A stretch of DNA of 34,009 nucleotides, taken from contig JAFEDF010000021.1 of NCBI GenBank assembly GCA_018241785.1, positions 1 to 34,009 of the forward strand. Direction: 5' to 3'. Positions 1 to 34,009 of this stretch are shown here, piece after piece. Position 1 is the first letter of the stretch; every line of letters starts with the position of its first letter. The translations under genes and the position numbers were made by a program. Origin of the DNA: Pseudomonadota bacterium. Lineage in GTDB: Bacteria > Pseudomonadota > Gammaproteobacteria > Burkholderiales > Casimicrobiaceae. The notes beneath the pieces were generated by a model that saw nothing but the letters and a program-made list of their open reading frames with translations, had not been told where the DNA came from and did not search any database.

Positions 1-567
1 CGCTCGGTCGCGCTGACCGACGAGCCTGCACCGCGCAGCACCTCGCTCGTCGTCACCGCAATCGGGCGCGACCGCCCGGGGATCGTGAGCCTGCTCTCCG
101 AGCGTGCACAGGGCTTCGGCGCCAACTGGGCCGGCAGCCGCATGACGAGCATCGCCGGCCAGTTCGCGGGGATGGTGCACCTCGAGGTTGCGACCGCCAA
201 CGCGAGCGCGCTGGTTGCCGCATTGCGCGGCCTCGAGGCCGAGGGGCTGCGCGTGGTGATTGCGCGCAACGACGCGCCGTCGGCGCCTCCGGGCCGGCGC
301 ATCGTCGGCCTCGAGCTCGCGGCCCCCGATCGCCCGGGGATCGTGCGCGACCTGTCGAAGCACCTCGCCGCGCAAGGCGTCAGCATCGAGGACCTCGACA
401 CCGGGCTGTCGAGCGCAGCCGCCCCGCACCAGCACCTCTTCAAGGTCAAGGCGCTGCTCGTCGTGCCCGACGAGCTTTCGAACGACGCGCTGCGCACGTC
501 GCTGCAGGCGCTCGCCGACGAGATGATGGTCGACATCGCGCTCGACGAGCGCGTGAACGGCGCCTGA
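1..567 (+). CDS. GcvR-like double ACT-domain regulatory protein (5' end outside window)
   Basis: The frame is open from the first base, so the true start lies upstream and 188 residues are visible. Two ACT domains can be read: one beginning near visible residue 15 with GRDRPGIV, and a second near residue 100 with APDRPGIV. Tandem ACT domains carrying the D-R-P-G-I motif are characteristic of the glycine cleavage system repressor GcvR and relatives, cytosolic proteins that sense amino acids and modulate a DNA-binding partner. No DNA-binding domain is visible, as expected for that family. It ends 17 bp from the convergent hydrolase gene. The exact regulatory target is not shown by the sequence; a GcvR role is inferred from domain architecture only. 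Confidence 0.8.
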   Translation, partial: RSVALTDEPAPRSTSLVVTAIGRDRPGIVSLLSERAQGFGANWAGSRMTSIAGQFAGMVHLEVATANASALVAALRGLEAEGLRVVIARNDAPSAPPGRRIVGLELAAPDRPGIVRDLSKHLAAQGVSIEDLDTGLSSAAAPHQHLFKVKALLVVPDELSNDALRTSLQALADEMMVDIALDERVNGA

Positions 568-584
568 CCGCCGCGCGCCGCGGG

Positions 585-1490
585 TCAGTCCTTCGCCGGC
601 CCGCCCTTCAGGTACTGCGCCAGGAAATCGAGCGTGCGCGACCACGCGAGCTTCGCCGCCGCAGCGTCATAGCGCGGCGTCGCGTCGTTGTGGAAGCCGT
701 GGCTGGCGCCCGCGTACAGGTACATCCGATAGCGGACGTGGTTCGCGTCGAGTGCCTCCTTCCATGCGGGCCAGCCGCTGTCGACACGCTCGTCGAGGCC
801 CGCGTAATGGATGAGGAGCGGCGCCCTGATCTTTGCGGTGTCGGCGGCGGACGGCTGCATGCCGTAGAACGACACCACTGCGGCGAGATCGGGAAACGTC
901 ACGGCCATCAGGTTGACGATGCCGCCCCCGTAGCAGAAACCCAGCGCGCCGACGCGACCGTCGCATTCCGGCCGCGCCTTCAGGAAGGGCACCGCGGCGA
1001 GCAGGTCGGCGGTCCGCTTCACCGGATCGAGCGCCGCGAAGCGACGCATCGCCTCGTCTTCGTTGCCGGGATATCCGCCGAGCGGAGAGAGCGCATCGGG
1101 TGCGAACGCGACGTAGCCCGCGACGGCGAGGCGGCGCGCGACGTCCTCGATGTACGGATTGAGTCCGCGATTCTCGTGCACGACGACGATGGCCGGCCAG
1201 GGACCCTTTCCGGGAGCCGGATGCACGAGGTAGCCGCGGATCGTGTCCCCCGTCCCGACGACGCTGTAGTCGACGTAGGCCGCCGCGATTCGCGCGTCGT
1301 CCTTCGCGACCTCCGCCGCGAGCGTGTAGTCGGGCGTCAGCGCTGCGAGCATCGCCGCCGCGCCGGCGGCACCCGCGGCGTGCCGTGCAGCACGCTCGAG
1401 GAAGCCGCGCCTCGACAGCCCGCCGTGGATGTAGGCGTCGAAGAGCTTCAGGACTTCGGCGGGAAACTCTTCCGCGTGCCGGCGTGTCAC
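585..1490 (-). CDS. Dienelactone hydrolase family protein with Tat signal
   Basis: Alpha/beta hydrolase of the dienelactone hydrolase (carboxymethylenebutenolidase) family, 301 aa. The nucleophile Cys186 sits in GFCYGGG, the acid Asp233 in YAGLDERV and the base His264 in GASHGFHN, so the Cys-Asp-His triad is complete. Residues 26-34 (SRRGFLERA) followed by an Ala-rich hydrophobic stretch form a twin-arginine signal, so the enzyme is probably exported folded. I chose the GTG at 1490 because it gives the usual N-terminus of this subfamily and overlaps the stop of the upstream monooxygenase remnant by 4 bp (GTGA), indicating former translational coupling. A longer reading would run through that remnant. 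The substrate is unknown; members hydrolyse lactones or esters of ring-cleavage products, but no such pathway is seen here. Confidence 0.9.
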   Translation of the reverse strand: MTRRHAEEFPAEVLKLFDAYIHGGLSRRGFLERAARHAAGAAGAAAMLAALTPDYTLAAEVAKDDARIAAAYVDYSVVGTGDTIRGYLVHPAPGKGPWPAIVVVHENRGLNPYIEDVARRLAVAGYVAFAPDALSPLGGYPGNEDEAMRRFAALDPVKRTADLLAAVPFLKARPECDGRVGALGFCYGGGIVNLMAVTFPDLAAVVSFYGMQPSAADTAKIRAPLLIHYAGLDERVDSGWPAWKEALDANHVRYRMYLYAGASHGFHNDATPRYDAAAAKLAWSRTLDFLAQYLKGGPAKD

Positions 1491-1896
1491 GGGGTCTGGG
1501 CCCAGAGGTCGAATTCGCGCGCGATGAGCTCGTACGATGCGAGCCTCGCCGCCGGATCGTGGGTCCACGTAACGATCACGAGCTCGTCGAGATCGAGTGA
1601 CGCGGCGAGTACGCGAAGCCGTTGCGCCACTGCTCCGGCGGTTCCGGCGATCGCCTTCGCGCGAAGCCGCAGGATGGCGTCGCGCTCGGTCGGGCCCGTC
1701 GGATGGGCGCGGATGGCGGCGAACGGATGGCCGTCGTCGAGCTCGCGCCCACCCACCCATGCCTCGAGATCGCGCACCTGGCGCGGAAACCCGGCCGCCG
1801 CATCGGAATGCGCATTGAGCGCGTGCGCGGTGAGCAGATCCGGGCCAGGAGCCCGGCCCACGCCGAGGTCGACTGGTCGAGCACCGAGACTCTCAC
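1487..1896 (-). pseudogene. Remnant of luciferase-like (LLM class) flavin-dependent oxidoreductase
   Basis: The frame starting with GTG at 1896 reads the family N-terminus (VSVLDQS), then becomes nonsense. Within about 30 bases the neighbouring frame picks up the internal motif VDLGVGRAPGPDLLTA, which in this family normally lies about 100 residues further on. That frame continues through FPRQVRDLEAWV, then passes after HPF directly to the C-terminal segment (IAGTAGAVAQRL, WTHDPAARLASYEL) and stops at 1487. Two internal segments are therefore missing: a first deletion that shifts the frame near 1868-1878, and a second, in-frame one. About 130 codons remain of a usual 330 or so. Much of the flavin-binding barrel is gone, so activity is not expected. 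The stop overlaps the start of the hydrolase. An assembly error is the alternative. Confidence 0.8.
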
Positions 1897-1944
1897 GCGG
1901 CGATGGTATCGCGTCGCCCCGCTCGCAGGTGGGGCAGTGCTGCG

Positions 1945-3636
1945 TCAGCGAGCGAAGTACGCCTTCGGGAAGCGTACGGGCACGGTATCCGGCGGGAGAT
2001 CCCGGCGGAAGAGCCGATAGATCTCGGCGCGATCGCCCGCCCGCGCTCCCTCCCACGCCAGCGTCCAGCCCGTTCCGGGCGCCTGCGGCGGATCGCGCTG
2101 CCAGCCCTGGACGAGGAGCGCAGGACACGACGCATCGGGGTGCACCTCGAGGCGCACCGTGCGCACGTTCGCGAAGTACTCGAGGAGCGCGCGCTGCGGC
2201 TCGCCGAGATGGCGGCTCGCGACGCACCCCGAGCGCGGGAGTTCGCGCGCGAGCGAATCGATCATCCAGCGGTAGCTCTTGCCGGCGTTGAGGAATGGCG
2301 TCCACAGGGTCGAGATCAGCGCCCAGCACAGCGTCACGGCAACCGCCCACTGGGTGAGCGCCGACCCGCCTTCGTGCGCCGGGCGTGCGACGATGCGCAG
2401 CGCGAACGCGGTGGCTGCGAGCGCGAGCGCAAGCCGCAGCGGATGGACGTGCGCGTGGAATCCGGGTTGATAGCCGACGAGCGCGGAGTGAAGCGCCGAC
2501 GGGAAGTCGGTGACGAGCGCGAACCACGCGAGCCACAGGATCAGCGCGACACCCCCGAGGGCATAGCGCGCCGACAGCGACAGCGCACGCGTGCCCGCCG
2601 CCGGCAGGTCGGCGAGCGCGCGCGCGGCGAGGAGCGAGAGCGGGAGCACGATCGGCATCATGTAGACGTCGCGCGAATCGCTGGCGAGCGCCAGCACGCC
2701 GAGGATCACCACCGCGAAGACGACCGGCAGCACGAGCCCGTCCCACGCGCCTGCCGCCGTCCGCGCGCGCCATGCCTGCCACAGCGTCCACGCGGCGAGC
2801 GGAAGTGCAGGGAGCGCATACCACAGGAGCGTCAGCTCGTAGAACCCGTCGGGATTGCGCGTTCCGAGGCGGACGAAGCCGAAGAAGCGCCCGAAGTTGT
2901 TGGCGATGAGCCAGGTCCGGAAGAGCTCGGGCGAGCGCGCGTAGAGATCGCCCATCCAGATCACCGCGGGGATCGCGCCGACGACGCCGGCGATCGCCAG
3001 CGTTGCCGCGTAGCGGCGCGTGCGCCACGGCGCGAATACGGGCAGGGCCAACGCGGTGACGCCGAGCCAGCCGGGGCCGATCAGCCCTTTCGCGAGAAAG
3101 GCGCAGGCGGCCCCGACGCCCAGCGCGAGACCCGCCGGCCACGCCGTCCGGCGTGCCAGCGCGAGTCCGTACATCCCGATCGAGATGCCGGTCAGGAGCG
3201 GCACGTCGGTGATGAGCTGGTGCATGCGCGCGATCGGGCCGATGCACCCGATCGTGACCAGCATCGCGGCGGAACCATAGCCGCGTCCATACAGTTCGCG
3301 CGCCGTCAGCGCGAGGAACACGAGCGCGACGCCGACGAAGAATCCGGTCGCGAGGCGCGCCGCGTCGTAGAGATGCAGCATCGGCCCGGCGAGGTGCGCG
3401 AACATGCCGGCGACGATGTAGAGCAGTGGCGGCTTCTCCATCCACGGCTCGCCGGCGAGCGTGGGCACGACCCAGTCGTGACTGTGCAGGAGATCGACGA
3501 CGACGCCGAAGTAGTGTGCCTCGTCGGGCTTCCACGGGTCGTGGCCGACGAGGCCGAACAGCACCCATGCGCAGACGATGCCGGCCACCCAGCCGGCGGC
3601 GGGGATGCCGCGCGGCCCCGCTTGCGCGAGCTTCAA
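1945..3636 (-). CDS. Glycosyltransferase family 39 / ArnT-like membrane protein
   Basis: Polytopic inner-membrane protein of 563 aa with roughly ten to twelve hydrophobic segments. The first periplasmic loop carries HDPWKPDEAHY (about residues 32-42), the acidic motif typical of GT-C enzymes that take sugar from polyprenyl-phosphate donors (ArnT and PMT relatives). EPWMEKPPLLY further on is also typical. The acceptor may be lipid A, another glycan or protein; the sequence does not say. I place the start at a TTG (3634-3636) because it overlaps the msrA stop as TTGA, giving tight coupling and a short N-terminus before the first membrane segment. An internal GTG about 15 codons later is the alternative. 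It is the third gene of a colinear minus-strand run. Confidence 0.85.
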   Translation of the reverse strand: MKLAQAGPRGIPAAGWVAGIVCAWVLFGLVGHDPWKPDEAHYFGVVVDLLHSHDWVVPTLAGEPWMEKPPLLYIVAGMFAHLAGPMLHLYDAARLATGFFVGVALVFLALTARELYGRGYGSAAMLVTIGCIGPIARMHQLITDVPLLTGISIGMYGLALARRTAWPAGLALGVGAACAFLAKGLIGPGWLGVTALALPVFAPWRTRRYAATLAIAGVVGAIPAVIWMGDLYARSPELFRTWLIANNFGRFFGFVRLGTRNPDGFYELTLLWYALPALPLAAWTLWQAWRARTAAGAWDGLVLPVVFAVVILGVLALASDSRDVYMMPIVLPLSLLAARALADLPAAGTRALSLSARYALGGVALILWLAWFALVTDFPSALHSALVGYQPGFHAHVHPLRLALALAATAFALRIVARPAHEGGSALTQWAVAVTLCWALISTLWTPFLNAGKSYRWMIDSLARELPRSGCVASRHLGEPQRALLEYFANVRTVRLEVHPDASCPALLVQGWQRDPPQAPGTGWTLAWEGARAGDRAEIYRLFRRDLPPDTVPVRFPKAYFAR

Positions 3637-4292
3637 AGCGGGCGATACCGGTCGGGGAAGTCCTGCTTCAGCCTGGCGAGCTTCGGCAGGTCGTTGTAGA
3701 CGATGTACGGATTGTCGGGGTGCCGCTCGAGGAAGTTCTGGTGATACGCCTCGGCCGGGTAGAAGCCCTTCAGCGCGGACACTTCGGTGACGATCGGCTT
3801 CGCGAACGCCTTCGCGCGATCGAGTTGGGCGATGTAGCGCTCGGCGACGACCTTCTGTCCGTCGTCCGCATAGAACACCACCGACCGGTACTGCGTGCCG
3901 TAATCGGGACCCTGGCGGTCGAGTTCGGTCGGGTCGTGCGCGACGCCGAAGAACACCTGCAGGAGGTCGGCATAGGTGATCTTCGAGGGATCGTAGGTCA
4001 CCTCGACCGATTCTGCGTGCCCGGTCACCCCGGTCCCGACGATCGGGTACCTGGCCGTCGCCGCGCTTCCGCCCGAATAGCCCGACACCACGTCGACGAC
4101 CCCCTTCACGTGCTTGAACACCGCGTCGACGCCCCAGAAACAGCCGCCGGCGAACACCGCCGTCGCGCGGGGAGACGATACCGGTGCCGCGGGACCGGCG
4201 TAGGCCGGAATGCCCGCGGCGGCTGCAATGGCCGCCAATGCGGAGGCGACCGCGAGGGTGCAGGCGAGGGCTGCCGAAGCGATGATCTTCAT
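3633..4292 (-). CDS. msrA: Peptide methionine sulfoxide reductase MsrA, exported
   Basis: Repairs oxidised methionine (S-sulfoxide) in proteins. The family signature GGCFWG is at residues 49-54, with catalytic Cys51; HAESVEVTYDP and GTQYRSVVFY are other conserved MsrA blocks. The first 30 or so residues form a classical signal peptide (Lys followed by an Ala-rich hydrophobic stretch), so this is a periplasmic MsrA of 219 aa. The start at 4292 is supported by a GGAAG ribosome site about 6 bases upstream. No MsrB domain is fused and no msrB gene is in the window. The stop overlaps the glycosyltransferase start, so the two are probably co-translated. Confidence 0.95.
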   Translation of the reverse strand: MKIIASAALACTLAVASALAAIAAAAGIPAYAGPAAPVSSPRATAVFAGGCFWGVDAVFKHVKGVVDVVSGYSGGSAATARYPIVGTGVTGHAESVEVTYDPSKITYADLLQVFFGVAHDPTELDRQGPDYGTQYRSVVFYADDGQKVVAERYIAQLDRAKAFAKPIVTEVSALKGFYPAEAYHQNFLERHPDNPYIVYNDLPKLARLKQDFPDRYRPL

Positions 4293-4383
4293 GGACGTCT
4301 TCCGGGTGGTTGCATGGATGAAAGGGACAGCTTCGGCGCCGTTTGGTGCCGTCCATCGCGGCGCCTCCCCGACGCGCGGCCGC

Positions 4384-4956
4384 TCAATCCAGCGTGGACA
4401 TCGCGTACAGGCGGCTCGAGCGCGGCACGCCGGCGAGCAGGTACTCCATCTGGTCGGCGAGGATGCGCCGGTTGCGCAGGATGAAGTGCTCGTGCCGGTT
4501 CGGCACGTACGGCACGTACAGGAGGGGCATCTGCGCCTGCTCGGGCGCACGGTTACCCTTGCGCGTATTGCAACTTCTGCACGCGGTGACCGAATTCATC
4601 CACGTATCCCGCCCGCCGCGCGACGCCGGGACGATGTGATCGCGCGACAGGTCGCGGTGATGGTAGCGGCCGCCACAGTACGCACAGACTTGCCTATCGC
4701 GCGCGAACAGCATCGCGTTGGTGAGGCTCGGCACGTGGGCGAGCGGCCGGCCGGCGCTCCCCTTGATCGCGAGGATCGACTTGGTCGCGATCCGCGAGCG
4801 CGTACCGTCGCGCTGCCAGCCGCCGCGAAATTCGCGAACGATCGCTCCGAGCGACCACGCGACCATCATCTTCGCGTGGTAGGTGATCGCCTCCTCGAGC
4901 CCGACCCACGCCTGCGGCAGGCCGGCCATGTCGACGGCAAGGACCAAGGGATCCAT
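4384..4956 (-). CDS. HNH endonuclease
   Basis: Protein of 190 aa with a C-terminal zinc-supported HNH domain. It has two CxxC pairs (Cys91/Cys94 in CAYCGG and Cys126/Cys129 in CRSCNTRKGN), the DHIVP motif (Asp106-His107) and Asn121 and Asn130, in the usual order of McrA/Cas9-type HNH nucleases. The N-terminal 80 residues form a separate small domain seen in stand-alone bacterial HNH proteins. No toxin-antitoxin or restriction partner is adjacent, so the role is unknown; housekeeping nickase and defence are both possible. The start ATG at 4956 begins MDPLVLAVD; longer starts upstream give Arg-rich noise. It is divergent from dodecin. Confidence 0.88.
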   Translation of the reverse strand: MDPLVLAVDMAGLPQAWVGLEEAITYHAKMMVAWSLGAIVREFRGGWQRDGTRSRIATKSILAIKGSAGRPLAHVPSLTNAMLFARDRQVCAYCGGRYHHRDLSRDHIVPASRGGRDTWMNSVTACRSCNTRKGNRAPEQAQMPLLYVPYVPNRHEHFILRNRRILADQMEYLLAGVPRSSRLYAMSTLD

Positions 4957-5060
4957 CGGACGATTGTAATGCCTGGCTGCGCGGCGCTCACCCCGGCGCA
5001 TCCCGGCTATTCGATCAACGGCCGAGACAGCTCGCCCGATGACAGCGCCGGGACGGGACG

Positions 5061-5089
5061 TTGTCGGCGCGCATCCGAACCGGTATCGT
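5061..5089 (+). promoter_or_regulatory. Candidate sigma-70 promoter for dodecin
   Basis: TTGTCG at 5061-5066 and TATCGT at 5084-5089 are separated by 17 bases, close to the sigma-70 consensus, and lie 62 bases before the dodecin start in the 195-bp divergent gap. Inference from sequence only. Confidence 0.45.
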
Positions 5090-5151
5090 GACAAAGGCGT
5101 CCGGCGGGAACGCCGGGCGTCCCGTCCACCGTACCCTGCAAGGAGCACAAC

Positions 5152-5376
5152 ATGGCGAAGAAAACTTCCGCGGAAGGGGTCTACCGCGTCATCGACGTCG
5201 TCGGCAGCAGCGAGAACTCGTGGGAGGATGCAGCACGCAACGCCGTCGAGACGGCGGGCAAGTCGCTGCGCGACCTGCGCATCGCCGAAGTGATCAAGCT
5301 CGACGTCAAGATCGAGAACGGCAAGGTCCTCGCCTACCGGACGCGGCTGCAGCTGTCGTTCAAGTACGAGGGATGA
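5152..5376 (+). CDS. Dodecin, flavin-binding storage protein
   Basis: Small protein of 74 aa matching the dodecin family over its whole length. It starts VYRVIDVVGSSENSWEDA, has the helix AARNAVETAGKSLRDLR and ends in beta strands with KIENGKVLAYRTRLQLSF. Dodecins form hollow dodecamers in the cytosol that bind flavins (and sometimes CoA), buffering free FMN or riboflavin. An AAGGAG ribosome site lies 8 or so bases before the ATG. The stop codon overlaps the start of the next gene (ATGA at 5373-5376), an odd coupling of a cytosolic flavin protein with a secreted one. Confidence 0.95.
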   Translation: MAKKTSAEGVYRVIDVVGSSENSWEDAARNAVETAGKSLRDLRIAEVIKLDVKIENGKVLAYRTRLQLSFKYEG

Positions 5377-7514
5377 CGCGCCGGGCGCGAGCCGCTGCGG
5401 CGACGCGCTGGGGGATCGCCGCCGCGGTCGCCGTCCTTGCCCTTCCTGCAGGTGCCGCCACCGAGGCGGTGATCGAGTACTACAACCCGTGGCTCGATCA
5501 CTACTTCATGACCCCGCTTCCTGGCGAGATCGCGGTGCTCGATGCCGGCAAGCTCGTTGGCTGGAATCGCACCGGGCGCTACTTCGACGGCTACGCTTCC
5601 GCGCAGGCGGCGCCGTCCGCGGTGGACCCGGTGTGCCGGTTCTACATCCCGCCCCAGCACGGCGACTCGCACTTCTTCTCGGCGTCGCCCGCCGAATGCG
5701 CGGCCGTCGCGGCGAAGATCGGCACTGACCCCGACTACAGCGGATACATCGAGGAGACCCCGGCCGAGTTCTACATCGCGCTCCCCGGCACGGCGACCGG
5801 CGCCTGCGCGCCGGGGACGCTCCCCGTCTACCGGCTGTGGAATGGCCGCGCAGACTCGAACCATCGCTACACGACCGACCTCGCGACGCGCGCCGCGATG
5901 CTCGCCGACGGTTACATTGCCGAAGGCTACGGCCCGCTCGGCGTCGCCATGTGCACGCCGGGCGCCGGTATCTCGGATTCGCGCGTGCGCGTGACGTCGA
6001 CGTCGCCTTTCAGCGAAGGCTGCGATGCCGAGCCGGCAACGGGCATCCTCTACGCCGGCACCGAGGTCGAGCCGATGATCGCCGCGGCACCGGCGAACCC
6101 GGCAAACCTCGTCGGCGTGTTCCAGCAGGACCGCTGGAGCGACGGCGGCGCGCGCGGACTGCGCACCGGCTACTCGTTCGACGGCGGGCTCACCTGGTCG
6201 TTTGCCCAGGCGGCCTTCTCGCGGTGTACCGGCGGGAACGCCGCCAATGGCGGCGACTATGCGCGGGCGAGCGACCCGTGGGTGAGCATCGGCGCAGACG
6301 GCGTCGTCTGGCAGTCGGCCATCGCCTTCACCGGCAACACCTTCGCCGCCGGCTCGAGCAGCGCCATCCTCGCCGCGCGCTCGATCGACGGCGGGCGCAC
6401 GTGGAGCGCGCCTGCGACCCTGATCGCCGACGGCAGCGGCTTTCTCAACGACAAGGACTCGATCACCTCCGACCCGTTCAGGCCCGGCCTCGTCTACGTG
6501 ACGTGGGATCGTCTGTCGGCGGATGGACACGGGCCTTCGTATCTCGCGCGGACCACCGATGGCGGGATCACGTGGGAGCCGGCGCGACCGATCTACGATC
6601 CGGGCCCGCGCAACCAGACGCTCAACAACCAGATCGTCGTCGCGCGCGCAGCGGGTGCCGCACCGGTCGCATACGACTTCTTCACCGAGTTCGACACCGC
6701 CGTGAACGGAAGCCAGAGCGCCCGCCTCGCGCTCGTCCGATCCACGGACGGGGGCGCCAGCTGGTCCGGCGCAATCCCGATCGCGGCGATCGAGGCGATC
6801 GGGACCTACGATCCCGAGAACCCGGCGCGCAAGCTGCGCGACGGCGCGAACCTGGGCTCGTTCGCAGCCGGCCCCAACGGCGAGCTCGTCGCCGTGTGGC
6901 AGGACGCACGATTCTCCGGAGGACTGCGCGACGGCATCGCGCTGTCGCGCTCGGTTGACGGCGGTATCACGTGGAGCGCGCCGGTCGGGATCAATGCGGT
7001 TCCGGCGACGCAGGCGCTGCTCCCCGCGGTGACGGTACGAAGCGACGGAACGATCGGCGTCTTCTACTACGACATGCGCAACGACACCTCCGACCCGTCC
7101 ACGCTGCTCGTCGACGCCTGGTTCACCGCCTCGCAGGATGGCGTGCACTGGACCGAGACCCACGTCGCCGGACCTTTCGACTTCAATGCCGCGCCGAGCG
7201 TCGAAGGCGGCCTCTTCATCGGCGACTACCAGGGTGTCGCGAGCGTGCCCGGCGATTTCGCGCCGTTCTACGTCCTCGCCAACCCGGCGTCGCTCGATCC
7301 CGCCGGCGATGACGCAACCGACGTCTACGCGTCGGGCCTGCGCTCGATCGGCACGCTCGCGCCGCAGGTCGCGAAGTCGGCACGCGCCGCGCGACCCGCG
7401 CCGGCCGCCGCGCCGACTGCCGCGGCGATCGTGCTGCGCGCCGAGAGCATCGCGCGAACGCTCGCGGCGCGGATCCACGGTGTGCCGGGTCAGTCGTCGT
7501 CGAGCAGCCGGTAG
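5373..7514 (+). CDS. Secreted DUF5648 plus Asp-box (sialidase-like) propeller protein
   Basis: Protein of 713 aa. Residues 1-30 form a signal peptide (Arg-rich start, Ala/Val core, AGAA cleavage region). Residues about 33-190 are a DUF5648-type module, recognisable by YYNPWLDHYFMT, VCRFYIPP, SHFFSASPAEC and WNGRADSNHRYTT. From about residue 265 on there are at least five Asp boxes of the form S-x-D-G-G-x-T-W (near residues 268, 337, 394, 457 and 526) and a weaker one near 588, consistent with a six-bladed BNR/sialidase-like beta-propeller. Sialidase catalytic residues were not identified, so an adhesive or carbohydrate-binding role is as likely as hydrolysis. The start is taken as the ATG overlapping the dodecin stop. 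The 3' end overlaps the convergent kdpE-like gene by 25 bp. Confidence 0.82.
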   Translation: MTRRARAAAATRWGIAAAVAVLALPAGAATEAVIEYYNPWLDHYFMTPLPGEIAVLDAGKLVGWNRTGRYFDGYASAQAAPSAVDPVCRFYIPPQHGDSHFFSASPAECAAVAAKIGTDPDYSGYIEETPAEFYIALPGTATGACAPGTLPVYRLWNGRADSNHRYTTDLATRAAMLADGYIAEGYGPLGVAMCTPGAGISDSRVRVTSTSPFSEGCDAEPATGILYAGTEVEPMIAAAPANPANLVGVFQQDRWSDGGARGLRTGYSFDGGLTWSFAQAAFSRCTGGNAANGGDYARASDPWVSIGADGVVWQSAIAFTGNTFAAGSSSAILAARSIDGGRTWSAPATLIADGSGFLNDKDSITSDPFRPGLVYVTWDRLSADGHGPSYLARTTDGGITWEPARPIYDPGPRNQTLNNQIVVARAAGAAPVAYDFFTEFDTAVNGSQSARLALVRSTDGGASWSGAIPIAAIEAIGTYDPENPARKLRDGANLGSFAAGPNGELVAVWQDARFSGGLRDGIALSRSVDGGITWSAPVGINAVPATQALLPAVTVRSDGTIGVFYYDMRNDTSDPSTLLVDAWFTASQDGVHWTETHVAGPFDFNAAPSVEGGLFIGDYQGVASVPGDFAPFYVLANPASLDPAGDDATDVYASGLRSIGTLAPQVAKSARAARPAPAAAPTAAAIVLRAESIARTLAARIHGVPGQSSSSSR

Positions 7515-8191
7515 CCGACACCCGTCTCGGTGACGAGGTGCACCGGGCGCACGGGATCCTCCTCGAGCTTGCCGCGCAACTGCTTCATGTAGACGCGAAG
7601 GTAGTGGGTGTCGCCCGCGTGCGCCGGGCCCCAGACGTCGGTCAAGAGCTGCCGGTGCGTGACGACCATCCCGGCGTGGCGCGCGAGCACGCCGAGCAGC
7701 CGGTACTCGATGCGCGTCAGGTGCAGCTCGACGTCACCGCGCTGCGCGGTGCGCGCGCCGAGATCGACCCGCACGTTTCCGAAGCGCAGCACCTGCGCGC
7801 CCGAGGGGCCGCGAATCACGTGGCGCAATCCCGCGCGGACGCGGGCGAGGAGTTCGCCGATCGCGAACGGCTTCGTCACGTAATCGTCGGCGCCCGCGTC
7901 GAGCGCCTCGATCTTCGCGCGCTCCTGGATCCTCGCCGACAGCACGATGATCGGCATTGGCGACCACGCGCGAATGCTGCGCACGACCTCGACGCCGTCG
8001 AGGTCGGGCAGGCCGAGGTCGACGAGCGCGAGATCGGGCTTGTGCGAGGCGGCGTCGATGGCCGCCCGGTGTGCGGTCGTCGATTCGACGACGCGATAGC
8101 CTTCCGCGGCGAACGCGGCGCGCAGGAACCTGCGAATGCCCGCCTCGTCCTCGACGATGAGGATCGACGCCGTGGCCGGAGGGGCGGTCAT
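7490..8191 (-). CDS. kdpE: KdpE-like OmpR-family response regulator
   Basis: Response regulator of 233 aa. The receiver domain (residues 9-120) has phospho-acceptor Asp58 in LALVDLGLPDLDG, the acidic pair in LIVEDEAG and Lys in TKPF. A C-terminal OmpR-type winged helix (about 135-230) includes LTRIEYRLLGVLARHAG, HRQLLTDVWGP and the wing TETGVGYRL, all very KdpE-like. It starts 1 bp after the kinase stop, so the two are one operon. In KdpDE systems this protein activates potassium uptake genes. No kdpFABC is in the window; the nearest potassium gene is the divergent kup. Confidence 0.9.
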   Translation of the reverse strand: MTAPPATASILIVEDEAGIRRFLRAAFAAEGYRVVESTTAHRAAIDAASHKPDLALVDLGLPDLDGVEVVRSIRAWSPMPIIVLSARIQERAKIEALDAGADDYVTKPFAIGELLARVRAGLRHVIRGPSGAQVLRFGNVRVDLGARTAQRGDVELHLTRIEYRLLGVLARHAGMVVTHRQLLTDVWGPAHAGDTHYLRVYMKQLRGKLEEDPVRPVHLVTETGVGYRLLDDD

Positions 8192-8192
8192 G

Positions 8193-9269
8193 TCAGTCGC
8201 TGACCGGCTCGGCCGGGATCGGAGGAACGTCCTCGACCGGCAGGCTGAAGCGGAAGGCGATCGCTCCGCCCGGGATACGCTCGGCCCAGGTCCTTCCGCC
8301 GTGAAGCTTCACGAGCGCGCGGCAGATCGCGAGACCCAACCCGACTCCGGCTCCGGTCCCCTCGGGAAGCCCCTCGTGGAAGCGCGCGAACACACGCTCG
8401 AGATCGTCTCCCTCGGGACCTCCTCCGTAATCCTCGACGGTGAGCACGACTTCGCCCGCCTCGCGCTGGCCGCGCACGCGGACGATGGTCCCCGGCGGCG
8501 TATGCTGGGCGGCGTTCTCGAGCAGGTTGGCGAGCGCCTGCTCGATCAGCGTCGCATCGACTCGAACGAGCGGAAGATCTGCCGGCAGGTCGACGATGAC
8601 CCGGCGCGTCGCGAGGGCAGGACGCAGCCGGGCGAGAACCGTTCCGACGAGCTCGTCCAGCGCCACCCAGTCGCGCTCGACGCGAATCGCCCCCGCCTCG
8701 ATCCTCGTCATCTGCAGGATCTTCGCGACGTGATCGGAGAGCCGTCGCGCCTGCTCGAAGACGCTCTGCGCGAGCGCCTTGCGCTCGCCGGGATCCATCC
8801 GCTCGCTTTCCTCGGCGAGGCTCGACGACGCACCGGCCATGACGGCGAGCGGCGTGCGCAGGTCGTGCGAGATCGACGCGAGCAGCGTGCTCCTGATGCG
8901 CTCCTTCTCGGCCTCGAGCGCGAGCGCTGCGCGGCGCTCGGCCTGCCGTCGCGAATCGGCGACGAGGCGCGAGATCACGATCGCGACGACGACCATGATG
9001 GCGAAGGTCAGCAGGTACTGGGCGTCGTCGACGGTGACCGCGCCGCGCGGAGGTACGAACGCGACGTCGAAGGCGAGGACTGCGAGCAGCGCCGCGGTCA
9101 CCGCCGCACCCAGCGAGAAGCGCACCGCGATGACGACGACGGCGAGCAGGTAGACCATCGCGATGTTGACGAGGTCGAAGCGGCGCGCCATCAGCCACCC
9201 GGCGAACGTGCACCCCGCCACCGCACCGGCTGCCCAGACGTAACCGGCGAATCGCGCAAGCCATCGCAT
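8193..9269 (-). CDS. KdpD-like sensor histidine kinase lacking the N-terminal KdpD/USP sensor
   Basis: Inner-membrane histidine kinase of 358 aa. Residues 1-105 contain four hydrophobic segments with the DUF4118 pattern of KdpD (LVNIAMVYLLAVVVIAVRFS; FVPPRGAVTV). The dimerisation helix follows, with phospho-acceptor His135 in SISHDLRTPLAVMAGASSSL, then the ATPase domain with NLLENAAQHTP and the G-rich lid GAGVGLGLAI. Classical KdpD is about 900 aa, with a KdpD sensor domain, a universal-stress domain and a GAF domain; none of these is present here. The ATG at 9269 directly precedes the first membrane segment, and the divergent promoter region begins just upstream, so this is a complete short form rather than a frame-broken gene. 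Confidence 0.88.
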   Translation of the reverse strand: MRWLARFAGYVWAAGAVAGCTFAGWLMARRFDLVNIAMVYLLAVVVIAVRFSLGAAVTAALLAVLAFDVAFVPPRGAVTVDDAQYLLTFAIMVVVAIVISRLVADSRRQAERRAALALEAEKERIRSTLLASISHDLRTPLAVMAGASSSLAEESERMDPGERKALAQSVFEQARRLSDHVAKILQMTRIEAGAIRVERDWVALDELVGTVLARLRPALATRRVIVDLPADLPLVRVDATLIEQALANLLENAAQHTPPGTIVRVRGQREAGEVVLTVEDYGGGPEGDDLERVFARFHEGLPEGTGAGVGLGLAICRALVKLHGGRTWAERIPGGAIAFRFSLPVEDVPPIPAEPVSD

Positions 9270-9279
9270 CGCCGGACTT

Positions 9280-9298
9280 TAACGCACGCGGCGCGTTA
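9280..9298. promoter_or_regulatory. Inverted repeat between kdpD-like and kup genes (candidate operator)
   Basis: TAACGC (9280-9285) and GCGTTA (9293-9298) are perfect 6-bp arms separated by 7 bases, 11 bp upstream of the kinase start in the 92-bp divergent gap to kup. It could be an operator for the neighbouring regulator. No experimental or database support. Confidence 0.3.
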
Positions 9299-9361
9299 GT
9301 TTTCCGTAAAAAGATGGCCGCAGGTCCGGCTGGAAGGCAGCATGCCGGTACCCTTTGCCGC

Positions 9362-11278
9362 ATGGTCCTCGCAAGCGCCCCGATACGCCATGCCGGAGCA
9401 TCCCCGCCCTCCCGGCGGATGGCGACGCCCGCCCTCGCGCTGCTCGCGCTCGGCGTCGTCTACGGCGACATCGGCACGAGCCCGCTCTACGCGGCGAAGG
9501 AGACCTTCGACCCTGCTCGCGGTATCGCGCTGTCGGCGGCCAACGTGATCGGCGGCGTGTCGACGATCTTCTGGACACTGATGGCGATCGTCTCGCTCAA
9601 GTACGTCGTCCTCGTGCTGCGCGCGGACAATCGCGGCGAGGGCGGGATCATGGCGCTCCTCGCGCTCGCGACGGCGGCGGTGGGTGCGAGACCGAAGCTT
9701 CGTGCACGGCTGCTCATCGCCGGGGTCGTCGGAGCATCGCTCTTCTACGGCGATGCCGTCCTGACGCCGGCGATCTCCGTGCTGTCGGCCGTCGAGGGCC
9801 TCGCGGTCCGCACGCCCGTGTTCGAGCCTTGGGTGGTGCCGGTCGCAACAGCCATCCTGGTGGCACTGTTCGCGATCCAGCGCTTCGGCACTGGCGTCGT
9901 CGGGGTGGCCTTCGGGCCGGTCTGTCTCGCCTGGTTCGTGACGCTCGGCATCGCCGGTATCCGCCAAATCGCTGCGGCACCCGCAATCCTCGCCGCGCTC
10001 GATCCGCGCCACGCGATCGGCTTTGTCACCGGTCACGGTTACGCGTCGTTCGTCGTGCTGGGCTCGGTTCTGCTCGCGGTGACCGGCGCCGAGGCGCTCT
10101 ACGCCGACATGGGGCACTTCGGCCGCCGTGCAATTCGCCTCACCTGGTTCGGCATCGCCGCGCCCGCCCTGGTGCTGAACTACTTCGGCCAGGGCGCGCT
10201 CCTGATCGCGCATCCCGGCGCTGTCGCAAATCCGTTCTATCTCGCCTTTCCAACGTGGGCGCTGTATCCGATGGTGGCGCTCGCTACCGGCGCGACGGTC
10301 ATCGCCTCGCAGGCGACGATCTCGGGCGCGTTCTCGCTCACCCGGCAGGCGGTCCAGCTCGGCTTCCTGCCGCGGATGACGATCCGGCACACATCGGCGC
10401 GCACGATCGGGCAGATCTACGTTCCGGCGGTGAACTGGGTCCTGCTCGTCGTGGTCGCCGCGGCGGTGATCGGCTTCGGCAGCTCGACGAGGCTCGCTTC
10501 CGCCTACGGCATTGCGGTAATGGGGACGATGCTGGTCACCACGGTGCTGACCTGGTTCGTGCTTCGCTACCGCTGGCACTATCCGCTGTGGCTCTGCATC
10601 GCGAGTACCGGCGTCTTCCTCGTCATCGACTCCGCGTTCTTCGCGGCCGCCCTCCACAAGGTGCTCGACGGCGGCTGGTTTCCGCTCGCGCTGGGAACGA
10701 TCGTGTTCGTCGTGATGATGACGTGGCGACACGGCCGCGTGCAGCTCGCCGAGAGCCTTGCCGGCGGCTCGCCGCCGCTCGCCGGCTTCCTCGACGCGCT
10801 GTTCAGGGACCCGCCGCCACGCGTACCGGGTACGGCGGTGTTCCTGACTGCGAGCTCCGGCATGACCCCCAACGCGCTGCTGCACAGCCTCAAGCACTAC
10901 AAGGTGCTTCACGAGCAGAACGTATTCCTGACCGTCGCCTTCCGCACCGTCCCCTGGGTGCCCGCCGAGCAGCGCGTCGCGAGCGAGAGCCTCGGCCACG
11001 ACTGCTGGAGGGTCGAGGCGAGCTACGGGTTCATGCAGCGTCCGGACGTCTCCGAGGCCCTCGAGCGCTGTGCGCCGTCAGGACTGTCGATCGAACCGAT
11101 GCAGGTGAGCTACTTCCTTTCGCGAGAGAAGATCGTGCCGGCGACGCGCCGGCGCGGATTCGGGCGCTGGCGCGACATCGTCTTCGCCACCCTTGCGCGC
11201 AACGCCGGCAGCACGGCGGACTTCTTCAACATCCCGGCAAACCGCACCGTCGAGCTCGGCACCCGCATCGAAATCTGA
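9362..11278 (+). CDS. kup: Kup/Trk-type low-affinity potassium uptake protein
   Basis: KUP/HAK/KT transporter of 638 aa, close to the 622 aa of E. coli Kup. The conserved block ALGVVYGDIGTSPLYA opens the first membrane segment, followed by ADNRGEGGIMALLAL and LLIAGVVGASLFYGDAVLTP, then GAEALYADMGHFG and LNYFGQGALL. Twelve hydrophobic segments are followed by a cytosolic C-terminal region (from about residue 480) ending with FFNIPANRTVELGTRIEI, the standard Kup tail. It imports potassium with protons. The start at 9362 (MVLASAP) is chosen; ATG at 9419 (MATPALA) is also possible. Its promoter faces that of the KdpDE-like pair, which may regulate it. Confidence 0.94.
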   Translation: MVLASAPIRHAGASPPSRRMATPALALLALGVVYGDIGTSPLYAAKETFDPARGIALSAANVIGGVSTIFWTLMAIVSLKYVVLVLRADNRGEGGIMALLALATAAVGARPKLRARLLIAGVVGASLFYGDAVLTPAISVLSAVEGLAVRTPVFEPWVVPVATAILVALFAIQRFGTGVVGVAFGPVCLAWFVTLGIAGIRQIAAAPAILAALDPRHAIGFVTGHGYASFVVLGSVLLAVTGAEALYADMGHFGRRAIRLTWFGIAAPALVLNYFGQGALLIAHPGAVANPFYLAFPTWALYPMVALATGATVIASQATISGAFSLTRQAVQLGFLPRMTIRHTSARTIGQIYVPAVNWVLLVVVAAAVIGFGSSTRLASAYGIAVMGTMLVTTVLTWFVLRYRWHYPLWLCIASTGVFLVIDSAFFAAALHKVLDGGWFPLALGTIVFVVMMTWRHGRVQLAESLAGGSPPLAGFLDALFRDPPPRVPGTAVFLTASSGMTPNALLHSLKHYKVLHEQNVFLTVAFRTVPWVPAEQRVASESLGHDCWRVEASYGFMQRPDVSEALERCAPSGLSIEPMQVSYFLSREKIVPATRRRGFGRWRDIVFATLARNAGSTADFFNIPANRTVELGTRIEI

Positions 11279-11316
11279 CCGCCGCGCCACTCGACGCGAG
11301 CGCGCAGCGACCGAGC

Positions 11317-11334
11317 GCGCCGCAAGCGCGGCGC
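11317..11334 (+). terminator. Hairpin after kup
   Basis: GCGCCGC, loop AAGC, then GCGGCGC: a perfect 7-bp GC stem 39 bp after the kup stop. No T-run follows, so termination is only possible. Confidence 0.35.
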
Positions 11335-11401
11335 AGCTGTGCGCGACGCGGTCATCCGGTACCATCGGCACCCCATCCGCAATGGAACAGCAAGACGTCG
11401 A

Positions 11402-13084
<1,683 letters not shown>

Positions 13085-13375
13085 CGCGCCGGATCCCCGG
13101 TCGCCGATGGACGCAGGCCGCCGCGCTGCTGCGGGACATCGAGGGCAAGCACGCACTCGCCGCGGTGTCCAGCGGTCCGTCGACGAATCGGACGGTGCAG
13201 TCCAAAGGATGCGGTGCTCGGTACGCACGCCGTGTCCGATTGGTCCGGCCGGGCCGGTCGCTCGCGCGTCCCGGGGAGTATCCTTCGACCATCGGCCAAC
13301 CGCTGCCAACTCTTTGCCGACAGCATCGCCGGGCATTTGCCGGACCATTCGGACCCCTCCCAAGGAGCCAGCATC

Positions 13376-14263
13376 GTGGAACGCATCGAACCGTCGCTGA
13401 ATCGCCTCGCTGCGGCGCCACGGGGGCGGGCAGGACGCGGCAAGCCGCCGTCGCGGCGAAGCGCGGCGACGGCCGTCGCGATCGTCGTCGTTCTGATCGG
13501 CCTCGCGTGGCTCGTCTGGCGCCTGATGTATCCGCACTCGGCACCCGTACCCGCCGCATCGACCGCGACACCCCCCGCGGCGGCCCCCGCCGCCGCGGCG
13601 CCCGCGCCGGGCACGCCGCTGCATCCGATCGAGTCGGTGCCGGTGGCGACGCCGCAGACAGTGCCGCTGCCGGCGCTCGCCGACAGCGACGCCGCGATGA
13701 AGGATGCGATCGCCGGCGTCCTCGGCAACTCCAGCGGCGAGAACGTCCTGCAGCTTCGCGCGATCGTCGGCCGCTTCGTCGCAACGATCGACAACCTGCC
13801 GCGCAAGACGGCGTCGGTGAGCAAGCTTCCGGTACGGCCGGCAGCGGGGACGCTCGCGACCGAGCCTTCGGCAGGCGGGCTCGCACTGTCGCCTTCGAAC
13901 TCGGCGCGCTACGCGCCGTACATGCAGGTGCTCGAAGCCGCGAACGTACCGCGCCTCGTGTCGACCTACGTGCACTTCTATCCGCTGTTCCAGCAGGCGT
14001 ACGTCGACCTCGGCTATCCCGGCGGATATTTCAACGACCGGCTGATCGTTGCGATCGACGACCTCCTCGCCGCGCCCGAGCCCGCCTCACCCGTCGCGCT
14101 GCTGCAGCCGAAGGTCGTCTACACGTTCGCCGACCCGCAGTTCGAGGCGATGTCGGCGGGCCAGAAGATCATGGTGCGGATCGGCCTCGCGAACGAGCTT
14201 CGCGTGAAGGAGAAGCTGCGCGAGATCAGGAAGGCGCTCGCCGGGAGTCCGCCGCCGCGCTGA
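13376..14263 (+). CDS. DUF3014 domain-containing membrane-anchored protein
   Basis: Protein of 295 aa with a single N-terminal membrane helix (residues about 29-47, AVAIVVVLIGLAWLVW), then a low-complexity Ala/Pro linker (about 53-82), then a periplasmic domain with the DUF3014 pattern: LPALADSDAAMKDAI, LLQPKVVYTFADPQFEAMS and GQKIMVRIGLANELRVKEKL. The function of DUF3014 is not known. The GTG start at 13376 is fixed by an AAGGAG ribosome site at 13362-13367; an upstream in-frame ATG at 13214 lies in sequence with no family match. The 291-bp gap before it holds no recognisable gene. Its last 38 bases overlap the convergent patatin gene. Confidence 0.82.
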   Translation: MERIEPSLNRLAAAPRGRAGRGKPPSRRSAATAVAIVVVLIGLAWLVWRLMYPHSAPVPAASTATPPAAAPAAAAPAPGTPLHPIESVPVATPQTVPLPALADSDAAMKDAIAGVLGNSSGENVLQLRAIVGRFVATIDNLPRKTASVSKLPVRPAAGTLATEPSAGGLALSPSNSARYAPYMQVLEAANVPRLVSTYVHFYPLFQQAYVDLGYPGGYFNDRLIVAIDDLLAAPEPASPVALLQPKVVYTFADPQFEAMSAGQKIMVRIGLANELRVKEKLREIRKALAGSPPPR

Positions 14264-15344
14264 GGGCGGCCGCGGCGGCGCCGCCATCATCGGCGAAGTC
14301 GTCATTGGCGGCGACGCGAAGCTTGGGCTTGTGCGCGTCGGTGAACACGTGCGCGATGTCGAGCGTTTCGCGCACGCCGAGGTCGCCTCCGTGGCGGGCG
14401 AGAAATCCGCGCGCTGACTGACGGCCCTCGTCGAACAGGAGCTCGAGCCAGGCGCGCGAGCGCTCGAGGCCCGAGCCCCGCTCGAACAGCGAGCGCCGCG
14501 GCGGGCCGATCCGGTGCAGCCGCAGGCTCGACACGCTGACCGGTCCGTCGGCACGCGCGGCGATCGCTCGCATCGCGGCGATCGCCTGCATCTCGGCCAC
14601 CAGGCTCGAGTTGAACACGATCTCGCCGACGCGGCGGCGGATGCCGGCGGCGTCGCGCGGGATCTCGTCCGCGGTATCGGGCGACAGCTGCACGACGATC
14701 ACGTCGTTGGCACTGCCGTCGTGAATGATCGGCCACAGCGTCGGGTTGCCGCTGTAGCCGCCGTCCCAGTACATCTCGCCGTCGATCTCGACCGCATGGA
14801 AGAGCTGCGGCAGGCACGCCGACGCGACGAGCGCGTCGATCGACATCTCGTCGTTCGAGATGACGCGCGGGAGCCCGCTGCGGACGTTGGTGACCGTCAC
14901 GTACAGCGCAGGCGCGCGCGGACTGCGCAGCGCGTCGACGTCGACGTGTGCGGCAATCGCTGCGCGCAGAGGATTGACGCCGAGCGGGTTGGCGTCGTAC
15001 GGCGAGAGCCCTGCCGTCATGAACCACGCGCCGATCGATTCGCGCACGCCGCGGTCGACCGGGCGCCAGATCGAGGCGACGAGATCGGCGGCCGGGTCGG
15101 CGATCGCGGTCCAGAACGCGCGCAGCGTCGCGCGCGCCGCCGCGGTGCCGCCGGTGACGAGCGCGCTCGCGACGATCGCTGCGTTGATCGCTCCGGCGCT
15201 CGTCCCCGAGAGCTGGGCGATCGCAACGCTTCGGCTCGCGAGGAGCGCATCGAGTGCGCCCCAGGTGTAGGCGCCCCACGAGCCTCCGCCCTGGAGGGCG
15301 AGCCCGACGGGCTTGCGACGGCTGGCTTGGGTCGGTGCAACCAT
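14226..15344 (-). CDS. Patatin-like phospholipase family protein
   Basis: Serine lipid acyl hydrolase of 372 aa. The glycine-rich oxyanion loop LALQGGGSWGAY is at residues 15-26, nucleophile Ser49 is in GTSAG, and catalytic Asp194 is in WDGGYSGN, so the Ser-Asp dyad is complete. No signal peptide is visible, so it is cytosolic or peripheral to the inner membrane. Bacterial relatives cleave phospholipids or hydroxyalkanoate oligomers; the substrate here is unknown. A perfect 12-bp-arm hairpin lies 16-40 bases upstream of the start, in its leader. Its C-terminal tail is Ala-rich and overlaps the DUF3014 gene by 38 bp. Confidence 0.9.
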   Translation of the reverse strand: MVAPTQASRRKPVGLALQGGGSWGAYTWGALDALLASRSVAIAQLSGTSAGAINAAIVASALVTGGTAAARATLRAFWTAIADPAADLVASIWRPVDRGVRESIGAWFMTAGLSPYDANPLGVNPLRAAIAAHVDVDALRSPRAPALYVTVTNVRSGLPRVISNDEMSIDALVASACLPQLFHAVEIDGEMYWDGGYSGNPTLWPIIHDGSANDVIVVQLSPDTADEIPRDAAGIRRRVGEIVFNSSLVAEMQAIAAMRAIAARADGPVSVSSLRLHRIGPPRRSLFERGSGLERSRAWLELLFDEGRQSARGFLARHGGDLGVRETLDIAHVFTDAHKPKLRVAANDDFADDGGAAAAALSAAADSRRAPS

Positions 15345-15359
15345 TCGGCATCTCCGTTC

Positions 15360-15384
15360 GCAGCGCCCGCACTGCGGGCGCTGC
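15360..15384 (-). promoter_or_regulatory. Perfect hairpin in the leader of the patatin gene
   Basis: Two perfectly complementary 12-bp arms (GCAGCGCCCGCA and TGCGGGCGCTGC) are separated by one base. The hairpin begins 16 bp upstream of the patatin ATG. It could block ribosome access, act as a protein site, or end transcription from upstream. Confidence 0.4.
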
Positions 15385-15455
15385 CGAACCGGATACCCTA
15401 CTTCGCGCAGCCCGAGCCGGCCAATCGTCGTTTTGGATCGAGGCGATCAGCGCCG

Positions 15456-15491
15456 CCGGGGGTCACACCGGGGGGCACGCCGGGGGTCAGG
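15456..15491. repeat. Three tandem 12-bp repeats
   Basis: Consecutive units CCGGGGGTCACA, CCGGGGGGCACG and CCGGGGGTCAGG, identical at 9 of 12 positions, sit in the divergent gap just before a promoter-like sequence. The third unit runs into GGTCTTGCC. Confidence 0.7.
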
Positions 15492-15493
15492 TC

Positions 15494-15523
15494 TTGCCTC
15501 TTGCGCACCGCACGCATTACGCT
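15494..15523 (+). promoter_or_regulatory. Candidate promoter for the 134-aa protein gene
   Basis: TTGCCT (15494-15499) and TACGCT (15518-15523) are spaced by 18 bases, 28 bp before the ATG at 15552. The tandem repeats abut the -35 side. Weak consensus match. Confidence 0.3.
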
Positions 15524-15551
15524 ACCCGCAACCCAATGACAGGATTGCCCC

Positions 15552-15956
15552 ATGGCCCTCGACCCCGCAGGCCGCGCCTCCGACGCGGCGATGGACGCTG
15601 ATTCGCTCTACCGCGAAGAGATCTACACCGACCGCAGGATCGGCACGCTGCGCGTGCTCACTCCGGTGACCGCCGGCGGCGCAGCCGACCGCTCGCGTCC
15701 GACGCTCTACCAGGGCGAGGCGCAGCTGATGACCAACGTCGGGCCGCTGCCGATCAGCTTCGAGATCGAGGCCGATTCGCTCGCCGCGGCCGTGGCCGGT
15801 TACGCCGAGGCGACGAAAGCCGGCGTCGAGCGTGCCATGCACGAACTGCAGGAAATGCGGCGTCAGGCGTCGTCGTCGATCGTGCTGCCGCCGGCAGGCG
15901 CCTCGCTGCCTCCGGTCGGCGGTCTCGGCGGCGGCGGCAAGATCCAGCTTCCCTGA
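15552..15956 (+). CDS. Conserved hypothetical protein
   Basis: Protein of 134 aa that I cannot assign to a named family. The N-terminal half (SLYREEIYTDRRIGTLRVLTPV) reads as strand-rich. The middle (TLYQGEAQLMTNVGPLPISF) is followed by a long helix, AAAVAGYAEATKAGVERAM, then HELQEMRRQA. The tail is glycine- and proline-rich (GGLGGGGKIQLP). There is no signal peptide or membrane helix, so it is probably cytosolic. Proteins of this pattern occur in other betaproteobacteria as far as I recall, without known function. An AGGA ribosome site at 15541-15544 supports the ATG. It is convergent with the LysR gene. Confidence 0.75.
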   Translation: MALDPAGRASDAAMDADSLYREEIYTDRRIGTLRVLTPVTAGGAADRSRPTLYQGEAQLMTNVGPLPISFEIEADSLAAAVAGYAEATKAGVERAMHELQEMRRQASSSIVLPPAGASLPPVGGLGGGGKIQLP

Positions 15957-16010
15957 CCGCAGCGCAGCGTCCCACCCCGCGGGCGCGAAACGGTCCGCGT
16001 CGTCCGGCCG

Positions 16011-16931
16011 CTACGCCGCGGCGTCATCCTGTTGCCACGGCGGCGTACCCGCGAAGCGCTCGACGAGGAAGTCGACGAAAGTCCGCACCTTGGCGGACAG
16101 GTGCCTCCTGCTCGGATACGTTGCGTGGATACCGATCGAGGGCGGCGTGAATCCGCGCAGCAGTCGAACGAGTCGACCGGACCGCACCGCGGCGGCGACG
16201 ATGAAGTCGGGCTCACACGCGATTCCCGCCCCCGAGATCGCGAGCGCTGCCAGCATCGCACCGTTGTTCGCCCGCACCGTACCGGCAACACCGACGGCGT
16301 GCGCGACCCCCGCCGGATCGGTGAAATGCCACTGCGCGCCGCCCGCCGCGTATTCGTAGACCAGGCACTCGTGCGCGGCGAGGTCGGCGGGCGTCTGCGG
16401 TGCCGGACGCCGCTCGAGGTACGCGGGCGCCGCACAGCAGACGAGACGTGTGTCGGCGATACGGCGGCCGATCAGCGCCTGGCTGCCGATCTGTCCGATG
16501 CGAATGGCGAGGTCGAGCCCCTCCTCGACGAGATCGACGGCGCGCTCGGAGAGCTCGACCTCGAAGCGAAGATCCGGGTAGCGCAGCCGGAAGTCGGCGA
16601 TCGCCGCGGCGAGGTAGCCGGTACCGAATGGCGCCGATGAGGTGAGGCGCAACGTCCCGCGCGGCACGACGGCCGCACTGGCGACGGCCTCTTCGGCCTC
16701 GTCGAGATCGGCCATCAGCTGCACGGTGCGCTCGTAGAACGCGCGGCCGGTCTCGGTCAGCGCGAGCCTGCGCGTGGTGCGATGGATGAGGCGCGTGCCG
16801 AGGTGCGACTCGAGCTCGGCAAGAAGGCGCGACAGCGCCGAAACCGAGACATCTGTGCGGCGCGCGGCTGCCGCCAGGCTGCCGGCCTCCACGATGCGCA
16901 CGAATGCTCCGATTGCACGAAAGCGATCCAT
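16011..16931 (-). CDS. LysR-family transcriptional regulator
   Basis: Regulator of 306 aa. The N-terminal winged helix-turn-helix (residues 1-60) has FVRIVEAGSLAAAARR, then VSVSALSRLLAELESHLG and RLIHRTTRRLALTETG, the pattern of the DsdC/AaeR-like LysR subgroup. The remainder is the periplasmic-binding-like effector domain (about 90-295) with GTLRLTSSAPFG and DLAIRIGQIGS. It lies divergent from the GST/dioxygenase pair across a 135-bp gap that is noticeably richer in A and T than its surroundings. LysR regulators commonly control the divergent neighbour, so it probably controls that pair. The inducer is unknown. Confidence 0.92.
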   Translation of the reverse strand: MDRFRAIGAFVRIVEAGSLAAAARRTDVSVSALSRLLAELESHLGTRLIHRTTRRLALTETGRAFYERTVQLMADLDEAEEAVASAAVVPRGTLRLTSSAPFGTGYLAAAIADFRLRYPDLRFEVELSERAVDLVEEGLDLAIRIGQIGSQALIGRRIADTRLVCCAAPAYLERRPAPQTPADLAAHECLVYEYAAGGAQWHFTDPAGVAHAVGVAGTVRANNGAMLAALAISGAGIACEPDFIVAAAVRSGRLVRLLRGFTPPSIGIHATYPSRRHLSAKVRTFVDFLVERFAGTPPWQQDDAAA

Positions 16932-16959
16932 TATTCTTGTTTTCGCAATGATCTCTTGA

Positions 16960-16975
16960 AGAAATACATCTTTCT
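16960..16975. promoter_or_regulatory. Inverted repeat in LysR/GST divergent gap (candidate LysR site)
   Basis: AGAAA (16960-16964) and TTTCT (16971-16975) are perfect arms around TACATC, located 29 bp upstream of the LysR start and 91 bp before the GST start, inside the AT-richer part of the gap. Position and dyad form suit a LysR operator. Confidence 0.35.
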
Positions 16976-17066
16976 ACCGACTTCTGCAAGCGTAATCATC
17001 AAGGGGTGCGGAGAGGGCGCCATCGCCGAGCGACAGCGCCGCCCCGTCAATCACCGGAGAACCATC

Positions 17067-17693
17067 ATGAAGCTCTACTACGCCACCGGCGCGTGCTCGC
17101 TGGCGCCCCACATCGCCCTATCCGAAGCCGGGCTGCCGTTCGAACTCGTTCGCGTCGATCTCGGGACGCACAAGCTGACCAATGGCGCCGACTACACGAA
17201 GATCAACCCAAAGGGCTACGTCCCGCTCCTCGAGCTCGACAACGGCGAGCGACTCTCCGAAGTCGCCGTGATCCTCCAATACATCGCGGACCGCAAACCT
17301 GGAACGCTCGCACCCGCATTCGGGTCGATGGAGCGCTATCGCGTGATGGAATGGCTGAACTTCGTGGCCACCGAGATTCACAAGGGGATGGGCCCATTGT
17401 GGAAAGCGGACATCCCCGAGTCGGTGAAGAAGGCGGCGATGGACGCGCTGTCGCGGCGCTTCGACTACGTGGCGGCGACGCTCGCGAAGCAGCCGTACCT
17501 GACCGGATCGTCGTTCACCATCGCCGACGCCTACCTGTTCACCATCGTCAACTGGCACAATTTCCTCAAGTTCGACCTCGCGCGCTGGCCCGCCCTGCAG
17601 GCGTTCCAGGAGCGTGTCGCCGCGCGGCCGAAGGTCAACGACGCGCTCGTCGCCGAGCACCTGGTGAAGAAGACGGCCGCTGCGACGGCCTGA
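17067..17693 (+). CDS. gst: Beta-class glutathione S-transferase
   Basis: Protein of 208 aa, full length for bacterial beta-class GST. The N-terminal thioredoxin-like domain begins MKLYYATGACSLAPHIAL with the class-defining Cys10. NPKGYVPLLEL holds the cis-proline, and LSEVAVILQYIAD contributes to glutathione binding. The helical C-terminal domain has the N-capping motif FTIADAYLFTIVNW and ends near RPKVNDALVAEH. It closely resembles E. coli GstA by memory. It conjugates or reduces electrophiles with glutathione in the cytosol. The dioxygenase gene follows after 15 bp, so both are probably one operon under the divergent LysR regulator. Confidence 0.94.
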   Translation: MKLYYATGACSLAPHIALSEAGLPFELVRVDLGTHKLTNGADYTKINPKGYVPLLELDNGERLSEVAVILQYIADRKPGTLAPAFGSMERYRVMEWLNFVATEIHKGMGPLWKADIPESVKKAAMDALSRRFDYVAATLAKQPYLTGSSFTIADAYLFTIVNWHNFLKFDLARWPALQAFQERVAARPKVNDALVAEHLVKKTAAATA

Positions 17694-17708
17694 ACCGGCC
17701 GCCCTCGC

Positions 17709-18527
17709 ATGAAACCGCTGCCGACGCTCTTCCTCTCCCACGGCTCGCCGATGCACGCGATCGCGCCAGGTGAAGTCGGCGATGCCTGGGCCGCGCTCGG
17801 GAAGCGCTTGCCGCGCCCCGACGCGGTGGTGGTGGCGTCGGCGCACTGGGAAAGCTCGGTTCCGATGATCACGGGCAGCGCCCGCCCCGAGACCCTCCAC
17901 GACTTCGGAGGCTTCCCCGAGCCGTTCTACGCGATCGAGTACCCGGCACGCGGCGACCCCGCGCTCGCTGGACGCATCGTCGGCCTCATGCACGATGCCG
18001 GAATCACCGCCGGGATCGAGGGCTGCCGCGGCATCGACCACGGCGTGTGGGTGCCGCTGCGCTGGATGTATCCGGCCGCCGACATCCCGATCGTCGAGAT
18101 CTCGGTGTCTCCGGCACGCGGAACGCTCCATCACCTCGCCCTCGGGCGCGCGCTCGCGCCGCTCACCGAAGCGAACGTCCTCGTCATCGGCTCCGGCCAC
18201 ACGACGCACAACCTGCGCGACTGGATCGGGCGGCGCGCAGGCAACGAGCCGCTGCCCTACGCCGCTGCGTTCGCGCATTGGCTCGAGGCGCGTCTCGCCG
18301 CGCACGACGAAGCGGCAGTGCTCGACTACCGCCGCGAAGCGCCCGATGCGGTTCGCGCGCATCCGACCGAGGAGCACTTCCTGCCGCTCTTCGTCGCGTG
18401 GGGCGCGGCGGGAACCGACGCGGTGCCCGAGCGGGTCGTCGACGGCTTCGAGAACGGCGCGCTCTCGCGCGACTCGTTCCTGTTCACCCGCGCGACGCCG
18501 GGCGCAGTCCTGCAGCCGAATGGATAA
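17709..18527 (+). CDS. Class III extradiol dioxygenase, DODA/YgiD type
   Basis: Protein of 272 aa of the LigB-related 4,5-DOPA-extradiol-dioxygenase family. The conserved histidines are present: His11 in LFLSHGSP, His46 in VASAHWE, His111 in GIDHGVWVPL, and His164/His167 in GSGHTTHN. Two or three of these bind the catalytic metal in the family. Bacterial YgiD-like enzymes open catecholic rings in vitro; the natural substrate is mostly unknown. Co-transcription with a glutathione transferase 15 bp upstream suggests a role in detoxifying or degrading an aromatic or quinone-like compound, which is inference. It is cytosolic, with no signal peptide. Confidence 0.9.
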   Translation: MKPLPTLFLSHGSPMHAIAPGEVGDAWAALGKRLPRPDAVVVASAHWESSVPMITGSARPETLHDFGGFPEPFYAIEYPARGDPALAGRIVGLMHDAGITAGIEGCRGIDHGVWVPLRWMYPAADIPIVEISVSPARGTLHHLALGRALAPLTEANVLVIGSGHTTHNLRDWIGRRAGNEPLPYAAAFAHWLEARLAAHDEAAVLDYRREAPDAVRAHPTEEHFLPLFVAWGAAGTDAVPERVVDGFENGALSRDSFLFTRATPGAVLQPNG

Positions 18528-18564
18528 GGTGCCGGTCGCCGCGCCGCGGCTCATCCGGTAGCAT

Positions 18565-18624
18565 GTTGCGGACGGCCTTCACGGCCTGCCCGCGCGCCGC
18601 GCCGCGAATGCGCGCGTCCGCAAC
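18565..18624 (+). promoter_or_regulatory. Long stem in the leader of the glycine-zipper lipoprotein gene
   Basis: GTTGCGGACG (18565-18574) and CGTCCGCAAC (18615-18624) are perfect 10-bp arms enclosing 40 bases that themselves can fold (GGCC-TTCAC-GGCC and GCGC runs). It lies 79 bp before the lipoprotein start. It could be a terminator for the upstream pair, lacking a T-run, or an RNA leader. Confidence 0.35.
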
Positions 18625-18702
18625 GCACTTTCGTCGTGCGACGCGGTCGAATCGTTCTGCGGCCGGGAGCGGAGATCCGGCCCCATCGCCACGGAGTCCT
18701 GA

Positions 18703-19155
18703 ATGAAGACTGCAACAATGCGTTACTGGGCAATCGCGCTCGCGGGCGCGACGCTGCTCATCGGAGGCTGCGCGACCTACGAGCCGTATCCCGTCTACCG
18801 GGAGGCGCCGGTGGTGTCGCAGCGGACCGAGTACGGGGTCGTGCAGTCGATCCAGATGTACCGCGGCGGATCGTCGTCACCGGTCAACGTCGGCACGATC
18901 CTCGGCGGCATCGTCGGCGGAGTGATCGGCCATCAGATCGGCAGCGGCACCGGCAACACCGTCGCGACGATCGCCGGAGCGGTCGGCGGCGCCGCCGTCG
19001 GCAACGAACTCAACCGGCAGGCGAACAGCGACCGCTATCGTGTCGTCGTGCGCCTCGACTCGGGTGGAACGCTCACGCTCTCGGACGTCGCGTCAACCGA
19101 GCTTCGCGTCGGCGACCGCGTAAAGGTCGTCAACAACCGCGTCTATCGCGAGTGA
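18703..19155 (+). CDS. Glycine-zipper 2TM outer-membrane lipoprotein (SlyB/PcP-like)
   Basis: Protein of 150 aa with a lipoprotein signal: a hydrophobic core at residues 10-20 and the lipobox LIGGC, with Cys23 as the lipidated residue. The following residues (ATYEPYP) do not carry the Asp+2 inner-membrane retention signal, suggesting outer-membrane sorting. Residues about 64-105 form a glycine-zipper pair (GTILGGIVGGVIGHQIG and AGAVGGAAVGNEL), which inserts in or lies against the membrane. The C-terminal 45 residues (YRVVVRLDSGGTLTLS) form a small beta domain. SlyB-like proteins stabilise the outer membrane under stress; that role is inferred here. The start is taken as ATG at 18703. Confidence 0.88.
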   Translation: MKTATMRYWAIALAGATLLIGGCATYEPYPVYREAPVVSQRTEYGVVQSIQMYRGGSSSPVNVGTILGGIVGGVIGHQIGSGTGNTVATIAGAVGGAAVGNELNRQANSDRYRVVVRLDSGGTLTLSDVASTELRVGDRVKVVNNRVYRE

Positions 19156-19225
19156 CCTCTGCGCTGCGCCGCGCGCCGCCGCAGTGCAGCGCGCAGTGCG
19201 GCGAAGCGCGCGACGGCGGTGCCAA

Positions 19226-19247
19226 AGCGGCCAGCGGACAGGCCGCT
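19226..19247 (-). terminator. Candidate terminator after the UPF0149 gene
   Basis: AGCGGCC and GGCCGCT are perfect 7-bp arms with an 8-base loop, starting 4 bp after the UPF0149 stop. On the minus strand the stem is followed by TTTGG, a short T-run. Confidence 0.45.
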
Positions 19248-19251
19248 GCAA

Positions 19252-19944
19252 TCAGTGCAGGCGCTGGCGCGATTTGCGCGCCGATTCGACGGGCTCGCGG
19301 CGAGTTCCGCCACGGCGCGCCTCGCCCCCGCGGCGCCGCTCGAACCAGAAACGGTAGATGAGCACCGTCGCCACCGGAAGCTCGTCGACGAGGCTCTCGC
19401 GGCGCTCCTTGTCGTCGACCCATTCGGCGAATTCCGGGTCCTGGTCGCCGAACGCGAGCGCCTCGATCGGAAAGATCCAGTCACGCCCATCCTGCGCGTC
19501 GTAGAGCGGCTGCCACGCCTCGTCGCGAAGCCGCACACCCGCCATGTAGCCCTCGCACCACGCTGTCGCCTCCAGCGGCGCGCGCGAACTGTCGTCGCCT
19601 TCGCGCTCCTCGGGGACATAGAGCAGCGGACGAAAGCGCGTCGGCGATTCAGTGAGCGTGCGCTGGATGCCGACGAGGTGCCGCAGCATCAGCCCCATGA
19701 TCCGTTGCGCCTGGTCGTTGTTCGCAAACGCAGGCGTCGCGGTGCGCCCCCCGTCGCTCCACACCTGCGGCAGCCACTCCGAGGGCTGGATCGTCTCCGG
19801 GCCGCTGACGATCGCGGTGAGAAAGCCGTCCAGCATCTCGAGATCCATGCAGTCCTTCGGCACGGCATCGGAGGCGAGAAAGGTCTCGAGCTCGTCGAGT
19901 TCGGGGTCCTGCAGCGGTTCGTCGAGGGCACGAAGCTCAGCCAT
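19252..19944 (-). CDS. UPF0149 (YecA-type) family protein
   Basis: Cytosolic protein of 230 aa. The UPF0149 core is recognisable: LDELETFLASDAVP, then MDLEMLDGFLTAIVSGPE, PSEWLPQVW, and the block EATAWCEGYMAGVRLRDEAW. The C-terminal 30 residues are Arg-rich (RRGGEARRGGTRREP) and lack the zinc-binding SEC-C motif seen in some YecA proteins. Function is unknown across the family. The start ATG at 19944 overlaps the end of ctaA by 8 bp, so it is the last gene of the copper/heme operon; this may be chance adjacency or a shared need. Confidence 0.86.
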   Translation of the reverse strand: MAELRALDEPLQDPELDELETFLASDAVPKDCMDLEMLDGFLTAIVSGPETIQPSEWLPQVWSDGGRTATPAFANNDQAQRIMGLMLRHLVGIQRTLTESPTRFRPLLYVPEEREGDDSSRAPLEATAWCEGYMAGVRLRDEAWQPLYDAQDGRDWIFPIEALAFGDQDPEFAEWVDDKERRESLVDELPVATVLIYRFWFERRRGGEARRGGTRREPVESARKSRQRLH

Positions 19945-21064
19945 ACGCGGTGATTTCCTGCTGGTGGGATTGCGGACGGCCCGAAGTTTCCCCAAGTGCA
20001 TGCGCGAGGCCGAGCGCAAGCATGAAGACCACGACCGCGCCGGCCTGGTGCAGCGCGGCGAGCGACAGCGGCACGACCATGAGGAGGGTCGCGATGCCGA
20101 GCGCGATCTGGATCGCGACCGCCGCGAGCAAGGCATCGGCGAGGATGCGCGCGCGCCGCGGCAACGGCAGGCGCCGCAGCCGCCACCACGCCCACGGCAC
20201 GATGACGGCGAGGAGCCACGCGAGCAGCCGGTGGTCGAACTGCACCGTCGCGAGGTTCCAGAAGAAGTTTCTCCACCACGGCGAGAGCATCATGATCTCG
20301 TCGGGAACGATCGCGCCGTTCATCAGCGGAAACGTGTTGTACGCGAAGCCCGCGTGCGTCCCGGCGACGAGCCCCCCGAGCAGCACCTGCGCGAACACCA
20401 GCACGGCAAGCGCGCGCGCGACCGCGCGCGCCGCGCGCGGCACGGGTGCGCGCTCCGCATCGCGGCCGCGGCGCCGCAGCGAGAGCGCCGTCCACAGCAT
20501 TGCGGCGAGGATGACGAAAGCCATGCCGAGGTGGGCGGTGAGGCGGAACTGCGAGACGCGCGGGTCGGCGACGAGCCCGCTCTTCACCATGAACCAGCCG
20601 AGCGCGCCCTGCAGGCCTCCGAGAACGAAGATGCCGGCGAGCGGCAGCGCGTAGCCGCGCGGAATCCGCCGGGCGAGCAGGAACGCGAGGTAGGGCAGCA
20701 GGAAGACAACGCCGATCGCGCGTCCGAGCAGGCGGTGGAAATACTCCCACCAGAAGATGCCCTTGAACTCGTCGAGCGTCATGCCGCGATTGACGTCGCG
20801 ATACTCGGGAGTCGCCTGGTAGAGCGTGAACGCCTTCTGCCAGTCGGCGGTATCGAGCGGCGGCACCGCGCCGACGATCGGGTCCCACTCGGCGATCGAC
20901 AGGCCCGAATGCGTGAGCCGCGTCACGCCGCCGACGACCACCATCGCGAACACCAGCGCGCAACAGACGAACAGCCATGCGGCGATCGCCCCGGGCGTGC
21001 CGCGGCGCGATGGCGCCGCCGGGCGCTCGGCCGGCGCAATGCCTGAATGTGCGAGGACTTCCAC
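19937..21064 (-). CDS. ctaA: Heme A synthase (COX15/CtaA)
   Basis: Converts heme O to heme A, the cofactor of aa3-type cytochrome oxidases, in the inner membrane. The protein has 375 aa with about eight hydrophobic segments in two four-helix halves. Family blocks are clear: VVVGGVTRLTHSGLSIAEW near residue 45, FWWEYFHRLLGRAIG, RLTAHLGMAF and GGLVAGTHAGFAYNTFPLMNG, plus FDHRLLAW and LHQAGAV in the second half. The His residues in these blocks (HR, HLG, DHR, LHQ) are the heme ligands of the family. The start is a GTG at 21064, 12 bp after the CopD-cytochrome stop. Lying in the copper-handling operon, it links heme A and copper supply for the same oxidase. Confidence 0.94.
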   Translation of the reverse strand: MEVLAHSGIAPAERPAAPSRRGTPGAIAAWLFVCCALVFAMVVVGGVTRLTHSGLSIAEWDPIVGAVPPLDTADWQKAFTLYQATPEYRDVNRGMTLDEFKGIFWWEYFHRLLGRAIGVVFLLPYLAFLLARRIPRGYALPLAGIFVLGGLQGALGWFMVKSGLVADPRVSQFRLTAHLGMAFVILAAMLWTALSLRRRGRDAERAPVPRAARAVARALAVLVFAQVLLGGLVAGTHAGFAYNTFPLMNGAIVPDEIMMLSPWWRNFFWNLATVQFDHRLLAWLLAVIVPWAWWRLRRLPLPRRARILADALLAAVAIQIALGIATLLMVVPLSLAALHQAGAVVVFMLALGLAHALGETSGRPQSHQQEITAYG

Positions 21065-21076
21065 CGCGCGATTTTA

Positions 21077-22387
21077 CTATGGGTGCATCGAAGCATCCGG
21101 CGTCCCGGCAAGTGCGCGCACGTATTGCACGAGCTCCCAGATGTCCGTATCGGAAAGCTCCGGTGAGAACGCCGGCATCGGCGATCCCGGCATGCCGTGC
21201 GCGATCATCCACCACAGGTCCCCGGGCGTATGCATCGATCCGTGCTGCGCGAGATCGGCGGGCGCGACCGGAAGCAAAGCCGCTTGCGGCCCATTGCCTC
21301 GGCCGGCGTCGCCATGGCAGCTCGTGCAATGCGCGACGAAGAGCGCACGCCCGCGCGCGATCGCGTCGTCGCTCATTGGAACCGGCGAGACGGCATCGGT
21401 CGTCGGATAAGTTGGCTGCGCGGCATCGCCCGAGAGGAAAGCGGGGATGACGGCTCGATCATGGATTGCCGGTACCGAGATGCCGAGGTGGCCGACGATC
21501 GCGACGATCGCGATGCCGAGGACCAGCTCGATCGTCGCGTTGCGCGCGAGCCGACCGAGCGCCGAGCGGTCGCCTGCGCTGATCTGCGGTGACAGATGTT
21601 GCCGATTGTGCGCGGCGATCGCGACCATGATGGCGAAGAGCGCGAGCTTCGCGAGCAGCCACTGTCCGTATGGCGTGCCGATCAGCGCGAGGCGACTGCC
21701 GACGAGAAACCACGCGTTGACGATGCCCGTCGCAACGAGCGTCCCGACGCACGCGACGCCGACGGCCGAGAAGCGCCGCGTTGCACGCGCCACGGAGTCG
21801 ACCGCGGCCGCCGTCGCGCCTCGCCGGGCTGCCGCGACCGCCAGCGCGAGCGCCGGGAGCGCGCCAAGCCAGGCCCCGGCCGCGATGAGGTGCAGCGCGT
21901 CGGCGACGACGCGCAGCGCGCGCTCGATGCCCACGGCGGCGACCGCGTGCCCGGTGAGGGCCAGCGTCGCGACGTAGATGCCGGCAAGGACGAGCCACGC
22001 GCGCCGCTCGCCCCGCCCGGGCCCGCCCGACGAGCGCCGCCGCATGACGAGCCACAGGCACAGCGCGGCGCCGAGCGCGAGCCGCAGCGCCCACACGCGC
22101 CCGAACAGGGTCTCCTCCAGAACCACCGCGATGATCGATGGGGCGAGCGCGTCGGCGAACGACAGCCCGCTCATGTTGATCGCCTCGAACGCGAGCCAGC
22201 CGACCGCAGCAACGAGGCTGACGGCGATCGAAGCAGGAACGAGCCTCGACACGCGGTTGTCGACTCGCACGTCGATCACCTGCGCCCATACGAGCTGGCC
22301 GAGCGCGATCAGCGCTCCAAGCTCGTGTACCGCGCGCACTGCGGCAAACGCACCGGGCGCTGAGCCGCCGGCTCCCGACATCACCAT
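21077..22387 (-). CDS. CopD-domain membrane protein fused to a C-terminal cytochrome c domain
   Basis: Protein of 436 aa. Residues about 10-320 hold eight or so hydrophobic segments with the CopD pattern, including LIAAGAWLGALPALALAV and RRFSAVGVACVGTLVATGI; the copper resistance D family moves copper across the inner membrane. From about residue 340 comes a cytochrome c domain with Cys354-x-x-Cys357-His358 in CTSCHGDAGRG and a likely axial Met in GMPGSPMPAF; it would face the periplasm. The domain is full length, with the C-terminal helix ELVQYVRAL. CopD is usually not fused to heme. The fusion could couple copper movement or redox state to the oxidase. It starts 6 bp after the copC stop. 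Confidence 0.9.
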   Translation of the reverse strand: MVMSGAGGSAPGAFAAVRAVHELGALIALGQLVWAQVIDVRVDNRVSRLVPASIAVSLVAAVGWLAFEAINMSGLSFADALAPSIIAVVLEETLFGRVWALRLALGAALCLWLVMRRRSSGGPGRGERRAWLVLAGIYVATLALTGHAVAAVGIERALRVVADALHLIAAGAWLGALPALALAVAAARRGATAAAVDSVARATRRFSAVGVACVGTLVATGIVNAWFLVGSRLALIGTPYGQWLLAKLALFAIMVAIAAHNRQHLSPQISAGDRSALGRLARNATIELVLGIAIVAIVGHLGISVPAIHDRAVIPAFLSGDAAQPTYPTTDAVSPVPMSDDAIARGRALFVAHCTSCHGDAGRGNGPQAALLPVAPADLAQHGSMHTPGDLWWMIAHGMPGSPMPAFSPELSDTDIWELVQYVRALAGTPDASMHP

Positions 22388-22393
22388 CGCGCG

Positions 22394-22756
22394 TTACGGA
22401 AGGATGTCGAAGGCGTACGAGCCCTCGGTCACGTGCGTGTCGACCGACACGACGCGCCAGATGACGTGGTAGCGTCCCGGGGGCAGTGGCGGCAGCGACA
22501 CCTCGAGGACCGCCGCGTTGGCCGGATCGACGTGCACGTCGCCCACGTCGACGCGCTTGCCTTGCGCATCCTCGACGTGGACGGTGCTGAACGCGGCTTC
22601 GAGCTCCTCGCTGAAGTGGAGCACGAGCGCGCGAGGTGATCCGTGCACCGCGCTTCCGACTGCAGGCGCCGCGCGGTCGAGGAACGCGTGCGCGTGCGCC
22701 ATGCCGGCAGCGCCAAGCAGCGCGACAGTCGCGAGCAGGAACGCGGTGCGGCGCAT
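22394..22756 (-). CDS. copC: CopC-type periplasmic copper-binding protein
   Basis: Small secreted protein of 120 aa. The signal peptide ends at Ala22 (GMAHA then HAF), leaving His23 as the first residue of the mature chain. His23, Asp106 and His108 (in VSVDTHVTEG) match the Cu(II)-binding His-brace set of CopC proteins. The immunoglobulin-like body shows SEELEAAFSTVHVEDAQG and LPPGRYHVIWRVVS. No Met-rich Cu(I) loop is present, so it is the Cu(II)-only type. It hands copper to or from CopD, encoded next. The ATG at 22756 has a GGGGTGA stretch just upstream, and the gene begins 4 bp after the barrel-like protein's stop. Confidence 0.93.
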   Translation of the reverse strand: MRRTAFLLATVALLGAAGMAHAHAFLDRAAPAVGSAVHGSPRALVLHFSEELEAAFSTVHVEDAQGKRVDVGDVHVDPANAAVLEVSLPPLPPGRYHVIWRVVSVDTHVTEGSYAFDILP

Positions 22757-22760
22757 CCCG

Positions 22761-23714
22761 TCACCCCCCGACGAGCGGGTGCCCGAAGGCCTTCGGGAAC
22801 AGGTCATCAAGGAAGAAATGGAGCTGCAGCGTCCATCCCATGTACGACCCGCTCGCCCGATTGACCGGTATCGCCATCTCCGCCGCGACCTGCACGTAGC
22901 GCCCATCCCAGAGAAGCCCCGGGTTGACGGTTCCGGTGGTGCCGCTCGAGCCGCGGTCGAGCGCCGTCGACATCGCGAACTCGACGACGGGAGTCAGCCG
23001 GTTCAGCACATCGGACCATCCGGTGCCGCGGACGTTCGCATTGAGATAGGGGATGCTGTATTCGAACGCGAGTCCCCATTCGAGGGTATGCGGATGGCGC
23101 TCGACGTCGACGCTGCCGTCGTCGTTGCGGGTCGACGTGCTTGTCCGCGACGGAATGCCGACGCCGACCTGCCCGGTGACCGCGATCGGGCGCAGCCACG
23201 GCATCGATTCCGGCAGGTCGCCGAAGCCCTTGCCGAAGAAGAGTGTCGGCGTCACCGTGCTGAACGGGTCGGCGCCGACGCGCGCTGCCCCCGAGTGCCC
23301 GATATCCCAGTCGACACCGACCGACGCGATCGACTCGTGGGCGTCGTTCTCGAAAAACTGATACTTGGCTCCGACCGACAGATTGTCGAAGCCGCGCAGG
23401 TCGGAAGCCCCGGCCGTATGCAGCGTCTTCCAGGTCGCGCCGAGCTCGACGCCGAAACGATCGGTGATTCTTCGCGCCATCTCGATCGAGTAATCGGTCT
23501 CGCGCTGCGCCGGAGCTCCCGGAGCATCGGCCGGATTCTTCTGCCAGGTGATCGTCGGCAGCGACAGCTCGTCGGCGACGAAGGGGTCGTCGGTGGCGAT
23601 CGTCGCGGGAAAGAAGCGGGCACCGGCGAATCCGTGCGCGAACGCCGAGACCGAGACCGCAGCCCCGGCGACGAGCGCCGCGGCAGCCGCGAACCGGCAT
23701 CGGCGCGAGCGCAT
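22761..23714 (-). CDS. Secreted outer-membrane-like protein in the copper operon
   Basis: Protein of 317 aa whose family I cannot name firmly. A signal peptide (residues 1-26, ending VSAFA) would leave His27 as the mature N-terminus (HGFAGARFFPATI). The rest has alternating strand-like segments typical of outer-membrane beta-barrels: TDRFGVELGATWKTL, NLSVGAKYQFF, SVGVDWDIGH and TPTLFFGKGFGD, then LEWGLAFEYSIPYLNANV, ending GWTLQLHFFLDDLFP. It resembles barrel proteins annotated as transporter-like. Its position between PCuAC and CopC suggests a role in copper passage or sensing at the outer membrane, which is inference. The start at 23714 is chosen for the signal peptide; an in-frame ATG a little upstream is possible. 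Confidence 0.75.
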   Translation of the reverse strand: MRSRRCRFAAAAALVAGAAVSVSAFAHGFAGARFFPATIATDDPFVADELSLPTITWQKNPADAPGAPAQRETDYSIEMARRITDRFGVELGATWKTLHTAGASDLRGFDNLSVGAKYQFFENDAHESIASVGVDWDIGHSGAARVGADPFSTVTPTLFFGKGFGDLPESMPWLRPIAVTGQVGVGIPSRTSTSTRNDDGSVDVERHPHTLEWGLAFEYSIPYLNANVRGTGWSDVLNRLTPVVEFAMSTALDRGSSGTTGTVNPGLLWDGRYVQVAAEMAIPVNRASGSYMGWTLQLHFFLDDLFPKAFGHPLVGG

Positions 23715-23767
23715 TCGCGGATCGTTGCCTGCGCGGCAATCCGCGTGGCTCCTCATTCCGGCAGCAC

Positions 23768-24259
23768 TCACGGATGCGTGTGCTGACTCGCTGCGGCGGG
23801 CCCCACCGCGGAAAGTGCGATCACGCTCACATCGATATCGATCTTGCCCGCCTTCGCGAACGAGAGGGTGAGCGGAAAGCTCTCGCCGGCCACGAGCGGC
23901 CTGTGCAGCCCGATGAGCATCACGTGGTAACCCTGGGGCACGAGTGCCACGACCGCGCCCGCGGGAATGCCGATCCCGTTGACCGGGCGCATCTGCGCGA
24001 CGTTGCCCTCCATGCGCGTCACGTGAAGCTCGGCGCCGTCGGCAACCGGCGAAGCGACCCCGACGAGCTCGTCGTTGCCGTTGCCGCGGTTCTCGATGCG
24101 CATCCACGCGCCGGCGGTTCGCGCCCCGGGCGGGGTCGCGCGGGCGTAGGGCTCCACGATGTGGAGTGCGCCCAGCGCGTAGTCACGCGCATGAGCGGGA
24201 GCGCCCGCCAGCGCGAGCACGGCGACGAGCGAATAGAGCCACGGTTGCGGACGAGACAT
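23768..24259 (-). CDS. PCuAC copper chaperone
   Basis: Periplasmic copper(I) chaperone of 163 aa for assembly of the copper centres of cytochrome oxidase. The family motif H-x10-M-x21-H-x-M is exact: His79, Met90, His112 and Met114. A signal peptide covers residues 1-24 (core SLVAVLALAGA, cleavage near PAHA). The body has the cupredoxin-like pattern, with VEPYARATPPGARTAGAWM and FPLTLSFAKAGKI. The C-terminal end QHTHP adds a second possible copper-binding His pair, also seen in some PCuAC proteins. A GGAGGG ribosome site stands just before the ATG at 24259. It is the first gene of the copper/heme operon. Confidence 0.94.
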   Translation of the reverse strand: MSRPQPWLYSLVAVLALAGAPAHARDYALGALHIVEPYARATPPGARTAGAWMRIENRGNGNDELVGVASPVADGAELHVTRMEGNVAQMRPVNGIGIPAGAVVALVPQGYHVMLIGLHRPLVAGESFPLTLSFAKAGKIDIDVSVIALSAVGPAAASQHTHP

Positions 24260-24562
24260 CAGTTCCCTCCGTTGCAGGAGTCGACGGGCCGCGGAACTTG
24301 CGTACGCCGCGCCGGCCGGCGATGCGTCAATCGGTGCATGAGGCCGCGGTGCCGCCCACGCCGGTCGCGCACGACGCACCGTGACCGATGCCCTGCCGCG
24401 GCGCGGCGAATGTCCATGCGCGGCATGCGAACGATCGTACCACGCCGGGCGTGCGTCGCCGGTCGCAGCACGGGCTCAGCCTCGCTTAAGCCGTGACCCT
24501 TAGAATTTCGCGAAGGGAAGGGATCGCGTGAGCAGGCCAACGGCCCCCCACCCGAGCGAACG
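24260..24562. other. Divergent regulatory gap between the copper operon and the regulator gene
   Basis: These 303 bases separate the minus-strand PCuAC gene from the plus-strand response regulator. The right third holds the regulator promoter described separately. On the minus strand TACGAT is a possible -10 for the copper operon, with no clear -35. No convincing gene was seen. Confidence 0.5.
24474..24506 (+). promoter_or_regulatory. Regulator promoter with TTAAG-type operator
   Basis: GCTCAG (24474-24479) and CTTAAG (24485-24490) lie 11 bp apart, followed after exactly 10 bp by the -10 box TAGAAT (24501-24506). There is no -35 consensus, as expected for activator dependence. The layout matches the degP promoter at 26616-26648. 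Confidence 0.5.
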
Positions 24563-25222
24563 ATGCGCATACTCCTCGTCGAAGACGACACGATGATCGG
24601 CAGGACGCTGCAGCAGGCGCTGACGCAGGACAGCTATGCGGTCGACCTCGTCGGCGACGCGGAAGCCGCGAAGGTCGCCCTCGACACGACTCCCGGCGCC
24701 TGGGCAATGGTGCTGCTCGACCTCGGACTGCCGGGAAAGAGCGGCCTCGAGCTCCTGCGCGACCTGCGCCGCGCCGGCAACCGCGTGCGCGTGCTGATCG
24801 TCACCGCGCGCGATTCGGTGAGTGATCGAGTCGCCGGGCTCGACGCCGGCGCGGACGACTACCTGACGAAACCCTTCAGCCTCGACGAGCTCGCCGCCCG
24901 CATGCGGGCGCTTCTGCGCCGCGACATCGGACGCGAGGACAACCTGCTCCGCCACGGCGAGCTGACCCTCGACACGGCGACGCGCATCGTCACGCAGGGC
25001 GGGCGCGCGATCGACGTCTCGTCGCGCGAGTTCGCGCTGCTCGCAGCGCTCCTCGAGCACCCCGGCGCCGCGCTGTCGAAGGCACAGCTCGAGGAGCGCA
25101 TCTACGGCTGGGGCGAGGAGGTCGAGAGCAACGCGATCGAGGTCCACGTGCACAACCTGCGCAGGAAGCTCGGCGTGGAGGCGATCAGGACGCTGCGCGG
25201 GGTCGGCTATGCGCTCGCGTGA
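24563..25222 (+). CDS. OmpR-family response regulator (QseB/PmrA-like)
   Basis: Response regulator of 219 aa. Its receiver domain has the acidic pair in LLVEDDTMIG, phospho-acceptor Asp53 in MVLLDLGLPGKSG and Lys in YLTKPFSLDEL. The OmpR-type winged helix (about 125-219) has SSREFALLAALLEHPG, SKAQLEERIYGWGEEVESN and IEVHVHNLRRKLG, the QseB/PmrA subgroup pattern. Its partner kinase starts 66 bp downstream and degP follows, so all three form a probable envelope-stress module. Proteins of this subgroup bind TTAAG-type direct repeats with 11-bp spacing; such repeats precede both this gene and degP, pointing to autoregulation. Confidence 0.94.
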   Translation: MRILLVEDDTMIGRTLQQALTQDSYAVDLVGDAEAAKVALDTTPGAWAMVLLDLGLPGKSGLELLRDLRRAGNRVRVLIVTARDSVSDRVAGLDAGADDYLTKPFSLDELAARMRALLRRDIGREDNLLRHGELTLDTATRIVTQGGRAIDVSSREFALLAALLEHPGAALSKAQLEERIYGWGEEVESNAIEVHVHNLRRKLGVEAIRTLRGVGYALA

Positions 25223-25288
25223 GCGTGCCGTGCGCCGCAACCGCCGGGCGGGCTCGACGGCGGCCTCGATCCCCGCACTCGCCCGGCG

Positions 25289-26620
25289 ATGAGCTCGATC
25301 CGGCGCACCCTTCTCGTCTGGCTTCTCGCCGGGCTCGCGGTGATCGCGCTCGCCGCGAGTGCCGCGACCTACGTCGCCGCACGGCGCGAGATCGGCGCGC
25401 TGCTCGACCTGCAGCTGAAGCAGCTCGCCTATTCGACCCGCATCGACGATCTCCTGCGCGGGCGGCGGCCCGGCTTCGACACCCCCGATGCACTCCCCGG
25501 AACGGGCATCACCGAGCTCGTGACGCAGATCTGGGATCGCGACGGCGTCCTCGTCTACTGGACGCAGCCCGGCACCGGGCTGCCGGTCCCGGTGCGCGAA
25601 GGTTACTCGACGGTGAGCCGCAATGACCGCACGTGGCGCGTCTACACGATGGTCCACGGCAGCCACGCGCTGCAGATCGCGCAGCCGCAGGACGAGCGCG
25701 ATGCCCTCGCCACGCAGACCGCGCTGCGGACGCTGATCCCCTTCGCCGCGCTGATGCCGGTCTTCGGCGTGCTGATCTGGCTCGGTGTCGGCACCGGACT
25801 GCGCCCGCTCGAGTCGCTGTCGCGCGCCGTCGGCAAGCGCCGCGCGGATGCGATGGCGCCGATCGACGAGGCGGGCCTTCCGGGCGAACTGCGGCCGCTG
25901 GGAGAAAGCCTCAACGGGCTGCTCGCGCGCCTGTCCGACGCGCTCTCGGCGCAGCGCCGCTTCACCGCCGATGCGGCCCACGAGTTGCGCACCCCGCTCG
26001 CGGCGCTGACGCTGCAGCTCGACCTCGCGCGTCGCTCGGGAACGCCCGGCGAGCTCGTCGCCTCGCTCGCCGATCTCGAGGCGGGAGTCGCGCGCGCATC
26101 GCACGTCGTCGAGCAGTTGATGACGCTCGCACGCGTCGAGCCCGAGGCGCTTGCCATGCAGAAGAGCCGCTGCGACCTCGTCGCGATCGCGAAGGAAGCG
26201 ATCGTCGCACGCGCCGCGCTCGCCGAGAGCAAGTCGATCGACCTCGGCCTCGCCCGCGCGGAGGCCGCGAGCGTCGATGGCGATCCGGCAGCGCTCGCGA
26301 TCCTGCTCTCGAACCTCGTCGACAACGCGCTTCGCTACACGCCCGCGGACGGACGCATCGACGTGTCGGTGACCTGCCCCGGCGGGGTACCGGTCCTCGA
26401 GGTCGCCGACACCGGGCCGGGTATCCCGGCCGCCGAGCGCGAGCGCGTGTTCGATCGCTTCTACCGTGGCGTGCACACCGGCGAGCCGGGGAGCGGACTC
26501 GGACTCTCGATCGTCAAGCGCATCGCCGACGCACACGGCGCAACGATCTCGCTGGACGCGCAGGAGGGTGGCGCGCGGGAAGGGAGCGGCCTCGTCGTCC
26601 GGGTGCGCTTCGGGCGTTAA
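25289..26620 (+). CDS. QseC-like sensor histidine kinase
   Basis: Inner-membrane kinase of 443 aa. Membrane helices lie at about residues 8-30 and 148-168, bracketing a periplasmic sensor domain of about 115 residues. The HAMP-like linker follows. The dimerisation domain carries phospho-acceptor His231 in ADAAHELRTPLAAL, and the ATPase domain has NLVDNALRYTP, DTGPGIP and GSGLGLSIVKRI, all intact. The sensor domain shows no metal-binding cluster. It pairs with the regulator just upstream. Its stop codon lies inside the first half-site of the degP operator, so this kinase gene and degP are closely packed but degP has its own promoter. Confidence 0.93.
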   Translation: MSSIRRTLLVWLLAGLAVIALAASAATYVAARREIGALLDLQLKQLAYSTRIDDLLRGRRPGFDTPDALPGTGITELVTQIWDRDGVLVYWTQPGTGLPVPVREGYSTVSRNDRTWRVYTMVHGSHALQIAQPQDERDALATQTALRTLIPFAALMPVFGVLIWLGVGTGLRPLESLSRAVGKRRADAMAPIDEAGLPGELRPLGESLNGLLARLSDALSAQRRFTADAAHELRTPLAALTLQLDLARRSGTPGELVASLADLEAGVARASHVVEQLMTLARVEPEALAMQKSRCDLVAIAKEAIVARAALAESKSIDLGLARAEAASVDGDPAALAILLSNLVDNALRYTPADGRIDVSVTCPGGVPVLEVADTGPGIPAAERERVFDRFYRGVHTGEPGSGLGLSIVKRIADAHGATISLDAQEGGAREGSGLVVRVRFGR

Positions 26621-26648
26621 GCTGGGGTTAAGTTGGCGCGTCTATATT
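26616..26648 (+). promoter_or_regulatory. degP promoter with GTTAAG direct repeat
   Basis: GTTAAG at 26616-26621 and 26627-26632 are exact direct repeats 11 bp apart (N5 spacer). Ten bases later comes a strong -10 box, TATATT (26643-26648), with no -35 consensus. This is the form of a PmrA/QseB or CpxR-type binding site placed for activation. Confidence 0.65.
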
Positions 26649-26696
26649 GAACGGTGCCGGCCCGGACCGGGCCCACGGCTCTACAGGAGAACTTCG

Positions 26697-28154
26697 ATGA
26701 AACTGAAACAGTTGACCATCGCACTCGTCGCCGCCGGTTTCGGACTGGCGCTCGGTGCCGGATTCAATCGACTCGATCCCCATATCCTGGGGGTCGCCAA
26801 CGCAGCCACTCCGGCGGTCGTCGCGCCGGTGGCGCCTACCGCGGCGGCGCGGCTTCCCGACTTCACGGCGCTCGTATCGCGCGTCGGACCCTCGGTGGTG
26901 AACATCAGCACGGTCGGCACGACCAAGACGACCGGGTTCGGCGACGAGCTCGGGCCCGACAACCCCTTCAACGAATTCTTCAAGCGCTTCGGCGGTCCGG
27001 GCATGCAGATCCAGCCGCGCACCGTCCCGATGCGCGGTGAAGGCTCCGGCTTCATCGTGAGCCCCGACGGGTACATCGTCACCAACGCGCACGTCGTCGC
27101 GGGCGCAAACCAGGTCACGGTGAAGCTCACCGACCGGCGCGAGTTCACCGCCAAGGTCGTGGGCTCCGACAAGCGCACCGACATCGCGCTCCTGAAGATC
27201 GACGCGAAGAATCTTCCGGCTCTCGACCTCTCCGATCCTCCGGGCGTCAAGCCGGGCGAATGGGTGATCGCGATCGGATCGCCGTTCGGCTTCGAGAACA
27301 GCGTCTCCGCGGGCATCGTGAGCGGCATTCATCGCTCGCTCCCCGGCGGACAGATGACGCCGTTCATCCAGACCGACGTCGCGGTGAACCCCGGCAACTC
27401 GGGAGGGCCGCTGATCAACACCGAAGGACAGGTGGTCGGAGTCAATTCGCAGATCTACAGCCGCTCCGGCGGATTCATGGGCATTTCGTTCGCCATTCCC
27501 GCCAAGGTGGCCGAAAACGTCGCGCAGCAGCTGAAGGCGCACGGCAAGGTCAATCACGGCCGCCTCGGAATCGGCATCCAGGCGCTCGACCAGTCGCTCG
27601 CGCGAAGCTTCGGCCTGCCCGACACCAACGGCGCGCTGGTCGGCAGCGTCGAGAAGGGCAGCCCCGCCGACAAGGCAGGCTTCCAGACCGGCGACATCAT
27701 CCGCAAGATCGACGGCACTGCGGTGACCGACAGCACCGACGTCACGATGCGGATCGGCAGCATGGCGCCGGGCACCAAGGCGACCGTCGAGGTGTGGCGT
27801 GACCACAAGCCGCTGACGCTGACCGCAACCGTCGGCTCGTGGAACGACAATGCCAAGGTGGCGAGCGCCGGGTCGGGCAGCGTCGACAGCGGCGACCGGC
27901 TCGGCGTGGCGGTGCGCGCGCTGACCCCCGACGAGCGGCAGGAAGTGGGACACGGCGGCTTGCTCGTGCAGGAGGTGGCCGGCCCCGCGGCCGATGCCGG
28001 CATTCAGCCGGGTGACGTCATCGTCAGCGTCGGCTCGACCAAGGTCACGACCGTCGAAGGGCTGAAGAGCCAGATTGCGAAGGCCGGCAAGAACGTCGCG
28101 CTCCTGATCGAACGCAACGGGCAGCAGATCTACGTGCCGGTGACGATCGGCTGA
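26697..28154 (+). CDS. degP: Periplasmic serine protease DegP/HtrA (MucD-like)
   Basis: Secreted protease and chaperone of 485 aa that degrades misfolded envelope proteins. A signal sequence or membrane anchor spans residues 6-24. The trypsin-like domain has a complete triad: His132 in VTNAHVV, Asp162 in RTDIALLKI and Ser235 in GNSGGP. Two PDZ domains follow (about 275-365 and 390-480), with GRLGIGIQ and GSVEKGSPADKAG in the first and GLLVQEVAGPAADAGIQPGD in the second. The ATG at 26697 has an AGGAGA ribosome site 6 bases upstream. A two-component pair precedes it and its promoter carries their probable operator, so control by envelope stress through that pair is likely. Confidence 0.95.
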   Translation: MKLKQLTIALVAAGFGLALGAGFNRLDPHILGVANAATPAVVAPVAPTAAARLPDFTALVSRVGPSVVNISTVGTTKTTGFGDELGPDNPFNEFFKRFGGPGMQIQPRTVPMRGEGSGFIVSPDGYIVTNAHVVAGANQVTVKLTDRREFTAKVVGSDKRTDIALLKIDAKNLPALDLSDPPGVKPGEWVIAIGSPFGFENSVSAGIVSGIHRSLPGGQMTPFIQTDVAVNPGNSGGPLINTEGQVVGVNSQIYSRSGGFMGISFAIPAKVAENVAQQLKAHGKVNHGRLGIGIQALDQSLARSFGLPDTNGALVGSVEKGSPADKAGFQTGDIIRKIDGTAVTDSTDVTMRIGSMAPGTKATVEVWRDHKPLTLTATVGSWNDNAKVASAGSGSVDSGDRLGVAVRALTPDERQEVGHGGLLVQEVAGPAADAGIQPGDVIVSVGSTKVTTVEGLKSQIAKAGKNVALLIERNGQQIYVPVTIG

Positions 28155-28160
28155 TGCACG

Positions 28161-28183
28161 CGTGCCGGCTGCCGGCCGGCACG
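28161..28183 (+). terminator. First hairpin after degP
   Basis: CGTGCCGGC and GCCGGCACG are perfect 9-bp arms around a 5-base loop, 6 bp after the degP stop. No T-run follows; it probably acts together with the next palindrome. Confidence 0.5.
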
Positions 28184-28196
28184 CGCAAGGACCGGC

Positions 28197-28226
28197 AAAC
28201 GGCCGCGGGAATTCCCGCGGCCGTTT
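28197..28226. terminator. Bidirectional terminator between degP and the RND pump
   Basis: A perfect 30-base palindrome with AAAC and GTTT ends and a GGCCGCGGGAATTCCCGCGGCC core, centred between convergent genes. T-rich ends on either strand make it suitable to stop transcription in both directions. Confidence 0.75.
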
Positions 28227-28256
28227 GTCATGGCCGCCGCCTTCGAAGGAAGCCGC

Positions 28257-31200
28257 TCAGGCGAATCGCCTCCGGTTGACGGCGTAGTAGAGCACCGGGA
28301 TCACGACGAGCGTCAAGAGCGTCGACACCAGGATCCCGAAGATCAGCGCGATCGCGAGCCCGTTGAAGATCGGGTCGTCGAGGATGAACATCGCGCCGAG
28401 CATCGCCGCAAGGCCCGTCAGCGCGATCGGCTTTGCGCGCGCGGCAGCGGAGTTGACGACCGCCTCCGCGAACGGGACGCCGCGCTCGACCTGCAGGTTG
28501 ATGAAGTCGACCAGCAGGATCGAATTGCGCACGATGATGCCGGCGAGCGCGATCATGCCGATCATCGACGTCGCGGTGAACTGCGCGTGCAGGAGCGCGT
28601 GACCCGGCATCACGCCGATGATCGTCAGCGGGATCGGCGCCATGATGACGAGCGGCGTCAGGTACGACCCGAACTGCGCGACGACGAGCAGGTAGATCAG
28701 CACGAGGCCGACCGCGTAGGCGATTCCCATGTCGCGGAAGGTCTCGTAGGTGACCTGCCATTCGCCGTCCCACTTCAGTGAATAGGCACGAAACGGATCC
28801 GCCGGCTGACGCACGAAGTACTCGTGGAGCGTTCCGCCCTCGGGAAGCTGCACGCCTGCGAGATGACTGCGCACGCCGAACATGCCGTAGAGCGGGCTGT
28901 CGATGCGCCCCGCGACGTCGCCGATCACGTACGACACGGGCAGCAGGTCCTTGTGATAGCGCGTGAGGTCGCGCTCGACCTCGGTCGCGTGCACGACCTC
29001 CGAGAGCGGCACCAGCGCACCGGCGGCGCCGTGCACCTTGAGTGCGAGCAGGCTGTCGAGCTTCGACTGCTGGCCGGACGGCAGCGTGACCCTGATCGGC
29101 ACCGCGTACTTCGCCTGGCCGTCGCGAAGCATCGTCACGTCGTCGCCGTCGAGAGCCATTCCGAGCGTCGCCACGACATCGTCCTGTGCGACGCCAAGCG
29201 CGGTCGCGCGCGCGCGGTCGACGCGCACGACGATCTTCGGAGCGCTCGCCGCGACCGAGTCGTCGATGCCGACGATTCCCGGCTCCTTCGTGAACGCGTG
29301 CCGCACGAATTCGGCGACCCGGTCGCGCCCGGCCTCGTCGGGGCCGTAGATCTCGGCAACGATCGGCGAGAGCACCGGCGGTCCCGGCGGGACCTCGACG
29401 ACCTTCACCTTGGCGTCGAAGCCGGCGGCGATCCTCTCGAGCGCGGGCCGCACCGCGTTCGCGATCTCGTGGCTCTGGCGGTTGCGCCGGTGCTTGTCGA
29501 CGAGGTTGACCTGCAGGTCGCCGTCCTCGGGGAGCGTGCGCAGATAGTACTGGCGCACGAGGCCGTTGAAGTTCATCGGGGCAGGCACGCCGGCGTAGCC
29601 CTCGTAGTCGGTCACCTCGGGCACCGTCGCGAGGTAGGCGCCCATCGCGTGCAGCACGGCGGCGGTCCGCTCGACCGGCGTTCCGGCCGGCATGTCGACG
29701 ACGACCTGGAACTCGGACTTGTTGTCGAACGGCAGCATCTTGAGGATCACGAGCTCGATCGCCGCGAGCGACATCGACGCAACGATCGCGACGACGATCG
29801 CAATCCACAGCACGCGGCGGCGGCGCCGGCCCCGCTGCGGATCGAGCAGAGGGGTCAGCACGCGGGCGAAGAGTGCCGCGAGTCGCGCGTCGAGCCGCGA
29901 TGGGCGCTGCGCCGCGTGCACGGCGGGCGCGAGCCTCGCCGCGAGCCACGGCGTGACGGCGAATGCGATCGCGAGCGAGATCACCATGCCCATGCTCGCA
30001 TTGATCGGGATCGGGCTCATGTACGGGCCCATCAGCCCGGTGACGAACGCCATCGGCAGGAGCGCGGCGATCACCGTCGCCGTGGCGAGGATCGTCGGCC
30101 CGCCGACCTCGTCGACCGCCTTCGGAATGAGCGAGCGGAGCGGAGCGTGCGGCTCGAGCGCACGGTGACGGTGGATGTTCTCGACGACGACGATGGCGTC
30201 GTCGACGAGGATTCCGATCGAGAAGATCAGCGCGAACAGCGACACGCGGTTCAGCGTGAAGCCCCACGCCCACGATGCGAACAGCGTCGCGGCAAGCGTC
30301 AGCATGACCGCCGTACCGACGACCGCCGCCTCGCGCCGGCCCAGGGTGGCGAACACGAGCACCACCACCGACAGCGTCGCGAAGATGAGCTTCTCGATCA
30401 GCTTGACCGCCTTGTCGTTCGCCGTGGCGCCGTAGTTGCGCGTCACGGTCACATGGACGCCCTCGGGGATCACCGTGTTGTCGAGCTGGTGGACGCGGGC
30501 AATCAGCCGGTCGGCGACGTCGACCGCGTTCTCGCCGGGCTTCTTGGTGATCGACACGGTGACGGCGGGGAATTCACCGCTGGCGCCGATGCCGACCTGG
30601 CCGGCCGCGGGACCCGCGCCGATCCAGACGTAGCGCGCCGGCGGCGGCGGACCGTCGACGACGCGCGCCACGTCGGAGAGGTACACGGGGCGGCCCCCCG
30701 ACGCGCCGACGACGAGCGAGGAGACGTCCTCGGCCGAGCGCAGGAACTCGCCGGTCTGCACGACGATCGACCGGTTGTCGGCGTCGATCGTGCCGGACTG
30801 CCCGACGGTGTTCGCGGCCGCGAGCGCGCGCCGCAGGTCGGAAGCGGCGAGGCCATAGGCGGCAAGACGCGCGGGATCGAGGAGCACGCGCACGACGCGC
30901 CCCGGTCCGCCGACCGTCGCGACCTCGCGGGTGCCCGGCACGCGCTTCAGGTCGATCTCGATCGCGTGCGCGACCTGCTCGAGATCGTAGCCGCCGCGGG
31001 CGCCATCGCGCGTCCACAGCGTCAGCGTGACGATCGGCACGTCGTCGATGCCCTTCGGCTTGATCAGCGGCGGTCCCACACCGAGCTGGGCGGGGAGCCA
31101 GTCCTCGTTCGACAGGATCGTGTCGTAGAGGCGCACCAGCGCGACGATGCGCGGGACGCCGACCTTGAACTGCGCAGTGACGATCGCCATGCCGGGCTTC

Positions 31201-31460
31201 GACACCGAGTAGACGTGCTCGAGGCCCGGCATCTGCGAGATCACCTGCTCGGCCGGCGTTGCGACCAGCGTCTCGACGTCCTTCGCCGACGCTCCCGGGA
31301 ATGGGATCATCACGTCGGCCATCGTGACGTCGATCTGCGGCTCCTCCTCGCGCGGAGTGACGGCGATCGCGAACGCGCCGAGCAGGAGCGCGACGAGCGC
31401 GATCAGCGGCGTGAGCCGCGACTCGAGGAAGAACGATGCAATCCGGCCCGAGACGCCCAT
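28257..31460 (-). CDS. RND efflux transporter permease
   Basis: Inner-membrane proton-driven pump of 1067 aa, the usual RND length. TM1 is near residues 15-35, two large periplasmic loops lie at about 36-345 and 590-880, and there are twelve hydrophobic segments. TM4 carries the proton-relay pair Asp420-Asp421 in GILVDDAIVVVENIHRH. The first loop starts PREEEPQIDVTMADVMIPFPGAS, typical of the AcrB-like branch found with this adaptor type rather than of the CusA metal branch; no Met cluster was seen. It exports an unknown compound from the periplasm or inner membrane. The adaptor gene precedes it by 10 bp. No TolC-like gene is in the window. Confidence 0.94.
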   Translation of the reverse strand: MGVSGRIASFFLESRLTPLIALVALLLGAFAIAVTPREEEPQIDVTMADVMIPFPGASAKDVETLVATPAEQVISQMPGLEHVYSVSKPGMAIVTAQFKVGVPRIVALVRLYDTILSNEDWLPAQLGVGPPLIKPKGIDDVPIVTLTLWTRDGARGGYDLEQVAHAIEIDLKRVPGTREVATVGGPGRVVRVLLDPARLAAYGLAASDLRRALAAANTVGQSGTIDADNRSIVVQTGEFLRSAEDVSSLVVGASGGRPVYLSDVARVVDGPPPPARYVWIGAGPAAGQVGIGASGEFPAVTVSITKKPGENAVDVADRLIARVHQLDNTVIPEGVHVTVTRNYGATANDKAVKLIEKLIFATLSVVVLVFATLGRREAAVVGTAVMLTLAATLFASWAWGFTLNRVSLFALIFSIGILVDDAIVVVENIHRHRALEPHAPLRSLIPKAVDEVGGPTILATATVIAALLPMAFVTGLMGPYMSPIPINASMGMVISLAIAFAVTPWLAARLAPAVHAAQRPSRLDARLAALFARVLTPLLDPQRGRRRRRVLWIAIVVAIVASMSLAAIELVILKMLPFDNKSEFQVVVDMPAGTPVERTAAVLHAMGAYLATVPEVTDYEGYAGVPAPMNFNGLVRQYYLRTLPEDGDLQVNLVDKHRRNRQSHEIANAVRPALERIAAGFDAKVKVVEVPPGPPVLSPIVAEIYGPDEAGRDRVAEFVRHAFTKEPGIVGIDDSVAASAPKIVVRVDRARATALGVAQDDVVATLGMALDGDDVTMLRDGQAKYAVPIRVTLPSGQQSKLDSLLALKVHGAAGALVPLSEVVHATEVERDLTRYHKDLLPVSYVIGDVAGRIDSPLYGMFGVRSHLAGVQLPEGGTLHEYFVRQPADPFRAYSLKWDGEWQVTYETFRDMGIAYAVGLVLIYLLVVAQFGSYLTPLVIMAPIPLTIIGVMPGHALLHAQFTATSMIGMIALAGIIVRNSILLVDFINLQVERGVPFAEAVVNSAAARAKPIALTGLAAMLGAMFILDDPIFNGLAIALIFGILVSTLLTLVVIPVLYYAVNRRRFA

Positions 31461-31470
31461 CGTGCAGCGC

Positions 31471-32643
31471 TCAGGATCGTGCGCGAGGTGCGCTCGCCTC
31501 GATGCCGGAGCGGACCGGGTCGAGCGAAACGCGCTCGCCGGCCACGAGCCCTGCCGCGACCTCGACCATGCCTTCGCCCGCGGGCTCGCCGAGCCGCACC
31601 TGGCGAAGCAGCGCGCGGTCGTCGGTGCCGATCACGTAGACCGCGGTGACTTCACCGCGCCGCAGCACCGCGGCCTCGGGAACGACGAGCGCCCTCGCGC
31701 GTCCGGTCACGAACGCAGCGCGTGCGTACTGTCCGGGCATCAGGCCCGCGTCCGGGGGCAGGTCGAGGCGCACCTGGCTCGTGTGCGTGTTGACGTCGGC
31801 GACCGGAATCACCGTCACGGCGCGCGGAGCGAGCGAGCGCGCGAGCGACGGGATCTCGATCGAGATCGCTTGTGCGGAGAGATCGGCGCGCGCGAGGACC
31901 GCCTGCGCAAGCGTCGCGGTGACGCGCAACGCCTTCGGATCGAACACCGCGACGAGGGGTCTGCCCGGCGTCGCCATGTCGCCGACCTGGACGTCGGTCG
32001 ACGCGACGATGCCTTCGTACGGCGCGACGATCGTCGTGTAGCTCGCCGACGTCGCCGACACCTGTGCGTTGGCGACCGCTGCCGCGGTCTGCGCCTCGGT
32101 GGCGAGGTATTGGGCGCGCGCCTGGTCGAGCGCTGCCTGGCTGATGAACTTCTCGGCCGCGAGCTTCTGGCTGCGCTCGAACGCCGCGCGCGCGTTGGCG
32201 AGATTCGCCTGCGCTTCGCGCACCTGGCTCCGGCTCGCGGCTTCCGCCTGGCTGGCGCTTCGCGGGTCGATTCGCACGAGAACCTCGCCCGCCTTCACGT
32301 GATCGCCCGCCATCACGTCGAGCGCGACGACGCGGCCCGCGACCTGCGCGCCCAGCGTCGAGCTTCGCACGGCCTCGACGACGGCTTCGGCGATCGCGCG
32401 GCGCTCGACCTCGCGGTAGGCGACGGTCGCCGTCGGAACCGCCGCCTCGGACGCCGCCGCGGCGAACTCGGCTGCGTGCGCCTCGCTGCCGCGCTGCGCC
32501 TCGCTGCCGCGCTGCGCCGACGGCCCGGCTGAGCGCTGCCCGGCGGCAGGGAGCGCGGCGAGCGCGACTGCCGTCACCGCGACCGCCACGGCGGCGAGCG
32601 CAGCGGCGATGCGAACCCGCGTCGAGTCCCCGGTCGCGCTCAT
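31471..32643 (-). CDS. RND efflux periplasmic adaptor (membrane fusion protein)
   Basis: HlyD/AcrA-type adaptor of 390 aa. An N-terminal membrane helix or signal (residues 9-34) is followed by a low-complexity linker with the repeat AQRGSE (about 43-54). The lipoyl-like half-domains include VAGRVVALDVMAGDHVKAGEVLVRID. The coiled-coil hairpin (about 132-200) has AQANLANARAAFERSQKL and SQAALDQARAQYLATEAQTA. Beta-barrel and membrane-proximal domains end the chain. It joins the pump to an outer-membrane channel. The linker repeat comes from an exact 18-bp duplication in the DNA. The DUF2892 gene ends 4 bp upstream, so the three genes are probably one operon. Confidence 0.93.
   Translation of the reverse strand: MSATGDSTRVRIAAALAAVAVAVTAVALAALPAAGQRSAGPSAQRGSEAQRGSEAHAAEFAAAASEAAVPTATVAYREVERRAIAEAVVEAVRSSTLGAQVAGRVVALDVMAGDHVKAGEVLVRIDPRSASQAEAASRSQVREAQANLANARAAFERSQKLAAEKFISQAALDQARAQYLATEAQTAAAVANAQVSATSASYTTIVAPYEGIVASTDVQVGDMATPGRPLVAVFDPKALRVTATLAQAVLARADLSAQAISIEIPSLARSLAPRAVTVIPVADVNTHTSQVRLDLPPDAGLMPGQYARAAFVTGRARALVVPEAAVLRRGEVTAVYVIGTDDRALLRQVRLGEPAGEGMVEVAAGLVAGERVSLDPVRSGIEASAPRARS
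32480..32515. repeat. Exact tandem duplication of 18 bp within the adaptor gene
   Basis: The unit GCCTCGCTGCCGCGCTGC occurs twice head-to-tail (32480-32497 and 32498-32515). Being a multiple of three, it keeps frame and adds six residues per copy to the linker after the membrane anchor. Confidence 0.9.
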
Positions 32644-32647
32644 CGCC

Positions 32648-32842
32648 TCAGCCTGTGCGGCACGTTCGGATCCCGAAGATGCCGTAGGCGGGACACCGGC
32701 CGACGATCCCCGTCACGAGCGGGACGAGCCCGACGAGCGCCCACCAGCGGTTTGCGCCTTCGAGCACGAAGAAGAGCGCGAGAATGGCGAGCCCCGCGAC
32801 GATCCGCAGGCCACGATCGATGCCACCGACGTTCGCTTTCAT
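32648..32842 (-). CDS. DUF2892 (YgaP-type) small membrane protein
   Basis: Protein of 64 aa with the DUF2892 pattern: the opening MKANVGGIDRGLRIVAGL, two hydrophobic helices (about 12-28 and 33-49) and the ending GRCPAYGIFGIRTC with two Cys residues. In YgaP the same fold is fused to a rhodanese domain and is linked to sulfur or cyanide chemistry; here it is the stand-alone form. It is the first gene of the RND operon and divergent from the Crp/Fnr regulator. Its promoter region carries the CRP-type box. A reading as a marker of sulfur-related stress is inference. Confidence 0.9.
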   Translation of the reverse strand: MKANVGGIDRGLRIVAGLAILALFFVLEGANRWWALVGLVPLVTGIVGRCPAYGIFGIRTCRTG

Positions 32843-32904
32843 CCGAACCTCCCCGTTTGCCGTGAATGGCGAGGACGAGCTTAGAGCGCAGCGGGCCGCG
32901 GATC

Positions 32905-32920
32905 TGTGACCTGGATCACA
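32905..32920. promoter_or_regulatory. Perfect CRP/FNR-type palindrome
   Basis: TGTGA (32905-32909), six bases, TCACA (32916-32920): an exact match to the CRP half-site pair. It is centred 70 bp upstream of the DUF2892 start. A minus-strand -10 candidate (TAAGCT, 32883-32878) lies where an activator at -41.5 would place it. Confidence 0.75.
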
Positions 32921-32948
32921 CAGCCTGCGATCGCGCTGCAGCCACCGC

Positions 32949-32954
32949 TACAAT
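32949..32954 (+). promoter_or_regulatory. Candidate -10 box of the Crp/Fnr gene
   Basis: TACAAT matches the -10 consensus at five of six positions. It overlaps an ATG at 32953, arguing that this ATG is not the true start and favouring the GTG at 33022. Confidence 0.4.
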
Positions 32955-33021
32955 GCGGGTGCCGGTCCGGCGCCGCCATCTCCGGCCGGCTGCCGACGCC
33001 CCGCGCGAACCCGAAGCGAAC

Positions 33022-33699
33022 GTGAGCAGGAGCGCCTTTCCCGCACCGACCGTCGACGCGCTGCGCGGACTCTTTCCCGCGCTCGCCGACGCGGCGCCGT
33101 CGACGCTCGCGCGGATCGTCGACCACGGCCTCTACCGCAGGGCTCCGGCCGGCGCCGTCGTCTTTGACGCCCATACCCCGTGCGCGGGCTTTCCGCTGGT
33201 CCTCGCCGGAACGCTCAAGGTGCTCCAGCGCTATCCGAACGGGCGCGAACTGCAACTCTACCGCGTGAAGCCCGGCGAGAGCTGTCTCCTGTCGGGAAGC
33301 TGCCTGCTCGGCCATGCGGACTATACGGCGAGCGGCGTCGCCGAGACCGATGTCGAGATCCTCGTCGTGCCGGCCGCCGACTTCCACGCGCTGATGGCGA
33401 TGGACGCAGTGTTTCGCAACCACGTGCTTGAGCTCTTCGGCGAACGCCTCGCGACACTGCTCGAACTCGTCGAAGCGATCGCGTACCAGAAACTCGATCA
33501 GCGTCTCGCCACGCTGCTACTCGCGAAGGACGACCCGGTCCGCGCAACCCACCAGTCGCTCGCCGACGAGCTCGGGAGCGTGCGCGAAATCGTCACCCGC
33601 CTGCTGCGCGCCTTCGAGGACAAGGGATGGGTCGACCTCGCGCGCGAGCGCATCCGCATCACCGATCGCGGCGCGCTCGCGGCCCTCGCGAAGGCCTGA
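33022..33699 (+). CDS. Crp/Fnr-family transcriptional regulator
   Basis: Regulator of 225 aa. The N-terminal cyclic-nucleotide-binding-like beta-roll (residues about 15-125) carries VFDAHTPCAGFPLVLAGTLK and GESCLLSGSCLLGH. The C-terminal helix-turn-helix has HQSLADELGSVREIVTRLL, whose R-E-x-V-x-R recognition pattern suits TGTGA half-sites. There is no N-terminal Cys cluster as in FNR, and cAMP-contact residues of Crp are not obvious, so the signal is unknown. The two Cys residues at the end of the beta-roll could sense redox or sulfur species; that is inference. The GTG at 33022 is chosen because a -10 box overlaps the ATG at 32953. It is divergent from the DUF2892/RND operon. Confidence 0.9.
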   Translation: MSRSAFPAPTVDALRGLFPALADAAPSTLARIVDHGLYRRAPAGAVVFDAHTPCAGFPLVLAGTLKVLQRYPNGRELQLYRVKPGESCLLSGSCLLGHADYTASGVAETDVEILVVPAADFHALMAMDAVFRNHVLELFGERLATLLELVEAIAYQKLDQRLATLLLAKDDPVRATHQSLADELGSVREIVTRLLRAFEDKGWVDLARERIRITDRGALAALAKA

Positions 33700-33745
33700 C
33701 GCGCGCCGCCGGCGGCATCAGCGGCCGCGCGGCCCAGGGAAGCTC

Positions 33746-34009
33746 TGCGAAACGGGAACGGACCCTGTTTCAGGGATCGGCCGCGCTGGGAAGCGGCGGG
33801 GATGCCGCGATGCGCGAGTTCGACCGCGAAGGCCAAGGGAGCGGGGTACGGTGACGGGCTCAAACACCGGCTGCGTTCCGCAGCCGAACTCGCGCGTCAC
33901 CGTACCCCGGTCCCTTGGCCTCCACGGTCGGTGTAGAGCGCGCCGGGGCATCTCCGCCGCTCGACCCGGCGCGGCCGATCCCTGAAACAGGGTCCGTTCC
34001 CATTTCGCA
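33746..34009. repeat. 264-bp near-palindrome (nested inverted repeats; MITE- or REP-like)
   Basis: Three nested inverted pairs share one centre at about 33877. The outer 45-bp arms (33746-33790 and 33965-34009) differ at 2 positions. The inner 35-bp arms (33822-33856 and 33895-33929) differ at 3. A core hairpin has CGGCTGCG and CGCAGCCG around TTC (33868-33886). The stretches between the pairs are also partly complementary (AGCGGCGG, GATGCC). Each outer arm itself contains CCCTG-TTT-CAGGG. No plausible coding sequence lies within it. It begins 47 bp after the regulator stop and may continue past the window end. Confidence 0.85.

What the first reader, a model, noticed from the sequence alone, without database searches (positions are those of the whole stretch)
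33746..34009. Giant near-palindrome of nested inverted repeats after the Crp/Fnr gene
Seen directly: outer arms of 45 bp with 2 mismatches, inner arms of 35 bp with 3 mismatches, and a perfect 8-bp core hairpin, all centred at about 33877, with partial complementarity in between. As RNA it would be one long hairpin; as DNA a cruciform or fold-back element. The mini-hairpin CCCTG-TTT-CAGGG in each arm recalls paired REP units. Inference: a non-autonomous element (MITE or REP doublet) moved by a transposase encoded elsewhere. It could also be a dispersed regulatory or termination unit.
Basis: partly seen in the sequence, partly recalled or inferred. Interest (0 to 1): 0.7.

Follow-up and report, generated by a model that had tools for sequence, protein, structure and literature searches.

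The report
IS5-type hairpin MITE at stop codons
The giant palindrome is one copy of a roughly 290-base mobile DNA element with no gene of its own, found in about forty or more places in this genome; it is likely moved by an IS5-type enzyme encoded elsewhere, and it often sits exactly on the stop codons of neighbouring genes, so that it would do them little harm.

Summary
The palindrome is real and far beyond chance (DNA fold z -19.5, RNA z -21.6). The element starts 12 bases further left than reported and is cut by the contig end on the right. The own genome has about 40 matching places (only 40 of 174 candidates were scored). Eighteen copies have both ends and unlike flanks, and run from one tetranucleotide to another, mostly CTAG. 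The same tip, CTAG-GGAAGCTCTGCG, bounds unrelated short elements in sister genomes and 1.16-1.21 kb insertion sequences with an IS5-family transposase. Sister species G011 has empty sites: at two loci a single CTAG or TTAG holds the stop codons of two convergent genes, and in our genome the duplication gives each gene its own stop. Thirteen of 18 complete copies touch a coding-like stop. Private changes in the inner stem are mirrored in both arms in 13 of 16 cases, which template switching would explain. No DDE_Tnp_1 transposase was found in the own genome, so the mover is inferred. Closest relative in print: MITEPsy1 of Pseudomonas syringae. Verdict: a new IS5-family MITE, a known kind, with two unusual habits.

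The parts
33734..34009 (.). the element copy in the window, lacking its last 12 bases at the contig end
   Evidence: alignment with other copies and shared tip
33734..33737 (.). left target tetranucleotide CCAG, probably a decayed CTAG
   Evidence: CTAG or a near variant at this place in the complete copies
33738..33760 (+). left tip (IS5-type terminal inverted repeat) GGAAGCTCTGCGAAACGGGAACG
   Evidence: shared with other families and with IS5-family ISs
33746..33790 (.). left outer arm
33821..33859 (.). left inner arm
33869..33885 (.). central short hairpin GGCTGCG-TTC-CGCAGCC
   Evidence: sequence, fold
33892..33930 (.). right inner arm
33965..34009 (.). right outer arm, cut by the contig end
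33022..33699 (+). neighbouring Crp/Fnr-type regulator gene (start codon chosen by eye); its stop lies 34 bases before the element, so this copy does not touch it
   Evidence: PF00027 49.2 bits and PF13545 49.1 bits; ORF

Best explanation
The palindrome is one copy of a multi-copy, non-coding element bounded by IS5-type inverted repeats and CTAG/YTAR target sites, and it is likely moved in trans by an IS5-family transposase. Shown: many copies; sharp tips shared with unrelated short elements and with autonomous IS5-family ISs; empty sites in a sister species with one CTAG or TTAG where the filled site has one at each end. Inferred: the transposase acts on the two tips and inserts the element into YTAR, mostly CTAG, duplicating the four bases. 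CTAG is scarce in this genome and over a third of the free CTAGs sampled are coding-like stop codons, so the element often lands on a stop; the duplication then gives each of two convergent genes its own stop, and the insertion would cost little. Inferred: the long palindrome is kept symmetrical by template switching between its arms during replication.
For: About 40 places in the own genome (40 of 174 candidates scored); tip 60 forward + 62 reverse hits against 10 + 4 for the control. Same tip on unrelated interiors in G001 and G002. Three ISs of 1163-1209 bp with both tips and one transposase frame: PF01609 and PF05598 in 3 of 3, NCBIfam transpos_IS5_4 in 2 of 2 scanned, 329 and 334 bits against a cut-off of 140. 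Three of 4 fetched plasmid relatives, annotated IS5 family transposase, have CTAG plus similar tips at both ends. Empty sites in G011. Stop codons at 13 of 18 complete copies.
Against: No DDE_Tnp_1 was found in G000, G001, G002 or G011, so no resident mover is seen; these are drafts and a multi-copy IS could be missing. Only 7 of 18 complete copies have CTAG on both sides and 1 has TTAA on both; 10 have unlike tetranucleotides, 9 by one base and 1 by two. Because CTAG is palindromic, a 2-bp TA duplication cannot be told from a 4-bp one at most sites. Of 12 junction alignments only about 5 are clear. The tips in the plasmid ISs differ from the MITE tip by 2 to 4 of 16 bases.
Confidence: 0.92

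Rival explanations
1. A REP/REPIN-type element moved by a RAYT (Y1) transposase.
For: Palindromic units between genes in many copies.
Against: No Y1_Tnp in the own genome, while the same search rings in 5 of 14 control genomes; mini-hairpin not conserved; CTAG at the borders and the same tips on IS5-family ISs.
Confidence: 0.02
2. An IS630/Tc1-type MITE with TA duplication inside CTAG.
For: CTAG contains TA; the own genome has one intact IS630-type gene whose IS also starts at CTAG.
Against: That IS has different ends, CTAG-TGTCGTGAGTTA; the MITE tips match IS5-family ISs; TTAA on both sides of L027 fits a 4-bp duplication better.
Confidence: 0.04
3. A host-maintained bidirectional terminator or insulator between genes, spread or kept because of its RNA hairpin.
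For: Very stable hairpin; stops of convergent genes at both sides in 2 of 18 copies, at one side in 11 more; mirrored changes keep pairing.
Against: Substantial matches in only 2 of 61 genomes, patchy within the genus; same tips with other interiors; clean empty sites. It could be a side effect of the insertion.
Confidence: 0.05
4. A fold-back assembly artefact at the contig edge.
For: 8 contig-edge copies have flanks that mirror each other, 19-20 of 20 bases or all of the 10 or 18 available; the window copy ends exactly at its contig end.
Against: 18 own copies have both ends and unlike flanks (2 to 12 of 20 matching); the window's two arms differ; sister genome G011 holds the family too.
Confidence: 0.02

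Closest known systems
MITEPsy1 of Pseudomonas syringae pv. phaseolicola (PMC3189936, passages seen)
   Same: Non-coding, marked 'IS5?', tip GGAAGGTCTGAAAAAGCC (here GGAAGCTCTGCGAAACGG), inserts at CTAG or YTAA with a 4-nt duplication, thought to derive from an IS5-family IS (ISPsy2); insertions were trapped.
   Different: 100 nt and few copies there; here about 290 bp, nearly fully palindromic and about 40 or more places; no resident IS5-type gene found here.
IS5 of E. coli and the NCBIfam transpos_IS5_4 group
   Same: Target Py-T-A-Pu, most often CTAG (PMC5493358, passages; YTAR in PMC10359306, passages); the ISs with our tip carry transposases of this group.
   Different: The window element has no gene.
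RUP, Correia and Nezha elements (recalled, not looked up)
   Same: Dispersed bacterial MITEs thought to be moved in trans by an IS transposase.
   Different: Recalled as IS630-type with TA targets; other tips.
REP/REPIN with RAYT (recalled)
   Same: Multi-copy palindromes between genes.
   Different: No Y1 transposase in the own genome, no conserved REP-like mini-hairpin, IS5-type tips.

Membership tests
IS5-family MITE | terminal inverted repeats shared with an autonomous IS5-family IS | tested here: met
   tip CTAGGGAASCTCTGCG bounds L186, L223, L235 (right ends with 2-3 mismatches); IS5 transposase by NCBIfam in 2 of 2 scanned and PF01609 in 3 of 3; 3 of 4 plasmid relatives
IS5-family MITE | 4-bp YTAR target duplication | tested here: met
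   CTAG/CTAG in 7 and TTAA/TTAA in 1 of 18 complete copies, 10 decayed or unlike; single CTAG or TTAG in empty sites. At palindromic CTAG, 2 bp and 4 bp cannot be told apart
IS5-family MITE | short, non-coding, many copies | tested here: met
   266-304 bp and short forms of 96 and 111 bp; about 40 places
IS5-family MITE | transposase source in the same genome | tested here: not met
   PF01609: none in G000, G001, G002, G011; drafts, so a gap is possible. Not strictly defining
IS5-family MITE | movement by that transposase | not testable with these tools
   needs a mobility assay
REP/REPIN (RAYT) | Y1 transposase in the genome | tested here: not met
   PF01797: 0 of 1
REP/REPIN (RAYT) | conserved short REP hairpin in each arm | tested here: not met
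   CCCTGTTTCAGGG only in the window and a few copies
IS630-type MITE | ends shared with an IS630-type IS | tested here: not met
   own IS630-type IS has other ends; other genomes' IS630-type loci not compared
Rfam RNA family | match over gathering score | tested here: not met
   11 matches, all microRNA-precursor models below their gathering scores

The most novel reading that the evidence does not exclude
A mobile hairpin that makes itself harmless: by targeting CTAG, a scarce tetranucleotide of which over a third are stop codons, it slips between convergent genes that share one stop, hands each gene its own copy of the stop, and leaves a 290-base palindrome whose arms are re-copied from each other by template switching, so that each copy drifts as a mirrored pair. 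The genome would thus be a natural record of palindrome correction in a living bacterium.
Probability: 0.35. Interest if true: 0.6.

Novelty: new member of a known kind. Interest (0 to 1): 0.4.

Why it matters
It explains a conspicuous palindrome and links a MITE family of an uncultured Burkholderiales genus to IS5-type ends. Two sister genomes give filled and empty alleles in which target duplication visibly separates the overlapping stop codons of two genes. The many near-identical palindromes with private mirrored changes offer a natural data set for how long inverted repeats stay symmetrical.

Tried and rejected
Y1_Tnp in the own genome: none. PF01609: none in the four carriers; 11 of 22 genus genomes have it; in the 19 loci so fetched a loose search (up to 4 of 15 mismatches) gave scattered chance-like hits and one solitary IS5-like end, GGGAACCTCTGAACAAG, in L149, not bounding its transposase. 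Own IS630-type IS: different ends. Tip hits in G015 and G025 were judged chance: no partner end within the fetched 6.5 kb and the reversed control also gave single hits in 4 of 64 genomes. No match to the tip in viral contigs or to the element in plasmids and phages. An early impression that free CTAG is nearly absent (2 sites) came from short, selected loci; the 400-kb sample gave 43 free sites, and I dropped the idea that targets are saturated. Mirrored changes as an assembly artefact: bubble merging should pull rare variants to the high-coverage consensus, and unmirrored changes lie 6-7 bases from mirrored ones in L002 and L029; this is reasoning, not proof, and long reads are needed. IS1272's repeat-replacing transposition without duplications (PMC5678879, abstract) does not fit the paired CTAGs.

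Full report
WHAT IS THERE. The reported arms, core hairpin and centre are correct and far from chance: DNA fold z -19.5, RNA fold z -21.6, with 0 of 200 shuffles reaching either. The window is contig C133 of a 3.49-Mb draft genome of 262 contigs (G000), and the feature ends exactly at the contig end. Comparison with other copies shows that the unit starts 12 bases further left, at 33734/33738, and lacks its last 12 bases on the right. The upstream gene is a Crp/Fnr-type regulator (PF00027, PF13545) that stops at 33699, so this copy does not touch its stop codon.

COPIES. A nucleotide search of the own genome scored 40 of 174 first-look candidates and gave 82 rows (both strands), about 40 distinct places by my count, a lower bound. 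The 15-base tip with up to 2 mismatches hits 60 times forward and 62 reverse, against 10 and 4 for the reversed control. In the loci held, 38 distinct stretches are bounded by two tips. Of 27 in the own genome, 18 have unlike flanks (16 long, 266-304 bp; 2 short, 96 and 111 bp; 2 to 12 of 20 flank bases mirror). Eight contig-edge copies (L005, L006, L015, L016, L017, L018, L021, L023) have flanks that mirror each other in 19-20 of 20 bases or in all of the 10 or 18 available: fold-back assembly artefacts, dropped from counts on complete copies. L095 (3 of 3 available) was unclear and dropped too. The other 11 are one G011 copy (L032) and 10 copies of other families in G001 and G002.

DISTRIBUTION. 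Of 61 genomes (own and 60 relatives) 9 have any match to the element, but only G000 and G011 have substantial ones. The tip is wider: with up to 1 mismatch it occurs in 6 of 64 genomes of the family, of which G015 and G025 are probably chance. G001 and G002 carry it on unrelated interiors (271 bp and 57-61 bp; 225-237 bp and 129 bp). In a sample of 399 genomes of the order the exact pattern occurs in 3, all of this genus (one of them is G015). Named records of sister genomes are Burkholderiales/Betaproteobacteria MAGs; that G001 and G002 are those records I infer from matching contig positions. So the tip looks like the mobile signal and the palindromic interior like passenger DNA (inference).

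THE AUTONOMOUS PARTNER. A scan of public genomes for CTAGGGAASCTCTGCGNAA gave 67 stretches. In three (L186, L223, L235) a matching opposite end, with 2-3 mismatches, closes a 1163-1209 bp unit with one long transposase frame. All three carry PF01609 and PF05598; the two scanned with NCBIfam are transpos_IS5_4 with 329 and 334 bits, cut-off 140. Many other stretches are short elements with an opposite tip 57-281 bp away at up to 4 mismatches. I fetched 4 of these 15: three have tips within 2-4 of 16 bases of the query tip at both ends, 1172-1199 bp apart, with CTAG on both sides; in the fourth only a left end was found.

TARGET AND EMPTY SITES. In the 18 complete own copies the end tetranucleotides are CTAG on both sides in 7, TTAA on both sides in 1 (L027), and unlike in 10 (9 by one base, L013 by two). 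E. coli IS5 duplicates Py-T-A-Pu, most often CTAG (PMC5493358, passages; YTAR in PMC10359306, passages). I joined flanks of up to 160 bp of 17 copies (L010 left out, its left flank being short) and searched four sister genomes, then aligned 12 loci at the junction. Clear: L026, a single CTAG in G011 in an ungapped alignment (92% identity); L011, TTAA; L007, ATAG, which is not YTAR; L020, TTAG; L088, a CTAG in a gapped alignment. Not clear and not used: L022, L057, L058, L012, L013, L004. The L027 row compares with G018, which has another repeat there; in G011 the L027 site is occupied (L032; the two flanks match 87% on either side of it), an old shared insertion. The other 5 of 17 were not aligned.

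STOP CODONS. At L020 the two convergent genes of G011 end in one TTAG (TAG on one strand, TAA on the other) and their C-termini align with those of G000, where each gene ends in its own CTAG beside the element. At L026 the ungapped alignment shows the same with CTAG. Of 80 fetched tip flanks, 38 are the stop of a coding-like ORF (a heuristic on ORF length and GC by codon position, not an annotation). Of the 18 complete copies, 13 have such a stop on at least one side, 2 on both. The background is not low: 16 of 43 free CTAG sites in a 400-kb sample of the own genome and 35 of 90 in G011. The excess is modest (Fisher p 0.023). CTAG is scarce: 46 in 400 kb against 2.76 per kb expected from the window's base composition. 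The simplest reading is that the target rule brings many copies to gene ends and selection removes harmful ones (inference).

MIRRORED ARMS. In the 16 complete long own copies, the two arms of one copy differ at 3.9 of 50 consensus positions on average, arms of different copies at 6.8; 0 of 20000 permutations reach this, and 12 of 29 private variants are mirrored. Leaving out L011 (internal duplication) and L027 (old insertion), 13 of 16 private variants of the inner stem (positions 28-50) are mirrored in both arms but only 2 of 11 at the outer tip (1-27); over all variant sites of that stem 21 of 28 are mirrored, against a mean of 3.1 and a maximum of 13 in 5000 permutations. In 1 of 18 copies tested (16 own, L032, the window) the centre is inverted relative to the arms (L088); 16 are standard, 1 unclear. 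Arm homogenisation and spacer inversion are the two outcomes named for template switching between inverted repeats (PMC8604942, start of abstract in the listing; also PMC8794818, abstract). Against: L027 and L032 have unlike arms, gene conversion or selection for pairing would leave similar traces, and these are draft assemblies. Template switching is therefore inferred.

PLACE AMONG KNOWN THINGS. The element fits an IS5-family MITE. MITEPsy1 of P. syringae (100 nt, 'IS5?', tip GGAAGGTCTGAAAAAGCC, target CTAG or YTAA; PMC3189936, passages) is the nearest in print that I found. On stop-codon placement one full-text search gave 0 papers with all terms, and no title on the point stood out among those listed; this is weak evidence of novelty, since those are capped lists and most subscription papers are not held.

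Noticed in passing
L005, L021, L072 (own genome); L100 right end (G001): A variant tip, CTAGGTGTGAAGCTC in place of CTAGGGAAGCTC.
   Followed up: no
L309 (G018), at the site of L027: A different repeat (GAAAGTAGGGTCGGA...) sits where G000 and G011 carry the MITE: a possible second kind of element using the same gap.
   Followed up: no
400-kb samples of G000 (L310-L329) and G011 (L330-L349): CTAG is half as frequent in G000 (46) as in G011 (91), and CTAG-type stops are 17 of 377 against 34 of 373 coding-like ORFs; cause unknown.
   Followed up: partly
L174 (own genome, C187): One intact IS630-type transposase with its own ends at CTAG (CTAGTGTCGTGAGTTA), unrelated to the MITE tips.
   Followed up: partly
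   Followed up: no
contig edges of G000: At least 8 contigs end in artificial inverted duplications of their own flank around this element, a trap for gene or repeat counts in this assembly.
   Followed up: yes
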